NCBI GenBank assembly: GCA_022571985.1
Contig: JACZWU010000001.1
Coordinates: 467,501 to 531,500, forward strand
Source of the DNA: Candidatus Zixiibacteriota bacterium
GTDB lineage: Bacteria > Zixibacteria > MSB-5A5 > GN15 > FEB-12
Reading direction: 5' to 3'
DNA length: 64,000 bases
Of the stretch, positions 1 to 64,000 are shown in pieces. Under the pieces are notes generated by a model. That model searched no databases and was not told the origin of the DNA. It was given only the letters and a program-made list of their open reading frames with translations. Each line of letters starts with the position of its first letter. The first letter of the stretch is position 1. The translations under genes were made by a program, and so were the position numbers.

Positions 1-1
1 G

Positions 2-2314
2 GGTGTTGATTTTTTTGGAAGCAGTGTTGTCACAAATGAATATGTGCCAATCAAAATAGAGTTTGAAACAGATACTACTCTGTGGAGCCTGGCACGAACT
101 TTTCGTTGGGGCGCGTACAATGCTACCGGAATCGGCAGCTTCCCCGGCAGAGCCTGGGATATCAGTGACCCGGCTAATCCTCGCAGGTTGAATCTTTGCT
201 ATGTAGAATACGATGACGGTCCGGATGGAGTTCCACCTCCTAACGAGAGGTGGGACCCTGATGATTCCCCATCTGGTAAATCGGAGTTTTTGTTTGTGAT
301 GAATTCATCGTATGATACTTCCTCTACTGTTTATGAAACCATTAACATATTTAGCAGTAACCCCGATGTACTTTATGCCTGGTGGCCAAGGGTAGCCGAC
401 AGTCACACCTTTTTGGAAAGTCTACCGGCCTCGCTGTTTATATATCCAAGAATCAATCTCGCTGCTGGCCAAGTGAAGAATACTGTCAAACTTGCGTGGT
501 TTTCCCCCGGTTCAACACCTGACAAATACAGAGTTTTTCTCGGTGACTCTGCAGCAGATTCGTTAGTAGCAGTTTTGCCCGGGACAGATGCCGCATTTTT
601 GCACTCAGAGATTACGATAGGAGAGAATTATTTTTACCAAGTAAAATCTTATGATTCGCTGGATAATCTTATATTTAGCAGCTTTGAGCATAGTGTCACT
701 ATTTCGAATTTGGCGCCTGTCGATTCTATCTTCCCTGCTTCACAGGAACTTGCCGCCGAGCGCATTACCGACATCGTAGTAAGATTTGATTCCATTATGG
801 ACCCGGTAACTATCAACAACTCAACATTCAGAATCTTCGGAAGATGGTCGGGGCCTGCTACAGGGCTATTTCAATTTGAAGATGGAAACAGGCAGGTGCG
901 GTTCACGCCCGATGAACCGTTTTTTGCGGGTGAATGGGTCACTGTTTCGTTGTCAAAAGGAATTACGACCTCTGGCGCTACTCCAATGGCTACTGGTTAC
1001 AGCTGGAGTTTCTGGGCAAAGTCAGATTATTCATCGATACACCAGACGCTTGACACAATTTTAGAAATAAGAAACGGCGGTGAAGGACCTATCTTAACTT
1101 ATGGAGGATACGCTGGAGACATAAACAATGATGGCTTTAGTGATTTGTCTGTTATAAACGAATTTTCTGATGATGTCCGCTTGTTTCTAAATGACGGCAC
1201 CGGAGCATTTTTGCCATTTACAACTTATGAATTCGCGGGAAGCGGACTGGCCAGCCCGAACGAGGGCGCAGACTTTAATAATGATGGATTTATTGACCTG
1301 GCCATAGGGGCAACAGGAACAAGCAATCTCAGGATACTCATGGGTGACGCCGCCGGTGGTTATATCACTCCGGCCGTAGAGTATTCCGCGGGCCTTTCTA
1401 TCCGCGGCTTAACTGTAACAGATATCGACGGAGATGGTGATGACGATATTTGCGCAGCAACGTTTCAAGGAGATAATATTACTGTTTTCCTAAATGACGG
1501 CAGCGGGGATTTCCCCACTATATATACCGTCGAAACTGGCTCAAAATGGGAGATTGCTTGTGTTGCAGCTGATGCCAACAATGACGGACTACCAGACCTT
1601 TTTGTTGGGGCAAATGGCAGCCGCGAAATTGTACTGCTACTTGGCGATGGAACCGGCGGGTTAGAACTCTCTGCCAAAGTCGATGCAAAGGGAAACTCCT
1701 GGGTGATAGCTGTAGGAGATGTTAATGGCGATGGCAATATTGATGTTGTTTCAGCAAATACCACCGACGATAACGTAAGCATTGTACTGGGAGACGGGTT
1801 GGGCGGATTGTTACCGGCAGTAGTGTATGATACTCCCCCTTATGCAATCGCCGTTGATTTGGGCGATCTGGACGGTGACGGTGATCTGGATATGGTTGTC
1901 AGTTCCCTCGTTGGAAATATCTTCAGGGTTTTCGAAAACGATGGCAAGGGAAATTATAGTAGTTACGAAGACTATCCATCCGTTTCAGCTGCTTCCTGCT
2001 GTATTATGCACGACCGCAACAACGATGGAATTTTGGATTTTACTGGAATTGACGAAAAAGATGATCTGATATTACTGTTTACAAGTACTTGTTGCGTAGG
2101 TCAACGAGGCGATTTTGATTCAGATGGCTCAAACGCAAATATATTAGACCTTACTTTTATTGTCGATTATATTTTCAGAGGCAGCGGTAGTAGCGGCAAG
2201 TGTGATCTTGAAAGTGACATAAACAGCGATGGTAACATATCCAATATTTTAGACTTAACATATCTCGTAGACTTTATTTTCAGGGGAGGCAATCCGGCGA
2301 CCGATTGCCCATAA
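2..2314 (+). CDS. Secreted FG-GAP/VCBS-repeat protein with C-terminal dockerin pair (5' end outside window)
   Basis: The reading frame is open from base 2, and the codons before the GTG at 44 match the complete paralogue at 2372 (DFFGSSVVT), so the gene begins upstream of the window and 44 is not its start. Order of parts: a conserved N-terminal module containing AWDISDPANPRRLNL, a fibronectin-III-like stretch, an SbsA-type Ig-like domain (from APVDSIFP to SWSFWAKS), then about seven Ca-binding FG-GAP/VCBS motifs (DINNDGFSDL, DIDGDGDDDI, DVNGDGNIDV, DLDGDGDLDM), and two dockerin-type repeats ending IFRGSG and IFRGG. It is probably an extracellular or surface Ca-stabilised beta-propeller. The role is unknown. 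DNA identity with the next gene is high, including a run of about 27 identical bases (8-34 against 2555-2581), which points to recent tandem duplication or gene conversion. Confidence 0.85.
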   Translation, partial: GVDFFGSSVVTNEYVPIKIEFETDTTLWSLARTFRWGAYNATGIGSFPGRAWDISDPANPRRLNLCYVEYDDGPDGVPPPNERWDPDDSPSGKSEFLFVMNSSYDTSSTVYETINIFSSNPDVLYAWWPRVADSHTFLESLPASLFIYPRINLAAGQVKNTVKLAWFSPGSTPDKYRVFLGDSAADSLVAVLPGTDAAFLHSEITIGENYFYQVKSYDSLDNLIFSSFEHSVTISNLAPVDSIFPASQELAAERITDIVVRFDSIMDPVTINNSTFRIFGRWSGPATGLFQFEDGNRQVRFTPDEPFFAGEWVTVSLSKGITTSGATPMATGYSWSFWAKSDYSSIHQTLDTILEIRNGGEGPILTYGGYAGDINNDGFSDLSVINEFSDDVRLFLNDGTGAFLPFTTYEFAGSGLASPNEGADFNNDGFIDLAIGATGTSNLRILMGDAAGGYITPAVEYSAGLSIRGLTVTDIDGDGDDDICAATFQGDNITVFLNDGSGDFPTIYTVETGSKWEIACVAADANNDGLPDLFVGANGSREIVLLLGDGTGGLELSAKVDAKGNSWVIAVGDVNGDGNIDVVSANTTDDNVSIVLGDGLGGLLPAVVYDTPPYAIAVDLGDLDGDGDLDMVVSSLVGNIFRVFENDGKGNYSSYEDYPSVSAASCCIMHDRNNDGILDFTGIDEKDDLILLFTSTCCVGQRGDFDSDGSNANILDLTFIVDYIFRGSGSSGKCDLESDINSDGNISNILDLTYLVDFIFRGGNPATDCP

Positions 2315-2371
2315 CGGATAGTATGCAACTCACTCTTCGGACAAATTTCTTACCTCCAAAAGAAAGTAATT

Positions 2372-4858
2372 ATGAAGAAGTTTTTTAATTACAAAGCACT
2401 GACACTAACTACTTGGTTATTACTTATGTTTATTCAAGTAGTGCAGTCAGCCGAAAATTTTCCTATTGAAGCGGTCTGGTCAGGTACCCCTCAATGGATG
2501 AGCGGCAGAGACAATAACTATGAAACTTTTGGTGGATCTATTGCTAAGGGCATAGATTTTTTTGGAAGCAGTGTTGTCACAGATGACTATGTGCCGGTCG
2601 AAATAGAGTTTGAAACAGATACTACTCTGTGGACTTTGGTACAAACTTTCCGAAGGGGGCCGTACAGTTCTGCCGGGGTCGGCACATTTCCGGGCAGGGC
2701 CTGGGATATCAGTGACCCGGCTAATCCTCGCAGACTGAATCTTTGCATAGTGGAATACGATGACGGCTTTGGCGGTCTGCCCGACCCAAACTTCAAATGG
2801 GATCCGGATGATTCTCCTTTCGGAAAATTCGAATATTTGTTCGTGATGAGTTCTTCCTATGACTCTTCTGGTACTACCTATGCCGGAATCAATATTTTGA
2901 CAGGCGACCCCGATGTGCTTTATGCCTGGTGGCCGAGAGTAGCCGACGGCCGCACTTTTTTCGAAAGCCTGCCGGCATCGTTGACTATTTATCCGAAAAT
3001 CAGGTTGCAGGCCCTGGCGGCAAAATTTGGCGCACAGCTACAGTGGCTTTCCCCCGGTCCCGATCCTGATAATTACAAATTGTTATGGGGAGACTCCGCG
3101 GCTGATTCGTTGATTGCAGAAATAGCGGGTGTCGACACTTCTTTTTCAGATACCGGACTGATTCAAGGGGCAACTTACTTTTATCAAATTAAGTCTTTCG
3201 ACTCTCTTGATAACCAGATTCTGAGCAGTTTCGAAGTAAGTATATATATTCCTGTACTGGCGCCTGTTGATTCTATATTTCCGGCCTCGCAGGAACTTGC
3301 TGCCGAGAGGTTGACCGACATCGTAGTAAAGTTCGACTCGATTATGGACCCGGCAACTATCAACAATTCGACTTTCAGAGTCTTCGGCAGGTGGTCAGGT
3401 CCGGCTACGGGTCTGTTTCAATTCGAAGATGGAAACAGACAGGTGCGGTTCACTCCCGATGAACCGTTTTTTGCAGGTGAATGGGTTGTTGTTTCGTTGT
3501 CAAAAGGAATTACTACATCTAATGCCACTCCGATGGCGGCCGGTTATAGCTGGAATTTCTGGGCGAAATCCGATTTTTCGTCTATTGTCCAGTCGCTCGA
3601 TACTGTTTTCACGGTAAGAGACAGCGGCGAAGGACATATTCAGTGTTACGGAGCTTATGCCGGAGACTTAAACGATGACGGCTACAGTGACCTTACTATC
3701 ATAAACGAAATATCAGACGATGTCCGCGTAGCCTTAAATGACGGCACCGGATCATTTTCGGATTTTACAACTTATCCGTTTTCCGGAAACGGCGTGGCCA
3801 GTCCTAACGAAGGTGGCGACTTTAACGGCGATGGTTTCATAGACCTGGCCATAGGGGCAACCGCTACCGACAAATTGAGGATTTTGCTTGGTGACGGTTC
3901 GGGCGGATTTACCTCCGTGGTCGAATATTCCGGAGGTCTCAGAATGCGGGGCGTGACTGTAATGGATATTGACGGCGATGGTGATGATGATATCTGTACT
4001 GCAAATAATATTGGTAACAATATAACAATTTTCTTTAATGACGGCAACGGAGTCTTTTCTACAGTAGTCTCAGTTGAAAGCGGCTCATCGGGCGAGTTTG
4101 CCTGCGCTGCAGCCGATGCCAATAATGACGGCATACCGGATCTGTTTGTGGGGGCGCAAGGCAGCCGGGAAATAGTGCTGCTGCTTGGCGACGGCCAGGG
4201 CGGACTCCAGCTGGCGTCTAAAGTTGACGCCAAAGGGAATCCCTGGATGTTAGCTGTCGGGGACGTCAATGGTGACGGAAATGTTGATGTGGTCTGTGCA
4301 AATTCTACCGATGACAATGCAGTAGTAATTTTTGGGGACGGACTGGGAGGAATGTCTCCTGCTGTCACGTATAATACTCCTCAATTTGCAATAGCTATTG
4401 ATCTCGGTGATCTGGATGGCGACGGCGACCTGGATATGGTAACCAGTTCCTATACGGGCAACAGCTTCAGGATTTTTGAGAATGACGGCAGCGGCAATTT
4501 TATTAATCCGGCGGACTATCCGGCCAGTTCTACAGCTTCCTGCGCTATTCTTCACGACCGCAACAACGATGGAATCCTTGATTTTACCGGAATAGATGAA
4601 ATTGCTGACCTGGTCTTCCTGTTTACAAGCAGCTGCTGTGCCGGATTAAGAGGCGATTTTAATTCAGACGGCATAAATGCAAACATTCTCGACCTTACTT
4701 TTATTGTCGATTTTATTTTCAGGGGCAGCGGCGACAACGGTAAGTGCCAGCTTGAAAGTGATATTAACGGCGACGGCAAGACGTTAGATATACTGGACTT
4801 AACCTATGTCGTCGATTTCATATTCAGGGGCGGCGGACCTCCCGTCAATTGCCCATAA
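2372..4858 (+). CDS. Secreted FG-GAP/VCBS-repeat protein with C-terminal dockerin pair (complete paralogue)
   Basis: An 828-residue protein with a signal peptide (KK, then hydrophobic LTLTTWLLLMFIQVV, likely cut after VQSA). The conserved N-terminal module (about 30-200) contains QWMSG, DFFGSSVV and AWDISDPANPRRLNLC. A fibronectin-III-like segment covers about 205-290. An SbsA-type Ig-like domain begins near 297 (APVDSIFPASQE). FG-GAP/VCBS propeller motifs run from about 415 to 755. Residues 760-828 hold two dockerin-like repeats (GDFNSDG...ILDLTFIVDFIFRG and SDINGDG...ILDLTYVVDFIFRGG). The gene starts 57 bp after its upstream copy, so co-transcription is likely. No cohesin is seen in the window, so whether these dockerins bind a scaffold or act as a cell-surface tail is open. 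No enzymatic motif is visible. Confidence 0.88.
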   Translation: MKKFFNYKALTLTTWLLLMFIQVVQSAENFPIEAVWSGTPQWMSGRDNNYETFGGSIAKGIDFFGSSVVTDDYVPVEIEFETDTTLWTLVQTFRRGPYSSAGVGTFPGRAWDISDPANPRRLNLCIVEYDDGFGGLPDPNFKWDPDDSPFGKFEYLFVMSSSYDSSGTTYAGINILTGDPDVLYAWWPRVADGRTFFESLPASLTIYPKIRLQALAAKFGAQLQWLSPGPDPDNYKLLWGDSAADSLIAEIAGVDTSFSDTGLIQGATYFYQIKSFDSLDNQILSSFEVSIYIPVLAPVDSIFPASQELAAERLTDIVVKFDSIMDPATINNSTFRVFGRWSGPATGLFQFEDGNRQVRFTPDEPFFAGEWVVVSLSKGITTSNATPMAAGYSWNFWAKSDFSSIVQSLDTVFTVRDSGEGHIQCYGAYAGDLNDDGYSDLTIINEISDDVRVALNDGTGSFSDFTTYPFSGNGVASPNEGGDFNGDGFIDLAIGATATDKLRILLGDGSGGFTSVVEYSGGLRMRGVTVMDIDGDGDDDICTANNIGNNITIFFNDGNGVFSTVVSVESGSSGEFACAAADANNDGIPDLFVGAQGSREIVLLLGDGQGGLQLASKVDAKGNPWMLAVGDVNGDGNVDVVCANSTDDNAVVIFGDGLGGMSPAVTYNTPQFAIAIDLGDLDGDGDLDMVTSSYTGNSFRIFENDGSGNFINPADYPASSTASCAILHDRNNDGILDFTGIDEIADLVFLFTSSCCAGLRGDFNSDGINANILDLTFIVDFIFRGSGDNGKCQLESDINGDGKTLDILDLTYVVDFIFRGGGPPVNCP

Positions 4859-5041
4859 TCAATTACTGAGAAGCTTTTTGTATATGCTAAATTCTGCGGT
4901 TCTTGCTACCGAACAATCTATAAATATAGCCGTATAGAAATTTGTGGTTGCATTTATTTGAAATGTCTCTATTTTAGAGAGATAAATACCGCCATTGAGT
5001 TACAACCCTAAGCAACCTCTTTAGTTTTGAGGAAAGAAACA

Positions 5042-7192
5042 ATGTCGAAACGATTCCTGATTTTATTAGCAGCAGCTTTTCTTGGCCTTTTTTCGATGGT
5101 ACAGGCAGACCCACCCGTTCTTAATTCTGGTTACGAATTGACCGAATATGAAAAACTTTTTCTCAAGGCAAACAACTGGGCGGAACAGCAAGCCACCTCC
5201 GTTGTGCTTCCAGAAGATGAGGGGCCTGCTATTCAGGCTACCTGGATTGGTGCAACGCAATGGATGAGCGGTGTAAATAACGGTTATGAAGCCTTTGGCG
5301 GAAGTATGGCCAAGGGAGTGGATTTCTTTGGCAGCAGTATTTTAAGTACGGAATATATACCGGTTGAATTGAAATTTGACAGTGATACCGCTAACTGGTC
5401 AAACATTCAGGTTTTCAGACGAGATAATTCTTACAACTCGGCGGGAGTAGGTACTTTTCCGGGTTCTGCCTGGGACATATCTGACTCGACAAATCCCCGC
5501 AGGCTGAATCTTTGTATAACAGAATTTGAGCATACCTCTACTCCACCCGTCAATTTCCACTGGGACCCCGATAGCAGCACTCAGGGAAATTTTGAATATC
5601 TGTTTATTATGAATTCGTCTTATGATTCTACCGGCACAGCTTATGCCGGGATTAATATTTTGACAGGTGACCCGGACATTCTTTATCAGTGGTGGCCGCG
5701 CCTGGCGACCGGGCATTCTTATTTTGAAACCGAGCCGGCATCTATTGAGATATTAGCTTTAATGAGCTTAAACGCAATTGCTTTTGAAAATGATGTTATT
5801 CTGAATTGGTTTTTGAGCGGCGCCCCCCCTGATCACTTTGTGATCTATTGGGGAAATTCTTCGCCCCCGACTGATACTTTAATCGTGCTTGGCGGAACCG
5901 TCAACGATTATTGGCATTCAGGTCTGACCAAAAATATGTCATACTTTTACCAGGTCAGGGCTTATGATGACTTAGGCGTTGAAATCAACCTAAGTGTAGA
6001 AGCGGCTGTTTTCACTCAGGAGATGAGCAATCAAGTAAACCTTGTCGGCTACTGGAACAAGTACTCTAACTACGGTGATTGCTGGGGGTATGTTGATCAG
6101 GCAACCGGCAGAGAATACGCACTTATCTGCGCCCGATTTGATGGTCTGAGTATTATCGATATAGATACTTTTCCGCAAGTTGAAGTCGGCTTTGTGCCGG
6201 GTACCGCTGATTTAAAAGATGTAAAGATATATAAAAATTATGCTATTATTGTGTCAGAGGGCGCTTCTACAAAGATTGTGGATTTAAGCGATCCTAGTAA
6301 TCCCCAGCAGATAGCAATAATTCCAGGAGGCAGACATAATTGTATGGTAGACGGCGACTATGTCTATTTTGGCGGCGGATCAAATGGCGTTGTCATTTAT
6401 GATCTTTCGAATCCAGGCTCCCCACAGCTCGCTGGTCAGCATCTGCCCTATTACTACCACGATTACGCAATTCGAAATAACATTCTGGCGGCCTGCGCGA
6501 TAAACGGCCAAGGAATAGATTTGCTGGATGTCAGTAACAAGGCTTCCATTCAGGTAGTTGGGCATTTTAATTATGCCGCCTCTGGTGCACACAATGCCGC
6601 ATTCAGCGAAGACGGCAATTACATATTTATTGGAGACGAAATCGGCGGGTCAGGACGTCACACACGCGTATTTAATATTTCTGACTACAATAACATTTTC
6701 AAAGTTGCCGACATAATAATAGGCGCTGTAGCCCATAATTGCTATGTCAGAGGAGATAAGCTCTTAATAGCTCACTATGGAGAAGGTGTTAGAATCTGGA
6801 ATATTTCTGATCCTACCACTCCCTTTGAAGAAGGCTATTTTGACCCACCGGGCGGAAGCGTCTGGAGTGTTTACCCTTATTATCCGTCCGGAAGATTTAT
6901 AATATCTGATATGATTAACGGTTTGTTTGTGTTAGAGTCGTCTCTTTTGCCTCCTCCTGCCGGCTGCTGCCAGGGCAACCGTGGAGATATGAACGGTGAC
7001 AATAGCAGCAGCTCTGACATTCTTGATTTAACTTACATTGTAGACCTGATATTCAGGGGTGGCTCCGATATCTCTTGTGCGGAAGAAGGGGATATAAATG
7101 GAGACGGAACGGCTGGAAATATCCTGGATTTGACATTCGTAGTGGATGTAATCTTCAGAGGCGGCCCCCAGCCCGGCCCATGTCCTTTATGA
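5042..7192 (+). CDS. Secreted LVIVD-repeat protein with the same N-terminal module and dockerin pair
   Basis: The ATG at 5042 is preferred over the in-frame TTG at 5027 because a GAGGAAAG Shine-Dalgarno lies just before it and a typical signal peptide follows (MSKRFLILLAAAFLGLF, cut near VQA). The N-terminal module is the one in the two preceding genes (QWMSG, DFFGSSIL, AWDISDSTNPRRLNLC), followed by a fibronectin-III-like part. In place of the Ig-like and FG-GAP parts it has LVIVD-type propeller repeats at about 335-625 (IVDLSDPSNPQQIAII, VIYDLSNPGSPQLAG, VRIWNISDPTTPFEEGYF). It ends in two dockerin-like repeats (ILDLTYIVDLIFRGG, ILDLTFVVDVIFRGG). An extracellular or surface protein, probably of binding or structural role. 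The family resemblance to LVIVD / choice-of-anchor-B proteins is by motif only. Confidence 0.85.
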   Translation: MSKRFLILLAAAFLGLFSMVQADPPVLNSGYELTEYEKLFLKANNWAEQQATSVVLPEDEGPAIQATWIGATQWMSGVNNGYEAFGGSMAKGVDFFGSSILSTEYIPVELKFDSDTANWSNIQVFRRDNSYNSAGVGTFPGSAWDISDSTNPRRLNLCITEFEHTSTPPVNFHWDPDSSTQGNFEYLFIMNSSYDSTGTAYAGINILTGDPDILYQWWPRLATGHSYFETEPASIEILALMSLNAIAFENDVILNWFLSGAPPDHFVIYWGNSSPPTDTLIVLGGTVNDYWHSGLTKNMSYFYQVRAYDDLGVEINLSVEAAVFTQEMSNQVNLVGYWNKYSNYGDCWGYVDQATGREYALICARFDGLSIIDIDTFPQVEVGFVPGTADLKDVKIYKNYAIIVSEGASTKIVDLSDPSNPQQIAIIPGGRHNCMVDGDYVYFGGGSNGVVIYDLSNPGSPQLAGQHLPYYYHDYAIRNNILAACAINGQGIDLLDVSNKASIQVVGHFNYAASGAHNAAFSEDGNYIFIGDEIGGSGRHTRVFNISDYNNIFKVADIIIGAVAHNCYVRGDKLLIAHYGEGVRIWNISDPTTPFEEGYFDPPGGSVWSVYPYYPSGRFIISDMINGLFVLESSLLPPPAGCCQGNRGDMNGDNSSSSDILDLTYIVDLIFRGGSDISCAEEGDINGDGTAGNILDLTFVVDVIFRGGPQPGPCPL

Positions 7193-7311
7193 GTAACAGG
7201 CTTTTTCCGTAAATTTCATAAGATTCTCTGTTGATGTTGCAGGATTTTGTGCTTAATTAGCCGAAATGTTGTATAACAAAAAGATTCCAGGGAATTATAA
7301 AGAGATATTTC

Positions 7312-8277
7312 ATGCCTAAGAATTTTGCGTTAACAGGCTCATCGGGCTATGTGGCCCCCCGTCATTTGAAAGCGATTAAAGATACCGGCAATAATCTGGT
7401 AGCTGCGGTTGACCCCAATGATTCTGCGGGAATCCTCGATAAATACTTTGAAAATGTTCGTTTTTTCACAGAATTTGAACGGTTTGACAGACATCTGGAC
7501 AAATTAAGAAGAGAAGGCGAGGGAAAAGCTATAGACTTTATTTCCATCTGCTCTCCCAATTACCTTCACGACGCTCACTGCCGTCTGGCTCTTAGAATCG
7601 GAGCAGACGCAATCTGTGAAAAACCTGTCGTTTTAAATCCCTGGAATATAGATGCTCTGCAGGAACTCGAACAGGAAAGCGGCAAAAAAATATATACTAT
7701 TTTGCAGTTGAGAGTTCACCCGGCTTTAATAGAACTGAAACAGCAGCTCGGCCAGGATAAATCAGGAAAGAAAAAGGAAGTTAACCTGACCTACATAACT
7801 TCGCGCGGCCCCTGGTATCTGATGTCCTGGAAGGGACAAACTGAAAGGTCCGGCGGCTTGTCTACCAACATCGGGGTGCACTTTTTTGATTTGCTGCTGT
7901 GGTTGTTCGGCGACGTTCAACACAGTGAAGTTCATCTTAACCAACCGACCAAATCATCGGGGTTTATGGAACTTCAGAACGCAACGGTAAAGTGGTATCT
8001 GTCTATTGACAAAAATGATCTTCCACCGGATTCAGTCAAAGAAGGACAGAAGACCTTTCGTTCGGTCTCTATTGATGGAACTGAAATTGAGTTTTCGACC
8101 GGATTTACGGATTTGCATACAGTTGTTTACCAGAACATACTTGAGGGCAACGGATTTGGGCTGGATGTTGCCCGGCCGTCAATTGAATTGGTGCACAGTA
8201 TTCGCGATTCTAAACCAATCGGGGTTAATGAAAATATTCACCCCGAACTTGAACGTAACAAGAATATAACAGCCTGA
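7312..8277 (+). CDS. wlbA: Gfo/Idh/MocA oxidoreductase, WlbA/WbpB-like UDP-GlcNAcA 3-dehydrogenase
   Basis: 321 residues. The N-terminal Rossmann fold starts MPKNFALTGSSGYVAPRHLKAIKDTGN, and further signatures are SICSPNYLHDAHCRLALRIG and the catalytic EKP motif (Lys104). Together with FFTEFERFDRHLDKLRREG these are close to what I recall of WlbA/WbpB. Members oxidise UDP-N-acetyl-D-glucosaminuronic acid at C3 with NAD, the step before WlbC/WbpE transamination, for diacetylated aminuronic acids in surface polysaccharides. It is cytoplasmic. No partner genes (WlbB/C/D-like) are adjacent, so here it is an isolated step. About 120 bp separates it from the preceding dockerin gene, with only a weak purine-rich RBS. 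Gfo/Idh/MocA membership is very secure; the exact substrate is a family inference. Confidence 0.82.
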   Translation: MPKNFALTGSSGYVAPRHLKAIKDTGNNLVAAVDPNDSAGILDKYFENVRFFTEFERFDRHLDKLRREGEGKAIDFISICSPNYLHDAHCRLALRIGADAICEKPVVLNPWNIDALQELEQESGKKIYTILQLRVHPALIELKQQLGQDKSGKKKEVNLTYITSRGPWYLMSWKGQTERSGGLSTNIGVHFFDLLLWLFGDVQHSEVHLNQPTKSSGFMELQNATVKWYLSIDKNDLPPDSVKEGQKTFRSVSIDGTEIEFSTGFTDLHTVVYQNILEGNGFGLDVARPSIELVHSIRDSKPIGVNENIHPELERNKNITA

Positions 8278-8325
8278 TATTTCCAAAATAGCAGCGCTTA
8301 AAATTATATCGTTGCCGGTTTGAGC

Positions 8326-9156
8326 CTAAAACCACATTTCATCTTTCAATGGCAAGTAGGCGTAGTAAATCCGTATCTTCCGGTTATTTCCGTCACCGGA
8401 AAAGCCCAAAACTTTGATCAAAGCTGAAGCGCCTTCTGCCGTATAAAGTCGAATCCAGTTGCCGGCTGATACGGACAGCCTGTCGGTGTCGGAATTCGGC
8501 TTAATCTCTTTAATTCTGGCTTTGATCTCCGATGGCTCACCTTTAAAAGACAGCAGTTGCAGCGAATTCTTTTTCAAAAACCCGTTTAGATTGTGGGGTG
8601 AAGCAATATAATCTTTACCATTTTTGAAATAATAATAGAAGTCATTCTGTTCGTCATCTGCCCGGACAAAACTATTTTTTATAAATGAAAAACCATCCTG
8701 GTCGCTTTTATATCTCACCGAAAGTTCAATCTCTCCCCTGCCGCCGCAGACTGCCATGATTTCGTTTGAAGGACGAGATTCTCTTCCGTCCGGCATCAAA
8801 ATCCGTACTGTTACATAATATTTCAGTCCGTCTTTGAGACCTTCTGCCTGGTAAACCTCGATGCCATCATCAGGATTTATATCTCCGGGAAATGGCTCAA
8901 AATTAAGAGGTTTAATATGATCCGGCAGCTGCATTTTAGCATATTTTGCTGCCAGCGGCGTCTCTGATATATAGATATTATAGCCGCTTATGGCTCGGCT
9001 GCATTTTTTCTGCCACTTCAGAACCATTGACTTTGAATCAACTTCAACAATCAAATCATGCGGATAGCAGCCCTTGGGAAATTCATCGCCATACCTGGCG
9101 CTTTGGCATGAAAGTAATAACAGTGCGAGCAGGGCGGGCAACAAGAACTTCATCAT
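8326..9156 (-). CDS. Lipoprotein with fibronectin-III-like domain
   Basis: The start at 9156 overlaps the stop of the upstream M24 peptidase gene in an ATGA, with AAGGAG about 11 bases upstream; this is better than the longer frame starting at 9186. The product (276 residues) has a lipoprotein signal (MMKFLLPALLALLLLSC, lipid Cys17), then a fibronectin-III-like domain (DLIVEVDSKSMVLKWQKK, ISGYNIYISETP, LKYYVTVRILMPDGRESRPSNE). The C-terminal half contains FYYYFKNGKDYIASPHN and ends KIRIYYAYLPLKDEMWF. I do not recognise this part. The protein is probably anchored in the outer or inner membrane facing the periplasm. Translational coupling suggests co-expression with the peptidase. Confidence 0.75.
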   Translation of the reverse strand: MMKFLLPALLALLLLSCQSARYGDEFPKGCYPHDLIVEVDSKSMVLKWQKKCSRAISGYNIYISETPLAAKYAKMQLPDHIKPLNFEPFPGDINPDDGIEVYQAEGLKDGLKYYVTVRILMPDGRESRPSNEIMAVCGGRGEIELSVRYKSDQDGFSFIKNSFVRADDEQNDFYYYFKNGKDYIASPHNLNGFLKKNSLQLLSFKGEPSEIKARIKEIKPNSDTDRLSVSAGNWIRLYTAEGASALIKVLGFSGDGNNRKIRIYYAYLPLKDEMWF

Positions 9157-10322
9157 CTGACAACTAACTCCTTCTGACGGTTGCATAAAAATTCTGCACC
9201 TTCATTTGTTATACACATATCTTCTTCCAAGCCGACGCAACCGATTCCCGGCAGCATTATTTCAAGCTCCAGAGTGAACACGTTATTTTCCTCAAGCGGC
9301 ATCGCCGGAGTTATGCCATAACGTGCCCATTTGGGACCGAGTATGGCGCCGCCATCGTGGACGCTTCGTCCCAACTGATGCCCCAGAGCATGCTGGTATT
9401 CCGGGTAGCCATGGTCAGTCAATATTTTTCTGGCAATATTGTCTATTTCATAACCCTTCTTACCAGGACGACATTCTTGACCTGTCTCAGTGATGATATC
9501 CCGAACTGTGTTGAAAGCGTCTAATAACTCTGCTGGCGGCGAACTTTCATCTGGGCGATTGAAATAGAGCAGCCTTTGGATATCAGAACAAAACCCCTGA
9601 TAAAGCACGCCAAAATCTATATGCACCAGATCACCCTTATCGATTTTAGCAGCTGTCGGCAGGCCATGACCCGGCTCGGTTTTGTCACCGGCATTAACTA
9701 AAGTATCGAATGAATTCGTGCAGCCTCTCTCTTTAATTTTATTGTCGATAATTGCTGCTACTTCTTTTTCAGTCATACCTATTTTTATTTCGTGACATAT
9801 TTCTTCCCAGACTTCCGCTGCAATTTCCGCTGCTTTCTTGAGCAGATTTATTTCTTCGGGAAGTTTACGGCTGCGGAGTTTTGAAACTATTTCTTCTGCG
9901 GAGATAATTCTGTTATGATAGGGCGTTCCCTCAAGATATTCGCTAACGAGCATGAACATGCCGTGGGTCAGTCCGTCAGCAGCAGAATCGCTGGTCGAAT
10001 AGTTCAAGGCAATCTTTTGTGGATCTTGCTCGGTTATTAAATCAACAAACTGTTCTTTGACACTTTGAGTATAAGTCAGAACTTTGTCGAAACAGCCCGA
10101 ACGGATAAAATTGTCTTTATCGAAATTTCCGACAAGAGCAAGGCTTTGACCACCTGAGGTATAAACAAAAAACGATTGCCAGGTAACACCGTGACCAACC
10201 ACCAGCGATAATACCGGGTCTGCCATCATCGGGGTCTCCCGAACAAAAACAACCCAGATATCGATATCCAACTCCTTGAGCAGTTCTTTAGCCTGATTAA
10301 TTTTTAATTTTTGCAAATTCAT
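9153..10322 (-). CDS. M24-family metallopeptidase (Xaa-Pro aminopeptidase/prolidase-like)
   Basis: A creatinase-type N-terminal domain is followed by the pita-bread M24 domain (from about residue 165: EINLLKKAAEIAAEVWEEI). The dinuclear metal ligands are visible in order: Asp236 in HIDFG, Asp in GFCSDIQR, His in HALGHQLG, Glu in LELEIMLPG and Glu in GLEEDMC. Such enzymes release the N-terminal residue before proline or split X-Pro dipeptides in the cytoplasm, and no signal peptide is seen. The ATG at 10322 is chosen over the in-frame TTG at 10331; neither has a convincing Shine-Dalgarno. The first gene of a two-gene unit with the following lipoprotein (ATGA overlap). Exact peptidase specificity cannot be read from sequence. 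Confidence 0.85.
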   Translation of the reverse strand: MNLQKLKINQAKELLKELDIDIWVVFVRETPMMADPVLSLVVGHGVTWQSFFVYTSGGQSLALVGNFDKDNFIRSGCFDKVLTYTQSVKEQFVDLITEQDPQKIALNYSTSDSAADGLTHGMFMLVSEYLEGTPYHNRIISAEEIVSKLRSRKLPEEINLLKKAAEIAAEVWEEICHEIKIGMTEKEVAAIIDNKIKERGCTNSFDTLVNAGDKTEPGHGLPTAAKIDKGDLVHIDFGVLYQGFCSDIQRLLYFNRPDESSPPAELLDAFNTVRDIITETGQECRPGKKGYEIDNIARKILTDHGYPEYQHALGHQLGRSVHDGGAILGPKWARYGITPAMPLEENNVFTLELEIMLPGIGCVGLEEDMCITNEGAEFLCNRQKELVVR

Positions 10323-10536
10323 AGCGGACAAACTAAGTCAGAAGTTTATAAACTGCAACAACAGAGATAATGGAGGAAAAATTGACTTTAGCGCCTCACT
10401 TGTCCAACGAAGTTCTTGTCTGGCAGTCCCTTACGTGGCTAAATAAATCATAAAGAAAGTGGTTCAATCCGCCGATAATAAAGCTGTTGTTTAATTTGAT
10501 CAAAATTTCATTTTTTTAACTGCGGGAGGTACTCAA

Positions 10537-10989
10537 ATGTACGAAAGTGAATTTCCAATGGGTGTCGATGCCGGTATGATTGAAGCTCTGGGAATGTTTT
10601 TCTGGATCTTTACAGTTGCTATCTACGTTTATCTTTCATACACCCTGTTTGTATGCGCCAAAAAATGTGGCAATGATAGCAACGCCTATTTGGCATTCAT
10701 TCCGATAGTCAATGTTGTTCTACTTTGCCAAATGGCCGGAAAACCTATGTGGTGGTGTTTACTGCTCTTTGTACCGCTGGTCAACATAGTAATCTATACC
10801 ATGATGTGGATCGAAGTTGCCAAGAAATGCGGCCATGGCGCCATCTGGGGATTTTTGGCTATTATCCCTTTCATCAATTTTATCGCTTTCGGTATGCTGG
10901 CCTGGGGTAAAGGCCATGGCGGTGCCGCTGCTCCACCTGCTTATTCAACTGCGCCGGAACAACAGCAGCCACATCAGCCTGTTGGATAA
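10537..10989 (+). CDS. Small integral membrane protein, DUF5684-like
   Basis: 150 residues with four hydrophobic segments: about 17-40 (ALGMFFWIFTVAIYVYLSYT), 51-66, 71-92 (WWCLLLFVPLVNIVIYTMMW) and 103-122 (IWGFLAIIPFINFIAFGMLAW). It ends in a Pro/Gln/Ala-rich cytoplasmic-type tail. The pattern AFIPIVNVVLLCQMAGKPMWWCLLLFVPLVN resembles DUF5684 proteins, some of which are fused to signal peptidase I domains; the function is unknown. A good GGGAGG Shine-Dalgarno precedes the ATG by 7 bases and an intrinsic terminator follows at 11032-11070, so it is likely a monocistronic, well-expressed gene. Confidence 0.72.
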   Translation: MYESEFPMGVDAGMIEALGMFFWIFTVAIYVYLSYTLFVCAKKCGNDSNAYLAFIPIVNVVLLCQMAGKPMWWCLLLFVPLVNIVIYTMMWIEVAKKCGHGAIWGFLAIIPFINFIAFGMLAWGKGHGGAAAPPAYSTAPEQQQPHQPVG

Positions 10990-11031
10990 AATTTAGATTA
11001 AGCTATTAACGATAGGTTGATCAAATTCGAT

Positions 11032-11070
11032 TGCCGGTTGTCTTTTTTTTAAAGGCGACCGGCATTTTTT
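11032..11070 (+). terminator. Intrinsic terminator after the DUF5684-like gene
   Basis: An 11-bp stem (11032-11042 with 11054-11064, two G-U pairs) closes an 11-base T/A loop and is followed by six T residues. It lies 43 bp after the stop codon of the plus-strand gene and just before the end of the convergent lipoprotein gene. Confidence 0.8.
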
Positions 11071-11088
11071 GTAAATTAATAGGGATGA

Positions 11089-11940
11089 TTAGCTTCCCTC
11101 TTTCCTGGCGCCGTCCGCCACAAACGTATCAATAAATTCAAGCCAGCGTTTTTCAATATTATCAACGGGAAGTTTGAATACTTTTTCAAAATCAGCATAT
11201 ATATCGCCGTCTGAGAGATACAGCTCTCGCACTTTTTCAATACCATAAATATAAACTAAGTAATCAACCAGAGAGGCCGCCTCGGCGCTTTGCAGCCGTT
11301 CGCTGTCTACATTGATAGTTGTATCAACTACCAACTCTCTCAAGGGAATAAAAATCCCGGAATCGATATGTTCAAGAGTGAACTGATGATAATTCTGCTG
11401 GGAGCCATCCAGCAGAGCCACAATCCCGTGCCAGAGAAATTTGTGCTTTGGAAATTTGCTTTCCCATTTATACAGCAAATGCTTAACCAGCGGCGGGCCA
11501 TAAAAAGACGGCAGCCAGAAGTGAATAACTGTGCCGTCGGAATATGGAACAGCCTGCCCGGTGACATCGAGAGCGTGCCCTGTACCGGTATAAAAATAAA
11601 AGATTAAGCTGTCAGGCGGAGTCATATTGAGAAATTCACAAGTCCTCCTGCTCAGCGCTGAAAAAACTTTAGTCAGCTCCGGAAATCTTGCCTGATGCAA
11701 ATGATTGGGCGGGTGAATAATAACTACATTGTTCTGCCGGAATTTCTGCCAGCCTTTGTAAGCAGTAAGGTTCTGATAGATATGGGCCGAAGCAGTACTT
11801 GCTGGTATAATAACGTCAGAATTGCCTTCACTTTTCTTATCAGAGCATCCCGCCAGAATCAAAACTATTAACATACTAGCCAGCTTATACTGCTCTGCTA
11901 TTGCAAAATAGTTGCGGGATATTTTTTGGACAGAGCTCAT
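11089..11940 (-). CDS. Lipoprotein resembling a degenerate peptidase-MA (gluzincin) domain
   Basis: 283 residues with an unusually long n-region before the lipobox (MLIVLILAGC, lipid Cys32). The body resembles peptidase-MA-like proteins: a substrate-fold start (FRQNNVVIIHPPN, ARFPELTKVFSALSR, LIFYFYTGTGHALDVTG), then the stretch where HExxH would sit (PLVKHLLYKWES), a WxxEGxA-like piece (FLWHGIVALLDG), and the helical C-terminal part (SLVDYLVYIYGIEKVRELYL, FEKVFKLPVDNIEKRWLEFI). The zinc motif is absent, so it is probably not an active protease. The assignment is by pattern only. No Shine-Dalgarno is evident before the ATG. It is convergent with the previous gene. Confidence 0.6.
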   Translation of the reverse strand: MSSVQKISRNYFAIAEQYKLASMLIVLILAGCSDKKSEGNSDVIIPASTASAHIYQNLTAYKGWQKFRQNNVVIIHPPNHLHQARFPELTKVFSALSRRTCEFLNMTPPDSLIFYFYTGTGHALDVTGQAVPYSDGTVIHFWLPSFYGPPLVKHLLYKWESKFPKHKFLWHGIVALLDGSQQNYHQFTLEHIDSGIFIPLRELVVDTTINVDSERLQSAEAASLVDYLVYIYGIEKVRELYLSDGDIYADFEKVFKLPVDNIEKRWLEFIDTFVADGARKEGS

Positions 11941-12007
11941 TTTGACCGAATATAACCGAACCGCTAAAGAGAGTCAAACTGGGAGCTCGTCTGGCTGGGA
12001 AAAATGC

Positions 12008-12016
12008 CTTGACTTG
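12008..12016 (+). promoter_or_regulatory. CTTGACTTG box, candidate -35 element upstream of the STAS gene
   Basis: The same 9-mer occurs intergenically at 15837 and 28994, each time 40-100 bp before a plus-strand gene. Here the -10 at 17-18 bp spacing (CTGATT/TGATTA) is weak, so only the shared -35-like box is supported. Confidence 0.35.
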
Positions 12017-12108
12017 ATTGGTGAATTTGGGCTGATTAACGAATTGGATAGAAACAAGTTAGGACTAATTCCGTAAATAACTCTAAACAGTTTTGGAGGA
12101 AAATAGCG

Positions 12109-12450
12109 ATGAAACTTAGCGACCGTATTGAAAATGGCATAGTCATAATGGAGCCGAAGGGGAAGATAATGGGCGGCCCTGATGCAACATTGCTTCATGA
12201 CAAATTGCATGAGTATCTTGAAAACGAACATCGTCAGATAGTCATTGATCTCTCAAAAGTAGAATGGATGAATTCTACCGGACTGGGGATTCTCATTTCC
12301 GGTTACACCTCACTTAAAAATCACAACGGCGCCCTCAAGCTGGCCAATGTGACTGATAAGATCCAGTCTCTTTTGACTATCACAAAACTTATAACGGTTT
12401 TTGACACCTATGACTCAGTTGAAGATGCTATAGCATCATTTTCGAATTAG
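12109..12450 (+). CDS. STAS-domain anti-sigma-factor antagonist (SpoIIAA/RsbV-like)
   Basis: 113 residues forming one STAS domain: ENGIVIMEPKGKI, then QIVIDLSKVEWMNSTGLGIL, with the phospho-acceptor at Ser56 (MNSTGLG) conserved. In partner switching the unphosphorylated form binds the serine kinase encoded next and frees its target; the kinase inactivates it by phosphorylating this serine, and a PP2C phosphatase restores it. Both partners follow immediately (kinase at 12531, SpoIIE phosphatase at 12978). The Shine-Dalgarno is TGGAGGA, about 10 bases before the ATG. It is cytoplasmic. No cognate sigma factor is in the window. Confidence 0.9.
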   Translation: MKLSDRIENGIVIMEPKGKIMGGPDATLLHDKLHEYLENEHRQIVIDLSKVEWMNSTGLGILISGYTSLKNHNGALKLANVTDKIQSLLTITKLITVFDTYDSVEDAIASFSN

Positions 12451-12491
12451 CTTTATAAATAAGATAACTCACCTCAACCCTGACATAAACT

Positions 12492-12511
12492 GCAGAATCC
12501 ACAAATTCTGC
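12492..12511 (+). other. Hairpin just upstream of the serine-kinase ribosome-binding site
   Basis: A 7-bp perfect stem, GCAGAAT (12492-12498) with ATTCTGC (12505-12511), and a 6-base loop. It ends 4 bases before the GGGAG Shine-Dalgarno of the kinase gene. There is no T-run, so it is not a terminator. It could shield the RBS, stabilise processed mRNA, or be incidental. Confidence 0.4.
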
Positions 12512-12530
12512 TTTCGGGAGACCTCTTTGC

Positions 12531-12953
12531 ATGCAAAAACCTGTTATAAACGGTAACCGTATTTCAATTCCATCGACTCAGGAATACCTGCCGGATGTTG
12601 ATATTTTCATTGAGGGAATACTACGCGGTTACGGTATCAATGAATCAATCATCGCTGACATAGCTATCTCTGTATCAGAACTCGTAAATAATGCCATAGA
12701 CCACGGCAACAAGAAGAATGAAGAAAAACGAGTGACAGTAACCATAGAAAAAAATTCTGAAGCGGTATCATTAATAGTAACCGATGAAGGAGGAGGATTT
12801 AATCCTAACGAGCTTGCTGACCCTCTGGCCGAGGAGAATCTGCTTAAAGAAGTAGGACGCGGAATTTTTATCGTACGTTCGCTGATGGATAACGTCGATA
12901 TAGCGCCTTCTGAAAACGGCACCAAAGTAACCTTCACCAGAGCTCTTAAATAA
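12531..12953 (+). CDS. Anti-sigma-factor serine kinase, SpoIIAB/RsbW-like GHKL ATPase
   Basis: 140 residues with the GHKL ATP-binding signatures in order: N box SELVNNAIDHGNK, G1 box VTDEGGGFNP, and G2 box GRGIFIVRSLMD, ending with the TKVTFTR strand. This is the short kinase class that phosphorylates a STAS antagonist and sequesters a sigma factor or other target. It sits between its likely substrate (STAS, 12109) and a membrane phosphatase (12978), 24 bp before the latter. The GGGAG Shine-Dalgarno lies about 10 bases upstream, right after a small hairpin. The final output (sigma factor or other) cannot be identified here. Confidence 0.9.
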   Translation: MQKPVINGNRISIPSTQEYLPDVDIFIEGILRGYGINESIIADIAISVSELVNNAIDHGNKKNEEKRVTVTIEKNSEAVSLIVTDEGGGFNPNELADPLAEENLLKEVGRGIFIVRSLMDNVDIAPSENGTKVTFTRALK

Positions 12954-12977
12954 AGGCCGCACTATCGGACCTGACTA

Positions 12978-15227
12978 ATGAGCTTTAACCTTTTTAATAC
13001 CATCCTCTTGTTCGTCTCAAGCGGATTTCTTATATTTCTTTCACTAACGGTAATACGTGACAATCTACGCAGCAGACTAAACCAGGTAACAGGTGCAATG
13101 CTGTTTTTTGCCGGACTTGGGCCTCTGTTCTTGGCGCTTGGACAGGTAATAAATCTTTCGACGCCGGTTTATCTGAATTTCGAAGATATTCCGGTATACA
13201 ACTTAAACAGAATTTGGGAAGTTTTCTTCCCACTGCTGTTGCTTTTTGCCTGGACATACCCGGAAGACAAGCTCAGATATTTCCGCTATCGCTGGATCAA
13301 GTATGCCATTTTCATTCCCCCGTTCATTCATATTTTAGTTTTAATCTATTACGATTCGATCGTGCTGTTTCTTAAATTCTTTGAAGCAGCGGGCACCAGC
13401 GAAGGCCTCAGCAGTTTGATTTTGAAGCCATTGGCGACGATCTTTTCATGGCTTCTCATTTTGTTCAGCATAGTCAGAACATATCATGCCGAAATATTTT
13501 ACTTTGCATATATTTTCTATGTCGGACTGGCCGTTTACAACCTGAAAACCAGCCTTGAGCATTTAACAAGCGCCAGTTTGCGAACTCAGGCTAGCGTAGT
13601 ATTACGCGGCTTGATGTTGTCATTGAGTATACTTGCCCTGACTCTAATCGGGTTTGAGTTTCTTACTGCAGATTATGCTGACAGTCTGTTTACAGTCGGA
13701 ATAATATTGTCCACCCTGGTTGGCTCCGTAACTGTCGCCTATACCATTATACGTTATCAGTTCTTAAACGTGCGATTAGTATTGAGGCAGTCGTTTGTTT
13801 ATACTATATCATATTCTATTCTGGTCGGTACTTTTGTCGTCCTTATCATAAAATCGCGCGAGATAGTCGAACCTCTGTTTGGCCAGCAGACCGAAATCTT
13901 CGGTTACATATTTATTGTTGTCCTGCTTCTTCTTTTTTTACCGCTGGGCAACTGGATTGATAATCTGATACAATCAATTTTTATAAGAAATCGTACTGAT
14001 TATCGCAATGTACTGGAAAGATTTTCAAGGCAAATTATTTCTGTTCTGGACCCCAAACAGCTCCGGGAAATCATACGCGAAACAATGCAGACCGCCCTGC
14101 TGGTAGATACTGTTTATTTTGTTATGTTCGATGATAGTGTAGAAGAGTACGTACTGCTGCCAAATGAAAGATTTTCTAAGAAGGTGATTCTCGCCCGTGA
14201 CGACCATATGCTTTCGGCCGTAAATACTCTTACTGGCCCCGAATACCTTCACACTCTTGGCAATTACGGCTACGATGTACAGCTTTCAAGGGAGTTGGAC
14301 GAAAGAAATGTCCGCTTGATTCTACCGATGAAAGAAGGCGAGCATCTGCTTGGATTTCTGGGACTGACCGATAAAGCCGCCGGCTACAGATATACCTCCG
14401 AAGATTTTAATCTCCTGAGAGTCCTTTCTAATCAAATGGTAACCGCACTCATTAACGCCAGGCTTTACGTAGAATCAATCGAGAGATTAAAACTTCAGGA
14501 AGAAGTCTCGATGGCGCGGCAGATTCAGCTGGAACTGCTTCCCTCCGCGCCGCCGATATTTGACAACTTCAAGATTTCCGTTCACTCGGAGCCATCGCGG
14601 ACTATCGGAGGAGATTTCTATGATTTTATACACTTGAAAGACAGCCGGCTGGGTATTGTCATCGCTGACGCCTCCGGAAAGGGAATGCCGGCGGCATTAA
14701 TGATTGCACAGATACAAGCGATGATAAGAAGCGAAGTTAATAATAATATCCCCATAGCGCAGATGCTCAAGAATATTAACGAGCAGATGACGGCCTCCAC
14801 TTCACCTGAAAAGTTCGTTACTTTATTTTATGGTGAGCTTAATCCCAAGACAGGCGAATTTATATATTCCAATGCCGGACACAATTATCCGGTCATCGTC
14901 AGAGCTGACAAACAAATTGAGCATCTAAAAACAGGCGGAACTGTCATAGGGGCGATCCCTGATCTGGAATTCCAATCGGCTTCAGTCAGGCTGGGTCCGA
15001 ACGATTTGCTGTTCTTATTTACAGATGGCCTTTCAGAAGCCCAGGATGAAAACGAAGTAGAGTATGGCGAGGAGCGTATCAAAAATATGCTTTGCGAACA
15101 ATTGCATCATGACCCCGAAAATCTGATAGGCAACTTAATAAAAGATGTACGCGCTTTTGATCCAACCAGCCCGCCCCGTGACGATACTACCATAATCGCC
15201 TTGAAAATGAATCATCTGAACCGATGA
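12978..15227 (+). CDS. Membrane-bound GAF-SpoIIE (RsbU-like) PP2C serine phosphatase
   Basis: 749 residues. The N-terminal 330 or so contain about eight hydrophobic segments (such as LFNTILLFVSSGFLIFLSLTV, VVLLLLFLPLGNWI), resembling histidine-kinase 7TM-type sensors. A GAF domain follows (about 350-505, from NVLERFSRQII), then the linker SMARQIQLELLPSAPP typical of RsbU-type enzymes. The SpoIIE PP2C domain shows the metal-binding motifs GGDFYD, ADASGKG, FTDGLSEA and PRDDTT. It should dephosphorylate the STAS protein encoded 0.9 kb upstream, coupling an envelope or cytoplasmic signal to partner switching. The stop overlaps the start of the Nudix gene (ATGA). Confidence 0.92.
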   Translation: MSFNLFNTILLFVSSGFLIFLSLTVIRDNLRSRLNQVTGAMLFFAGLGPLFLALGQVINLSTPVYLNFEDIPVYNLNRIWEVFFPLLLLFAWTYPEDKLRYFRYRWIKYAIFIPPFIHILVLIYYDSIVLFLKFFEAAGTSEGLSSLILKPLATIFSWLLILFSIVRTYHAEIFYFAYIFYVGLAVYNLKTSLEHLTSASLRTQASVVLRGLMLSLSILALTLIGFEFLTADYADSLFTVGIILSTLVGSVTVAYTIIRYQFLNVRLVLRQSFVYTISYSILVGTFVVLIIKSREIVEPLFGQQTEIFGYIFIVVLLLLFLPLGNWIDNLIQSIFIRNRTDYRNVLERFSRQIISVLDPKQLREIIRETMQTALLVDTVYFVMFDDSVEEYVLLPNERFSKKVILARDDHMLSAVNTLTGPEYLHTLGNYGYDVQLSRELDERNVRLILPMKEGEHLLGFLGLTDKAAGYRYTSEDFNLLRVLSNQMVTALINARLYVESIERLKLQEEVSMARQIQLELLPSAPPIFDNFKISVHSEPSRTIGGDFYDFIHLKDSRLGIVIADASGKGMPAALMIAQIQAMIRSEVNNNIPIAQMLKNINEQMTASTSPEKFVTLFYGELNPKTGEFIYSNAGHNYPVIVRADKQIEHLKTGGTVIGAIPDLEFQSASVRLGPNDLLFLFTDGLSEAQDENEVEYGEERIKNMLCEQLHHDPENLIGNLIKDVRAFDPTSPPRDDTTIIALKMNHLNR

Positions 15228-15790
15228 ATAATTCAAAGACAATCAAAGAATTTGACGCAGCCAAACTTTTCGCCAGAAAAAAACAATTTGGCGGATACAA
15301 CTTCTGCCCTTTCTGCGCAGCTGAACTCGTAAAAGAACATCTGGACGGACATGACAGACTTACCTGCAGCAACCCAGACTGTGATTTTGTCCATTATCAT
15401 AATCCGGTACCTGCTGCCGGCGCCATTGTTATAAAAAACGGTAATATTTTACTGGTTAAAAGAGCACATCCGCCCCGCCTTGACTGGTGGTGCATCCCGG
15501 CCGGCTTCATGGAATGGAAGGAACACCCGCGGGATACTGCTGTCAGGGAAGTGAAAGAAGAGACAGGGCTGATAATCAAACTTAATTCTCTCTTTGACCT
15601 CTATTCCGGAGATGACGACCCGCGCACCAACGCAATCCTGGTATTGTACTTGGCCCAAGAGATCGGCGGCAGACTACAAGCCTCTGATGATGCCAGCGAA
15701 GTGCGCTACTTTGCTCCTGACGAAATGCCGAAAGAGCTGGCTTTCGCTTCGCATAACCAGGCCGTTTCTGATTATTTTTCCAACCGTTAG
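15224..15790 (+). CDS. Nudix hydrolase with N-terminal zinc ribbon
   Basis: 188 residues. A four-cysteine zinc ribbon (FCPFCAAEL near 28-36, then LTCSNPDCDFVHYHNP) precedes a Nudix domain. The Nudix box is complete: G(x5)E(x7)REVKEETGL, beginning GFMEWKEHPRDTAVREV. The zinc ribbon and HNPVPAAGAIVI junction resemble NudC-like pyrophosphatases, but the protein is shorter than NudC (about 260), so the substrate (NADH, ADP-ribose or other nucleoside diphosphate derivative) is uncertain. It starts inside the stop of the SpoIIE gene (ATGA), implying translational coupling to the partner-switching operon. Confidence 0.85.
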   Translation: MNNSKTIKEFDAAKLFARKKQFGGYNFCPFCAAELVKEHLDGHDRLTCSNPDCDFVHYHNPVPAAGAIVIKNGNILLVKRAHPPRLDWWCIPAGFMEWKEHPRDTAVREVKEETGLIIKLNSLFDLYSGDDDPRTNAILVLYLAQEIGGRLQASDDASEVRYFAPDEMPKELAFASHNQAVSDYFSNR

Positions 15791-15836
15791 TATTTTTAGT
15801 TCGTCCACTCTCATAGCTGCTTGTATAAAACACAAA

Positions 15837-15866
15837 CTTGACTTGTTGAGCCCTCGCCTGTTTTAT
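15837..15866 (+). promoter_or_regulatory. Candidate promoter with CTTGACTTG -35 before the bactofilin-like/barrel gene
   Basis: TTGACT (15838-15843), a 17-base spacer, then TTTTAT (15861-15866). The -10 is mediocre and the leader to the ATG at 15882 would be very short, so this could instead serve the internal ATG at 15897. Confidence 0.4.
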
Positions 15867-15881
15867 GGCAGGGTGCTTATA

Positions 15882-17633
15882 ATGACTGAAAAACTTATGA
15901 AAACATTTCTAATACTAATACTGGCCGTGCTGGTGCTTTCAATCTTTCCGGCCGATTCTTTGGCGCAGTACCAAGATTATCAGAAACAGAATGCGAAAGC
16001 TGCGTATTTCTCTGTCTCGATTAACAATCAGACCGGCTGGCTTCTTTTGACTGTCTACGGAGAAAAAACCAGCAGTTTCAAAGCACCTATAACAAATATC
16101 AAGATATCAGCTGAACGGGTAGAGCTGGCTGCTGATATTAGCTTTGAACGCGAAGGTCTTGCGTACCAGGGTGTCATTTATAAATATGATGAGATTTCCG
16201 CAACTGATATTAGAGAGAGTACAGATTCTGTAACAATAATGTTCTATAAACTTTCCGGTGCTAATTCAAAACTTTCCAGAACAAGAAGAGGCAATATATT
16301 TTCATTCTCAAAGACTATAACGGTCGAACATGATGCTTTCGTAAGAGGCGCGGTACTTTCTATTTTAGGAGACATAAATATTAACGGCGAAGTAAATAAA
16401 GATATTATCTCCCTTTTTGGAAATATTCATCTGACCAAAGGCGCCGTTGCCAGAGGTGATATTGCCTCGGTCACAGGCATAATTGAAATAGAAGAACAGG
16501 CTTCTATCTATGGCGAAGTTTACTCTGGTACCGAAGAAATTGATTCGCGCCGGTTTAAATTCTATCGCGGACATGAATTCAGCCAGGGATTAATGCTTAA
16601 CTATAACAGAGTAGACGGCTTGTTATTGGGCGGCAAGTTCGGCTTTGAGCACAAAGACTCGCTGACTCCTGCTGTCAAAACCGGTCTTGGTTACGCTTTT
16701 GAATCTAAAAGGATGAGATACTTTTTTGAAGCCGAACAATATATCTGGAAAAAGCAGCTCTTGAAAATCGGTGGCCGCTTTTACAGAAAACTTTCTTCAG
16801 AGGATAACTGGCTTTTGGGCAATGTTGAAAATACTGTTTTTGCGCTGATAGCCGTGGAGGATTTCAAAGACTATTACGAATCAGAAGGAGCCGGCGGCTG
16901 GATTAAAATGTCGCCGGCCAAAAACCTTTTATTAACAATTAGCTACGATAGCTATGACAGCCGCTGGTTTAAATCACAGAAGAACCTGTGGTCGTTGTTT
17001 GGTGGCAGCAAACTTTTCAGAGAAAACTTCAGCAGTATTGAACCGTCCTATAGGGCCGTGGGAATTGCCGAGATAGATTCTAACCATAACGCTGAAGTTG
17101 CACTTGAAATTTCGTACGATAACCGGCTTAAGGACGACGACAATATCTTGTCGGGCTGGAAATTTTTAGGGAATTTCCAATGGTCAGCCGATCGCTTTTC
17201 ATCTGACTTTGACTACCGCAGATATGCTCTTCAGGTCATTCGATATCAGAAAGTTAACAGAATTTCTTCAGTCCGCCTGAGAGCAGTTCATGGCAATAGC
17301 AATGGCAATCTGCCTATGTACAAGCGGTATTTCCTGGGAGGACTGGGCTCCCTGCCGGGCTATAACCATAAAGAAATGATTGGCAGTCGCTTCTGGATGC
17401 TCAATTCTGAGTACCGGGTAGGGCCCACCAAGCAGCATTTTTCGTATCTGCTCTTTATGTGGGATGTCGGACAGATTGCCAATGACAGCAAATTGGACGA
17501 CCAGTCGGAGATCAAACACAGCGTCGGTTTAGGTTTGGATTTCAGCGGCTTGAGAGTGAATTTTAGCAAGCGCTTAGATGGCCAGGCAGACCGAAATATC
17601 AAAATTCATGTAAGATTTTCGTCTTCGTTTTAG
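15882..17633 (+). CDS. Outer-membrane Omp85/D15-like beta-barrel with bactofilin-like N-terminal region
   Basis: The frame opens inside the Nudix gene, but the ATG at 15882 (AGGG upstream) begins a signal peptide (MKTFLILILAVLVLSIFPADSLA), so the product is about 583 residues. Residues about 150-210 are short beta-helix rungs typical of bactofilins (GAVLSILGDININGEV, ISLFGNIHLTKGAVARGDIASVTG, IEIEEQASIYGEV). The remainder is a beta-barrel of alternating strands; RYFLGGLGSLPGY resembles the lid-loop G-G-x-x-S-L-x-G-Y motif of Omp85/TpsB barrels, and the last strand ends NIKIHVRFSSSF with a terminal Phe. No POTRA domain is recognised. Location is the outer membrane; the role is unknown (secretion, assembly or anchoring). 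Confidence 0.72.
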   Translation: MTEKLMKTFLILILAVLVLSIFPADSLAQYQDYQKQNAKAAYFSVSINNQTGWLLLTVYGEKTSSFKAPITNIKISAERVELAADISFEREGLAYQGVIYKYDEISATDIRESTDSVTIMFYKLSGANSKLSRTRRGNIFSFSKTITVEHDAFVRGAVLSILGDININGEVNKDIISLFGNIHLTKGAVARGDIASVTGIIEIEEQASIYGEVYSGTEEIDSRRFKFYRGHEFSQGLMLNYNRVDGLLLGGKFGFEHKDSLTPAVKTGLGYAFESKRMRYFFEAEQYIWKKQLLKIGGRFYRKLSSEDNWLLGNVENTVFALIAVEDFKDYYESEGAGGWIKMSPAKNLLLTISYDSYDSRWFKSQKNLWSLFGGSKLFRENFSSIEPSYRAVGIAEIDSNHNAEVALEISYDNRLKDDDNILSGWKFLGNFQWSADRFSSDFDYRRYALQVIRYQKVNRISSVRLRAVHGNSNGNLPMYKRYFLGGLGSLPGYNHKEMIGSRFWMLNSEYRVGPTKQHFSYLLFMWDVGQIANDSKLDDQSEIKHSVGLGLDFSGLRVNFSKRLDGQADRNIKIHVRFSSSF

Positions 17634-17795
17634 CGGCGCCTATGTGAGTGTTCTGCAACAAGTTAACTGGCTGACCATAGTCGCTGTAACAAAATGAAAC
17701 AGTTTGACCCTGTTTCTTTCCTTTATTCCCAGCAGCCCCATAAAACTAAGAAAAAGGGGGCAATACGCCGATAATTTAACAGAATGAATTCATAG

Positions 17796-17827
17796 GGATA
17801 AGCCTGCCTTTTTGGGCAAAGTTATCC
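17796..17827 (+). other. Stem-loop in the leader of the histidine kinase gene
   Basis: An outer 6-bp stem (GGATAA 17796-17801 with TTATCC 17822-17827) and an inner 4-bp stem (TGCC 17805-17808 with GGCA 17815-17818) are separated by a 3x3 internal loop. It ends 25 bases before the ATG at 17853. No known riboswitch core was recognised. Confidence 0.4.
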
Positions 17828-17852
17828 TCTGACATCTTTAGAGAAACGGCGG

Positions 17853-19598
17853 ATGAAAACCAAAGATAGAACAGAACTTGACACAGGTCCGACAGAGATT
17901 TTCGCGGATTTAGAGGCTACGTTAGAACAGGTCGCCGAAACCAATCCGCGTATCAGTGACGAACCGACAGAGCCCGGTAAAAACATGCATGACCTCAGGG
18001 CGCTGCTTGAGGTATCTCTGGCAACAAATTCATCTCTCGTTTTAGACGACGTTCTTCAGATCGTAATGCACAAAGCCATCGAACTGATGAAAGCAGAACG
18101 CGGCTTGATTATGCTGCTGGATGAAAAAGGTGAACTTCAGACTCGCTGCGCTTTCAATCTTTGTAAAGAAGAAATGAATCAGGATGACTTTCAGATATCG
18201 AACTCTATTGCATACGAAGTTGCCCGGACAGGAAAATCAAAATACATTTCCGATGCCCTTTCTGACAAGAAATACGCTCAGCAAAAATCAATCATAGAGA
18301 TGCATTTGCATTCAATTATGTGCGTTCCGGTAATTATTAAAGAAAAAGTTATCGGCATTATCTATCTCGATAATTCCATAGAGACCCGGATGTTTCTCAA
18401 ATCCGACCTTTACATCTTTGAACTTTATGGTCAAATGGTCTCAAACGCGCTTCACAATGCAGAAATCTATGAGTCGTTGCTGGTGATGCAGCGCTATAAC
18501 GAATCAGTAATCGAAAAATCACCTATCGGTCTGGTTGTTTTAGACAGCAGTGGTTGTATTTCCAAAATAAACTCAGTAGCGCTGGAGATTTTAGAACTGA
18601 ATAAAAGCCAGATTAAATTCGGAGGAGACGACTCTAAAGGCACAGCTTTCCTTGACATACTGCCCGAAAAAGAGAAACCTCGCTGGCAGTTCATGATTGA
18701 AACCGTTTTGTCGAGCAACGAAGATTTCTCAGAGCCCAGATATTTCCATAATACCGGCTACGATGAAAAAGCCCTGTCTATCAAGATATCCCCTATCTCG
18801 CACCTGCCCGGCGGCGGGGATGGCATAGTCATGACTATTGAAGATACCACAGAAAAAGTTATAATGGAAAAATACGTTATCCTGTCTGAAAAGCTGGTCG
18901 CCAAAGGAGAAATGGCAGCCTCGATAGCACATGAACTTAATAACTACCTGGCTATCGCCTCCAACAATGCCGAGCTATTGTCAATGAATGTTGAAAAGAA
19001 AAGTTATGACAAAGCAAAATTTAACGCCAGTTCGATTGTCGACAATGTCTTTAAGATTAAGCGGTTCGTAGACAGCATGATGGATTTCTCAAAGCCAGAA
19101 ACAGAGTATGTCAGTTATAACATCAAGCACTTGATTGAAGATCTCCTGTTTTCTCTTCGTGTACAGCCAAGATTTAAGAGTATCAACTTCTCACTGGATA
19201 TAGCTCACGACATTCCCAATATTGAAATGGATGTAGGACAAATACAGCAGGTCTTGATGAATCTCTTAAATAACGGCGCCGATGCAACCGAAGAACGGGC
19301 GCTGGCAGAACAGAAAGCCGGCAATACCTATAAACGTGAACTGACAATTAAAGCCAACTATATCAAGGCCAGCGAAAAAATAACTTTGGAAATTTCTGAT
19401 AACGGCATTGGTATGTCAGAAGAAACAATGAAGAAGCTTTTCTCGCTGCACTTCACTACCAAGAAAAACGGTCACGGACTGGGCCTGGTGAATTGCCGGA
19501 AGATAATTGAGCAGCATCAGGGTAAGATTGTCCCCGAGTCAAAACAAGGCGAAGGTACAACATTTGCAATTAGCCTGCCCCGGCATCAGCGCAAATAA
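17853..19598 (+). CDS. GAF-PAS sensor histidine kinase
   Basis: 581 residues without membrane segments, so cytoplasmic. Residues about 50-210 form a GAF domain (DLRALLEVSLATNSSLVLDD, AERGLIMLLDEKGEL, SIMCVPVIIKEKVIGIIYLDN). A PAS domain follows at about 215-335 (NESVIEKSPIGLVVLDSSG). Then comes HisKA with the phospho-acceptor His360 (SIAHELNNYLAI), and the ATPase domain with its N box (QVLMNLLNNGADA), G1 (ISDNGIGMSEE) and G2 (HGLGLVNCRKI), plus the final GTTFAISLP strand. The layout is NtrB/AtoS-like, but no response regulator is nearby. The Ser/Thr kinase gene starts 18 bp after its stop, so the two are probably co-transcribed. The leader carries a stem-loop (17796-17827). Confidence 0.9.
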   Translation: MKTKDRTELDTGPTEIFADLEATLEQVAETNPRISDEPTEPGKNMHDLRALLEVSLATNSSLVLDDVLQIVMHKAIELMKAERGLIMLLDEKGELQTRCAFNLCKEEMNQDDFQISNSIAYEVARTGKSKYISDALSDKKYAQQKSIIEMHLHSIMCVPVIIKEKVIGIIYLDNSIETRMFLKSDLYIFELYGQMVSNALHNAEIYESLLVMQRYNESVIEKSPIGLVVLDSSGCISKINSVALEILELNKSQIKFGGDDSKGTAFLDILPEKEKPRWQFMIETVLSSNEDFSEPRYFHNTGYDEKALSIKISPISHLPGGGDGIVMTIEDTTEKVIMEKYVILSEKLVAKGEMAASIAHELNNYLAIASNNAELLSMNVEKKSYDKAKFNASSIVDNVFKIKRFVDSMMDFSKPETEYVSYNIKHLIEDLLFSLRVQPRFKSINFSLDIAHDIPNIEMDVGQIQQVLMNLLNNGADATEERALAEQKAGNTYKRELTIKANYIKASEKITLEISDNGIGMSEETMKKLFSLHFTTKKNGHGLGLVNCRKIIEQHQGKIVPESKQGEGTTFAISLPRHQRK

Positions 19599-19616
19599 AT
19601 TAACGGAAACCTCTCT

Positions 19617-22574
19617 ATGATAAAAATACCCGGGCTGACAGTTGGAAGTCAGTTGGGAGAAGGCGGAACCGCTTTAGTAGCAAGAGCATTCTCAAAACAG
19701 CTGAACCGGGATGTGGCCCTCAAATACCCTCTGGATGAGCAGGAACATTCTCTTGCCGAGTTTCAGAAAACCGCCAGTCGGGAGAATGATCTCATCAGAG
19801 AAATCCGTTTCCCGGGGATTGTACAGATTCATTCGTTTTCAAAAACTCCTCCCTATCTGCTGCTGGAACTCTGCCACGGAGAGACGCTGGACAAAATCGC
19901 CAAAGTAGATAATTTCAAAACTCTGCTCAATTTGATTTCTGCAATTTCAATTGATCTGGAATTCATGCGGGTGGTTGGATTAATTCATTGTGACCTCAAA
20001 CCAAATAATATCTTTCTCCCGGCAGACAGGTCGCTAATTAGCGGTGACAGATTATTCTTTCTAAAGTTGTCAGATTTTGGCTTAAGCAAAAATGAGTCCG
20101 AACCGGAATCTGCCAGGGTTGGCCACGGCACTATCGGCTATGCCTCACCGGAAACTCTGGCCGGCTCGACCATCTCTCATAGGTCCGACTTGTTTTCGCT
20201 GGGCGTTATTGCTTACCAGCTGACCACAGGCTTTCATCCATTTATTAATGGAGAATCAGACCCGGTCAGAATCGAAAGCCGGGTGCGCGAAGAAATCCCT
20301 CCACCCGTTTCAAATTACAGAAGTGAGCTACCGGCTCAGTTCTCAAATTTAATAGATAGGTTGTTGTCAAAAGAATTTTCAGAACGCCCGGAAACTGCCT
20401 GGTCTGTCTGTCAGGAACTCGAAAAGATCGGATGTCCGTATCCCTTTAGAAAAGCTTTGCCTCCCTCTCTCTTTGTAAAAAATAGCGACAGCTACCAGCA
20501 AGCCTTATCGTTTCTGGATTTAAATATCAGACAGACCGAATTTCTCGAAAATGTAACAGGAAAAAATAAGAACAGACTAAGGCTGATACTCAGAGCAAAC
20601 TTTGACAGAAATAATCTCAAATATAAAAGAGGCCGGTTTTCTTTCACTTCAAGAATCTATTGGCCGGCCAGACTCCGTCGGCAGACATTCAATTTTTTTT
20701 CCAATTCAAAATTCTCACTGAAAAAAGAGATAGTAGCCTCAGCCATAGCCGGCGACAGAGAATCCGGAAATAATATCCCCCCGGGGACTTCTGCCCTCTT
20801 TCAAAGTCTGTTAAGCAATGCCTTTATCAGACTAATGTCGCTAAGAGCAGCACTTGATTCAGAGTCTGAAGGATGGCCGGAACGCACAGCAAAGCTGTAT
20901 CTGAAAGCCGGCAAACTTGACAAGGCTTGCTACTATGCTCAGATATTCGCCGAAAGTGCAGTCGACGCTTATGAAATAGAAAGAAGCCTGCAGCTTATCG
21001 ACCGCCTGGTTGATTTCGCTCACTCAAGAAAAACCGAATTTGACACCATCAGACTGCAAATGATCAAAGGTGACTTTTTGAGAAACAGCGGTCTGGCAGA
21101 CGAAGCAACCGAGGCATATCAAAATATCGTGGAACTTTACCGGGACGAGCCCGAGGACAAGCTCCTGGCCGAAGTTTACCGTAATCTCGGAAGAATACAA
21201 AAATCCCGACAAGAATTTGATTCAGGCATTGAATTTCTTAATAAAGCGATGGCCATCTACAGCCGTGAAAACGACGAACTGGAAATTTCGATAACTACCA
21301 AAGATATGGGAAGTCTGTATTGTGTAGCTTCAAGACTTCCGGAGTCAATCAAGTACTACCGCCAGGCTCTGCGCATACAAAGAAAATTAAACGCTGTTTC
21401 TGACGCTTCCACGACACTCCACAATATCGGCTCTATTTACGGCATGATGGGCAGACTAAGCCGAACTGTCTGGCTGTTAAACATCTCTCTTAAGATTAAA
21501 AGGGAACTTGGAGAGCTGGGAGATATCGCCAGGACTTTGAACAATCTTGGCTACGCTCATCAGCTGAGCGGCAATTTCTCGCAGTCAGTAAATTATCTAA
21601 AAGAAGCAGTTGAGATAAATCGCCGGATAGGCAGTAAGAAAGAATTGCTTTCAAATTTATGGAATTTGTCGGAAGTCATGGTAAGAACCGGCCGCTTATC
21701 AGAGTCGGTCGAGTTCGTAAAAGAAGGCCTTGAATTAGCATCTGAGCTTAACATGAAACCACATACGGCACATTTTAAGAGCAGTATGGGAAATATTTTG
21801 TCAAGATTAGGATGCTACCACCGAGCCAAAGAGTGTTATAAGCAGACAGAAGAGCTGGTCGAAGAGATAGACGACAAAGTCCTGGAAATCCGGTTAATGA
21901 TTTACCGTGCGGAGCTGCGCTGTCAGGTTGGCGACAGTAAAGCGGCAGCAAAACTCGCCAGCAAAGCTCTAAATGATGCCCGGCAAGTAAAAGCAAAATC
22001 CGAGGAGCTCTCGGCCTTGTTGGTTTTATTAAAAACAACAGGCGAGTCAGAACATTTGAGTCAGGCACGTGTCTTAGCCAGCGAATTGAATCTGGACAGG
22101 GAAAACCTGCTGCTTGAATTCTACCATGCGCAATTTCTCCTTGATTACAATGAACCTGAAAAATCTGTCAGCTTGATACGAGAACAGTTGCAAAATATTG
22201 AAAAGCTGCGGGAAGATATCGAGCTGCCGGGGCTGATGGCTACGGCTGCTGAAATTTATCTTAAAATTGATGAACAGAGCAAAGCCGAAGCAATTTTAAA
22301 TACTGCCGGGAATATCGCACGTTCTTCCGGACTGCTTGACGAACAGGTCAGTATTCTCTCAATACTTGGCGGCATAGCTTTTGGGCAGGCCGACTATGAA
22401 AAATCTTACCAGCATTTCAAAGAAGCCTTATCGCTTTGCAAGGAGCTGGCAAAAAACCTGAAAAACTCTGATGATATTAAAAAGCTGATGAACAAGCCCA
22501 AGATCAAAAGCATGACAGATGGCATAAAATTATTGGGGCAAAAGATTGCCAAAAAAGAAAAGGCAGGCGTATGA
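19617..22574 (+). CDS. Ser/Thr protein kinase with C-terminal TPR array
   Basis: 985 residues. An N-terminal Hanks-type kinase domain (about 7-275) has the glycine loop GEGGTALVA, ATP-anchoring Lys36 (VALKYP), catalytic loop HCDLKPNN (Asp126), DFG (Asp153) and a YASPETL activation-segment end, so it should be active. A linker of about 170 residues follows, basic near 315-350. From about 450 to 960 there are TPR repeats (AEVYRNLGRIQKSRQEFDSG, TTLHNIGSIYGMMGRLS, ARTLNNLGYAHQLSGNFSQS). No membrane segment is seen. The pairing with a histidine kinase suggests cross-talk between phosphosignalling types, similar to kinase-TPR regulators of FCB bacteria and Myxococcota. The stop codon lies within the loop of a terminator hairpin serving the opposite strand. 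Confidence 0.9.
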   Translation: MIKIPGLTVGSQLGEGGTALVARAFSKQLNRDVALKYPLDEQEHSLAEFQKTASRENDLIREIRFPGIVQIHSFSKTPPYLLLELCHGETLDKIAKVDNFKTLLNLISAISIDLEFMRVVGLIHCDLKPNNIFLPADRSLISGDRLFFLKLSDFGLSKNESEPESARVGHGTIGYASPETLAGSTISHRSDLFSLGVIAYQLTTGFHPFINGESDPVRIESRVREEIPPPVSNYRSELPAQFSNLIDRLLSKEFSERPETAWSVCQELEKIGCPYPFRKALPPSLFVKNSDSYQQALSFLDLNIRQTEFLENVTGKNKNRLRLILRANFDRNNLKYKRGRFSFTSRIYWPARLRRQTFNFFSNSKFSLKKEIVASAIAGDRESGNNIPPGTSALFQSLLSNAFIRLMSLRAALDSESEGWPERTAKLYLKAGKLDKACYYAQIFAESAVDAYEIERSLQLIDRLVDFAHSRKTEFDTIRLQMIKGDFLRNSGLADEATEAYQNIVELYRDEPEDKLLAEVYRNLGRIQKSRQEFDSGIEFLNKAMAIYSRENDELEISITTKDMGSLYCVASRLPESIKYYRQALRIQRKLNAVSDASTTLHNIGSIYGMMGRLSRTVWLLNISLKIKRELGELGDIARTLNNLGYAHQLSGNFSQSVNYLKEAVEINRRIGSKKELLSNLWNLSEVMVRTGRLSESVEFVKEGLELASELNMKPHTAHFKSSMGNILSRLGCYHRAKECYKQTEELVEEIDDKVLEIRLMIYRAELRCQVGDSKAAAKLASKALNDARQVKAKSEELSALLVLLKTTGESEHLSQARVLASELNLDRENLLLEFYHAQFLLDYNEPEKSVSLIREQLQNIEKLREDIELPGLMATAAEIYLKIDEQSKAEAILNTAGNIARSSGLLDEQVSILSILGGIAFGQADYEKSYQHFKEALSLCKELAKNLKNSDDIKKLMNKPKIKSMTDGIKLLGQKIAKKEKAGV

Positions 22575-22589
22575 ACCACGCCTGCCTTT
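22549..22589 (-). terminator. Intrinsic terminator of the 23-codon minus-strand gene
   Basis: A perfect 12-bp stem (22578-22589 with 22559-22570) and 7-base loop, followed on the minus strand by TTTCTTTTTT. It lies 35 bases after the small gene's stop. The loop contains the stop codon of the convergent kinase gene. On the plus strand no T-run follows, so it should act mainly on minus-strand transcripts. Confidence 0.88.
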
Positions 22590-22623
22590 CAAGTGAACTA
22601 ATCGTTCAAAACCGAACTAGTTC

Positions 22624-22695
22624 TCAGTCAATGCTCCAGCCAATGGGGGCAATACGAGCTTCTAGAACTTCGACGGTCAATTTGTAATCAATCAT
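22624..22695 (-). CDS. 23-residue peptide gene, candidate secreted or processed peptide precursor
   Basis: The ATG at 22695 is preceded, 7 bases away, by TAAGGAGGTG (22703-22712), a 10-base perfect complement of the 16S rRNA 3' end. The peptide begins MIDYKLTVEV, continues LEARIAPIGW and ends SID. It has its own promoter (22781-22808) and a strong terminator (22549-22589), so the short frame is very likely a real, highly translated gene. An in-frame upstream ATG at 22761 would give 45 residues, but it lacks a Shine-Dalgarno and would place the perfect one inside coding sequence. The gene lies about 200 bp downstream, on the same strand, of the PqqD-like/M50/HlyD fusion. I recognise no family; a RiPP-like or signal peptide handled by that protein is inference. 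Confidence 0.72.
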   Translation of the reverse strand: MIDYKLTVEVLEARIAPIGWSID

Positions 22696-22780
22696 TGCAA
22701 ACCACCTCCTTATTAGTTCATTCTCCGCTAGTCTTTCAGCCGAAGAATAAGTTTTCGACATCCAATTACAATCTGCGGTA

Positions 22781-22808
22781 AATATAATTCTCAAATAAAT
22801 TTCGTCAA
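22781..22808 (-). promoter_or_regulatory. Promoter of the 23-codon gene
   Basis: On the minus strand, TTGACG (22808-22803), a 16-base spacer and TATATT (22786-22781). Each box matches the sigma-70 consensus at five of six positions. The predicted start near 22774 gives a leader of about 80 bases containing the perfect Shine-Dalgarno. Confidence 0.7.
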
Positions 22809-22894
22809 GAGAATTTTTTAACCTTTATTTTAATTACGATGTGATGCGAAAATAGTTGGAATGTTTCAACCGGAAAACTTTTCCGCATTGCAAC

Positions 22895-25204
22895 TCACCA
22901 CCATGACCAAAACTCGACTCTGATAAACGATGTGACCTTGCGCAATGTGAGATTATACAAAGTTCTGCGGCCAATTGCGATCTTGGCATAGCCGGTCATG
23001 CCGTTATAAAGCAAATCAGCCTCGTTTTCGGCTACAACTGAAACCATAAAAAAAGCCCGGTTATCAAGCTCAATAGCCTCTCTTGGAATGTGAACCACTT
23101 TCCCGATAAAGACTTTATTTGGGCAGGAACGTACTTTTAGCGTTACCGACATATCAAGTTCGATCAGGTGGATATCAAAATCAGAGACAGGAACCAGAAC
23201 TTCTATCTGCCGATTGTCCACAATAGACATCAGATTAGAACTTCCGGGAATAGCAGAAATCATCCCTTCAATAGGGGCAATAATTACCTGGGCTGCCAGC
23301 TGCTCTTTTAAGAACTGCAGACGGGCTTGCTGCTTGCTGATATCGGCCAGAACAACTACTTCCTCTTCAGGTCTGGGAGGGGATTTGAGCAGCGCCAGCG
23401 CTGCTTTTTTATTGGATAGCTCCGATTTGGATATTTCAAGCGAAGATTCTGCAGATTCTAACTTGGCTGTGGTTTCAAGTTTTCTAGATAGAAGCTCGTT
23501 TACGCGGTCATAATTGCGCTGAAACTGCTCTACTTTGGTTTTAGCCGCCTCCACCTGGGCAGTTGCTTCTTCAACCTGTTCTTTCTTGGGAGGTGCTCTT
23601 AGAAGCGCCAGCAGGCCTTCCAGGCGCTCTAACTCCGAATTCGCACCCAGGATATCGTTTGAGACCTGATTTGAGGTCAGCGTGGCCAGCGTATCTCCCG
23701 GTATGACAAACTGCCCGTCTTTGACTCTTGGCACCAGTTCCAATATAGCCATATCCGTTGAGGCCATCTGCAGATAGCTGGACTTGCTTTCGGGGTCGCC
23801 ACCACCGCGGTGGAGCTTGCTTTCCAAGAGCCCAAATTCATTGAGCTTTAGATTAAACTCTACGATCGGTCTAATGCTGACTTCGCCTGAGACTCTATGG
23901 GGAAACTCTATTATGAAGAAGGCGACTACAAAAATGGCCAGACCGGTTACGTACTTTAGCAGTCGCACAGGTTGTTTGAAAATATTTTTCATATAAATCA
24001 AGTGTTGGACAGTTCCGCTTAAGAGACTGCCGATATTCTTTCTTAAGCTAAAAAATAACAAAGCCGTCAGCAACAGGAATCCTGCCCCGCCATATCGGGC
24101 TATCAGAAAAGATCCGACCAGATATAGAATAAACCCGATCAAGGCTCCAGAGTATATAAGCGCCAAAAAAGCGTACCAGAAGAAGATTCTGCGCTCTCTG
24201 GTTGCTGTTTCTATTTTTTCAATCGGCCAGCCCAGAAATTTTCTCTTAAAAAGATTGCCGATATAAGCAAATGCTTTTGACCTGAGATTCGGGATATCCA
24301 GCCAGTCGGACAAAAGATAGTAGCCATCGAGTTTAATCAGCGGATTAAAATTGAACAGAAAAGTTATAAAAGTGACCAGAATTATCAGGTAGGCGATATC
24401 GTTGACAAAACTTCCAATCATTGTCACCCGCCAGACGCCGACTGCTAAAGCAAACAGAATCATTTGAAAGTACGGCCCGGCGGCTGTAACTGCTAAGCGG
24501 TGCGATTTTTTCTCAAACAGCCAGGCATCGGAAAGGTTAGAATAAAAACAGGGCTGAAAGTACATCAGCAGAAATCCAATTTCTTTGACCTCTCCCCCAA
24601 AATAGCGGCAGATAATAGCGTGCGAAAATTCGTGCAGGGTGACAATTATAAACAGTGATATTACGATTGCTATAATTGAGCCAAAATTGAAAATAGCAGA
24701 TAAGCTGAAACTAAACTGGCTCTGGTTGGCTGCAAATAAAACTACACCGGCAATTATTACCAGCGTGGCCAGAACGAACCAGAAAAGAGAGTGAAACGGA
24801 CGGTAGAGTTTTACCAGGACATTTAGCAGTTCGGTTGGGTCGAACGCTTTTAGCTTTATAAAGAGAAGTCTGGAGAAAAGTGATTCTTCTTTGTGGGTCT
24901 GATAGCTGGCGCGGGAAATCTCCTGCTCGGAACGGTTGGTTTCCAAAAAGAAAAGTTTATCAAGCTGCTCCACAAAAGCTGCTACATCTTTCGTTTGAAT
25001 ATTAAGCTGAAACTTGGATTGAAAGCCTGATGCTATTGACTCAAGCGAACTGGCACCATCAAGCTGCTCAGCCAGCCAGTATTCCGGCTCACGCAGCCTG
25101 AAAAAATTATTAGTGATAGGGTCTTTGATATTGTATACAGTCTGCCCGTCGATATCGGCTGTAGAAATAATCAAATCTGAGCGTAATTTATGGAGACGAG
25201 ACAT
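22895..25204 (-). CDS. PqqD-like / site-2 protease (M50) / HlyD-adaptor fusion membrane protein
   Basis: 769 residues. Residues about 15-90 resemble PqqD/RRE domains (NNFFRLREPEYWLAEQLDG, FVEQLDKLFFLE). Then about eight membrane segments enclose an M50 centre: zinc motif HEFSH (His191, Glu192, His195) and NPLIKLDGYY (third ligand Asp293). From about 425 there is a single membrane span, then a HlyD-type adaptor: barrel-sandwich halves flanking a long coiled coil (about 525-600, EEATAQVEAAKTKVEQFQ and LESAESSLEISKSELSN), then a beta-barrel. The architecture is like YydH-type 'peptide zinc metalloproteases' in peptide export loci, and it suggests recognition, cleavage and export of a small peptide. 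A 23-codon gene lies downstream. No radical SAM or ABC transporter gene is adjacent. Confidence 0.85.
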   Translation of the reverse strand: MSRLHKLRSDLIISTADIDGQTVYNIKDPITNNFFRLREPEYWLAEQLDGASSLESIASGFQSKFQLNIQTKDVAAFVEQLDKLFFLETNRSEQEISRASYQTHKEESLFSRLLFIKLKAFDPTELLNVLVKLYRPFHSLFWFVLATLVIIAGVVLFAANQSQFSFSLSAIFNFGSIIAIVISLFIIVTLHEFSHAIICRYFGGEVKEIGFLLMYFQPCFYSNLSDAWLFEKKSHRLAVTAAGPYFQMILFALAVGVWRVTMIGSFVNDIAYLIILVTFITFLFNFNPLIKLDGYYLLSDWLDIPNLRSKAFAYIGNLFKRKFLGWPIEKIETATRERRIFFWYAFLALIYSGALIGFILYLVGSFLIARYGGAGFLLLTALLFFSLRKNIGSLLSGTVQHLIYMKNIFKQPVRLLKYVTGLAIFVVAFFIIEFPHRVSGEVSIRPIVEFNLKLNEFGLLESKLHRGGGDPESKSSYLQMASTDMAILELVPRVKDGQFVIPGDTLATLTSNQVSNDILGANSELERLEGLLALLRAPPKKEQVEEATAQVEAAKTKVEQFQRNYDRVNELLSRKLETTAKLESAESSLEISKSELSNKKAALALLKSPPRPEEEVVVLADISKQQARLQFLKEQLAAQVIIAPIEGMISAIPGSSNLMSIVDNRQIEVLVPVSDFDIHLIELDMSVTLKVRSCPNKVFIGKVVHIPREAIELDNRAFFMVSVVAENEADLLYNGMTGYAKIAIGRRTLYNLTLRKVTSFIRVEFWSWW

Positions 25205-25277
25205 ACTAAAATTTAATTGTTAACTTAAATAAGTGCAAGAGTTGAAAAACGATTCGGGAAAGAGGATTTCTGACTTA

Positions 25278-25306
25278 TTGACTGAGAAGAACTTCAAGGT
25301 TATAAT
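25278..25306 (+). promoter_or_regulatory. Strong sigma-70-type promoter, probably giving a leaderless mRNA
   Basis: TTGACT (25278-25283), exactly 17 bases, then a perfect TATAAT (25301-25306). The ATG of the next gene is at 25312, six bases after the -10 box, where transcription would start. No Shine-Dalgarno precedes the ATG. Confidence 0.75.
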
Positions 25307-25311
25307 AATCC

Positions 25312-26946
25312 ATGCCATCACTGAAAAATCGCGTTAACTCTTTCATATTCACCTCTCAGAGCCAGCTTATTCTCGTTTTAATTTCAATTTTAGCCTTTTT
25401 TCGCTCGATGGACATCTACTTCGTCGGAGATGAAATTAACCATATCGAATCCGCCTGGGAGGGTTTGACCGATTTAACGCATCATTACTTTCGTCCGGTG
25501 AAAGAACTCACACTTATCATCGACAGGTTTTTCTGGGGTTACAATCACGCTGGTTATCACATGACTAATCTAATTCTTCACACTGCCAACACGCTGTTAG
25601 TATTCGTTCTGGCTACACGAATCCATTTTGAGCGTTCAGCAGCGTTTATCGCAGCGCTCCTCTTCCTATTGCATCCTATTCACAGCACTTCCGTTTACTG
25701 GATTACAGGCCGCACTGATATTTTGTGCACTCTCTTTTATCTAACCGGACTGGTTTTCTTCATTAATTACTACAAGTCCTGTAAGTTAATGACGTTACTG
25801 TTCTCGATAGGGAGTTTTCTGCTTGCTCTACTTTCGAAAGAAATGGCAATATCATTTCCTTTAGTCATTACCGCTTATGTGATGGCATTTACTTCTGATA
25901 AACGGCAAATGCTTAAACACTCAATTCGCTCAACGTGGCCTTTCTGGGCTCTTATAGTCTTATATGCCGTGTTCAGGTTGATCATTGCAGGACCAGATGT
26001 TCTGACTGGAAAAGTACACACAAACCTTGAGATTACAAATTTGATAAGGAACCTGTCAGTATTTATTGGGCTCTTGGTAATTCCCGGTGGACATATTGAA
26101 ATCAGCAACTTTCTCAAATCCAACCAACAAGTATTCACGGTCTTAACCTTCGCATGTCTTTTTATCTTGCTGTTTTTAATCAGGGTGCTACTAAAGCGAA
26201 AAGAAACATTGTTTTTGACTCTTTTCGTTCTACTCACTCTCTTGCCGGTAATTAGGTTAGCAATGCGCTGGTATTTGTACTTGCCTTCAGTCGGATTCTG
26301 CCTGTTAGTAGCTTATTCGATTTGGAAGCTCCAGAGCCAGAAGGGCAACCGGAGAAAAATCGCTTTTCTTGCCCTCACAGTAATACTTCTTACATATTCT
26401 ACCTTTCTGATCGTCGAACAAAGCCGCTGGCTAAAATCCGGTCAGATTTCAAAGCACGTAACCTATTTGATAGCCGAAAAGATGGCCACTGAAAACCTGT
26501 ATAGTTGCTTTCTATTAAGTGTCCCAGCAGAATACAAGGAAACACTTACATTGATTCACGGTCTGGAATCTCTGGTTAACCTCCGTCTTCGATCGGATTT
26601 TGGTTATACGTTACCTGCTAAGATTCTATCTGCAACATTGATTTCAGTTCGAAGTGATCAGGACGCTTCTTTTGATCAATTAGTGGAACATAGGAATGCT
26701 GCTTTCAGACTCTCGCTTAAAGATTCACCGTCATTTTTCATATTTCCCGACCAGGTTGAGATCGCGATTTATCATGTCAGACCCGAAATCGGTTCAAAGT
26801 TTTCCTACAGTACATATGATATAATAATAAGAGGCTTGAACAAGGCTGGTGAAGTGGATGAGTTAGATGTAATATTCAGCAAACCCGATAAAAGATTCTT
26901 TGAGTTGATATCAGACGACAAGATTAGATTAGAACCAATTGATTGA
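25312..26946 (+). CDS. TMTC-like GT-C membrane glycosyltransferase homologue
   Basis: 544 residues with about ten membrane spans in the first 370. The core YHMTNLILHTANTLLVF, LFLLHPIHSTSVYWITGRTDIL and LSKEMAISFPLV matches the TMTC/PMT-like proteins that in bacteria usually carry TPR repeats. Here TPRs are missing and the last 170 residues form a soluble domain (from RWLKSGQISKHVTYLI). The acidic residues expected in the first loop of GT-C enzymes are present (FVGDEINHIE). It probably transfers a sugar from a polyprenyl-linked donor on the periplasmic side, or is a non-catalytic relative. The start is supported by the promoter at 25278-25306, which would produce a leaderless transcript. Confidence 0.72.
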   Translation: MPSLKNRVNSFIFTSQSQLILVLISILAFFRSMDIYFVGDEINHIESAWEGLTDLTHHYFRPVKELTLIIDRFFWGYNHAGYHMTNLILHTANTLLVFVLATRIHFERSAAFIAALLFLLHPIHSTSVYWITGRTDILCTLFYLTGLVFFINYYKSCKLMTLLFSIGSFLLALLSKEMAISFPLVITAYVMAFTSDKRQMLKHSIRSTWPFWALIVLYAVFRLIIAGPDVLTGKVHTNLEITNLIRNLSVFIGLLVIPGGHIEISNFLKSNQQVFTVLTFACLFILLFLIRVLLKRKETLFLTLFVLLTLLPVIRLAMRWYLYLPSVGFCLLVAYSIWKLQSQKGNRRKIAFLALTVILLTYSTFLIVEQSRWLKSGQISKHVTYLIAEKMATENLYSCFLLSVPAEYKETLTLIHGLESLVNLRLRSDFGYTLPAKILSATLISVRSDQDASFDQLVEHRNAAFRLSLKDSPSFFIFPDQVEIAIYHVRPEIGSKFSYSTYDIIIRGLNKAGEVDELDVIFSKPDKRFFELISDDKIRLEPID

Positions 26947-26948
26947 AA

Positions 26949-27169
26949 CCTGATACTAAAACCGACGGTGTCATTCTGACCGCACCCAAAGAAGTGCCAT
27001 TTCTTACTATTTTCGTGCGGGTAAATGATATTCAGGCCTGCCTTGATAAAGCCTGAGAACTTGGCGGTGAGCCCGAATACCTCCGACAGAAATCCCTGGC
27101 AAGGGACATAATGAGTTTTTGAATGATATTGATGGCAATATCGTCGAACTATTTAAGGAATACCAATAG
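26949..27169 (+). pseudogene. Remnant of a glyoxalase/VOC-family gene
   Basis: In the frame starting at 26949 the translation reads PDTKTDGVILTAPKEVPFLT, then IFVRVNDIQACLDKA, a stop, then ELGGEPEY. In another frame 27122-27169 reads NDIDGNIVELFKEYQ and a stop. These fit the middle and the C-terminal end (DPDGNxxxLF) of a vicinal-oxygen-chelate protein. An internal stop, a frameshift and no start codon show a decayed gene. Confidence 0.72.
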
Positions 27170-27178
27170 AAGAACCAA

Positions 27179-28927
27179 TTACTTTCTAAGCGTCTCTATC
27201 AGCTGTCTGTTGTAATAATCAAGCAAAGTCTCACGTCTGACAACAGCTACAACTTTCTCTTTACCTGCTTCTCCGGTTACAACCGGCAGCATCCGTAAAT
27301 CTTTGACGCCAAACAGTTGATAGGCTTTTTCCAGGGTGTCATCACCTGCCACCACTAAAGTATCCGGCCGAACCAAATCCTGGGCTATGATCAGATAGTC
27401 AAGCGAGTGCTGACTCAAATGCGCTCTTATATCCTGAAATGAAATAACACCTTTTAGATACTGATTATTATCAATTACCACAAAATATGATTCGTTGGTC
27501 TGCTCTAATTTTTGAAAAATACCGGCCAGAGGTGTTGCCGAAGTTATCGTTTCAAAATTCGCGTCCATAATTTCTGAAACTTTATGAGCGCGAAGAATGT
27601 TTACATCTTTACCGCCGCGGATATCAATGCCTCTCTTGAACAATTTTACGGTGTAGATAGAATGGGGGAAAAGCCTTCCGGCTACTAAGGCCGCAAAGAC
27701 AACCGTCACCATCAGCGGCAGAATTATCCGATAGTCGGAGGTCATTTCAAATATTATCAGGAGAGCTGTCATCGGTGCATGAGTGGTAGCCGCCACCATT
27801 CCGGCCATACCTACCAGAGCATAAGCCCCCGGAGAGGCAGTAGTTTCCGGAAACAGATAATTCACTAAGAAGCCAAAGGCTCCTCCGGCTACTGCGCCCA
27901 TAAAGAGCGATGGTGCAAAAATACCCCCGGAGTTACCGGAGCCAAGTGTCAGACTCGTAGCTAAAATTTTCATAACTACCAAAATCAACAGAATCGCCAC
28001 TCCCATTTCTCCATAGAGTGTCAAACGGATTGTCTCGTAGCCATCAGCTAAAACTTGCGGGTAAGCCAGAGCAATAATGCCCAGCAGCAGCCCGCCCAGA
28101 GCGGGTTTGGCCCAGCCGGGCAGGAATTTAATTTTCTCAAATATAGTTTCAAACCAGTCCAGGGTGCGGGTAAAGCCTACCCCTAACGAGCCCATAACTC
28201 CCCCCATAGCCATGTAGAGCGGAATCTCCCAGGCCGAAACCAGCGAGTATTCGGGCACATCAAAGGCCGGATGGTCACCAAGAATTGATCTGGTCACCAC
28301 CGAAGCAACTACCGATGAAAGAATCACCGGCGAAAAAGTTTTTATAGTAAAATCACCTAAGATAATTTCGAGCGAAAATATGACACCTGCTATCGGTGCA
28401 TTAAAGACCGAAGCAATCCCGGCCGCAGCGCCGCAGCCGACTAAAATTTTGACACGGTCGCCGGACATTCTGAAAAGCTGCCCGATAGTTGAACCGATAG
28501 CTGAACCAATTTGCACAATTGGCCCTTCTCTGCCGGCCGAACCACCCGAACCGATACAGATAGCCGAAGCAATTGTCTTGGCCACCGCTACCCTCGGACG
28601 AATGATACCACCCAGACGCGCTACCGCGTTCATTACTTCAGGCACTCCGTGTCCTTTGGCCTCACGCGCAAAATTATAAACTATAGGACCAACTAACAAG
28701 CCGCCCAATAAGGGAATAAGCGGCAGCCAGAATTTTATGCTGCCTTCACCCATTACCCCGGTCAGCACCTGATCGGTCAGACCAAAAAAGATGCTGTTGA
28801 AATATTCAATCAGCGCAATAAAACCCAGAGCGCCAAGGCTGGTAGCCAGACCGACCACAATCGACAGCACAATCAACAGGTTGGTGGTAGTGAACTTGAA
28901 CTTATTTAGTATTTTCTCAATTGTCAT
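27179..28927 (-). CDS. ClC-family chloride channel/transporter with C-terminal CBS pair
   Basis: The ATG at 28927 (MTIEKILNKFKF) is preferred to the TTG at 28966; the product has about 582 residues. ClC signatures are present in order: GSGGSAGREGPIVQIGSAIG (anion-site loop with the gating Glu in GREGP), GNSGGIFAPSLFMGA (GxFxP) and YALVGMAGMVAATTHAPMTA. Around 10-12 hydrophobic segments span the first 430 residues. Two CBS domains follow (about 450-575: VSEIMDANFETITSATPL and LVRPDTLVVAGDDTLEKAYQ), which usually bind adenine nucleotides. The position of the usual proton glutamate was not checked, so channel versus H+/Cl- exchanger is undecided. It is divergent from the oxidoreductase gene at 29071. 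Confidence 0.93.
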   Translation of the reverse strand: MTIEKILNKFKFTTTNLLIVLSIVVGLATSLGALGFIALIEYFNSIFFGLTDQVLTGVMGEGSIKFWLPLIPLLGGLLVGPIVYNFAREAKGHGVPEVMNAVARLGGIIRPRVAVAKTIASAICIGSGGSAGREGPIVQIGSAIGSTIGQLFRMSGDRVKILVGCGAAAGIASVFNAPIAGVIFSLEIILGDFTIKTFSPVILSSVVASVVTRSILGDHPAFDVPEYSLVSAWEIPLYMAMGGVMGSLGVGFTRTLDWFETIFEKIKFLPGWAKPALGGLLLGIIALAYPQVLADGYETIRLTLYGEMGVAILLILVVMKILATSLTLGSGNSGGIFAPSLFMGAVAGGAFGFLVNYLFPETTASPGAYALVGMAGMVAATTHAPMTALLIIFEMTSDYRIILPLMVTVVFAALVAGRLFPHSIYTVKLFKRGIDIRGGKDVNILRAHKVSEIMDANFETITSATPLAGIFQKLEQTNESYFVVIDNNQYLKGVISFQDIRAHLSQHSLDYLIIAQDLVRPDTLVVAGDDTLEKAYQLFGVKDLRMLPVVTGEAGKEKVVAVVRRETLLDYYNRQLIETLRK

Positions 28928-28993
28928 ATAGATTGTTAAGCTATCGAGAATCACCTGCCTCTTCAAGAATTAAATCTTGAATTTAAGCAGTTG

Positions 28994-29023
28994 CTTGACT
29001 TGTCCGGCCAAATGCCCGATTTT
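28994..29023 (+). promoter_or_regulatory. Candidate promoter with CTTGACTTG -35 before the FAD oxidoreductase gene
   Basis: TTGACT at 28995-29000, 17 bases, then GATTTT (29018-29023), a weak -10. It is the third copy of the intergenic CTTGACTTG box (others at 12008 and 15837). Confidence 0.4.
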
Positions 29024-29070
29024 TTGCCCAATGCTGATTCCAAAATTTTGCAGATTAAGTGAGGAAAAGA

Positions 29071-30219
29071 TTGCGCTCAAGCGCTGATGTTGTCATTATC
29101 GGCGGCGGTATTATCGGATTTTCCGTTGCCTTTCATTTAGCCAGAGCCAAATTCGGCCAGATTGTTGTGGTCGATAAAGGTTCAGTAATTGGCGATGGTT
29201 CCACTTCACAGGCGGCCGGCGGCATCAGGGCACAGTTTGCCCAAAAAGCTAATATTGAAATGTCGATTATTTCTGAAAACTTCTTTGAGAATTTCGAAGA
29301 AGAGACCGGCCATGAGGCTCTGTTTGAGCAGGTCGGCTACCTCTTTCTGCTTTCAGATGATGACGAAGTAAACTTATTCAAAAAAAGCTGGGAGCTTCAG
29401 AAATCACTCGGTCTGCCGGTCGAACTATTAAAACCTGACGATATTGCCAAAATTGTACCCCATGTCAGACTCGACGACATCAAGTTAGGCACATTCTGCA
29501 AAAAAGATGGCATCTCTGACCCGTGGGAATTTTTGAGCGGCTTTGAAAAGGCTTCCAAGCAGATGGGTGTGGTGGTCGAGCTGGAGGCTGGGGTGGAGTC
29601 GATTGATGTCGAATCCGGCAAAATTTCTGGAGTTCGAACCAAACGAGGTAATATCAAAACTCCGCTAGTGGTCAACTGCGCCGGACCTTTCGCTAAGAAA
29701 ATTGGTGAAATGGTTGGCGCCGAGGTTAAAGTTGAGCCGTATAAAAGGCAGATAGTCAATACTGCTGAACTTAACTTCATAAAAGCAGGTATCCCGATGG
29801 TGGTCGATGTAAAATCCGGGCTGTACTGCCACAAAGAAGGCAGCGGCCTCTTATTGGGCTGGGCGGATAAAGAGAGAGCGCCATCGTTTGATATCTCAGT
29901 TGAACCGGACTATACCGATGCGATTTTAGAAAGGGCGCTTGACAGAATTCCCCAGCTGGAAACAGCAAAGATTGCCAACCAGTGGGCCGGGCTTTACGAA
30001 AGCACGCCTGACCATCAGGCAATAATCGGCTGGGAGCCAAAAGTTGATGGAATGTTTCACTGCTGTGGCTTTTCGGGTCATGGCATAATGCATGCACCGG
30101 CGGCGGGACTTATTACTGCCGAAATTCTCTCGGGCAAAGAGCCCACAATTGATATTTCTTCTTATGCGCCCGAGCGATTCGCTAAAGGGGTATTTGTCGT
30201 AGAATCAAATGTGATTTAA
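29071..30219 (+). CDS. FAD-dependent oxidoreductase, sarcosine oxidase/glycine oxidase (DAO) family
   Basis: A Rossmann FAD motif sits at the very N-terminus (DVVIIGGGIIGFSVAFHLA), followed by the FAD-contacting STSQAAGGIRAQF and a DAO-type C-terminal signature (FSGHGIMHAPAAGLITAEIL). The TTG at 29071 follows GAGGA by 5 bases and is preferred to the GTG at 29059, which has no clear RBS; the difference is four residues. It would oxidise a secondary or primary amine of a small amino acid (sarcosine, glycine, proline or D-amino acid); the substrate cannot be determined. The cytoplasmic alpha/beta-barrel-free form suggests a stand-alone enzyme. The alpha/beta hydrolase gene begins 16 bp after its stop. 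Confidence 0.87.
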   Translation: MRSSADVVIIGGGIIGFSVAFHLARAKFGQIVVVDKGSVIGDGSTSQAAGGIRAQFAQKANIEMSIISENFFENFEEETGHEALFEQVGYLFLLSDDDEVNLFKKSWELQKSLGLPVELLKPDDIAKIVPHVRLDDIKLGTFCKKDGISDPWEFLSGFEKASKQMGVVVELEAGVESIDVESGKISGVRTKRGNIKTPLVVNCAGPFAKKIGEMVGAEVKVEPYKRQIVNTAELNFIKAGIPMVVDVKSGLYCHKEGSGLLLGWADKERAPSFDISVEPDYTDAILERALDRIPQLETAKIANQWAGLYESTPDHQAIIGWEPKVDGMFHCCGFSGHGIMHAPAAGLITAEILSGKEPTIDISSYAPERFAKGVFVVESNVI

Positions 30220-30235
30220 TTTTGAGAAATGAAAA

Positions 30236-31039
30236 ATGAATAAGAAAGTCAGACATTTGCTCTCGGTAGCAATATTGATTGTTCTTGGAACCTTTTATCA
30301 AAACTCATATTCAGGTACTTTCAATCAGTATGAGACAAAAGAGCTAAATTTTACCATAAAAAGTGACTCTCTAAGGCTGTATGGTGACTTACAAGTCCCG
30401 CCAGTTTTGGAAAACAGGCCGTTGGTAATAGCCCTGCATATGAATCGAAGCAACTCACGAAGCTATGATGATTTCATTTCATTTGTTGATGATAATTTTT
30501 GCGGCGGAAATCCAGCAAAAGTATTCTATTGCCCCTATATCGTTGCCTTTGACCTTAGGGGCCATGGACGTTCTACAACAAGAGGACAGAATACAACTAC
30601 TTACAAAGACAGAGATGAGAACGAATATCAAAAAATTCCCTCAGATATCGCGTACGCAGTTAATGAAATTCTCTCGGACACTTCCTTGAATATTGATACT
30701 AATAAGATTTATGTTATTGGGGCTTCTGTCGGCGCAAATGCTGCAATAATGCTTACAGAACATTTACCTATTATTTCAAAAGTAGTTATGCTCTCACCCG
30801 GAGAAAAATATATAGGACTCGAACCAACCAGGGCGCTGAAACAGTTTGATGGAGAAGTATTGATATTTGCGGGCAAAGAAGATAGCTACTCTTACCATTC
30901 TTCGCAGAAGTTCGCAGAAATTGATACTGCCAGAATAGAATTAGAAGTATTTGATACGAAAAACCACGGCACGAATATCATCAATAATGATTCAACTGCT
31001 ATGAAACGCATGGTGAATTGGCTACTCTTATCTGAGTAG
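30236..31039 (+). CDS. Exported alpha/beta hydrolase
   Basis: 267 residues with an N-terminal signal or anchor (KKVRHLLSVAILIVLGTFY). It has an alpha/beta hydrolase core: LVIALHMNRSN (oxyanion region), FDLRGHGRST, nucleophile motif GASVGA (Ser164), a likely acid in FAGKEDSYSY and the catalytic His in KNHGTNI. It resembles periplasmic esterases or peptidase-S9-like hydrolases of unknown substrate. The spacing suggests co-transcription with the FAD oxidoreductase. It is convergent with the following gene, leaving only 11 bp and no terminator. Base composition appears more A/T-rich than the neighbours, which may reflect acquisition. Confidence 0.78.
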   Translation: MNKKVRHLLSVAILIVLGTFYQNSYSGTFNQYETKELNFTIKSDSLRLYGDLQVPPVLENRPLVIALHMNRSNSRSYDDFISFVDDNFCGGNPAKVFYCPYIVAFDLRGHGRSTTRGQNTTTYKDRDENEYQKIPSDIAYAVNEILSDTSLNIDTNKIYVIGASVGANAAIMLTEHLPIISKVVMLSPGEKYIGLEPTRALKQFDGEVLIFAGKEDSYSYHSSQKFAEIDTARIELEVFDTKNHGTNIINNDSTAMKRMVNWLLLSE

Positions 31040-31050
31040 CAAATAAACAT

Positions 31051-31815
31051 CTAAGGCTCACCCTCATCAGACAAATCAAGCATCTTGGCACCGTCGGTGT
31101 AATCAACTGTACGCGAATGAGTCAGTTTCAAAAGTTTCTGAGTAACTTCTTTAATCTTTAGAGCAGATGCTTCGACAACTTTTAGTTTGCTGATAGTATC
31201 AGGGTTCAAATTTTCCTGCTTAGCCAGAAGCAGTTGCACGTTACCCAAAATTGCAGTTAGGGGATTGTTGACTTCGTGGTTAACTGTTACAGCCGTATCG
31301 GTGATAGCACTAAGCCTGGCTTTTTCTATTGCCGCCTTAGAAGATGTCGGGGCAAGCTCAGTCTGATCGGCCGCTAAAGATAAAGACAAAATCGATGTCA
31401 GAGTTTCTAAAAACGAACCGTCGATATCTGAGCGGAGTTTCCCTTCCTGAATTCCGATAAGCGCCCCGAAAAGTTTGTCGCCGTGTCGAAGCGGAATTGT
31501 AAACAGGTGGTACGGATTTTTCCCACCAAAAGACATAAAAGCAGACATCAGATTTTTTTCCAGCCGCAGCGACTGAAAGAGGTCAGACTCAGCTGTCAGC
31601 AGTTTTTTCTGGCTGGTCTCTCCGGCAGCAAACGAAACGTTAACAGTCGGCTTCATTTTATCATCCCAGAGAAACATGGAAGCGGCTGTCAACCCGACCA
31701 ACCGGGCAGAGTTTTCCAATAGCCACTGAGCATACTGGTTTAGGTCTTCCCGGTCTGCTGAAGCAATAGCCAGTCGGTTGATGAGTAAGAGTTTTTCCTG
31801 TTCGTTCGATTTCAA
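31051..31815 (-). CDS. GAF-HisKA protein lacking the ATPase domain
   Basis: No ATG fits the N-terminus. The TTG at 31815 (AGAG seven bases upstream) gives 254 residues; the TTG at 31854 would add 13. A GAF domain covers about 15-165 (INRLAIASADREDLNQYAQW, AASMFLWDDKMKPTVNV, FTIPLRHGDKLFGALIGIQEG). It is followed by a HisKA dimerisation helix pair with a consensus H box (AVTVNHEVNNPLTAILGNVQLL, His180). The protein then ends shortly after the second helix (VTQKLLKLTHSRTV) with an acidic tail; no N, G1 or G2 box is present. It may act as a histidine phosphotransfer or decoy partner of a complete kinase, or be a truncated kinase. Confidence 0.75.
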   Translation of the reverse strand: MKSNEQEKLLLINRLAIASADREDLNQYAQWLLENSARLVGLTAASMFLWDDKMKPTVNVSFAAGETSQKKLLTAESDLFQSLRLEKNLMSAFMSFGGKNPYHLFTIPLRHGDKLFGALIGIQEGKLRSDIDGSFLETLTSILSLSLAADQTELAPTSSKAAIEKARLSAITDTAVTVNHEVNNPLTAILGNVQLLLAKQENLNPDTISKLKVVEASALKIKEVTQKLLKLTHSRTVDYTDGAKMLDLSDEGEP

Positions 31816-32046
31816 TATTATTCTCTGGTTTGGCCCATATAGCCAAATTAGCAAAAGCAGTGCCCTTGATTCTAAAGGCGGCTACTGAGCGGCAGTAATT
31901 TCCTGAACCTCTATAATACCTTGTAAGCAGGGCGTTTTCCAGCCTTTTTTGTGACTTCTGAGTTTGAGCCCGACCAGTTCAGACAAATCAGAACTTTTGC
32001 AAATAACCAATTGGCAAAAGTTTGCAGGAAATAGAAGCTAAACGGT

Positions 32047-32075
32047 TTGACTTATGGCAGCCAGGCAGTTATGCT
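32047..32075 (+). promoter_or_regulatory. purF promoter
   Basis: TTGACT (32047-32052), 17 bases, TATGCT (32070-32075). The predicted start near 32082 leaves a leader of about 29 bases with AAAGGAGAAA before the ATG at 32111. No PurR-type operator or purine riboswitch was recognised in the 250 bp upstream of purF. Confidence 0.68.
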
Positions 32076-32110
32076 CTTTTTTCTAAAAGACGGGCGAAAT
32101 AAAGGAGAAA

Positions 32111-33532
32111 ATGCTCGAACCGGTAATAAACGATAAGTGCGGAGTTTTTGGGATTTTCCGCCATACCGCTGCCGCCGAATTAACCTTTTTCGGCCTCTAT
32201 TCGCTGCAGCACCGGGGGCATGAATCTGCCGGTATAATCAGTTCAGACAAAGGCAAAATCTACCTGCACAAGGGCATGGGTCAGGTATCAGAAGTATTTT
32301 CGGACAAGGCAAATCTTAAAAAATTAAAAGGTAATATTGCCATCGGGCATACCCGCTACTCTACTACCGGCGCCTCATCATTGATAAACATTCAGCCATT
32401 TCTGATAACCAACCGGGGCAAAGTACTGGCAGTGGGGCATAACGGCAACCTGACCAACGCCCTGGAACTTCGCACCAGCCTCGACGCCAAAGGCTCAATA
32501 TTTCAGACAACTTCCGATACGGAAATAATTCTGCATCTGGCTGCTCTTTCGAAAAAGAAAACAAGTATTGGTCGTATATGTGACTCGCTGACTAAAATTA
32601 AGGGCGCCTACTCTCTGATTTTTATGACCGAAGATTCTATTATAGCGGCCAGGGATGAGTATGGTTTCAGGCCTCTGGCTCTGGGGAAACTCGGCAAATC
32701 GTGGGTGGTAGCCTCGGAAACCTGTGCCTTTGATATAATCGGAGCCAAGTATGTGCGTGATGTTGAACCGGGCGAAGTGCTTGAGATTACAAACAAAGGA
32801 CTTAGTTCATACTACCCGGTCAAGTCTACCAAAACTGCTTTCTGTATTTTTGAATATGTCTATTTTGCCAGACCCGATTCGAAAGTGTACGGGGCTAACG
32901 TAGATAAAGTCCGGCGCCGTCTGGGTCGAGCGCTGGCCAGAGAGCACCCGGCAGATGCTGATATTGTAATCGGCATTCCTGATTCGGCTAATACAGCTAC
33001 TCTGGGCTACGCCGAAGAAAGCGGGATTCCGTTTGAAATCGGTCTGATAAGAAACCATTATGTTGGACGGACTTTTATTGCTCCTGACCAAAAAATCAGA
33101 GACCTTGATGTCAGAGTAAAATTTAATGCCGTCAAAGGAGTTATTGAGGGACGTCGAATAGTTGTAGTTGACGATTCAATTGTCCGCGGAACTACTTCCA
33201 AAAAGCTTGTCAAGATGCTCCGGGATGCCGGCGCTAAAGAGATCCATTTCAGGGTCAGCTCTCCCCCGATTATTTCGCCTTGTTTTTTTGGGATAGATAT
33301 GCCCACCAAAAAAGAGCTGATAGGCGCCAACAAATCGATCAAGCAGATAGAAAAATACATTGGGGTTGATTCCCTCAGGTACCTCTCACTGGATGGGATG
33401 CTTTCTATGTCTTCGCTGCCCAATGCTTCTTTTTGCTCCAGCTGTTTTTCGGGGAAATATCCTATCAAAGTCCCCAAAATAAACGGTAATAAGCTGCGCC
33501 TTAAGCCTATCGCCGTTGACTCTATCAGCTAA
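32111..33532 (+). CDS. purF: Amidophosphoribosyltransferase
   Basis: 473 residues. It catalyses the first step of de novo purine synthesis (PRPP + glutamine to phosphoribosylamine). The glutaminase domain starts with a nine-residue propeptide before the nucleophile Cys10 (NDKCGVFGIF), with SLQHRGHESAG and GHTRYSTTG. The phosphoribosyltransferase domain has the PRPP loop VVVDDSIVRGTT. The cysteines near the C-terminus (SPCFFGIDMP, FCSSCFSG) match the Fe-S-containing Bacillus-type enzyme. Strong Shine-Dalgarno AAAGGAG and promoter at 32047. It stands alone; no other pur genes are in the window. Confidence 0.96.
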   Translation: MLEPVINDKCGVFGIFRHTAAAELTFFGLYSLQHRGHESAGIISSDKGKIYLHKGMGQVSEVFSDKANLKKLKGNIAIGHTRYSTTGASSLINIQPFLITNRGKVLAVGHNGNLTNALELRTSLDAKGSIFQTTSDTEIILHLAALSKKKTSIGRICDSLTKIKGAYSLIFMTEDSIIAARDEYGFRPLALGKLGKSWVVASETCAFDIIGAKYVRDVEPGEVLEITNKGLSSYYPVKSTKTAFCIFEYVYFARPDSKVYGANVDKVRRRLGRALAREHPADADIVIGIPDSANTATLGYAEESGIPFEIGLIRNHYVGRTFIAPDQKIRDLDVRVKFNAVKGVIEGRRIVVVDDSIVRGTTSKKLVKMLRDAGAKEIHFRVSSPPIISPCFFGIDMPTKKELIGANKSIKQIEKYIGVDSLRYLSLDGMLSMSSLPNASFCSSCFSGKYPIKVPKINGNKLRLKPIAVDSIS

Positions 33533-33552
33533 GCTGTTGCTTAAGCTCTAAA

Positions 33553-33580
33553 TTGACAAATTTCAGTCCGATGTTATATT
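33553..33580 (+). promoter_or_regulatory. Promoter of the subtilase gene
   Basis: A perfect TTGACA (33553-33558), 16-base spacer, TATATT (33575-33580). The leader to the ATG at 33666 would be about 80 bases. The same 16-base spacing and TATATT occur in the promoter of the 23-codon gene. Confidence 0.7.
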
Positions 33581-33665
33581 AATGGGTAGTTAAGTAATAC
33601 TTCGCCTGTTTCTTGCTTACTTAGAATTGCTGACCCGCCAGAAATATAGGACAGTAGTTTTTGAA

Positions 33666-36395
33666 ATGAAAATTGTAAGATTAATCATCTGTTTGTCGTT
33701 TTTGCTGACCGGCAATACCAAGGCCGCTACCTCTGGAATTCTGCCTGCCCAGGCACCTCTTGATACTGCCATAAAGAAAAGAGCTCTGCCTGAAAAACCC
33801 GGCGTGGTTTCGATAGGCAGCAAGGTGCAGATAGATTATCTGATTGTTAAATTCAAAGATGAACATCAGGTTCGTTTTAATGGCGGCTCGCTATATTCCA
33901 GAGCTGGCACAAGCACTATCTCTACCAACAGAATCCTGCGGACATATCTTAATTCACAGCTGCTGCCATTGATAGAAAACAGTTCTCTGGATAAACTTGA
34001 GACTAAGTTCAGATATTTGTCATATAGGGCGAAGCAGCAGCTGGCTGATTTTAATTCATACTATAAAATAGAGGTTCAATCGCCTGTCGAAGCTGAAAAC
34101 CTGATAAATTCGCTGAATAAACTGGACATCGTAGAGATAGCTTATTTTCAGCCTAAGCCTGAACCCGCAGGAATTTTCGGCTCATCTGCTCTGCCCGACT
34201 ACCAGCCCAATCAGGATTATCGCGAAGCTGCCCCAGACGGAATAGACGCTGATTTTGCCAATACGCTTGCCGGCGGAGATGGCACAGGAGTTAAGATTAT
34301 TGATATAGAAGGCAGCTGGAATTTCTCGCACATTGATTTGAGCAAAGCAGCCGGAGTACACATAGCCGGAGACCTGATAATTAATCCTGATTGGAGAAAT
34401 CACGGTACGGCTGTTATTGGCGAATTAATAGCTGATGATGACAGCCTGGGTATAATCGGTATCTGCCCGGGAGCCGAAATCGGCACAATTTCAATCGGCA
34501 GTATGTCAACATCGGCTGCAATACTGACTGCCATAGATAATTTGAACGCCGGCGACATGATTTTGATTGAACTTCACGCTCCCGGCCCTCATTTCAATTT
34601 TGTTACCAGATTCGACCAACTGGGCTATGTCTGTATGGAATACTGGCAGGATATATTTGACGCTATTCAATACGCCTGGGCAGCCGGAATTGTGGTAATT
34701 GAAGCAGCAGGTAACGGCGCCGAAAACTTTGACGATGCCGGCCTGTACGCTCAGCTGTTTGATACCAGCTATCGTAACTCTCACGCTATTATTGCCGGTG
34801 CCGGCCACCCTCCGGTTGATATCAATGATCTCGAAGAAGAATCATTTTCGAACTATGGTGAGCGTGTAAATATTCAAGGCTATGGCTCTGGTATTTACAC
34901 TACCGGCTACGGTGGGCTTTACAATGGCGGCGGTGTCGAAGATTCCTTCTATACTGCTACCTTTGGGGGAACATCAGGCGCTTCACCGATAGTAGCCGGA
35001 GCCGCCGCCTGTCTTCAGGGACGCTACCAGGAACTTTATGGAACTTATATGACCTCCGACCAGATAAGAGATATAATAGTAGCTACCGGAACTCTTCAAA
35101 AAGGCAACCTGACTGAGCTTATTGGTCCACGCCCGAATCTGGCTGCAGCTTTTGCAGCATTAAATCCTCCGGCTTCAATCTATGCTGAACCAATCTTTAT
35201 CGACACCAGCCTGAGCGAAGATTCAACTGCTATAACACAAGTCTGGCTGTACAACAGATCAAATACCGATGTCTTTGATTTTGAAATAACCAGCAATGAT
35301 ACACTCACCAAACAATCGACCGCCGACTGGCTGCAAGTTTCACCGGCCATTGGCGTGATTTTTCCGCTCGATTCGGTGGAAATCAAGGTCACCATCGACG
35401 CTACTTTGGCTGGTGACAGAATAGCCAAGTATAAAGGTCTGCTGAAAATCAACTGGGGTATTTCGGCCGGAGCCAAAGACTCATTGATTTTGCTGCCGGT
35501 CTTTCTGGAAGTCCCCTGCTTTGACACCAGTTACTATTTCATATCATCCAAAGATTCAAGCGGGCTGGACTTTAACTGGGTCTCAGCCAGAGACCTGGGC
35601 TTAAAAGTAAGTAATACTTCGTACTACGGAACGGGTTCTGATCCTCTCGACGATGGCACCACCGGGCCCTGGGCGATAGGCTTTACTTTTCCATTTTACG
35701 ATGCTGACTATAATTCAATCTATATCGGGGTCAATGGTGCGCTGTCATTTACAAATACCGACGTGAATTTCAACGGCTTTTTTGGGTCACTTTCTATACC
35801 GAATTCGGATTTCTCTACGCTAATCTCTGTTTTTTGGAATGATTTGATCTTCGACACCGATTTGACTCCGGCATCAGGGCTGTTTCTTTACCGCAGCCCG
35901 ACTCTCGACACACTGGTAATAGAATGGTACAAACCGGGAAATTTCGTAGTGCCGTTTGATTCTAATGCTAATTTTGAAATTGTTCTCACGGCCGACGGCA
36001 GGATAACCATGCAGTATCTTCATGCTGACAGCAGTAATTTGAATCAGACTGCCGTAATAGGGATTTCCGCAGTAGAGTGCGCCGCTTTGAACTATATCGA
36101 TAAAAATGTGCCGCCTGAAAACATTGTTAATCCGGGTGATGCAGTTCAGTTCGTCAGTAATCTTTGGGATTATGCTCTGGCAGGCGACGTTCAACCTGAC
36201 GGCGCCACCAATATACTCGATCTTACTTTCATGGTCGATTTCATATTCAGAGGCGGCGACCCCTCTGACCCCTTTATATTGGGCGACGCCAACTGCGACG
36301 GAGCATCTTTGCAGATTTTAGATCTTACTTATCTGGTAGATTTTATTTTCAGAGGCGGACCAAAGACCTGCAATTTTATCCTGCGCCACAATTAA
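33666..36395 (+). CDS. Secreted subtilisin-like serine protease (S8) with dockerin pair
   Basis: The ATG at 33666 opens a signal peptide (MKIVRLIICLSFLLTGNTKAA); the frame extends upstream to 33627 without support. The 909-residue product has a propeptide-like region (about 50-165), then an S8 domain with the full triad: Asp213 (IIDIEG), His246 (NHGTAV), Ser437 (GGTSGASP), and oxyanion Asn350 (AAGNG). The next part is an Ig-like/BACON-like segment, a nidogen-like beta domain (GPWAIGFTFPFYDADYNSIYIG), and two dockerin-type repeats (ILDLTFMVDFIFRGG, ILDLTYLVDFIFRGG). An active extracellular protease sharing the ending of the three proteins at 1-7.2 kb. Its stop overlaps the convergent nuoN stop. 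Confidence 0.9.
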   Translation: MKIVRLIICLSFLLTGNTKAATSGILPAQAPLDTAIKKRALPEKPGVVSIGSKVQIDYLIVKFKDEHQVRFNGGSLYSRAGTSTISTNRILRTYLNSQLLPLIENSSLDKLETKFRYLSYRAKQQLADFNSYYKIEVQSPVEAENLINSLNKLDIVEIAYFQPKPEPAGIFGSSALPDYQPNQDYREAAPDGIDADFANTLAGGDGTGVKIIDIEGSWNFSHIDLSKAAGVHIAGDLIINPDWRNHGTAVIGELIADDDSLGIIGICPGAEIGTISIGSMSTSAAILTAIDNLNAGDMILIELHAPGPHFNFVTRFDQLGYVCMEYWQDIFDAIQYAWAAGIVVIEAAGNGAENFDDAGLYAQLFDTSYRNSHAIIAGAGHPPVDINDLEEESFSNYGERVNIQGYGSGIYTTGYGGLYNGGGVEDSFYTATFGGTSGASPIVAGAAACLQGRYQELYGTYMTSDQIRDIIVATGTLQKGNLTELIGPRPNLAAAFAALNPPASIYAEPIFIDTSLSEDSTAITQVWLYNRSNTDVFDFEITSNDTLTKQSTADWLQVSPAIGVIFPLDSVEIKVTIDATLAGDRIAKYKGLLKINWGISAGAKDSLILLPVFLEVPCFDTSYYFISSKDSSGLDFNWVSARDLGLKVSNTSYYGTGSDPLDDGTTGPWAIGFTFPFYDADYNSIYIGVNGALSFTNTDVNFNGFFGSLSIPNSDFSTLISVFWNDLIFDTDLTPASGLFLYRSPTLDTLVIEWYKPGNFVVPFDSNANFEIVLTADGRITMQYLHADSSNLNQTAVIGISAVECAALNYIDKNVPPENIVNPGDAVQFVSNLWDYALAGDVQPDGATNILDLTFMVDFIFRGGDPSDPFILGDANCDGASLQILDLTYLVDFIFRGGPKTCNFILRHN

Positions 36396-37840
36396 AGAAA
36401 AGCAAAAATCGCCGCTTTAGAAAATTCAAGGAGCTTCTCCGGGAAAATCCCCAGCCCCAGGGTCCCGGCCAGTGTAATCAGCAGCACTGCCATCATAGCA
36501 GGCGTATATTTGACAGGTGCGAAAGTACCCTCGAACTTTTCAAGAAAGCTGACTTTTACCACGCGCAGGTAATAGTAGACTGATATAAAAGAATTCAAAA
36601 CACCAATGACAGTCAGCCAGATAAAGCCGCCATCAATGGCAGCTGTAAAAAGATAGAACTTGCCGATAAAGCCTACTGTCGGTGGGAAACCTGCCAGCGC
36701 CAGCATGAAGACAGTCAGCGCCGCAGACAAATACGGATGGGCTTTTGAAAGACCCGAAAGCTCCGAGAGTTCGGATTTGCAGCCGCTCCGTATTTCAAGC
36801 TGAGTGATGATTGCAAAACTACCCAGGTTAAAAAGCCCGTAAGCAAACAGATAAAAAATAGCCGCAGACATTGCCGCCGAGCCGCCGACAGCAAAAGCTA
36901 CCAGAATATATCCGGCGTGTGCAATTGAGGAATAAGCCAGCATTCTCTTAATATTCCCCTGTCTTAGCGCCAGAATGTTGCCGACTGTCATGGTCAGGAC
37001 CGCCAGCATCCAGAAAATATCAGAAATGAATTCCAGACCTTCAAACCCAAAATTAAATATGCGCAGCAGTGCCGCAAATCCGGCAGCTTTTGGTCCCACA
37101 GAAAAAAGGGCTGTAACAGGTGTGGGTGCACCCTGATAGACATCGGGCACCCAGGAGTGAAATGGGACTGCCGCAACTTTAAAAGCAAAACCTACTAAGG
37201 TCAGCACTGCACCGGCATTAAAGTAGAGCTGATAGTTTTCACCTATGAATTGAAAGTCGGCAGCTATAAGGCGCAAATCGGTAGTGCCCGACGATCCAAA
37301 TATAAAAGCAATACCCATCAGCAAAAAGCCGCTAGCGAACGCCCCCATTATCAGGTATTTGATGCCGGCTTCGTTAGACTCCAGAGAGCGCTTGTCCATA
37401 CCGGCCATTACATACAACGGCACCGACATAATTTCCAAGCCCAAAAATATTACGACTAAGTCGGTTGTCGAAGCCATGACCATCATGCCCATAGTGGAGA
37501 TACACAAAAGAGCATAGAACTCCGGACGGTCAATATTTTTGGCCGCAAAATAGCGGCGACCAATCAAGAGAACCAGCAAAGATGAAACTACGAATAAAAT
37601 TTTGAAAACTACCGTGAAATCATCGCAGCTGACCATTCCGAAAAATCCGGTCTTGGGATTGCCCATCTGCTCTATAGCTATAATCAATGAGGCTAATAGC
37701 CCCAAAGTCGCAATGATGGGCGCCAGATTTCTCATGCTCTCGTTATAGACAGAGACCAGGATTATAAACGCCGCCACCAGAAGAGCGATTTCAGGCGCTA
37801 TGATGCTAAAATCTATCGATGCCGCAGTAGTATCAAACAT
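36392..37840 (-). CDS. nuoN: NADH-quinone oxidoreductase subunit N
   Basis: 482 residues, about 14 membrane spans, an antiporter-like proton-pumping subunit of complex I. The typical VPFHSWVPDVYQGAPTPVTALF segment (lysine and broken-helix region) and SIAHAGYILV are present. It is the last gene of the nuo cluster, separated from nuoM by a small glutaredoxin-like gene and a 50-bp spacer with a GC-rich hairpin. Its stop codon shares bases with the stop of the convergent subtilase gene, with no terminator between. Confidence 0.96.
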   Translation of the reverse strand: MFDTTAASIDFSIIAPEIALLVAAFIILVSVYNESMRNLAPIIATLGLLASLIIAIEQMGNPKTGFFGMVSCDDFTVVFKILFVVSSLLVLLIGRRYFAAKNIDRPEFYALLCISTMGMMVMASTTDLVVIFLGLEIMSVPLYVMAGMDKRSLESNEAGIKYLIMGAFASGFLLMGIAFIFGSSGTTDLRLIAADFQFIGENYQLYFNAGAVLTLVGFAFKVAAVPFHSWVPDVYQGAPTPVTALFSVGPKAAGFAALLRIFNFGFEGLEFISDIFWMLAVLTMTVGNILALRQGNIKRMLAYSSIAHAGYILVAFAVGGSAAMSAAIFYLFAYGLFNLGSFAIITQLEIRSGCKSELSELSGLSKAHPYLSAALTVFMLALAGFPPTVGFIGKFYLFTAAIDGGFIWLTVIGVLNSFISVYYYLRVVKVSFLEKFEGTFAPVKYTPAMMAVLLITLAGTLGLGIFPEKLLEFSKAAIFAFL

Positions 37841-37859
37841 ATCAGTTTTAATTTCTTTG

Positions 37860-37875
37860 TGCGGCGACCGCCGCA
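37860..37875 (-). other. GC-rich hairpin between the glutaredoxin-like gene and nuoN
   Basis: A 6-bp stem (TGCGGC/GCCGCA) with a 4-base loop sits in the 50-bp spacer, about 20 bases before the nuoN start on the minus strand. No T-run follows, so it is not a terminator; it may be an mRNA processing or stability element. Confidence 0.4.
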
Positions 37876-37890
37876 GCTAATTTAGAAACC

Positions 37891-38112
37891 TCAGCCTCCT
37901 CCAAATCCGGCCGTCACCTGGCCGTCTTCGATTATCACCGGCACTATTTCCTGACCTTTTGTCAGTTTCAGAACTTCTTCTTTTGCACCGGGAGTATCGT
38001 GAATATCAATCTGCTTAAATTTTGTCCCTTGCTCGGTGTAATGTTTCAACGCCGCCGCACAATAAGGACAACCTTGCTTGGTATAGATTGTCACTTCGCC
38101 GGAATTACTCAT
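37891..38112 (-). CDS. Glutaredoxin-like thioredoxin-fold protein inside the nuo cluster
   Basis: 73 residues with the glutaredoxin start VTIYTKQGCPYCAAALKHY (Cys15-Pro-Tyr-Cys18), the cis-Pro segment EIVPVIIEDGQ and a glycine-rich end TAGFGGG. It resembles the short glutaredoxin-like proteins that also occur as Uxx-star selenoprotein homologues, but here with Cys. It should carry out thiol-disulfide exchange or deglutathionylation in the cytoplasm. It starts 4 bp inside the nuoM stop and precedes nuoN, so it is co-transcribed with complex I; a role in redox protection or assembly of the complex is conjecture. Confidence 0.85.
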   Translation of the reverse strand: MSNSGEVTIYTKQGCPYCAAALKHYTEQGTKFKQIDIHDTPGAKEEVLKLTKGQEIVPVIIEDGQVTAGFGGG

Positions 38113-39686
38113 TTTACTTTCTCCAATCTATCTTCAATTGTAGCGTCATAGTTATAATCGCTTTCTTTAACACTTTCAACTAATTCAAATTTGCTGGTCT
38201 TAGCTGCCGAAGCCCGACTCTGCATCTGCTCCTGAACTAGTCTGATAGACGGGCTTAGCCTGTCAAAGAGCGGCTTGGGATAAATGCCGATCCAAAATAT
38301 AAGCACGACCAGCGGTATCAAAATAACTTTTTCTCTCAATGACAGATCCAGCAGCTTTTCATTTTTGGGATTGGTAAGTTTGCCGAATATAACTCTCTGG
38401 TACATCCATAACATATAACAGGCCGACAGTATGACACCTGTTGCGGCTAATATGGCGTAGGTTGTGTTTACCTTAAACAGGCCCAGCAGAATCAAAAATT
38501 CGCCGACAAAGCCATTGGTCAGGGGCAGACCGATTGATGACAGGGTAACAATCAGAAAAATCGTTGAAAAAACCGGCATTACTTTGGCCAGTCCGCCAAA
38601 CTCACTAATCAGTCTGGTATGTCGTCGTTCGTAAATCATGCCCACTAATAAAAACAGAGCGCCGGTGGAAATGCCGTGGTTTATCATCTGAATAACGCTG
38701 CCTTCGAGCGCCTGTGTATTCAAGGCAAACAGACCAAGCATCACAAATCCCATATGCGAGACCGATGAAAAGGCCACCAGCGATTTAATATCTTTTTGAA
38801 CCATGGCTACCAGGGCACCGTAGATAATGGCGATAATAGCTAAGACCGAAATATAGGGCGTGAAGGCAACAGTAGCTTCCGGAAACATTGGCATACAAAT
38901 TCTGATAAAGCCGTAAGTGCCGAGTTTTAAGAGCACACCGGCCAGAATTACTGAGCCGGCAGTCGGCGCCTCTACATGAGCGTCAGGAAGCCAGGTATGA
39001 AACGGGAACAGCGGCACCTTGATTGCAAAGGCCAGCGCAAAGGCTCCGAACAACCACATTTGTACCTGCGTATCTATCGGCATGCCGGTCAATGCTATCA
39101 TATCAAATGAATAGACGCCAGTTTGAGATTTGAATTCAAAGGCCATGTAAATAATAGCAACCAGCATCAAAAGAGAGCCGAACATGGTGAAAAGCACAAA
39201 TTTTATAGCTGCATAGAGTCGTCTCTGGCCTCCCCAGAGTCCGATTATGAAATACATCGGTATCAGCATGACTTCCCAGAAAACATAGAACAAAAACAGG
39301 TCAAGCGAGCAGAAAACTCCAAGCATTCCGGTCGCCAGCAGCAGCATTGAGATGTAGAAACCTTTGACAGACTTTGTGATAGATTTCCAGGAACAGAGTA
39401 TGGCAGGAATCATCAGCAGCGCCGTCATTACAATCAGCAGCAGCGATATGCCATCGATGCCCATATGATAACTTATGCCCATAGATGGAATCCAGGGCAC
39501 AGAAAACTGAAACTGCATCGGATGTGCAATCGGGTCAAAGGCGAAATAAAGCCAAAGTGAAATCAAAAAAGTAATAAAGGCTACTAGCAGGCTGACCATT
39601 TTGATAGTATCATGCTGCTTCGACGGCACTAAGAGCAGAAGCAGAGCGCCAATAGCCGGAAAAAATGTTAAAAGAGAAAGTTCCAT
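38109..39686 (-). CDS. nuoM: NADH-quinone oxidoreductase subunit M
   Basis: 525 residues, antiporter-like membrane subunit. Conserved pieces: WEVMLIPMYFIIGLWGG (key Glu in TM5), KVPLFPFHTWLPDAHVEAPTAGSVILAGVLLKLGTYG and VAFSSVSHMGFVMLG. The C-terminal tail of about 50 polar residues (RASAAKTSKFELVESVKE) is longer than usual. It starts on the last base of the nuoL stop and overlaps the glutaredoxin-like gene by 4 bp, so translation is coupled. Confidence 0.96.
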   Translation of the reverse strand: MELSLLTFFPAIGALLLLLVPSKQHDTIKMVSLLVAFITFLISLWLYFAFDPIAHPMQFQFSVPWIPSMGISYHMGIDGISLLLIVMTALLMIPAILCSWKSITKSVKGFYISMLLLATGMLGVFCSLDLFLFYVFWEVMLIPMYFIIGLWGGQRRLYAAIKFVLFTMFGSLLMLVAIIYMAFEFKSQTGVYSFDMIALTGMPIDTQVQMWLFGAFALAFAIKVPLFPFHTWLPDAHVEAPTAGSVILAGVLLKLGTYGFIRICMPMFPEATVAFTPYISVLAIIAIIYGALVAMVQKDIKSLVAFSSVSHMGFVMLGLFALNTQALEGSVIQMINHGISTGALFLLVGMIYERRHTRLISEFGGLAKVMPVFSTIFLIVTLSSIGLPLTNGFVGEFLILLGLFKVNTTYAILAATGVILSACYMLWMYQRVIFGKLTNPKNEKLLDLSLREKVILIPLVVLIFWIGIYPKPLFDRLSPSIRLVQEQMQSRASAAKTSKFELVESVKESDYNYDATIEDRLEKVK

Positions 39687-41623
39687 TATTCAATCACCGC
39701 ATAAGCTATCAGGATGAAAACTCCAATGACGAAAGCTGTCGCATACGACCTTATCCTGCCTGTCTGCAGAGAACGCATCGTCTCAGAGATACCTTCATAT
39801 AAATTTGCCAGACCGTTTAGCAGACCGTCAATAAACAAGACATCCATGATCTTCCACAAGAACAGAGAGAAATATATTAGCGGACGTACAATGACCGCCC
39901 CATAGAATTCATCAATATAATATTTGTTTAAAAGAATATTGTGAGGAGTTTTGAATTTATCAGCCAGGGAGTCAGCCACCTTCGGGTTTTTACTGTAAAT
40001 TTTGAAAGCAGCAAAAATAGCCAGACCAACCAGAATAATGGTAGCGAACATCAGCATAATTTCCATACCGGAGTCGCCACCGGCCGAGGCCAGCATATGT
40101 GCCTCTACCGCCGGCTTAGCTGAGCTTATTACCGGTTCGAGCCACTCTTCAAAATAATTCGTTACTCCAAAAATGTGAGGCATGCCAATCCAGCCTCCAA
40201 TGACAGCTAAAACAGCCAGGACCATCAGCGGGACGGTCATAAACTTTGGTGACTCATGTATATGACTTTTCGTTTTTTCGTCCATTCGCTCTTTGCCATA
40301 AAAAGTCATGAACAACAATCGGAACATATAGAAAGCCGTCAGACCGGCTGTAATAAAACCCATCACCCAGAAGATCGGGTGACCGTAGTCTGACGAAAAG
40401 GCTTGCCACAAAATTTCATCCTTGGAGAAAAAACCCGACATCAGGGGAATGCCGGATATTGCCAGAGTTGCGATAAAAAACGTCCCGAATGTAATCGGCA
40501 AATATTTCTTTAGTCCACCCATATAGCGCATGTCCTGCTCGTCAGACATAGCGTGGATAACAGAGCCGGCTCCAAGAAACAGCAATGCCTTGAAAAAAGC
40601 GTGAGTCATCAGATGAAAAATTCCGGCAGAAAATGCCGCCACACCGCAGGCCAAAAACATATAGCCCAGCTGACTGATTGTCGAGTAAGCCAGTACTCGC
40701 TTAATATCATTTTGAACCAGTCCGATAGTCGCTGCAAACAGAGCTGTCACACCACCTACAATGGCTACGACTAAAAGTGCATCAGGCGACATTATAAACA
40801 GGGCATTGGCTCGAACAATCATGTAGACGCCGGCGGTTACCATGGTAGCAGCATGAATCAAAGCTGAAACGGGGGTGGGACCTTCCATCGCGTCCGGAAG
40901 CCAGACATATAGCGGAATCTGAGCGGATTTTCCTGCTGCCCCGACAAACAAAAGAATACAGGCCGCTGTAACCAGCGTGCCTCCGGCTACAAAAACTTCA
41001 GGTGCTCTGGCTGCCACAGTCACGAAGTCAAGCGAACCGACCTGCCAGAAAATTATGAACATACCGATTAAAAATCCAAAATCTCCGATGCGATTTACTA
41101 TGAAAGCTTTCTTGCCGGCATCGGAGGCCGATTTTTTCTCAAACCAGAAACCTATCAAAAGATACGAGCAAAGTCCGACACCTTCCCAGCCCACAAACAT
41201 AAACAGGAAATTGTCAGCCAGTACCAATACTAACATCGAAAATGTAAACAGATTAAGATAAGCGAAATAGCGCCCGTATCCGGAATCGTGACTCATATAT
41301 CCGACTGAGTAAAGATGAATCAAGAAGCCGACGCCGGTCACAACCAGAATCATGATGGATGAAAGCGGGTCTAACAAAAATCCGAAGTTGACCTGGAAAT
41401 CACCTGATGAAATCCAGGTAAACAATGTTTGTTCGATTATACGTAATTCAGGCGGTAGTGCTTTAAGCTCTAAGAACGACATCAGCGACAACAGAAACGA
41501 TGCACCAACCGTACCACAGGCCACCAGCGAAACTACCCGCTGGGGAAGTTTTCCCAATAGCAGGCCGTTGACCAGAAAGCCCAATAGCGGCAGCAGCGGT
41601 ATCCAATAAATATTTTCTGTCAT
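39686..41623 (-). CDS. nuoL: NADH-quinone oxidoreductase subunit L
   Basis: The ATG at 41623 (MTENIYWIPLLPLLGFLVNG) is the expected NuoL start, 13 bases after the nuoK stop; the frame extends upstream to 41665 only because it overlaps nuoK. 645 residues with the antiporter core (FVGWEGVGLCSYLLIGFW, KSAQIPLYVWLPDAMEGPTPVSALIHAATMV split by conserved Lys, HAFFKALLFLGAGSVIH) and the C-terminal lateral helix region ending in a last membrane span (FVIGVFILIAYAVIE). A proton-pumping subunit of complex I. Confidence 0.95.
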   Translation of the reverse strand: MTENIYWIPLLPLLGFLVNGLLLGKLPQRVVSLVACGTVGASFLLSLMSFLELKALPPELRIIEQTLFTWISSGDFQVNFGFLLDPLSSIMILVVTGVGFLIHLYSVGYMSHDSGYGRYFAYLNLFTFSMLVLVLADNFLFMFVGWEGVGLCSYLLIGFWFEKKSASDAGKKAFIVNRIGDFGFLIGMFIIFWQVGSLDFVTVAARAPEVFVAGGTLVTAACILLFVGAAGKSAQIPLYVWLPDAMEGPTPVSALIHAATMVTAGVYMIVRANALFIMSPDALLVVAIVGGVTALFAATIGLVQNDIKRVLAYSTISQLGYMFLACGVAAFSAGIFHLMTHAFFKALLFLGAGSVIHAMSDEQDMRYMGGLKKYLPITFGTFFIATLAISGIPLMSGFFSKDEILWQAFSSDYGHPIFWVMGFITAGLTAFYMFRLLFMTFYGKERMDEKTKSHIHESPKFMTVPLMVLAVLAVIGGWIGMPHIFGVTNYFEEWLEPVISSAKPAVEAHMLASAGGDSGMEIMLMFATIILVGLAIFAAFKIYSKNPKVADSLADKFKTPHNILLNKYYIDEFYGAVIVRPLIYFSLFLWKIMDVLFIDGLLNGLANLYEGISETMRSLQTGRIRSYATAFVIGVFILIAYAVIE

Positions 41624-41636
41624 CTCTATTTTATTT

Positions 41637-41939
41637 CTACCACTTAAGCATACTATACTTGTCAATATTTATAGAGCGGCGGTTATTAAAAATCGTAATT
41701 ACCATGGCCAGTCCGACAGCAGCTTCGGCAGCTGCTACAGTTAACACTAAAAACACAAAAGCGTGTCCGTCCATAACATTTAAGGCTCTTGAAAATGCGA
41801 TAATCGCCAGGTTGGCAGCGTTCAGCATTAACTCCACCGACATAAGCAGAACAATTATGTTCCGCGAAATAAGAACACCAGTCACACCAATGCCAAAAAG
41901 TAAGGCTGCAATAAACAGAAAATGTGTTATTCCAAACAT
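41637..41939 (-). CDS. nuoK: NADH-quinone oxidoreductase subunit K
   Basis: 100 residues with three membrane spans. The conserved GVTGVLISRNIIVLLMSVELMLNAANL (carries the essential membrane Glu) and VLTVAAAEAAVGLAMV (second Glu) identify it. It starts 3 bp after the nuoJ stop and precedes nuoL. Part of the proton path next to NuoJ and NuoN. Confidence 0.96.
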   Translation of the reverse strand: MFGITHFLFIAALLFGIGVTGVLISRNIIVLLMSVELMLNAANLAIIAFSRALNVMDGHAFVFLVLTVAAAEAAVGLAMVITIFNNRRSINIDKYSMLKW

Positions 41940-41942
41940 ATC

Positions 41943-42515
41943 TTAATCTGTTACCTTGTCAGTTGACGCTTCTGCTTCAGATTCAATTTCATCTTTATCT
42001 TCTTTTCTGGCAATAACCACCGCACCGACAATCGCGGACAGCAGCAGTATCGAGGTCAGCTCAAAAGGATAGAGGTAACGACCAAAGAGCAACTTTGCCA
42101 CCTGCTCCGTTGAGCCAAAATTGTCTGAGGCTCCTGCAATAATTCCGGTAGGAATAGAATTTGAAAAGACTGTCGACCACATGATAAAAGCAAACTCAGC
42201 TACTATACCTATAGAGACTATAAACTTGGTGAGTTGCGATACCGGCGCCGATGGCGCACCGAGGTCTTCATCCCCTCTCAGATTAAGCAGCATAATCACG
42301 AACAAGAAAAGTACCAGGATTGCTCCGGAATAAACAATGATTAGAACAGCGCCGACAAAGAGCGCTCCTAATTGAACATACAGCACGGCTTGAGCGACCA
42401 GGGAAAGTATGAAATACAAAACCGCCGCCACCGGGTTGCGCTGCATAATCATCATGACTGCGCCAAATATAGTCACCGCTGCTGAAATTATGAATATCAG
42501 GCCGTCAAGATTCAT
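41943..42515 (-). CDS. nuoJ: NADH-quinone oxidoreductase subunit J
   Basis: 190 residues, five membrane spans with the conserved third helix LFVGAVLIIVYSGAILVLFLFVIMLLNL. A charged C-terminal tail (EDKDEIESEAEASTDK) extends beyond the usual end. Its start overlaps the nuoI stop by 4 bp (ATGA). Membrane arm subunit of complex I. Confidence 0.95.
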   Translation of the reverse strand: MNLDGLIFIISAAVTIFGAVMMIMQRNPVAAVLYFILSLVAQAVLYVQLGALFVGAVLIIVYSGAILVLFLFVIMLLNLRGDEDLGAPSAPVSQLTKFIVSIGIVAEFAFIMWSTVFSNSIPTGIIAGASDNFGSTEQVAKLLFGRYLYPFELTSILLLSAIVGAVVIARKEDKDEIESEAEASTDKVTD

Positions 42516-43018
42516 TTTGATTTCTCAACTACTCCGTAAACTTTTCTGACTCTTCTAAACAATGTTTTGAACGGGTTATCTTTGCGCGGGTGCTTTACCA
42601 GCATATCCTCTTTGGTCCAGATGAAGGAATCGCGATTGTCGGCACTAAATTCATAATGATGACCCATGAAAATCGCTTCTTCGGGACAGGCTTCTTCACA
42701 AAATCCGCAGAAAATACAACGAAGCAGATTTATCTCAAACACTTTGGCGTAGCGCTCGCCTTTCTCATTCTCGGCCGGCTCCATATAGATACAGTCCGCC
42801 GGACAAGCAGCCGCACAAAGACCGCAAGAAACACAGCGTTCGCTGCCGTCGTCATAGCGTTCCAGATATTGCCGTCCCATAAAGCGCGGGGCCATGGGCT
42901 TTTTCTTACGGGGATAATCAAGCGTGACAGGTTTTTTGAAAAGATGTTTCAAAACCACCAGCATGCCTATTGGCATCCTGATAAATGTTCTGCCTAAAGC
43001 TGTAATTATTTCTTTCAT
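42512..43018 (-). CDS. nuoI: NADH-quinone oxidoreductase subunit I (2x[4Fe-4S])
   Basis: 168 residues. Two ferredoxin motifs, CVSCGLCAAACPADC and CIFCGFCEEACPEEAI, bind clusters N6a and N6b that link the peripheral chain to NuoB. The N-terminal amphipathic segment (TFIRMPIGMLVVLKHLFKKPVTL) contacts the membrane arm. It lies between nuoH and nuoJ as in most complete nuo operons. Confidence 0.97.
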   Translation of the reverse strand: MKEIITALGRTFIRMPIGMLVVLKHLFKKPVTLDYPRKKKPMAPRFMGRQYLERYDDGSERCVSCGLCAAACPADCIYMEPAENEKGERYAKVFEINLLRCIFCGFCEEACPEEAIFMGHHYEFSADNRDSFIWTKEDMLVKHPRKDNPFKTLFRRVRKVYGVVEKSK

Positions 43019-43042
43019 CTTATCTTTTCAAACTTCTCAATA

Positions 43043-44041
43043 TTATAATATCTCAAGAGCTGCTGTCAGCATTATGTTAAAAAGCGCTAAGGGGAACAGA
43101 ACTTTCCAGCCAAAATCCATAAGCTGGTCATACCTGAAGCGCGGAAAAGTTGCCCTGAGCCAAATATAAAAAAACATAAAGGCTACAATCTTTATTAAGA
43201 ACCAAATAATTGGCGGTAGAAGCGGCCCGGCCCAGCCTCCGAAAAATAGCGTCACGGCCACAGCCGATACTGCCAACATGTTGGCGTATTCGCTGATAAA
43301 GAACATCGAAAAACGCATTGAAGAATATTCGGTGTGATAGCCGGCGACAAGTTCAGATTCGGCTTCGGCCAGATCAAACGGCGCCCGGTTTGTTTCGGCA
43401 ATCCCACAGACAATGTAAATCATAAATCCTAAGGGCTGCTTAAATATAAACCAGTTAAATAATGACCCTGATTGTAAAGATACTATTTCTGTCAATGAAA
43501 GAGTGTTGGACACTAATACCACACCTACAATCGAAAGACCATAGCCGACTTCGTATGATATCATTTGTGCCGATGAGCGGATGCCGCCTAGCAGCGAATA
43601 TTTTGAACCAGATGACCAGCCAGCCAATACCAGGCCGTACACGCCGAGCGATGTCACGGCAAAGATGAACAAGACCCCGATTGACAAATCTGAGATAACG
43701 CCCTCGGTGGCTGAAGGGAAAAGACCGAATAGATCAAATTCCGAACTAAAGGGAATTACTGCAAAGACCAGCATCGCCGGTATAAATGATACAATCGGCG
43801 CCAGGGCAAATGTAATTCGCTCAACTCTGTCGGGTACTAAGTCCTCTTTGAAAATCAATTTGAGCCCGTCCGCCAGAGGTTGAAGTAAGCCATATGGTCC
43901 GGCATAAGATGGTCCGACCCGGTGCTGTAAATAAGCCAGAATTTTTCGCTCCATATAGGTAGAGTAGGCACAGGCAGTCAAAAGTACAGCAAGAAGCAGG
44001 GCGATTTTTACAAAAGTTACTATGAAAAACTCAAGCGACAT
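43043..44041 (-). CDS. nuoH: NADH-quinone oxidoreductase subunit H
   Basis: 332 residues, about eight membrane spans. Signatures: YMERKILAYLQHRVGPSYAGPYGLLQPLADGLKL split around the quinone-gate region, GIAETNRAPFDLAEAESELVAGYHTEYS with the charged E-channel residues, and FLIKIVAFMFFYIWLRATFPR. It forms the quinone chamber floor with NuoB and NuoD. It lies 4 bp after nuoG. Confidence 0.97.
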   Translation of the reverse strand: MSLEFFIVTFVKIALLLAVLLTACAYSTYMERKILAYLQHRVGPSYAGPYGLLQPLADGLKLIFKEDLVPDRVERITFALAPIVSFIPAMLVFAVIPFSSEFDLFGLFPSATEGVISDLSIGVLFIFAVTSLGVYGLVLAGWSSGSKYSLLGGIRSSAQMISYEVGYGLSIVGVVLVSNTLSLTEIVSLQSGSLFNWFIFKQPLGFMIYIVCGIAETNRAPFDLAEAESELVAGYHTEYSSMRFSMFFISEYANMLAVSAVAVTLFFGGWAGPLLPPIIWFLIKIVAFMFFYIWLRATFPRFRYDQLMDFGWKVLFPLALFNIMLTAALEIL

Positions 44042-44045
44042 AAGC

Positions 44046-46604
44046 TTATTCTTCCACTCTCGTTAGTTTGACGCTGTCTACTCTTTTCTTTCTCATTAAA
44101 AGCGAAGTAGTCTGTGTCGAACTGAAATTTCTGGGGATAATAGCAACATCACTATTTAACACACGCGAAATTTTTGCCGGCACTACTATCTTCCCTACCG
44201 GAGATTCCACCCTCACAGGCTCACCGTCTGCTACTCCAATTTTTGCTGCCATACCTTTTGACAGTTCCACATAGGCAGAGTCCGAAAAATTCAGCAGCGA
44301 CGGTGATTTTTCGGTCAGATGTCCGCTGTGATGAGGATCATCGCAGATAAACAGAGGCACGGGATAATCGTCCCGGGAACTTTTCTTGTCGTAATCAATT
44401 TCAAGAAAATCATCCGGCCAGGGTAAAACAGAATTAAGGCTTAGCAGCTGCTCTATCTCTTCGTTTCTGCTCTGTTCATTTTCAAACAGCTTAACACCTG
44501 ACTGGCTGGCGATTAACTCCATTATTTCAAAGGCCGCTTTGGCTTCATACTTTGGTTTTATGGCCTGTTTTCCTGTTTGAACTTTTCCTTCGAGATTAAT
44601 GTAGTCACCGTCATATTCGGCCCAGCTGCAAAGAGGCAGGACAACATCGGCCAGTTCGGTGGTCTCTGTTTCAAACATATCGCAGGCTACCAGAAAATCC
44701 ACATGCTCAAGTCCTTCGGAGGCAAAGCCCCGGTCGGGATATAGTCTCATAGGGTTAGTGCCAACTGTTATGAAACCTTTGATTTCTTCTTTTTTCATCA
44801 GATTTATCATGGAGTCCGTATTACGCGGCTGGCAATCGGGATACTCTCCCCAGATCTTCTTAAGCTCAGCTTTGACAATTTCGTAGGGAGTTGCAGAAAG
44901 ACCCAGTTTCTGAGCTCCTTTGGAGTTAGCATATCGCGATAAAACGGCCAGCTGGCCTTTGTCCTGAACACCAAAGAGCTTGTTCAAATTCGACAAGGCT
45001 GCACAAATTTTATCTCTTTCTAAAGAGCGGGCTACAATTTCTCCAACTATAAACGTAATTTTTTTAGCACTGGAGATAGCTTCGGCCAGTTCTTTAAATT
45101 GCTCTTTGCCAAGGCCGGTCTGCTTTGTTAGTTCGCTCAAACTAAGCTTTGAAATTTTCGGTTTTAGCTTAGCAGCGGCCGATGAGTCTACCAGTTTCTT
45201 TTCTATCGCCGCCAGACAGATGCCGTTTATGACAAGTTCATCCGTCCCCGGGCTGTAAACCATTTCGGATTTGGCGATATCGGCCGTTTTGACCGCATAT
45301 GGGTTCACCGAATAGGCAGTTGCCTCAAAGAAATTAACGGCGCGGCGGATCTTCAGATATTCGTTATGGTGTTCACGTATCAGGTCAGTGCCAAATGTTA
45401 TTATCACATCAGATTTTTCGATATCAGCAATGGAAAAAGGCTGCGAGGCAGCTATCGTAAAAGGACTGTCGGTAACTGACGGCAGATAGCGGTAGTCACC
45501 CCTGAAATCAATATTGTTTGATTTGAAAATCGTCCTGAAGAGTTTGGAAAAACTATAGAGGCTGGCGTTATCGAGACTGGGACTAATCAGACCCCCAATG
45601 CAGACGCCGCCGCTCTGGTCTTTGATTTCACCCATATGTTTTTTTATAACCGCCAGCGCTTGATCCCAGCTGGCTTTAACCTGCTTACCGCCTTTTTTAA
45701 TCAACGGCGTTTTGAGACGACTTTCGGAATTTACTATCTGGTAACCATAACGGGTAATATCGCTCAGCCAGCCGTCATCGATAGCATCGTTGCATCTGGC
45801 AGTTACCCGATATACAAAATTTTTGTGGTCTTCTTTATAGAAGGTAATATTCGTACCCGAACCGGAAAAATTGCAGATTGATGGCACTGTCTTGGTCAGC
45901 CAGACACGAATTTTATAGCGCCAGTCAGAATTTGTCAGTGCCCCGACCGGACAAATTTCTACCAGGTTACCGGAGAAAGGATTGCTGACTTCGCCGCCGG
46001 GCGTGGCATTTATCTCGGTAAGGTCTCCCCTCTCAAAAGCACCAATATCGTATTCGCCAAAGGCTTCTTTGTTAGCCCTGACGCACTTGTAACATAAAAT
46101 GCAGCGATTTCTGTTGAGGACTATCTCCGGGCCAATCTTCAGATCATCAAAAGTATCGCGCTTCTCTTCTTCGATAAATCGCATTTTGTTAAAACCGAAA
46201 CGGGAATCGTCGTAACCGTGAGAAAAAGTCAAATCCTGCAAATCGCACTCGCCGCCTTTGTCGCAGGTGGGACAGTCGAGCGGATGGTTAATCAGCGTAA
46301 ACTCGATTACTGCTTTGCGCCCTTCTCTGACCTGCTGAGAGTTAGTGCTGACTACCATGCCGTCGGTGGCCGTAGTCGCGCATGATACCTGAAGCTTGGG
46401 CATCTTTTCAATTTCAACGTAGCACATACGGCAGGCACCGACAGGTTTCAATTTGTCATGATTGCAAAACGCCGGTATGACAATGCCGATTTGCCTGGCG
46501 GCATAAAATACGCTGGTACCTTTGGGGACAGTTATCTGCTGTCCGTCTATCGTACAGGTAATAGTAGCAACTGCCAATATTTTTTCTTTTACTGCTTCGG
46601 CCAT
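44046..46604 (-). CDS. nuoG: NADH-quinone oxidoreductase subunit G
   Basis: 852 residues. An N-terminal 2Fe-2S ferredoxin domain (PAFCNHDKLKPVGACRMCYVE), a [4Fe-4S] pair of motifs (CPTCDKGGECDLQ; NRNRCILCYKCVRA with CPVGALT), then a molybdopterin-oxidoreductase-like domain with no expected cofactor (VIITFGTDLIREHHNEYLKI, VVLPLCSWAEYDGDYINLEG). It accepts electrons from NuoF and passes them along the Fe-S chain. It starts one base after nuoF ends. Confidence 0.95.
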   Translation of the reverse strand: MAEAVKEKILAVATITCTIDGQQITVPKGTSVFYAARQIGIVIPAFCNHDKLKPVGACRMCYVEIEKMPKLQVSCATTATDGMVVSTNSQQVREGRKAVIEFTLINHPLDCPTCDKGGECDLQDLTFSHGYDDSRFGFNKMRFIEEEKRDTFDDLKIGPEIVLNRNRCILCYKCVRANKEAFGEYDIGAFERGDLTEINATPGGEVSNPFSGNLVEICPVGALTNSDWRYKIRVWLTKTVPSICNFSGSGTNITFYKEDHKNFVYRVTARCNDAIDDGWLSDITRYGYQIVNSESRLKTPLIKKGGKQVKASWDQALAVIKKHMGEIKDQSGGVCIGGLISPSLDNASLYSFSKLFRTIFKSNNIDFRGDYRYLPSVTDSPFTIAASQPFSIADIEKSDVIITFGTDLIREHHNEYLKIRRAVNFFEATAYSVNPYAVKTADIAKSEMVYSPGTDELVINGICLAAIEKKLVDSSAAAKLKPKISKLSLSELTKQTGLGKEQFKELAEAISSAKKITFIVGEIVARSLERDKICAALSNLNKLFGVQDKGQLAVLSRYANSKGAQKLGLSATPYEIVKAELKKIWGEYPDCQPRNTDSMINLMKKEEIKGFITVGTNPMRLYPDRGFASEGLEHVDFLVACDMFETETTELADVVLPLCSWAEYDGDYINLEGKVQTGKQAIKPKYEAKAAFEIMELIASQSGVKLFENEQSRNEEIEQLLSLNSVLPWPDDFLEIDYDKKSSRDDYPVPLFICDDPHHSGHLTEKSPSLLNFSDSAYVELSKGMAAKIGVADGEPVRVESPVGKIVVPAKISRVLNSDVAIIPRNFSSTQTTSLLMRKKRVDSVKLTRVEE

Positions 46605-47939
46605 TTAGAATCCAAAATTCTGATTTACCAGACATTTTTTATGTTCAATATGATACTGCCATTCGTCGCGCCAATGTTTCAAAGTCGATTGAATCGGCAT
46701 CACCGCCGCATCTCCCAGCGGGCAGATAGTACGGCCAAGGATATTACCGCAAATAGAATCAAGTTTTTCCAGATCATCCGGCCCACCCCGGCCATCTTCG
46801 ATTTTTTGAATAATTTGCTCCAGCCATCCCGTTCCCTCGCGGCAGGGAGTGCATTTACCGCAGGATTCATGACGGAAGAACTTTATAAGCTTCAAAATCG
46901 TCCAGACAATACAGGTATCTTCGTGGAGTACAATCACGCCACCGGAGCCAAGCATTGAACCTGCCTCTGTCAATGATTCGTAGTCAAGAGGAACATCAAC
47001 TTTATCAGGCGTCAGAAACGGTGTTGAAACTCCTCCCGGAATGACTGCTTTGAGTTTCTTGCCGTCCGAAATGCCGTTGCCATAGTTTGCATCATATATG
47101 AGCTTCTGCAGTGAAAAGCCCAGCTCAACTTCGTAGTTACCGGGACGATTAATGTGACCGGAAAGAGAAAATAATTTTGTGCCGGCAGATTTCTCAGTAC
47201 CCATAGAACGGTACCAGTCGGCGCCTCTGTTAATTATGTGTGGAACCGCCGCCAGACTTTCTACATTGTTAACGATAGTAGGACATTCCCAGAGCCCTTC
47301 GATGGCAGGAAACGGCGGACGAATCCGGGCCATCCCTTTTTCACCTTCGATAGAGTTGATAAGTCCGGTCTCTTCTCCGCACATGTAAGCCCCGGCGCCG
47401 GTGTGAACAATCATCTCCAGATCATAACCGCTGCCATAGATATTTTTCCCGAGATGACCTTTGGAGTAGGCCTCTTCCATTGCTTTTTCAATCCGTTCGA
47501 TACTATGGTGAAACTCGCCGCGGATGTAGCAGAACATCAGATGACAACCGATGGCATAGGCTCCGATAGCCATGCCCTCTATTACGACGTGAGGATCGCG
47601 CTCCATCAGCACTCTGTCTTTGCAGGTGCCGGGTTCTGATTCATCAGCGTTGCATAAAAGATAGCGCACTTTGGGAGAATCTTTAGGGACAAAACTCCAT
47701 TTCATACCGGTTGGAAAACCAGCGCCGCCGCGGCCGCGCAGTCCCGACTTTTTAACTTCTTCGATGACCTCTTCCGGTTTCATTTTGCCCAAAACGGTTT
47801 TCCAGGCAGCATAGCCGCCATGTTCCAGATAGCGCTTAAGCTGATATTGTTTTTCATCTTCGACGTACTCAAACAGGTGCAGCTTCTCGTGTCCGGCAAT
47901 CTCTTTGGCGTTAGTTACGACGGGTGAATAAAATGTCAT
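46605..47939 (-). CDS. nuoF: NADH-quinone oxidoreductase subunit F (NADH/FMN-binding)
   Basis: 444 residues. NADH and FMN site motifs GLRGRGGAGFPTGMKWSF and GAGAYMCGEETGLINSIEG, and the N3 cluster motif ESCGKCTPCREGTGWL near the C-terminus. It oxidises NADH, so this complex I uses NADH rather than only ferredoxin or F420. The start overlaps the nuoE stop by 4 bp. Confidence 0.97.
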   Translation of the reverse strand: MTFYSPVVTNAKEIAGHEKLHLFEYVEDEKQYQLKRYLEHGGYAAWKTVLGKMKPEEVIEEVKKSGLRGRGGAGFPTGMKWSFVPKDSPKVRYLLCNADESEPGTCKDRVLMERDPHVVIEGMAIGAYAIGCHLMFCYIRGEFHHSIERIEKAMEEAYSKGHLGKNIYGSGYDLEMIVHTGAGAYMCGEETGLINSIEGEKGMARIRPPFPAIEGLWECPTIVNNVESLAAVPHIINRGADWYRSMGTEKSAGTKLFSLSGHINRPGNYEVELGFSLQKLIYDANYGNGISDGKKLKAVIPGGVSTPFLTPDKVDVPLDYESLTEAGSMLGSGGVIVLHEDTCIVWTILKLIKFFRHESCGKCTPCREGTGWLEQIIQKIEDGRGGPDDLEKLDSICGNILGRTICPLGDAAVMPIQSTLKHWRDEWQYHIEHKKCLVNQNFGF

Positions 47940-48412
47940 TTTCCGTTTTTTAGACCTTCCAGTAATTCATCAAGTTTTTGGCGCGTCAGATTCTCATGAA
48001 AGTCATCATTTATTTGAATCATAGGTGCCGTACAGCAAGACCCCAGGCATTCAACCGAAATCAGGGTAAACAGGCCGTCGTCTGTAGTCTCGCCTCGTTT
48101 GATTGCCAGCTTTTCTTCAAGACGATCCACCATGGCATCGGCACCCAAAAGAGCACATGAGATATTATTGCAGACCTGAAGCAGGTATTTGCCTCTTGGT
48201 TTTTTGGGAAACATCGTATAAAACGAGGCGGCCTCGGCAATTTCCAGCTGCGGAACATTTATAATTTCAGAAATCTCTATATAAATTTCATTGTCAACAT
48301 AGCCCAGCTGTTTGTAAGCCAGCGTTAAAGCAGGCAAGATCATGCCTTTGGCTTTCGGATACTTCGAAAGTTTATCATTGATTTTCTTGACTGTTTTTTC
48401 AGACAGTATCAT
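47936..48412 (-). CDS. nuoE: NADH-quinone oxidoreductase subunit E (2Fe-2S)
   Basis: 158 residues, thioredoxin-like fold with the N1a cluster ligands in VCNNISCALLG and ECLGSCCTAP. The N-terminal helices (LPALTLAYKQLGYV, IAEAASFYTMF) are typical. It overlaps nuoD by 4 bp and nuoF by 4 bp, which indicates translational coupling. Confidence 0.96.
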   Translation of the reverse strand: MILSEKTVKKINDKLSKYPKAKGMILPALTLAYKQLGYVDNEIYIEISEIINVPQLEIAEAASFYTMFPKKPRGKYLLQVCNNISCALLGADAMVDRLEEKLAIKRGETTDDGLFTLISVECLGSCCTAPMIQINDDFHENLTRQKLDELLEGLKNGK

Positions 48413-49584
48413 CTGTCAACTTCTCCCAGTACGATATCAATCGAACCAATGGCACAGACGACATCTGCCAACAGTTTTCCTTCGGTCAGAACTGGCAGCG
48501 AGCCAAGATTAACGAATGATGGCGGCCGGACTCTCACTCTTCTCGGTATATTGGTGCCGTCACCAGTAATGTAAAAACCGAGTTCTCCTTTAGGTGATTC
48601 TATCGCCTGATAGACGCTGCCTACCGGAGCATCGAAACCATCGGTTATAATTTTGAAATGGAAAATCATTGATTCCATTTTATAGAGAACGTCTTCTTTG
48701 GGAGGCAGGACCACTCCCGGCACATGCGCCCGGTAGGGTCCCTCGGGCATACCGTCAATAGCCTGCTCGGCTATATTTAGCGACTGCCTCATTTCTTCCA
48801 TTCTGATTAAATATCTGTCATAGGCATCGCCGTTTTTACCTAACGGAACATCAAAGTCAAAATTTTCGTAACCGCTGTACGGATTCGCCTTACGGACATC
48901 GTAGTCAACACCCGAACCGCGCAGCATCGGACCACTCAGAGAATAGTTGATAGCTTCTTCGGCAGATATTACTGCTACACCTTTGGTACGCATTATGAAA
49001 ATCGGGTTCTCGGTTAAAAGCTTATCATAATCTTTCATTTTCTCCCGGATAGTCTTGATGATATTGCGCACTTTCTTTTCAAAGTCTGCCGGTAAATCAC
49101 TGGCCAATCCTCCGATTCGGATATAACTGGTCATCATCCGCTGGCCGCCACAGGCTTCATAAAGATCAATTATCAGCTCTCTCTCCCTGAAAGCGTACAT
49201 CAGCATCGACATAGCGCCCAGATCAATTGAGTGCGTCCCCAGCCAGACCAGATGCGAGGCAACCCTGGTAAGCTCCACCAGACAAACCCGTGCCCATTTC
49301 ACTTTTTCAGGAACTTCGATATCCATCAGCTTTTCAACCGCCAGACAGTAGCCAAGATTGTTAGACATCGGCGCCAGATAATCTATGCGGTCTGTTGCAG
49401 GAATTACTTTGTAATAAAGCATTGACTCCATCGTCTTTTCTATACCGGTATGCAGATAACCGATTATAGGCTCGGCAGTAACTACCCGCTCGCCATCAAG
49501 CTCTAATTTTACGCGCAGCACGCCATGAGTCGACGGATGCTGCGGACCCATATTGAGCGTGATTGTCTTTTTCTCAGCGCTCAT
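48409..49584 (-). CDS. nuoD: NADH-quinone oxidoreductase subunit D
   Basis: 391 residues, the 49-kDa-type quinone-binding subunit. Signatures: NMGPQHPSTHGVLR, GYLHTGIEKTME, RVASHLVWLGTHSIDLGAM, and the degenerate hydrogenase-like C-terminus RVRPPSFVNLGSLPVL...IGSIDIVLGEVDR. It lacks the Ni-binding cysteines as expected in complex I. The start lies 11 bp inside nuoC, so C and D are separate coupled genes and not a fusion. Confidence 0.97.
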   Translation of the reverse strand: MSAEKKTITLNMGPQHPSTHGVLRVKLELDGERVVTAEPIIGYLHTGIEKTMESMLYYKVIPATDRIDYLAPMSNNLGYCLAVEKLMDIEVPEKVKWARVCLVELTRVASHLVWLGTHSIDLGAMSMLMYAFRERELIIDLYEACGGQRMMTSYIRIGGLASDLPADFEKKVRNIIKTIREKMKDYDKLLTENPIFIMRTKGVAVISAEEAINYSLSGPMLRGSGVDYDVRKANPYSGYENFDFDVPLGKNGDAYDRYLIRMEEMRQSLNIAEQAIDGMPEGPYRAHVPGVVLPPKEDVLYKMESMIFHFKIITDGFDAPVGSVYQAIESPKGELGFYITGDGTNIPRRVRVRPPSFVNLGSLPVLTEGKLLADVVCAIGSIDIVLGEVDR

Positions 49585-50095
49585 TTCTCACCTCAGGCGG
49601 GTCATCTTTGTTCCATGAAAATACCGGCTGCTCCCAGGTCAAAGGAAAGTCTTTGCGCAATGGGTGGCCTTCGAGTTCATCGGGAGTAACAATCTTGGTC
49701 AGATTGGGGTGACCTTCAAATTTTATTCCAAACAGGTCAAAAACTTCGCGCTCCAGCCAGTTGGCGCCTTTCCATAAGCCGGTCAAAGTACCGACACTTA
49801 GGTTCTCGCCGTCAAGGCGAACTTTCAGAAAAAATCTGTATGAATGCTTATATGAATATAGATTGTAGACTACTTCGAAGCGCCCCTGCTTTTCCTGCTC
49901 ATGTCCCAGCCAGTCGACACAGGTAATGTCGGCCAGAAACTTGACTTCCAGATTCTCATCATTCAAAAGAGCTTCACATACGGACACGATGGCATCCGGC
50001 TTGACGACAAAAGACTGCTGATCACGAAACAGTTCTTGTTCCGTCAGTTGACCAGCGAACTTACTTTTTAGAAACTTAGAAAGTTCTGTTCTCAT
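49574..50095 (-). CDS. nuoC: NADH-quinone oxidoreductase subunit C
   Basis: 173 residues, the 30-kDa-type subunit. It has the family signature ANWLEREVFDLFGIKFEGHP and the end DELEGHPLRKDFPL. A connecting-arm scaffold between NuoB and NuoD. It overlaps nuoD by 11 bp; a 72-bp spacer with no evident feature separates it from nuoB. Confidence 0.96.
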   Translation of the reverse strand: MRTELSKFLKSKFAGQLTEQELFRDQQSFVVKPDAIVSVCEALLNDENLEVKFLADITCVDWLGHEQEKQGRFEVVYNLYSYKHSYRFFLKVRLDGENLSVGTLTGLWKGANWLEREVFDLFGIKFEGHPNLTKIVTPDELEGHPLRKDFPLTWEQPVFSWNKDDPPEVRNER

Positions 50096-50167
50096 CAGTT
50101 AACGCTTGTTCCTAATTTCACAATCCTTGGCAAAACTTTCCTCTTACTATAAGACGTCATAGTTTAA

Positions 50168-50671
50168 CTAAACGACCTTACGTCCCCACTCTTCATGAAC
50201 TTTTTTCAGGGAATCTTTTTCTACTATTTCCTGCAGTTTCAAAATGCCGTCCATCAGCTGCTCTGGTCTTGGAGGACAGCCCGGAACATATATATCCACC
50301 GGAATGATTCTGTCCACACCCTGCAGAATGGCGTAATTATTGAACACCCCGCCGCATGAGGCGCAGGCTCCCATCGAAATAACCCATTTAGGGTTCGGCA
50401 TTTGCTCGTACAAAGTTTTTATTACCGGCACCATTTTCATAGAAACGCGTCCGGCAACTATCATAAGGTCAGCCTGCCGGGGTGATGCCCGCATTACTTC
50501 CATGCCGTAACGGGCCAGATCAAAGTGAGCCGCGAAAGTGGAAATCATTTCAATTGCACAGCAGGCCAGACCAAATCCCAGCGGCCACATTGACCGCTTT
50601 CTGGCCCAGTTGACCATCTTGTCCAGCGACGTCAATATGATAGAGTCAGGAATTTTTTCTTCTAGTCCCAT
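50168..50671 (-). CDS. nuoB: NADH-quinone oxidoreductase subunit B (N2 cluster)
   Basis: 167 residues. It carries the N2 [4Fe-4S] ligands: the tandem Cys37-Cys38 in GLACCAIEM, the Cys in [14 protein letters not shown] and the Cys in [11 protein letters not shown]2 is the last cluster before quinone. The start lies 10 bp inside nuoA. Confidence 0.97.
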
Positions 50672-51018
50672 TTTAGGGCGCCCCTTCCGAGAATATAAAA
50701 ATAACCAACCAAAAGAATTCCAATAAATACGAGCATTTCTATAAAACCAAACAGGCCTAATTGCTTGGAGATTACTGCCCAGGGATATAGAAAGATGACC
50801 TCGATATCAAAAAGAATAAAAAGGATAGCAACCATGTAGAATTTTACAGGAAACGGCTCACGGGTTGACCCTTCCGGATCAATCCCGCACTCATAGGGCT
50901 GTCCTTTTTTGCCTAATCTTGTCCTTCTGCCAATAAACAGAGACAAGGATACCAGCACCCCGGCCAGAACGGCGGAGACTACAAAAAGCAGCAGTATCGG
51001 AAATAACTGTTCAAACAT
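50662..51018 (-). CDS. nuoA: NADH-quinone oxidoreductase subunit A
   Basis: 118 residues with three membrane spans and the family signature [41 protein letters not shown], given here as contiguous parts [26 protein letters not shown] and EVIFLYPWA. It is the first gene of the complex I operon, with a promoter at 51042-51070. The predicted leader is short (about 17 bases) and has no Shine-Dalgarno. Confidence 0.96.
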
Positions 51019-51041
51019 AATTACAATTTTATAAGGCCATC

Positions 51042-51070
51042 ACAGTAGCCCGACCGGGTTTCAAAGTCAA
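51042..51070 (-). promoter_or_regulatory. Promoter of the nuo operon
   Basis: On the minus strand, TTGACT (51070-51065), 17 bases, TACTGT (51047-51042). It sits in the only spacer (190 bp) between nuoA and the upstream directon. Transcription would begin near 51035. The rest of the spacer is A/T-rich with imperfect direct repeats of TCCTAATT at 51178 and 51199, and no other feature is seen. Confidence 0.6.
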
Positions 51071-51208
51071 GGTTTTTCACCTGTTCTCAAGCTACAAGCC
51101 AAATCCCATATTATATATAACAATTATCGGTACTTTACGTTTCAACTACGGCAATAAACTTGACTTTTTACCTAGTATCCTAATTAGTGGATTAATAGTC
51201 CTAATTTG

Positions 51209-51715
51209 TTAAAAGGAAAATGGCTTATTAGTACAAATGGAATCAAACACTTTTCTAGCGTCTCTGACATCGCCTAAAGTCAAATATATGAAAAATGCCC
51301 AAACCGCCAACAGCAGTGCAACTCCTTCTCCCAAATCTTCATTCCATTCACCTGTGAAAATTAGCCAAATACTCGAAACTGTTATGAATGAAAAAACAGA
51401 AAAGACGAACAGTCCAATTAGAGAAGGTCGAATCCAAAGAATTATCTTGGCTTTGCCGCCGCTTTCAACCACCCTGCCTTGGTAAATTGTTTTACCATAT
51501 TTATATGTTCTTATTTCGTATGGATACAAAAACAATCGAAATGACTTCTTTATAAGGCTTACTTTACCGCCGAACTTGATCTTTTTCTTAGCCTCATCCT
51601 TGAGATCGCTAGAGAAAGAAATTGGATCGATGGTTGTATCTGTAATTTCAGCTAGTTTATTAATTATTTGATCAGGTAATGTCGTCGTTTCTAATGTGAT
51701 ACGCCAAGGAATCAA
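51209..51715 (-). CDS. Hypothetical two-span membrane protein
   Basis: 168 residues, not recognised. The N-terminal 85 residues are soluble, with a small beta segment (RLFLYPYEIRTYKYGKTIYQGRVV). Two membrane spans follow (about 93-116, PSLIGLFVFSVFSFITVSSIWL, and about 128-147, GVALLLAVWAFFIYLTLG), and a short tail ends FDSICTNKPFSF. It starts 3 bp after the previous hypothetical gene and is the last gene of the directon before the nuo promoter. Composition is A/T-richer than its neighbours. Confidence 0.65.
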   Translation of the reverse strand: MIPWRITLETTTLPDQIINKLAEITDTTIDPISFSSDLKDEAKKKIKFGGKVSLIKKSFRLFLYPYEIRTYKYGKTIYQGRVVESGGKAKIILWIRPSLIGLFVFSVFSFITVSSIWLIFTGEWNEDLGEGVALLLAVWAFFIYLTLGDVRDARKVFDSICTNKPFSF

Positions 51716-51718
51716 AAT

Positions 51719-52114
51719 CTAAGCTTCTACAATCACTGAAAGGTCTTGAAACAATTCGCAGTTTGCCGATAATTGCCGTAGGTCATCGCTGTCAAATTTC
51801 CCATATGCTCTTGATGTCCCGCCAAATTTAATCAGGTTTTCATCCGAGACAAAAGTCATGATACCACCACCCATAATTTCGACATCTTTATCAGGAATAT
51901 TAACCAAATCCGGTTTCTTGACCCAAACTGACGCTAATCCCAGATGGTCAGACAGTCCTTCAACTAAGTGGGCGTGATAGCGATATTTGTCAATGGGCCC
52001 AAAAACAAGCCAGGTAGTCTTCTGATTTCTGACCAGCACAAACTTGCAGGCAGTATCCCCTTCAGGCAGGCTCTGCCTTGATTCTCCAAAAAAGCTGCAA
52101 ACTTGATATTTCAT
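51719..52114 (-). CDS. Hypothetical cytoplasmic protein
   Basis: 131 residues, not recognised. There is no signal peptide or membrane span. Notable strings: TTWLVFGPIDKYRYHAHLVEG, EIMGGGIMTFVSDENLIKFGG and SRAYGKFDSDDLRQL; the IKFGGTSRAYGKFD segment recalls small proteins of phage and mobile-element origin, but this is impression only. It sits 15 bp after the PHP-domain gene and 3 bp before the two-span membrane protein, so the pair likely belongs to the same transcript. Confidence 0.6.
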   Translation of the reverse strand: MKYQVCSFFGESRQSLPEGDTACKFVLVRNQKTTWLVFGPIDKYRYHAHLVEGLSDHLGLASVWVKKPDLVNIPDKDVEIMGGGIMTFVSDENLIKFGGTSRAYGKFDSDDLRQLSANCELFQDLSVIVEA

Positions 52115-52129
52115 TCAAAATAGTCCGTC

Positions 52130-53179
52130 TCAGGAGGTGCCAATTCGAATATGATTGGAAAAAATCCAGCCCCGCGAGCCTTTCCAGGCTTCAACCCGGT
52201 AAATTCCCTTCTCTTTCACGGAGTATTCAAGATTGTCGGTTTCCGCAGTCAGAACTATGTTACCATTATGCACTAACTTTATTGAGGCTTTTTCCGGAAG
52301 TTTTATTTGAAGCTTAGCATTCTCCGTAGACTCAAGGCTGCCGCCGCAGACAACCCGGGACGAGCCCTGAATTCCATAGAATTCGAAGCTGTCTGCCTCT
52401 CCCCAGCGCATATTTGAAATGAATACCCGGCAATCTCTCAAGGCATCATAGATTTGCCATTTGGCTTGTTCGAGTTCTTCCGAAAGAGGATGCGGCAAGA
52501 GAACATGGCTGCGAAGAGCCCGGAAATGTACTTTGTAGGGAAAGATTTCAACTGTAAACGGCCCGGCTTTGACGGGAAAGGCATGGGCGTCCACTCCGGC
52601 AATGCCGACTACTTTGCGCTTTTGATTTAATTCGTCCCATTTCTTTAATATTCGTGCTGTCGGGCCAACCATCGACTTTCTGGGTGAAAAAGTCATCAGC
52701 AGTTTATTATACTTTGTCAGCTTCTCCATCCATTCTGACATATGATTCCAGAGTTCAATTCCGGTAAAACCCTCAACGGACCAGTCTGTCCAGGGATATG
52801 GCGGATATTCTTCGAGGGTTTGGCGGATCTCATCAGGATGTGCCAGAAAATTTATACTCTTATCAGAAACAGCAGCGCTGACATATTCTTTGACCGACAT
52901 TTTTTCGGGATAGACCTCCGGAGATTCAAATATGAGAAAGTGATTCTTGTCATCCGGGTCGTTGTGTTCATAGCCGATCAAGACCAGAGTCTTGCCGTAA
53001 AATCCTTCTTTTCCGGATTTCTTAAGCTCCAAACTCATATGATCAGAAAAGAGCATAAAATCCAGACCGCACTTCTGCCCTATCTCGGCGACTTCCTCAA
53101 GCGGCTTGGTGCCGTCCGACTCGGTAGTATGCATATGTATGGCACCGGAATAGTTGTACCAGTCACCGACTTTTCTAGC
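52130..53179 (-). CDS. PHP-domain metal-dependent phosphoesterase with beta-rich C-terminus
   Basis: The GTG at 53179 is preferred (GGAG about ten bases upstream; it overlaps the MFS stop); the frame extends to a TTG at 53230. PHP motifs are in order: HMHTTESDG, FSDHMS, LIGYEHN, LAHPDEI and GVDAHAFP, so metal ligands appear intact. The last 90 residues form beta-sandwich-like sequence (AKLQIKLPEKASIKLVHNG, EKGIYRVEAWKG). No signal peptide is seen. It is likely a phosphoesterase of unknown substrate. It is one of two PHP proteins in this directon. Confidence 0.78.
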   Translation of the reverse strand, partial: ARKVGDWYNYSGAIHMHTTESDGTKPLEEVAEIGQKCGLDFMLFSDHMSLELKKSGKEGFYGKTLVLIGYEHNDPDDKNHFLIFESPEVYPEKMSVKEYVSAAVSDKSINFLAHPDEIRQTLEEYPPYPWTDWSVEGFTGIELWNHMSEWMEKLTKYNKLLMTFSPRKSMVGPTARILKKWDELNQKRKVVGIAGVDAHAFPVKAGPFTVEIFPYKVHFRALRSHVLLPHPLSEELEQAKWQIYDALRDCRVFISNMRWGEADSFEFYGIQGSSRVVCGGSLESTENAKLQIKLPEKASIKLVHNGNIVLTAETDNLEYSVKEKGIYRVEAWKGSRGWIFSNHIRIGTS

Positions 53180-54458
53180 CACTAACTTTTGACTCCGTTG
53201 TTGGAACTTTCCTGAATATATATAACCCAACCAGCATCATTGCAACCAGAGTTAATATGCCGATTTTATAAGGGAGCGCCGCCTGGTTGGCCTCTTCAAT
53301 TGCCAGAGCATCAATCACAAACAGCCCCATCGGTCGTTCTGGATTAAAGAAATAGACAACCGTAGTCCACAAGAGCGGCCCGACAATAGCTGCTGCTCTG
53401 CCCGAGAGAGAAAACAGCCCGAAAAACCGGCCAAGCTCCTCCTGGGGAACCAGTTCAGCCAGAAGCGGCCGTGAAGTTGTCCAGAGTCCCCCCAAAAGAA
53501 CGCCTACGATCGAACCCAGGATGTATATCAAAATAACATTTTCCACAAATACGAAAGCAATCAATGAAATGACCCAGCCCCAGATTATTATGTTCAACAT
53601 TTTTTTGAGACAGTATGTGCGGGAAAGATGGCCTATTATATAAGAGCCGATTACGGCAGAGATAGGTGTTATAATTAAAAAATATCTGATACCTGATTCA
53701 GAGAAACCCAACACGATTGAACAGTAAAGACTGATATTTATTATGACAGTTGTTACGGCGTCTTCGAAAAAATAGTCAGCCACCAAAAAGCGTGCTACAC
53801 CCGGATACTTTTTGGTCATGCGAATGCCGTCCCAGACATCCCGATAGCCTTTTAAAATAGTCGTTTTGCCGGGAAATTTTACCGGTTTCTCACGGACCCA
53901 TAAAACAAAAGGAATACTCAGCAGTAAGAACATTATTGCTGTCGGCAGAAACGCGCCTTGCTTGCCATACATATCGACAAAGGGACCGACCGCCAGGACT
54001 CCTAAAATCGCACCCATATAGCCAAAGGCTACCCCAAACCCGGAAACAAACCTGGCTTCTTTTCCATAAGCTACCGAATAAAGCAAAGCGTTGTAAAAAG
54101 GCATCGAGGCCTCATAGGTGAAGTTCGAAATTATCAGCAGCAGAACTATCAGCATTACCGACGAAGCCGGCACCAGTGACATCAGACCGGTCGCGAAGCA
54201 GCAAGTAATTGTAAACAGTACGACAAACGTTTTTTTCTTGGTCGAATGGTCGGAAATCGCTCCCATGGCCGGCAGAACTAAGGCCGCTATCACCATCGAA
54301 ATCGAATAAGGGATATCAAACCAGCGGTCGTCTTTGCCCAGATCTTCAACGATATAACGTTTCAGATAAAGCGATATAATATTCATAGAGAAGATGGTGT
54401 TGGCAAAGTCGTAAAGCGACCAGCCCATTACATCTTTTCTAAAAAGAACAGAGCGCAT
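53175..54458 (-). CDS. MFS transporter, UMF1 (Atg22-like) family
   Basis: 427 residues with about 12 membrane spans. The UMF1 start GWSLYDFANTIFSMNI and the loop MGAISDHSTKKKTFVV are visible, plus a mid-protein GLWTTSRPLLAELVPQEELGRFFGLFSL. Such proteins are thought to export amino acids or small molecules; the substrate is unknown. The gene sits 8 bp after the TonB-receptor-like barrel gene, and its stop overlaps the start of the PHP gene. Confidence 0.85.
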   Translation of the reverse strand: MRSVLFRKDVMGWSLYDFANTIFSMNIISLYLKRYIVEDLGKDDRWFDIPYSISMVIAALVLPAMGAISDHSTKKKTFVVLFTITCCFATGLMSLVPASSVMLIVLLLIISNFTYEASMPFYNALLYSVAYGKEARFVSGFGVAFGYMGAILGVLAVGPFVDMYGKQGAFLPTAIMFLLLSIPFVLWVREKPVKFPGKTTILKGYRDVWDGIRMTKKYPGVARFLVADYFFEDAVTTVIINISLYCSIVLGFSESGIRYFLIITPISAVIGSYIIGHLSRTYCLKKMLNIIIWGWVISLIAFVFVENVILIYILGSIVGVLLGGLWTTSRPLLAELVPQEELGRFFGLFSLSGRAAAIVGPLLWTTVVYFFNPERPMGLFVIDALAIEEANQAALPYKIGILTLVAMMLVGLYIFRKVPTTESKVSG

Positions 54459-54466
54459 CCAAACCC

Positions 54467-56476
54467 CTAATCGTAAAATTTCCAGACCAGGCCGTAATAG
54501 AATACACGGCCGGGTACGGTCAGATTTTCACGCAGTTCATATTGATTATCGAAATGGTTCTGGAAAACCAGATGGAAACTGAAATTATGCAGGCCGATTG
54601 TAAATTTTGTATTGGCTACCAGTTCTTCGCCTAAGCCTTGCTTGTCATAGCCGTCGTAAGGACCAACGTATCTTAACTCACCATAGGCATACAAATTTAC
54701 TAAGCGGCTCTTCCAGAAATAATGAAGCTCCAAGCCTGAAAATAAATTGTATTTCGGACTGTAGGTACGCTTCCCCAAAGATTCATCTTCGAGATATATA
54801 TAGGCACCGCCTGCATTAAATTTCAGGAAATCTGAAAGCTCTAAACTTGGTAAGACAGAAGCGGAGAAAAAGATGAGATTATCATTCACAGGTGAAAAAT
54901 CCGCCGAGCTTGGGTCCGCTCTCACTTCCCAGTTTGTCCACTCGATTGCATCGAATATTTTGCCCCCTGTTATACTTAGCGTCAACTTGTTATTGACTGT
55001 ACCCGGTTCGATAACAATGCTGCCTATCAACTGTTTTTCTTTTTTTAAGTTCGGGTTACCGGTCTCGGAATAATCTTTGCCCAGCGATCCGTAAATATTG
55101 ACCTGCTGGAATGGCAGATTCAACTGGTGCAGTGACGGTTCGTTTTCGGTATATGAAGCCGACAACTGCATAAAAAATTTATCGCTCTCAAACTGGTAAA
55201 GAGCCGCTACCGACGGCAAGAGATTATAGTCGTCCGAGTAGTATGAGCCGGCTCTGATGCCAAACTTCCCGGACTCGTTTAGTTTTACCACATTGACGAA
55301 AAGTGAGGCGCTAAAGCGGTCGAACTGACCAAAGCCGTTATCATATTCTAAAATGTTTGCCTTTGATTCCAGCTGCCACAGTTTTGAGCCGTCAGCTTTT
55401 TCATATTTGAAAAAACTGCCATGGCCGGTACGGTTAAACCGGCCTTTGTAGGCGAAGTCAAGATAGGAACCCTGGCGCAAGTGCTCATAGCCGATTTCTG
55501 CCCGCGAAGTGCGGCTGTCGTTTTGGAATTCAAGGGCAGCCCTGAAACTGCGGTCAAAGCGTTTTCTTGTAAACGGCAGAGTGCTGAGTCCGGGACGAAC
55601 TACAAATGCTGCATCTCGCTCATACATCTGCCCCGCCGAAATTATCGCTGTATTATCACTCAGAGGCAGATAAACCGAAGCCTTGTAATGTGAGTTATTG
55701 TCGCCCCTTCCGAAAATGACGCCGTCCGTATCGCGGCTTCCTAAAAAGAAAGAGATCTCGCGGCCACTGGCGAATTTCCGGCTATAGCCTCCGCGGACAT
55801 AGTCGTAGCCATACCAACCCTTATCTGCCAGTAATATAGTAGCAGGCTGGTCGTCTTCAGTTTTAAGGGGAGTTGTCAGCAGTGTCGCTGCCGGCTGTCG
55901 CCCGCCCAAAAATTGTCCCAGCGCGCCCGGTATAATATAAATATTTCCGTCAAGCGCTGTCGGAATATCGTTCATATCTGTCATGCCGTCCGGTTCGATG
56001 ATATGTTCAAACGGCTGATGCTGATAACCGTTTGAAAAAATATTAAGGCGATTGCCAGACAGACCAAAGGGCTGCACAGTTTTTCGGAGCGGTACTGTCT
56101 GATAATCCCAGATCATAAAGGAAGGGTCGAATTTAAAATAATCTCCGGCATCAAAATAAACCGAGCGGTCGATTTGCTTACGGCGATTAAACCTTTCGGA
56201 TGCAAAATAGGCTACCAGGCTGTCATAAAATGAAAGTCGCGGAAGCAGCTGCCGGGCGGCCTTAAATTCTTCGAGACGTCGGCCCATATCCACTACTTTG
56301 CGCTGAGATTCCGTAAGCTCATCAAGTATTTCATCCCCCGGCTTCAGACTATCAACGACAACAATAGAATCTTTAAGTGAATCTGCCCGGGAACTGTCAC
56401 TGTCACTTTCCTGCGCCGCCAGAAAATACGGAGTGAACAGAACTATAACAAACAATGTGAATCTGGTTAAATTCAT
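54467..56476 (-). CDS. TonB-dependent-receptor-like outer-membrane barrel
   Basis: 669 residues with a signal peptide (MNLTRFTLFVIVLFTPYFLAAQ). A predicted helical stretch (about 45-75, ESQRKVVDMGRRLEEFKAAR) and a plug-like region (about 110-200: YQTVPLRKTVQPFGLSGN, GMTDMNDIPTALDGNIYIIPG) precede a long beta-barrel with aromatic-rich strands and the typical C-terminal FYYGLVWKFYD. No clear TonB box was found and the plug looks shortened. It is coupled (ATGA) to an ECF S-component gene, which suggests uptake of a vitamin-like compound across both membranes. Confidence 0.75.
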   Translation of the reverse strand: MNLTRFTLFVIVLFTPYFLAAQESDSDSSRADSLKDSIVVVDSLKPGDEILDELTESQRKVVDMGRRLEEFKAARQLLPRLSFYDSLVAYFASERFNRRKQIDRSVYFDAGDYFKFDPSFMIWDYQTVPLRKTVQPFGLSGNRLNIFSNGYQHQPFEHIIEPDGMTDMNDIPTALDGNIYIIPGALGQFLGGRQPAATLLTTPLKTEDDQPATILLADKGWYGYDYVRGGYSRKFASGREISFFLGSRDTDGVIFGRGDNNSHYKASVYLPLSDNTAIISAGQMYERDAAFVVRPGLSTLPFTRKRFDRSFRAALEFQNDSRTSRAEIGYEHLRQGSYLDFAYKGRFNRTGHGSFFKYEKADGSKLWQLESKANILEYDNGFGQFDRFSASLFVNVVKLNESGKFGIRAGSYYSDDYNLLPSVAALYQFESDKFFMQLSASYTENEPSLHQLNLPFQQVNIYGSLGKDYSETGNPNLKKEKQLIGSIVIEPGTVNNKLTLSITGGKIFDAIEWTNWEVRADPSSADFSPVNDNLIFFSASVLPSLELSDFLKFNAGGAYIYLEDESLGKRTYSPKYNLFSGLELHYFWKSRLVNLYAYGELRYVGPYDGYDKQGLGEELVANTKFTIGLHNFSFHLVFQNHFDNQYELRENLTVPGRVFYYGLVWKFYD

Positions 56477-57000
56477 TTGATCAGGTTTTCCCGTAAATAG
56501 AAGGGTCGAAGCAAACTAAAAAGCAACGGGAAAATTATGCCGTTGGCCAAAATAGCGTAGGCCGCAAACAACATACCAGATACAAATCGTGGCTTGAAAG
56601 GCTGAAACATGACTGCATCAACTGCGCTGACACCCGTAAAAAATAGTGTGCTGCACAAAAGTCCGCAGGCTGCGAGAATCAAATATGAGCGCAGATTCAG
56701 TTTATCTGCTTTGATAACATTTGTAAAAAAAGATCCAAAGATACCACAAAGAGCTGTACCGGCAATTTGAGCCATAGCCACCGGCAGCGGCGCCGGTCCG
56801 AAGGGATTAAAAAAAGTCCACAAGCCCATACCGATTATACCTGTCAGAATACCGGGCATCATGCCCCAGCAGTAGCCCGCGGAAAAAACCAAAAAGAAAA
56901 TCGGGTTTATATTTGGCAGAAAAGTCGTCCCCCAGGACAGGACATAAATAAGAGCAGTAAAAAGTGCAACCCTGGCCACCAGCCGTGGACTGCCCGTCAT
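56473..57000 (-). CDS. ECF transporter S component
   Basis: 175 residues, about six membrane spans. It has the ECF S-component pattern: VARVALFTALIYVLSWG, GYCWGMMPGILTGIIGMGLWTFFNP in adjacent parts, and PVAMAQIAGTALCGIFGSF. It captures a vitamin or cofactor precursor in the inner membrane and shares or recruits an energising module (EcfT/A), which is not in this window. Both neighbours overlap it by 4 bp (ATGA): the metalloprotease-like gene upstream and the outer-membrane barrel downstream. Confidence 0.82.
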   Translation of the reverse strand: MTGSPRLVARVALFTALIYVLSWGTTFLPNINPIFFLVFSAGYCWGMMPGILTGIIGMGLWTFFNPFGPAPLPVAMAQIAGTALCGIFGSFFTNVIKADKLNLRSYLILAACGLLCSTLFFTGVSAVDAVMFQPFKPRFVSGMLFAAYAILANGIIFPLLFSLLRPFYLRENLIK

Positions 57001-59030
57001 CTTACTATTAGAACCTTGGCTCTGTCTTCAGCTATTAGTTCATCTCGTTTAATCGACGTGTACAGTCGCATCAGACAGAGATAAACACCCGATGAAGCGA
57101 GCTGGCCGGATTGACTCCGCATATTCCAGTCAATCTCAAATCCAACTGTGCGAATAAACGGGTCAGGGTTGATATAGGGATCAGCGATAGCTTCACGGCT
57201 GCTGATGAATTCTCCCGCTGCCGTATAAATATCGACTACGCAGTATGGCGAGCTGTAAATCGGAACAGAGATTGAATCTGTCGGAATCTGAAAACGGAAG
57301 GTGAGAGTCGGGTCGTTCATATTGCTCAGGACTGCCGGATTGGGGTAGGCCGTGAGAATGGCTGCAGAAATATTAATAGCGTTAGTGTCAATAGTTAGTA
57401 ACGTATCAATTAGTGAGTCTATTAATAATTCATCGGTGAAGTATCCAAAACCAGTTTCCCAGTCCAAGGAGCTAAAAGGCTCACGTTTCCATGAGGCTGG
57501 AGCCAAAATCAAAGTAACCGAACGGTACTGCCTTGGCTGAGGAATTTGAATAAATGCTGTCGCATCGTCATTGGCGAACGCAAGTTCGCTAAAATATTCA
57601 GACGATATTGTATCAGATTGAAGAGCAGTCCCCACAGCCCAGCCCTGGGGCAGTGTGGAATCGATAGCATCACCTAAAGAAACGAAAATACGGAAGTTTG
57701 AGTCGGCTGTGTAATCGATAGCTCTCATGTTCTCCAGTTTAAAATAGGCTGCTGAATTTGGGACAGGATTTTTGGGGTTGGCATTTGCAAGTAAGGAAGC
57801 TGGGTAACTGCTTACAATGGTAAATGAAGTTTCAGGAATTTCCGGGTAAAACGCTCGTTCCGAATAGCCCACACCAGGAGGTGCGCTGGCAGCTCTGGAG
57901 CCTGTAAAGAAATTCCAAATGGCGAACTCACCAAAGACAGAGCGGAAATTTTCGGTGCCGCCGCTGGCTGAATCTATCGCAATTTGTGTTGCTACTAAAA
58001 AGTTGGGGCCGACTCCCATTGTGCCGCATTTTAGCCAGATAGATTTCACTATATCCACACCATACTTTTCCGTTAGAAAGATTGGAAAAACACAGGAACC
58101 GTAAGGATGAAAATCAGCCGGACCATTAAACTGCTGAATTGATTCGCGCGGCCTTCTGAAAAAGAAAGGCAATACCGAGTAATAGTCGTTTATATCGTCA
58201 TAGATTTCTTCTTCCATCCAGGTTGCAGACATCTCGTACCAGTATCTTCTCTGCTCTGTGGGACTGAACCATTCTTCCATTTCAGTAAAGTCAATTCCAA
58301 AATGCACCGCATGAAAATATTCGTGCGCCGCGGTAACCCTGACAGCATCAAGCGGCCGGCTGTTATAAGTTGAGAAACTGGACTCCTGATAATCATTATC
58401 TATTCCAATAAATGACGTTGCTCTTAAAGAACCTATACCGTCGAATTGCAAAGAGTCGGGATAGTTCAGACCGAAAAGCACCCCTCCCAGATTTGTCAAA
58501 TAAACATCGTATAAACTGTCAACTCCCTGTGCATAACCACCGTCCGATGGCGGCAGAGGATAGCCCAGCGTCATAATGATATGGCTATAGACCGAATCAA
58601 AAATCCTGCCTACGCCAATGACATAGTTGGGAACGCCACCGGTAGTAATATTTGCTTGATAGACAGCATGCAAACCTGACCGGGTAAAGTGAATTTTGAA
58701 AAATCCGCCCGGGCTGTCATAGCTATCGTCGGTCTCGGTCGGACGGTCATACAACGTCAAACTATGGCGTGAAATCAGCTCTTTGTCAAACTGGTCAAAT
58801 CCCATGGCTACGGCAGCAACGGTTGGCGTGCCGCACTTTAGCGGCAGCTTTTCTTCGCTTAAATCCATTTGCGACAGCGCTTCAGCAGAAACATTGTCCC
58901 TGCCTTGCGTAATAAGCTGATAGTAACCAATTAATTCTAACTGTTTTTCCAGTTCGGTCTTCTCTTTTGCGGAAACAATGTTGAGCGACAGCACCAGTAA
59001 TATAAATAAAGCAGCAATTGTTGTTTTCAA
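56997..59030 (-). CDS. Secreted MXAN_6640-like putative metalloprotease
   Basis: The TTG at 59030 overlaps the upstream PHP stop (TTGA) and directly begins a signal peptide (KTTIAALFILLVLSLNIVSA); the frame's extension to 59156 runs inside the PHP gene and is rejected. The product has 677 residues. The zinc motif and neighbourhood (TAAHEYFHAVHFG, YEMSATWMEEEIYDD) match the MXAN_6640 family: HEYFH binds zinc, and the Glu of ATWMEEE is a candidate third ligand. The C-terminus (YPNP, VDIYTAAGEFI, SSGVYLCLMRL, KVLIVR) looks like a FlgD-like/T9SS-type sorting domain, unlike the dockerin tails elsewhere in the window. Extracellular or surface location is expected. Confidence 0.82.
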   Translation of the reverse strand: MKTTIAALFILLVLSLNIVSAKEKTELEKQLELIGYYQLITQGRDNVSAEALSQMDLSEEKLPLKCGTPTVAAVAMGFDQFDKELISRHSLTLYDRPTETDDSYDSPGGFFKIHFTRSGLHAVYQANITTGGVPNYVIGVGRIFDSVYSHIIMTLGYPLPPSDGGYAQGVDSLYDVYLTNLGGVLFGLNYPDSLQFDGIGSLRATSFIGIDNDYQESSFSTYNSRPLDAVRVTAAHEYFHAVHFGIDFTEMEEWFSPTEQRRYWYEMSATWMEEEIYDDINDYYSVLPFFFRRPRESIQQFNGPADFHPYGSCVFPIFLTEKYGVDIVKSIWLKCGTMGVGPNFLVATQIAIDSASGGTENFRSVFGEFAIWNFFTGSRAASAPPGVGYSERAFYPEIPETSFTIVSSYPASLLANANPKNPVPNSAAYFKLENMRAIDYTADSNFRIFVSLGDAIDSTLPQGWAVGTALQSDTISSEYFSELAFANDDATAFIQIPQPRQYRSVTLILAPASWKREPFSSLDWETGFGYFTDELLIDSLIDTLLTIDTNAINISAAILTAYPNPAVLSNMNDPTLTFRFQIPTDSISVPIYSSPYCVVDIYTAAGEFISSREAIADPYINPDPFIRTVGFEIDWNMRSQSGQLASSGVYLCLMRLYTSIKRDELIAEDRAKVLIVR

Positions 59031-59863
59031 TTTTCCGTTCCGATTCTTTTGGTACGTGATAAAAGTTCGGCAAAAAATTCGTAAGGAACTTTCTGAGAAC
59101 CGACCACCTGATTTCTGCCTGAACGTCCGTGAAAATCTGAGCCACCGGTAATGCACAGGTTCAGCTCTTTAGCTTTGTCTCTGAGCTTGTCTCTGAGTGC
59201 CAGCGAATGCTCAGGATGTAACACCTCGACACCGTCAAGCCCCATCTCTGCCAGATCATCGATCACCAGATGAGCATCATTTAATCCGGGATGAGCGAGT
59301 ACTGCAATACCGCCAGCCTGATGTACCAGATCAAAGGCGGCGGCCGGTTCAAAATTTTCTTTCGGAACATAAGCCGGACCGCCTGTGCCGATATACTTGT
59401 AAAAAGCTTCTTCGTACCTGCTGATCGCACCAGATTTTAAGATGGCCTCGGCCACATGCGGACGGCCAATGACAGCATTACCCGCGCACTCTTTGACATC
59501 ATCGTAGCTGATATTGACCCCTAATCTAATGAGTTTTCTTACCATTTCTTCTCCTCGGCGGCCTCGTGCCTGCTGAAACTCCAGCAAAGTATTCTTAAAC
59601 ACAAAATAGTCCGGGTCGAAGGCATATGCAAGTATATGTAAATCCTGCTCCTGATAGTTGGCGCTAAGTTCTGCGCCGGAAATTAATTGCGGGTCTGTTT
59701 CGCTTAGCATCTCTTTGATATCAAGATAGCCCTGAAAAGTATCATGGTCGGTCACCGAAAAAGCTGCAATACCTGAACTTCTCACGGACTCAAGAAGTTC
59801 CTCAGGAGTGAGCATGCCGTCGGAGCGAGTAGTATGCATATGTAAATCCACATATTTATTCAT
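59027..59863 (-). CDS. PHP-domain phosphatase (YciV/RNase AM-like)
   Basis: 278 residues. PHP motifs: DLHMHTTRSDG (His8, His10), VTDHDTFQGY, ISGAELSA, GRPHVAEAI, VLAHPG and GGSDFHGRSG. The layout matches the YciV/TrpH family, whose members dephosphorylate 3',5'-nucleoside bisphosphates (pAp) and trim RNA 5' ends (RNase AM). It is cytoplasmic. It lies 13 bp after ftcD, and its stop codon overlaps the next gene's TTG start. Confidence 0.88.
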   Translation of the reverse strand: MNKYVDLHMHTTRSDGMLTPEELLESVRSSGIAAFSVTDHDTFQGYLDIKEMLSETDPQLISGAELSANYQEQDLHILAYAFDPDYFVFKNTLLEFQQARGRRGEEMVRKLIRLGVNISYDDVKECAGNAVIGRPHVAEAILKSGAISRYEEAFYKYIGTGGPAYVPKENFEPAAAFDLVHQAGGIAVLAHPGLNDAHLVIDDLAEMGLDGVEVLHPEHSLALRDKLRDKAKELNLCITGGSDFHGRSGRNQVVGSQKVPYEFFAELLSRTKRIGTEN

Positions 59864-59876
59864 AATTTTTACATTT

Positions 59877-60809
59877 TCATCTGGTTGAGATGGTGACTCC
59901 TTCTAAACCGGCAAATTTCAGCCTCTCTTCTAAAAGAATGTCCCGGACATCCTGTTTAAGTCTCAGATAAAATGCTCCGGAATCCAATAATGCTTCCGCC
60001 GGTGCCAGTCCGACTATTTCTGATGATATAACTTCAACACCGTAGCGCGATGCCTCTGACTTGATTGTTTCAAAAACTCGGTATATCGGAGTTTTCTGAT
60101 AATTAGTAAGGTTCATCGAGATCTGAATTTGAGAACATGATTTTATTTCAAAGGCCAGAGCTTTGACATAGCGGTAGCCTCCTTTGGAGCCACTAACTGC
60201 ACCGGCAATTTTTCTGCCGATACTTTTATCGATTGTATTCAGAAAAACATTGAATGCGATAAGCGGTATTCGGGCGCCGATGGCGGTGGCGCCGGCAGTG
60301 GGGTGCAAGGCATTGTCACCAAAGTCCGGCGTTTTACTTGTATCATATTTGACAGAATCTCTTAACTCTTCAAACTGCCCTCTTCTGATATTTGCCAGAT
60401 TTTTTCGTTCAGGAATCCTGGCGGCCTGTTCATAAAGATAGACGGGAATATGAAGCTCGTCCGCCACTCTCTGACCCAGAGCTTCTGAGAGCTCCACCGC
60501 CTCGGACATCGTCGTTTCGTTGAGCGGTACAAACGGGCAGACATCGATCGCCCCTATCCTCGGATGTACTCCTTCATGCTGATTCAAATCTATATGCCGC
60601 TCCGAAACTTTGTAAGCCTGATAGGCTGCCTCTACCGCCCGCTGGCTGTCGCAGACGAAAGTAATAACAGAACGGTTGTGGTCTTTGTCAGCATGTATAT
60701 CAAGGATGACAGCCGATTCCACAGAAGATATCGCTTCGGCAATCGTTCTGATAATTTCAGGACGGCGTCCTTCGGAAAAATTGGGAATGCACTCTACAAG
60801 TTTGTCCAT
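59877..60809 (-). CDS. ftcD: Glutamate formimidoyltransferase
   Basis: 310 residues from the ATG at 60809. Signatures: LVECIPNFSEGRRPEII, DHNRSVITFV, GVHPRIGAIDVCPFVPL and RIPLIAFNVFLNT. It transfers the formimino group from formiminoglutamate to tetrahydrofolate (or formyl from formyl-THF to glutamate). The cyclodeaminase domain is absent, as in many bacterial enzymes. No hutHUI genes are nearby, so a histidine-degradation context is not supported here; a one-carbon/folate role is possible. Confidence 0.93.
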   Translation of the reverse strand: MDKLVECIPNFSEGRRPEIIRTIAEAISSVESAVILDIHADKDHNRSVITFVCDSQRAVEAAYQAYKVSERHIDLNQHEGVHPRIGAIDVCPFVPLNETTMSEAVELSEALGQRVADELHIPVYLYEQAARIPERKNLANIRRGQFEELRDSVKYDTSKTPDFGDNALHPTAGATAIGARIPLIAFNVFLNTIDKSIGRKIAGAVSGSKGGYRYVKALAFEIKSCSQIQISMNLTNYQKTPIYRVFETIKSEASRYGVEVISSEIVGLAPAEALLDSGAFYLRLKQDVRDILLEERLKFAGLEGVTISTR

Positions 60810-60827
60810 CAAGGGGAGCTTGTTTCT

Positions 60828-61685
60828 CTAAAAAGATTCTATCTCGCCTAATTTGTAACTGGTAAGTTCGGCAGCTATTGAGCCTACCAGAACCTTGGAT
60901 TTCATAAGTACCGGAAGTCTCAGGCGGTCATTGGTCAGCCAGACTTTCAACTTGCCCTCGTGCTTAAAGACACCGACCGACTGTATCAGCGGTTCTATCA
61001 CCAGGCACTCAAACGTCCCTGCCGGAACAGTAATAGTTTCTTTTTTTAAAACTTTTATTTCCATCGGATAGAGCTTGCCGTCGTTGTAATGATCCACAAA
61101 GACTGACTCACCGACCTTAAGGTCCTGCGTTCGCACATAGTAGAATACTGACAGGGCGTCCTGCACATAGGGAGGCACTGTCGTAGTATCATTGTTGTAT
61201 TCTGCTCTATGGTTTCTCTGGTCAAAGCTGAATTTCCTGATGGCGCGGTATTTTCCTTCTTTTAGATTTTTTTCAAAGCGCCAGCTGAACAGCCCGATGG
61301 CATCTATAATAGATTCAACCCGGTCATCTACATTATAAAAAGAAGAGAAGAATGAATTGGAATTGGCGGTAGTCACTATTCTGTAACAGGGACGATTTTC
61401 AAATTCTATCAATTTATCGACGCTCATGGTGGCATATCCGGCAGTAATAAAACCATAGGTAATGTCGAACTCCAGATGTTCCCCTAAGCCAAAGGCAACG
61501 TTGTCTACATATCTGTCGAATCCGGATGAGTTGGTTGATTCTGCAGCGTCATTGCTTTGAGAGGCAGCTTCAACCGGTACAACTTCAATCGCTACAAAAT
61601 AAGCAATTGGTGTCAGCCCAACCAAGGCTAGAAATAAAACAAAGAACCTAAATAAATTACTTTGCGGGGGCATCAACAGTCTCAT
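60828..61685 (-). CDS. DUF3108-family exported protein
   Basis: 285 residues from the ATG at 61685 (an ATG at 61673 is also possible). There is an N-terminal signal or anchor (FRFFVLFLALVGLTPIAYFVA). The DUF3108 pattern is LGEHLEFDITYGFITAGYATM, FDQRNHRAEYN, QDALSVFYYVRTQDLKVGE and TITVPAGTFECLVIEP. Family function is unknown; periplasmic location is likely. It starts inside the phosphatase gene (29-bp overlap). Confidence 0.85.
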   Translation of the reverse strand: MRLLMPPQSNLFRFFVLFLALVGLTPIAYFVAIEVVPVEAASQSNDAAESTNSSGFDRYVDNVAFGLGEHLEFDITYGFITAGYATMSVDKLIEFENRPCYRIVTTANSNSFFSSFYNVDDRVESIIDAIGLFSWRFEKNLKEGKYRAIRKFSFDQRNHRAEYNNDTTTVPPYVQDALSVFYYVRTQDLKVGESVFVDHYNDGKLYPMEIKVLKKETITVPAGTFECLVIEPLIQSVGVFKHEGKLKVWLTNDRLRLPVLMKSKVLVGSIAAELTSYKLGEIESF

Positions 61686-62163
61686 CAATTCTTTTTACAA
61701 TCTCAGACAAAATCCGACCAGCTTCTTCTGCAATCTCCAGAAATGTATTATTGTAATAATCCAGAGGCTGACCTATCGGATCCTCAATGATAGCGCCAAA
61801 AGGATCCGGGTCGGGGAAATTTCTTAACAAAAAATATTTGCTTTGCGCATCAGGATTTATAGTCATCAGCTGGCGGTAATGGTTTGGCGTCATGGCCAGT
61901 ATCAAATCCGACCTGTCAATCAGTTCTTCTGTCAAAGCTTGAGATGCGTGCTGAGAAATATCTGATTTCCACTGTTTGCTGGCTTCAACAGCATATTCTG
62001 TGGCAGAGAATCCGGCAGACGCCGAAGTACCTGAAGAAATTACTTCAAACTTTCCCGGACATTCTTTTTCCAGCAAAACTCGCAATGCCCCTTCGGCCAT
62101 TGGAGAACGGCAGGTATTGCCGGTGCAAACAAACATTATGACATATTTACCGTCTTTTTTCAT
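61657..62163 (-). CDS. Low-molecular-weight protein phosphatase, YwlE-type motif (Arg or Tyr)
   Basis: 168 residues. P-loop VCTGNTCRSPMAEGAL has the nucleophile Cys13 and Arg19. Thr17 occupies the position where YwlE-type protein arginine phosphatases have Thr and tyrosine phosphatases usually Ile. The acid motif EDPIGQPLDYYNNT corresponds to DPFG...Y. It overlaps tsaC by 4 bp; tsaC-phosphatase neighbourhoods resemble ywlC-ywlE of Bacillus. No McsB arginine kinase is in the window. Confidence 0.88.
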   Translation of the reverse strand: MKKDGKYVIMFVCTGNTCRSPMAEGALRVLLEKECPGKFEVISSGTSASAGFSATEYAVEASKQWKSDISQHASQALTEELIDRSDLILAMTPNHYRQLMTINPDAQSKYFLLRNFPDPDPFGAIIEDPIGQPLDYYNNTFLEIAEEAGRILSEIVKRIDETVDAPAK

Positions 62164-62807
62164 CTGATTGCCGCCAGAATATCTTTCTTGCTTATGGCTC
62201 CCTCTCGGAGGAAGTTGATTTTATCATCAATAACTTCAACCACTGTTGAGGCTGGGTTGTTCAACCGTCCACCATCCAGATAAACCGCTATTTCACTGCC
62301 AAATTCCTCTTTGATACTCATGGCCGATTCCTCGGACGGTGCACCCGAGAAATTCGCCGAAGTGGCAGTAACCGGAATTTCTATTTTGTCCAGAATCATC
62401 TGAATTAAAAGGTTCGCTGACAGGCGAAATCCGGTTTTACCTTTCCTGGTAATCAGCTTCCCAAAGTCTTTTTTCGATCTGAGGACCAATGTCAGAGGAC
62501 CGGGCAGAAATTTACCGGCGATTGCTTCAGACAGCGGACACATTTCTGCATAATCATTCAGCTGGCTGATTTTATTAATGAAAACTGACACCGGTTTATT
62601 TTTGTCACGTCCCTTTAGTGCAAAAAGCTTTTCTAAAGCGGCCGAATTATCTGAGCTGGCCAGAATTCCGTACTGTGTTTCAGTTGGCGCCACCACTAAC
62701 TCCCCGTTATTTAGTGCCTGGCAGGCTAAGTCCACAGCTTTAGGGTCCGGGGCGGATGATTCAATTTTCAGCAAGGGTGAGTCTGACATCATAGTAACTT
62801 CAGTCAT
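62160..62807 (-). CDS. tsaC: L-threonylcarbamoyladenylate synthase (TsaC/Sua5/YrdC)
   Basis: The ATG at 62807 overlaps the SPOR gene's stop by 8 bp and has AGAGG about seven bases upstream; the frame's extension to 62885 lies inside that gene. 215 residues with APTETQYGILASS, FALKGRDKNKPVSVFI, GPLTLVL and TATSANFSGAPS, the ATP/threonine-binding pattern. It makes threonylcarbamoyl-AMP for tRNA t6A. It lacks the Sua5 C-terminal domain, so TsaC type. Confidence 0.93.
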   Translation of the reverse strand: MTEVTMMSDSPLLKIESSAPDPKAVDLACQALNNGELVVAPTETQYGILASSDNSAALEKLFALKGRDKNKPVSVFINKISQLNDYAEMCPLSEAIAGKFLPGPLTLVLRSKKDFGKLITRKGKTGFRLSANLLIQMILDKIEIPVTATSANFSGAPSEESAMSIKEEFGSEIAVYLDGGRLNNPASTVVEVIDDKINFLREGAISKKDILAAIR

Positions 62808-63426
62808 TTTCGGCCTCTGAAGATTCATCAAAGTCGAGCAAGCGCGTTTCATCATAAAGGGGTGCAATCTCTTTAACGGCAACACGAACCGTTACTACCC
62901 AGGCAGTCTTATAGCCGGCCATTTTAGCTTTCCTTAAATATTGTTCGGCGCTTCTCCTGTCTGCAAACGAACCTACTCTTAACTTATAGTAAGGAACTTC
63001 GTAATCAAGATAGACCGGCTGATCAAAAACTTCCTCGGCAATTTGTTTTTCTCTACGGGCGTCGCCGAATAGTTCAGTAGCGCCTATCTGAATGCGGAAA
63101 GTCTGATTGTTAAGTCTGTCTATGCCCAAATTCAAAGGACGCTCTACAATTGCGGGTTTATCTGCGGTCAAAGTGATACTGTCGGCGTTGGCAGTATCCG
63201 CTGAGTTTGTTGAAAAAATCGGTGCTGTTTTGGGGTGAAGCCTGGGGATTATTTCTTTATCCTGAGGCAGGTCAAAAGGATTAAAACGCGCAGTTTGCTC
63301 TGTTGGTTCTGTTTCAATCTGACGCACTTCTTCAGCCGGACCGGCCTTGCCGGAGCAGCCCGCCGTAAAAACAACCACCAATAACACCACGGCAATTTCA
63401 CTAAAGAAGATTTTTGTTTTTTTCAT
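62800..63426 (-). CDS. SPOR-domain lipoprotein
   Basis: 208 residues with a lipoprotein signal (VVLLVVVFTAGC, lipid Cys24) and a linker rich in charged residues. The C-terminal SPOR-like domain (about 108-183) reads FRIQIGATELFGDARREKQI and YKLRVGSFADRRSAEQYLRKAK, a fold that binds denuded peptidoglycan glycan strands at division sites. It overlaps manC by 26 bp. Confidence 0.85.
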   Translation of the reverse strand: MKKTKIFFSEIAVVLLVVVFTAGCSGKAGPAEEVRQIETEPTEQTARFNPFDLPQDKEIIPRLHPKTAPIFSTNSADTANADSITLTADKPAIVERPLNLGIDRLNNQTFRIQIGATELFGDARREKQIAEEVFDQPVYLDYEVPYYKLRVGSFADRRSAEQYLRKAKMAGYKTAWVVTVRVAVKEIAPLYDETRLLDFDESSEAEND

Positions 63427-64000
63427 CCTGCTCTAACATTGAAAGAAGTTCTTTGATTTGATCTGTCTGGGTTTTATGAACCACCAATGTAACCTCATCG
63501 GTCCTGACCACAACCAAATCAGAGACACCCAGACAGGCTATCAGACCAGCTGTTGTATTATACATAGTGGTTTCGTAACTGCCCATGCTAATGGTGTTGC
63601 CTACTGCAATATTGTTGTCAGAGTCGTGCTCTTTGTAGCGGTCAAGAGAATTCCAGCTGCCGATGTCATCCCAGACAATATCTGCCTTTATTGACAGCAC
63701 ATTTTTAGCATTTTCTAAAACAGCCACATCAATAGAAATTGATACAGCTTCCTTGTATAATTTCTCTCGCGCCTTTTTTTCATCTTTTGTACCGATGGAG
63801 CGCTCATATTCTGTCAGCAGTTCAGACAAGTCCGGCTGACAGCCCTTGATCGCTTTCAATATTGATTTGGACGACCAGATAAACATGCCACTGTTCCAAA
63901 GATAGCCGCCGCTAAAATAATACTCGTGCGCCACCTCGGCTCTGGGCTTTTCAGTAAAGGCCAAAACTTCAAAAACAGACTTACTCTCCCCGTTCTTATA
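63401..64000 (-). CDS. manC: Mannose-1-phosphate guanylyltransferase (5' part outside window)
   Basis: The frame stays open to the window end (reading YKNGESKSVFEVLAFTEKP), so about 199 C-terminal residues are seen. Signatures: FTEKPRAE, YYFSGGYLWNSGMFIW, SISIDVAVLENAKNV, VWDDIGSWNSL and the LbH-like end DLVVVRTDEVTLVVHK. It makes GDP-mannose for surface glycans and may supply the same polysaccharide chemistry as the WlbA-like gene. The isomerase domain of bifunctional ManC/AlgA is absent at this C-terminus, so a monofunctional enzyme. Confidence 0.92.
   Translation of the reverse strand, partial: YKNGESKSVFEVLAFTEKPRAEVAHEYYFSGGYLWNSGMFIWSSKSILKAIKGCQPDLSELLTEYERSIGTKDEKKAREKLYKEAVSISIDVAVLENAKNVLSIKADIVWDDIGSWNSLDRYKEHDSDNNIAVGNTISMGSYETTMYNTTAGLIACLGVSDLVVVRTDEVTLVVHKTQTDQIKELLSMLEQDEKNKNLL

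Follow-up and report, generated by a model that had tools for sequence, protein, structure and literature searches.

What is the role of a gene of only 23 codons that lies shortly behind the gene for a large membrane protease fusion protein, and do the two genes form a functional unit? This question is raised by a locus from Candidatus Zixiibacteriota, located in the 64,000-nt stretch of DNA analysed here as the window (contig JACZWU010000001.1, positions 467,501 to 531,500). The larger gene (22895..25204, minus strand) encodes a protein of 769 amino acids that combines an RRE (the leader-binding PqqD fold), an intact M50 site-2 protease and a HlyD adaptor. The small gene (22624..22695) is found on the same strand, 199 bp after the fusion stop. 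It reads MIDYKLTVEVLEARIAPIGWSID, which can be divided into the leader MIDYKLTVEVLEARIAP and the predicted released tail IGWSID. A first, sequence-only reading of this DNA had described the fusion protein in the same way and the small frame at about 200 bp downstream on the same strand, and both descriptions are borne out by the present analysis.

Judged by the comparison of related genomes, the 23-codon gene is to be regarded as a real, conserved peptide precursor gene. Within 1.5 kb after 84 fusion genes we found 50 frames with the core motif and a Shine-Dalgarno sequence (SD), while none was found in 100 dinucleotide shuffles and none on the opposite strand. The leader has a pN/pS of about 0.21, and an AGGAGG-type SD precedes nearly all of the 59 peptides listed. 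One could argue that the frame is short and known from sequence alone, and that it merely reflects the chance conservation of an untranslated region. However, the shuffle control, the low pN/pS, the SDs and the recurrence across phyla refute this explanation in practice, and its probability is negligible. Neither the peptide from the window (searched against NCBIfam) nor ten of its relatives (searched against Pfam and NCBIfam) matched a curated family above the cut-off.

The expression signals of the gene, all on the minus strand, are as the sequence-only reading had given them. The SD TAAGGAGGTG (22703..22712) comprises 10 bases at a distance of 7 bases from the ATG, the promoter TTGACG-16-TATATT is located at 22781..22808, and an intrinsic terminator (22558..22590; measured at 14 pairs, -23.7 kcal/mol, z -5.0) is common to the peptide gene and the kinase gene that converges on it. 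All three signals are kept in three congeners, but a promoter-like site is by itself not above chance (1 found vs 1.1 expected). A perfect 7-bp inverted repeat, AATTCTC-N16-GAGAATT (22786..22815), overlaps the -35 and -10 regions, is largely kept in the three congeners and is possibly an operator. As a regulon marker it was rejected, with only one exact copy in the genome.

The domains of the fusion protein were assigned by profile and fold. The M50 core reaches from H191 to D293 (HEFSH ... NPLIKLDG; 24326..24634, minus strand) and is recognized by PF02163 (E 1.2e-6). The intact active site with HEFSH (residues 191-195) and Asp293, already pointed out in the sequence-only reading, belongs to a set of residues (H191, E192, H195, D293, G294) that does not vary in 20 homologues or in a set of 48 from several phyla. 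The periplasmic adaptor of the HlyD/MacA/EmrA type (about residues 440-748; 22961..23887, minus strand) matches HlyD_3 (PF13437, E 4e-6) and has a barrel-sandwich and alpha-hairpin fold, for which Foldseek retrieves MacA/EmrA with E down to 3e-16. At the sequence level PqqD is weak (PF05402, E 0.12; TIGR03859, E 0.019). Nevertheless, the predicted structure confirms a PqqD/RRE fold for the N-terminus (residues 1-95; 24920..25204, minus strand): in the AF2 model residues 1-99 adopt the order bbb-aaa (pLDDT 84, as for the full-length model), and the five best PDB matches in Foldseek are all leader-bound lasso-peptide B1 RREs, including 5v1u, 6jx3 and 5v1v (prob 1.00, E 0.003-0.008). The comparison with YydH-type proteins made in the sequence-only reading has to be revised, since the YydH/LiaK model NF058609 gives only 50 bits (cut-off 225), whereas the daptide protease model NF041824 gives 212 bits over residues 31-384 (equivalog cut-off 300). 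The closest known protease is thus the RRE-M50 protease of daptides.

The search for a conserved small frame near homologues of the fusion gene had been set beforehand as the test of the pairing, and it revealed such a frame class-wide and in other phyla. Throughout the source family and order, the fusion gene is followed downstream by a small frame that shares the core motif. The family follows the leader pattern M..Y.L..E.LE.[RK]IAP with a short tail (consensus MxxYxLxxEVLEARIAPxGxSxGGQ); L6, E9, L11, E12 and P17 do not vary among 31 representative peptides, and Y4, A16 and S21 hardly vary. Most relatives have a GLSQGGQ-like tail, compared to IGWSID here, and most zixibacterial tails consist of Ser, Gly, Gln and Asp, without Cys or Thr. 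Tandem copies occur as well, five in locus L007 and four in L008. In the genus to which these loci and L016 belong (g30), the tandem copies share the distinct tail S[RK][WY]G[AT][DE], with seven matches in genome G042.

Peptide and fusion are inherited together. Among 146 relatives, 97 possess both, 5 only the fusion, 7 only the peptide and 37 neither (P=4e-22; within the class alone P=3e-16). Some of the twelve exceptions, although not all, are incomplete MAGs, and since many of the genomes are MAGs, single absences are weak evidence. One exception, the presence of the peptide without the fusion in G029, is clear within one contig and possibly reflects a recent loss of the fusion gene; there, a CLC gene is followed by about 330 bp, the peptide and the kinase, with the fusion missing (L128, 5563-7900). 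In the congener G035 the gene order is CLC - fusion - peptide - kinase. The congeners G013 and G044 have neither peptide nor fusion, and a gap of about 20 bp lies between their CLC and kinase genes. Since both genes are gone at a clean empty site, the pair comes or goes as a unit. In family f4, about 22-24 kb separate the fusion and peptide genes.

No radical SAM or ABC gene is adjacent to the pair, in agreement with the sequence-only reading, neither an ATPase nor an outer-membrane channel adjoins it in Zixibacteria, and a conserved enzyme neighbour was found in none of the phyla examined; the neighbours are kinases, a CLC channel, an oxidoreductase and others. In many members of the source family CLC is located directly upstream of the fusion. 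In the source genus a 544-aa protein (25312-26946), for which the Pfam search gave zero families above the cut-off, sits between the two. The conserved neighbour on the other side is a Ser/Thr kinase-TPR gene (19617..22574, plus strand), convergent with the peptide gene. A GAF-PAS histidine kinase gene (17853-19598) lies upstream of it, and both form a class-wide conserved block.

According to sequence comparison, no fewer than six further phyla have this leader next to the same fusion. A contig scan detected fusions in MAGs labelled Acidobacteria, Verrucomicrobia, Eisenbacteria, Planctomycetota, Aminicenantes, Bacteroidetes and Proteobacteria. All 17 non-zixibacterial fusion-bearing genomes tested possess leader peptides, one to five each and nearly all adjacent to the fusion, with the leader L.[IV]E.LE.[RK]IAP. 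Their tails are variable and rich in Gly, Asn and Pro, and certain types recur between phyla (GTGGYDGQPGNQS..., GNPGNNNPPLNNTNNPGNEGTGGQVSTGG, GPSNNGNPGNEVSNGSSPEPSGG, DPHDGPPGQGNWGGGPGNSG..., LLGYEGQPGNQGG). In a sample of 119 Acidobacteriota genomes the leader was found in 6, all of them among the 19 with a fusion (P=8e-6), and in 149 Planctomycetota genomes in 5, all among 32 with a fusion (P=4e-4). For the remaining fusions in these two samples no partner was detected, apart from two more that looser searches gave. The leader is not confined to short peptides: in Planctomycetota it is found at the N-terminus of frames that range from several hundred to more than a thousand codons. Acidobacteriota proteins of about 95 aa with a conserved tail FTL.D.IVI share it as well (L262 478, plus; L263 877, plus; L264 1258, minus; L269 1407, minus).

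Taken together, it is probable that the pair constitutes a minimal leader-guided system for peptide processing and export. The ribosome would synthesize the 23-residue precursor, whose leader (Y.L.VE.LE.RIAP) is expected to be bound in the cytoplasm by the RRE domain of the fusion. Cleavage by the site-2 protease core would follow, most likely just after IAP, and the HlyD-type part would move the released tail (here IGWSID) across the envelope. The computed parts of this explanation are the gene family, the division into leader and tail, co-inheritance and co-loss, the RRE fold, the protease motif and the recurrence across phyla. The cut site is proposed because E-L-E-x-[RK]-I-A-P occupies the place of the daptide leader end and because protease and RRE are homologous, while the HlyD part and the alphaproteobacterial loci for giant proteins described below point to export. 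A transmembrane stretch is absent from the peptide, which is unusual for the substrate of a site-2 protease and counts against this explanation, as do the missing ATPase and outer-membrane channel beside the zixibacterial pair and the relatives that have only one of the two genes. The released tail might act as a short linear signal or as a surface or antagonistic peptide. The earlier proposals of the peptide as the substrate of the fusion protein and of a minimal processing or export pair thus fit all the evidence, and the former is strongly supported by the comparison, but both are still inferred.

Three other explanations have to be weighed against this system. The tail released by the fusion protein could be a pheromone with the convergent Ser/Thr kinase-TPR protein or the upstream GAF-PAS histidine kinase as its receptor. 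TPR receptors of RRNPP systems read short peptides, tails of 6-8 residues have the size of pheromones, and the kinase gene is convergent and within 1.5 kb of the peptide in 62 of 74 zixibacterial loci, even where the fusion is 22 kb off or on another contig. However, the kinase remains in G013 and G044, where the pair is absent, so that it was rejected as an essential partner and is probably not a member of the pair. It is also missing from the neighbourhood in nearly all other phyla with peptides and fusion. The linkage of peptide and kinase can be attributed to ancestral synteny, and such a signalling function is therefore unlikely. Even less likely is that the peptide is not cargo but a regulator of the fusion protein, as a sensed or inhibitory small protein. 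This would agree with the presence of one small gene with one partner, the very short tail in Zixibacteria and the operator-like repeat over the peptide promoter; but in the other phyla several different tails occur per locus under the same leader, as cargo would show, and the leader also heads proteins of about 95 aa and large proteins.

The strongest competitor, although still improbable, is a daptide-like RiPP, in which the fusion protein serves as maturase and undetected enzymes encoded elsewhere modify the tail before export. The relationship of the protease to that of daptides and the leader motif E-L-E-x-x-x-A-P speak in favour of it. In contrast, the missing conserved enzyme neighbour in every phylum examined, the lack of a C-terminal Thr and the scarcity of Cys and Thr in zixibacterial tails speak against it.

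The minimal leader-guided system might be one end of a much wider range. By a translated search of plasmids we found alphaproteobacterial homologues of the fusion protein that align along their whole length (HHalign prob 100, E 1.6e-81, 656 columns) and have giant genes, roughly 12 to 38 kb long, next to them. The same loci encode DUF3467, HlyD adaptors, TolC and often a SecA paralogue (PF07517, E to 1e-103). On several plasmids (L299, L300, L302, L308-L312) the order is giant gene - DUF3467 - HlyD - RRE-M50-HlyD - SecA paralogue and/or TolC, which gives the impression of a complete locus dedicated to secretion. Giants with the LEPR-XLL motif (NF012209) lie beside the fusion in Thalassospira, Pontibrevibacter, Pseudosulfitobacter and others. 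Six N-termini were readable (LHVEPIEPRILLSAD, LHLETFEPRVLLSAD, IIFDTLEPRVLLNAD, VHFEALEPRLLLSAD, VVEQLEPRLLLAAD, LMLDPMEPRVLLSAD), of which VVEQLEPRLLLAAD was read upstream of an annotated start; in Alisedimentitalea one giant start is apparently annotated too far downstream. The Azospirillum locus has no giant N-terminus of the LEPR kind at the annotated start. A 10-position matrix of the peptide leader, smoothed by hand and with columns chosen after the motif had been seen, picks the LEPR site in all six of these related sequences (shuffle P 1e-4 to 2e-3 each). With the full HMM the match is weaker (P 0.004-0.04), and only the 10-position framework is significant. The peptides are not simply members of LEPR-8K, which was rejected as their direct family: NF012209 matches neither the window peptide nor ten relatives, and among the 17 genomes from other phyla with the fusion only 2 contain it.

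That one machine is found with one type of N-terminus at both extremes of cargo size suggests a leader-dependent export route of general use. The sequences are best read as a leader-guided processing and export machine whose cargo ranges from some 6 residues up to giant proteins, with Zixibacteria having the minimal version, and the leader is probably a tag for binding, cleavage and export by the fusion protein, comparable to the N-terminal tag of the giant surface proteins in other bacteria. The chances are about even that RRE-M50-HlyD proteins represent an unrecognised Gram-negative leader-dependent secretion route, with one leader type (L.VE.LE.RI plus AP or LLxAD) serving everything from hexapeptides in Zixibacteria to giant LEPR-XLL surface proteins in Alphaproteobacteria; the Gly/Asn/Pro-rich peptides of Acidobacteria, Planctomycetota, Bacteroidota and Verrucomicrobiota would be intermediate cargo. 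If so, LEPR-XLL would be a secretion leader, and perhaps also the planctomycete extracellular motif PF07595, an N-terminal motif of the LE-x-LE-x-R type that extracellular proteins carry (the matches are weak, E 0.11 and 1.0, and only a lead). This would offer a possible function for the LEPR-XLL N-termini, a role explained by no paper found in our literature search. Moreover, a frame that family libraries do not recognise becomes a predicted family of cargo genes, present in one entire phylum and in at least six further phyla, for which the partner, the binding site and the cut site can all be tested. RRE-guided site-2 proteolysis would reach beyond modified natural products to seemingly plain peptides. 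Thalassospira, Pseudosulfitobacter and Methylosinus are cultured bacteria with homologous loci, in which the system can be tested.

The literature search gave no paper on the leader motif or on the combination of PqqD, M50 and HlyD, nor did we find a protein-family model that describes the system; a daptide preprint from 2025 does not mention HlyD. The daptides are nevertheless instructive. There, the RRE-site-2 protease MpaP removes the leader of the MpaA precursors, several short ORFs occur per locus, the leader binds an RRE, and its motif ELExMEAP ends, by the numbering used, at P(-1) (PMC10036551). The systems described here likewise combine an RRE fused to an M50 site-2 protease, although scoring below the equivalog cut-off, with several short ORFs per locus, and their peptides keep E-L-E-x-x-x-A-P with Met-Glu replaced by [RK]-[IVL]. 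Unlike in daptides, the HlyD adaptor is fused to the protease, the last residue of the tails is D, Q, G, E or another but not an invariant Thr, and neither MpaB/C/D/M genes nor an ABC transporter were found in the neighbourhoods; the last two differences led us to reject an identity with daptides. With the epipeptide system YydFGHIJ and LiaK (PMC7026026) the pair shares a short peptide plus a membrane metalloprotease, but the radical SAM epimerase and the ABC transporter were not found adjacent to it, and the fusion protein carries additional RRE and HlyD parts. The LEPR-XLL loci differ from the zixibacterial pair in their dedicated SecA paralogue and TolC, in cargo of thousands of residues and in LL-x-A-D in place of AP. 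However, they share with it a fusion protein that is homologous over its full length and the leader framework L.xE.LE.RI, which appears in the giants as h-x-[VLF]-[ED]-x-h-E-x-R-[IVL].
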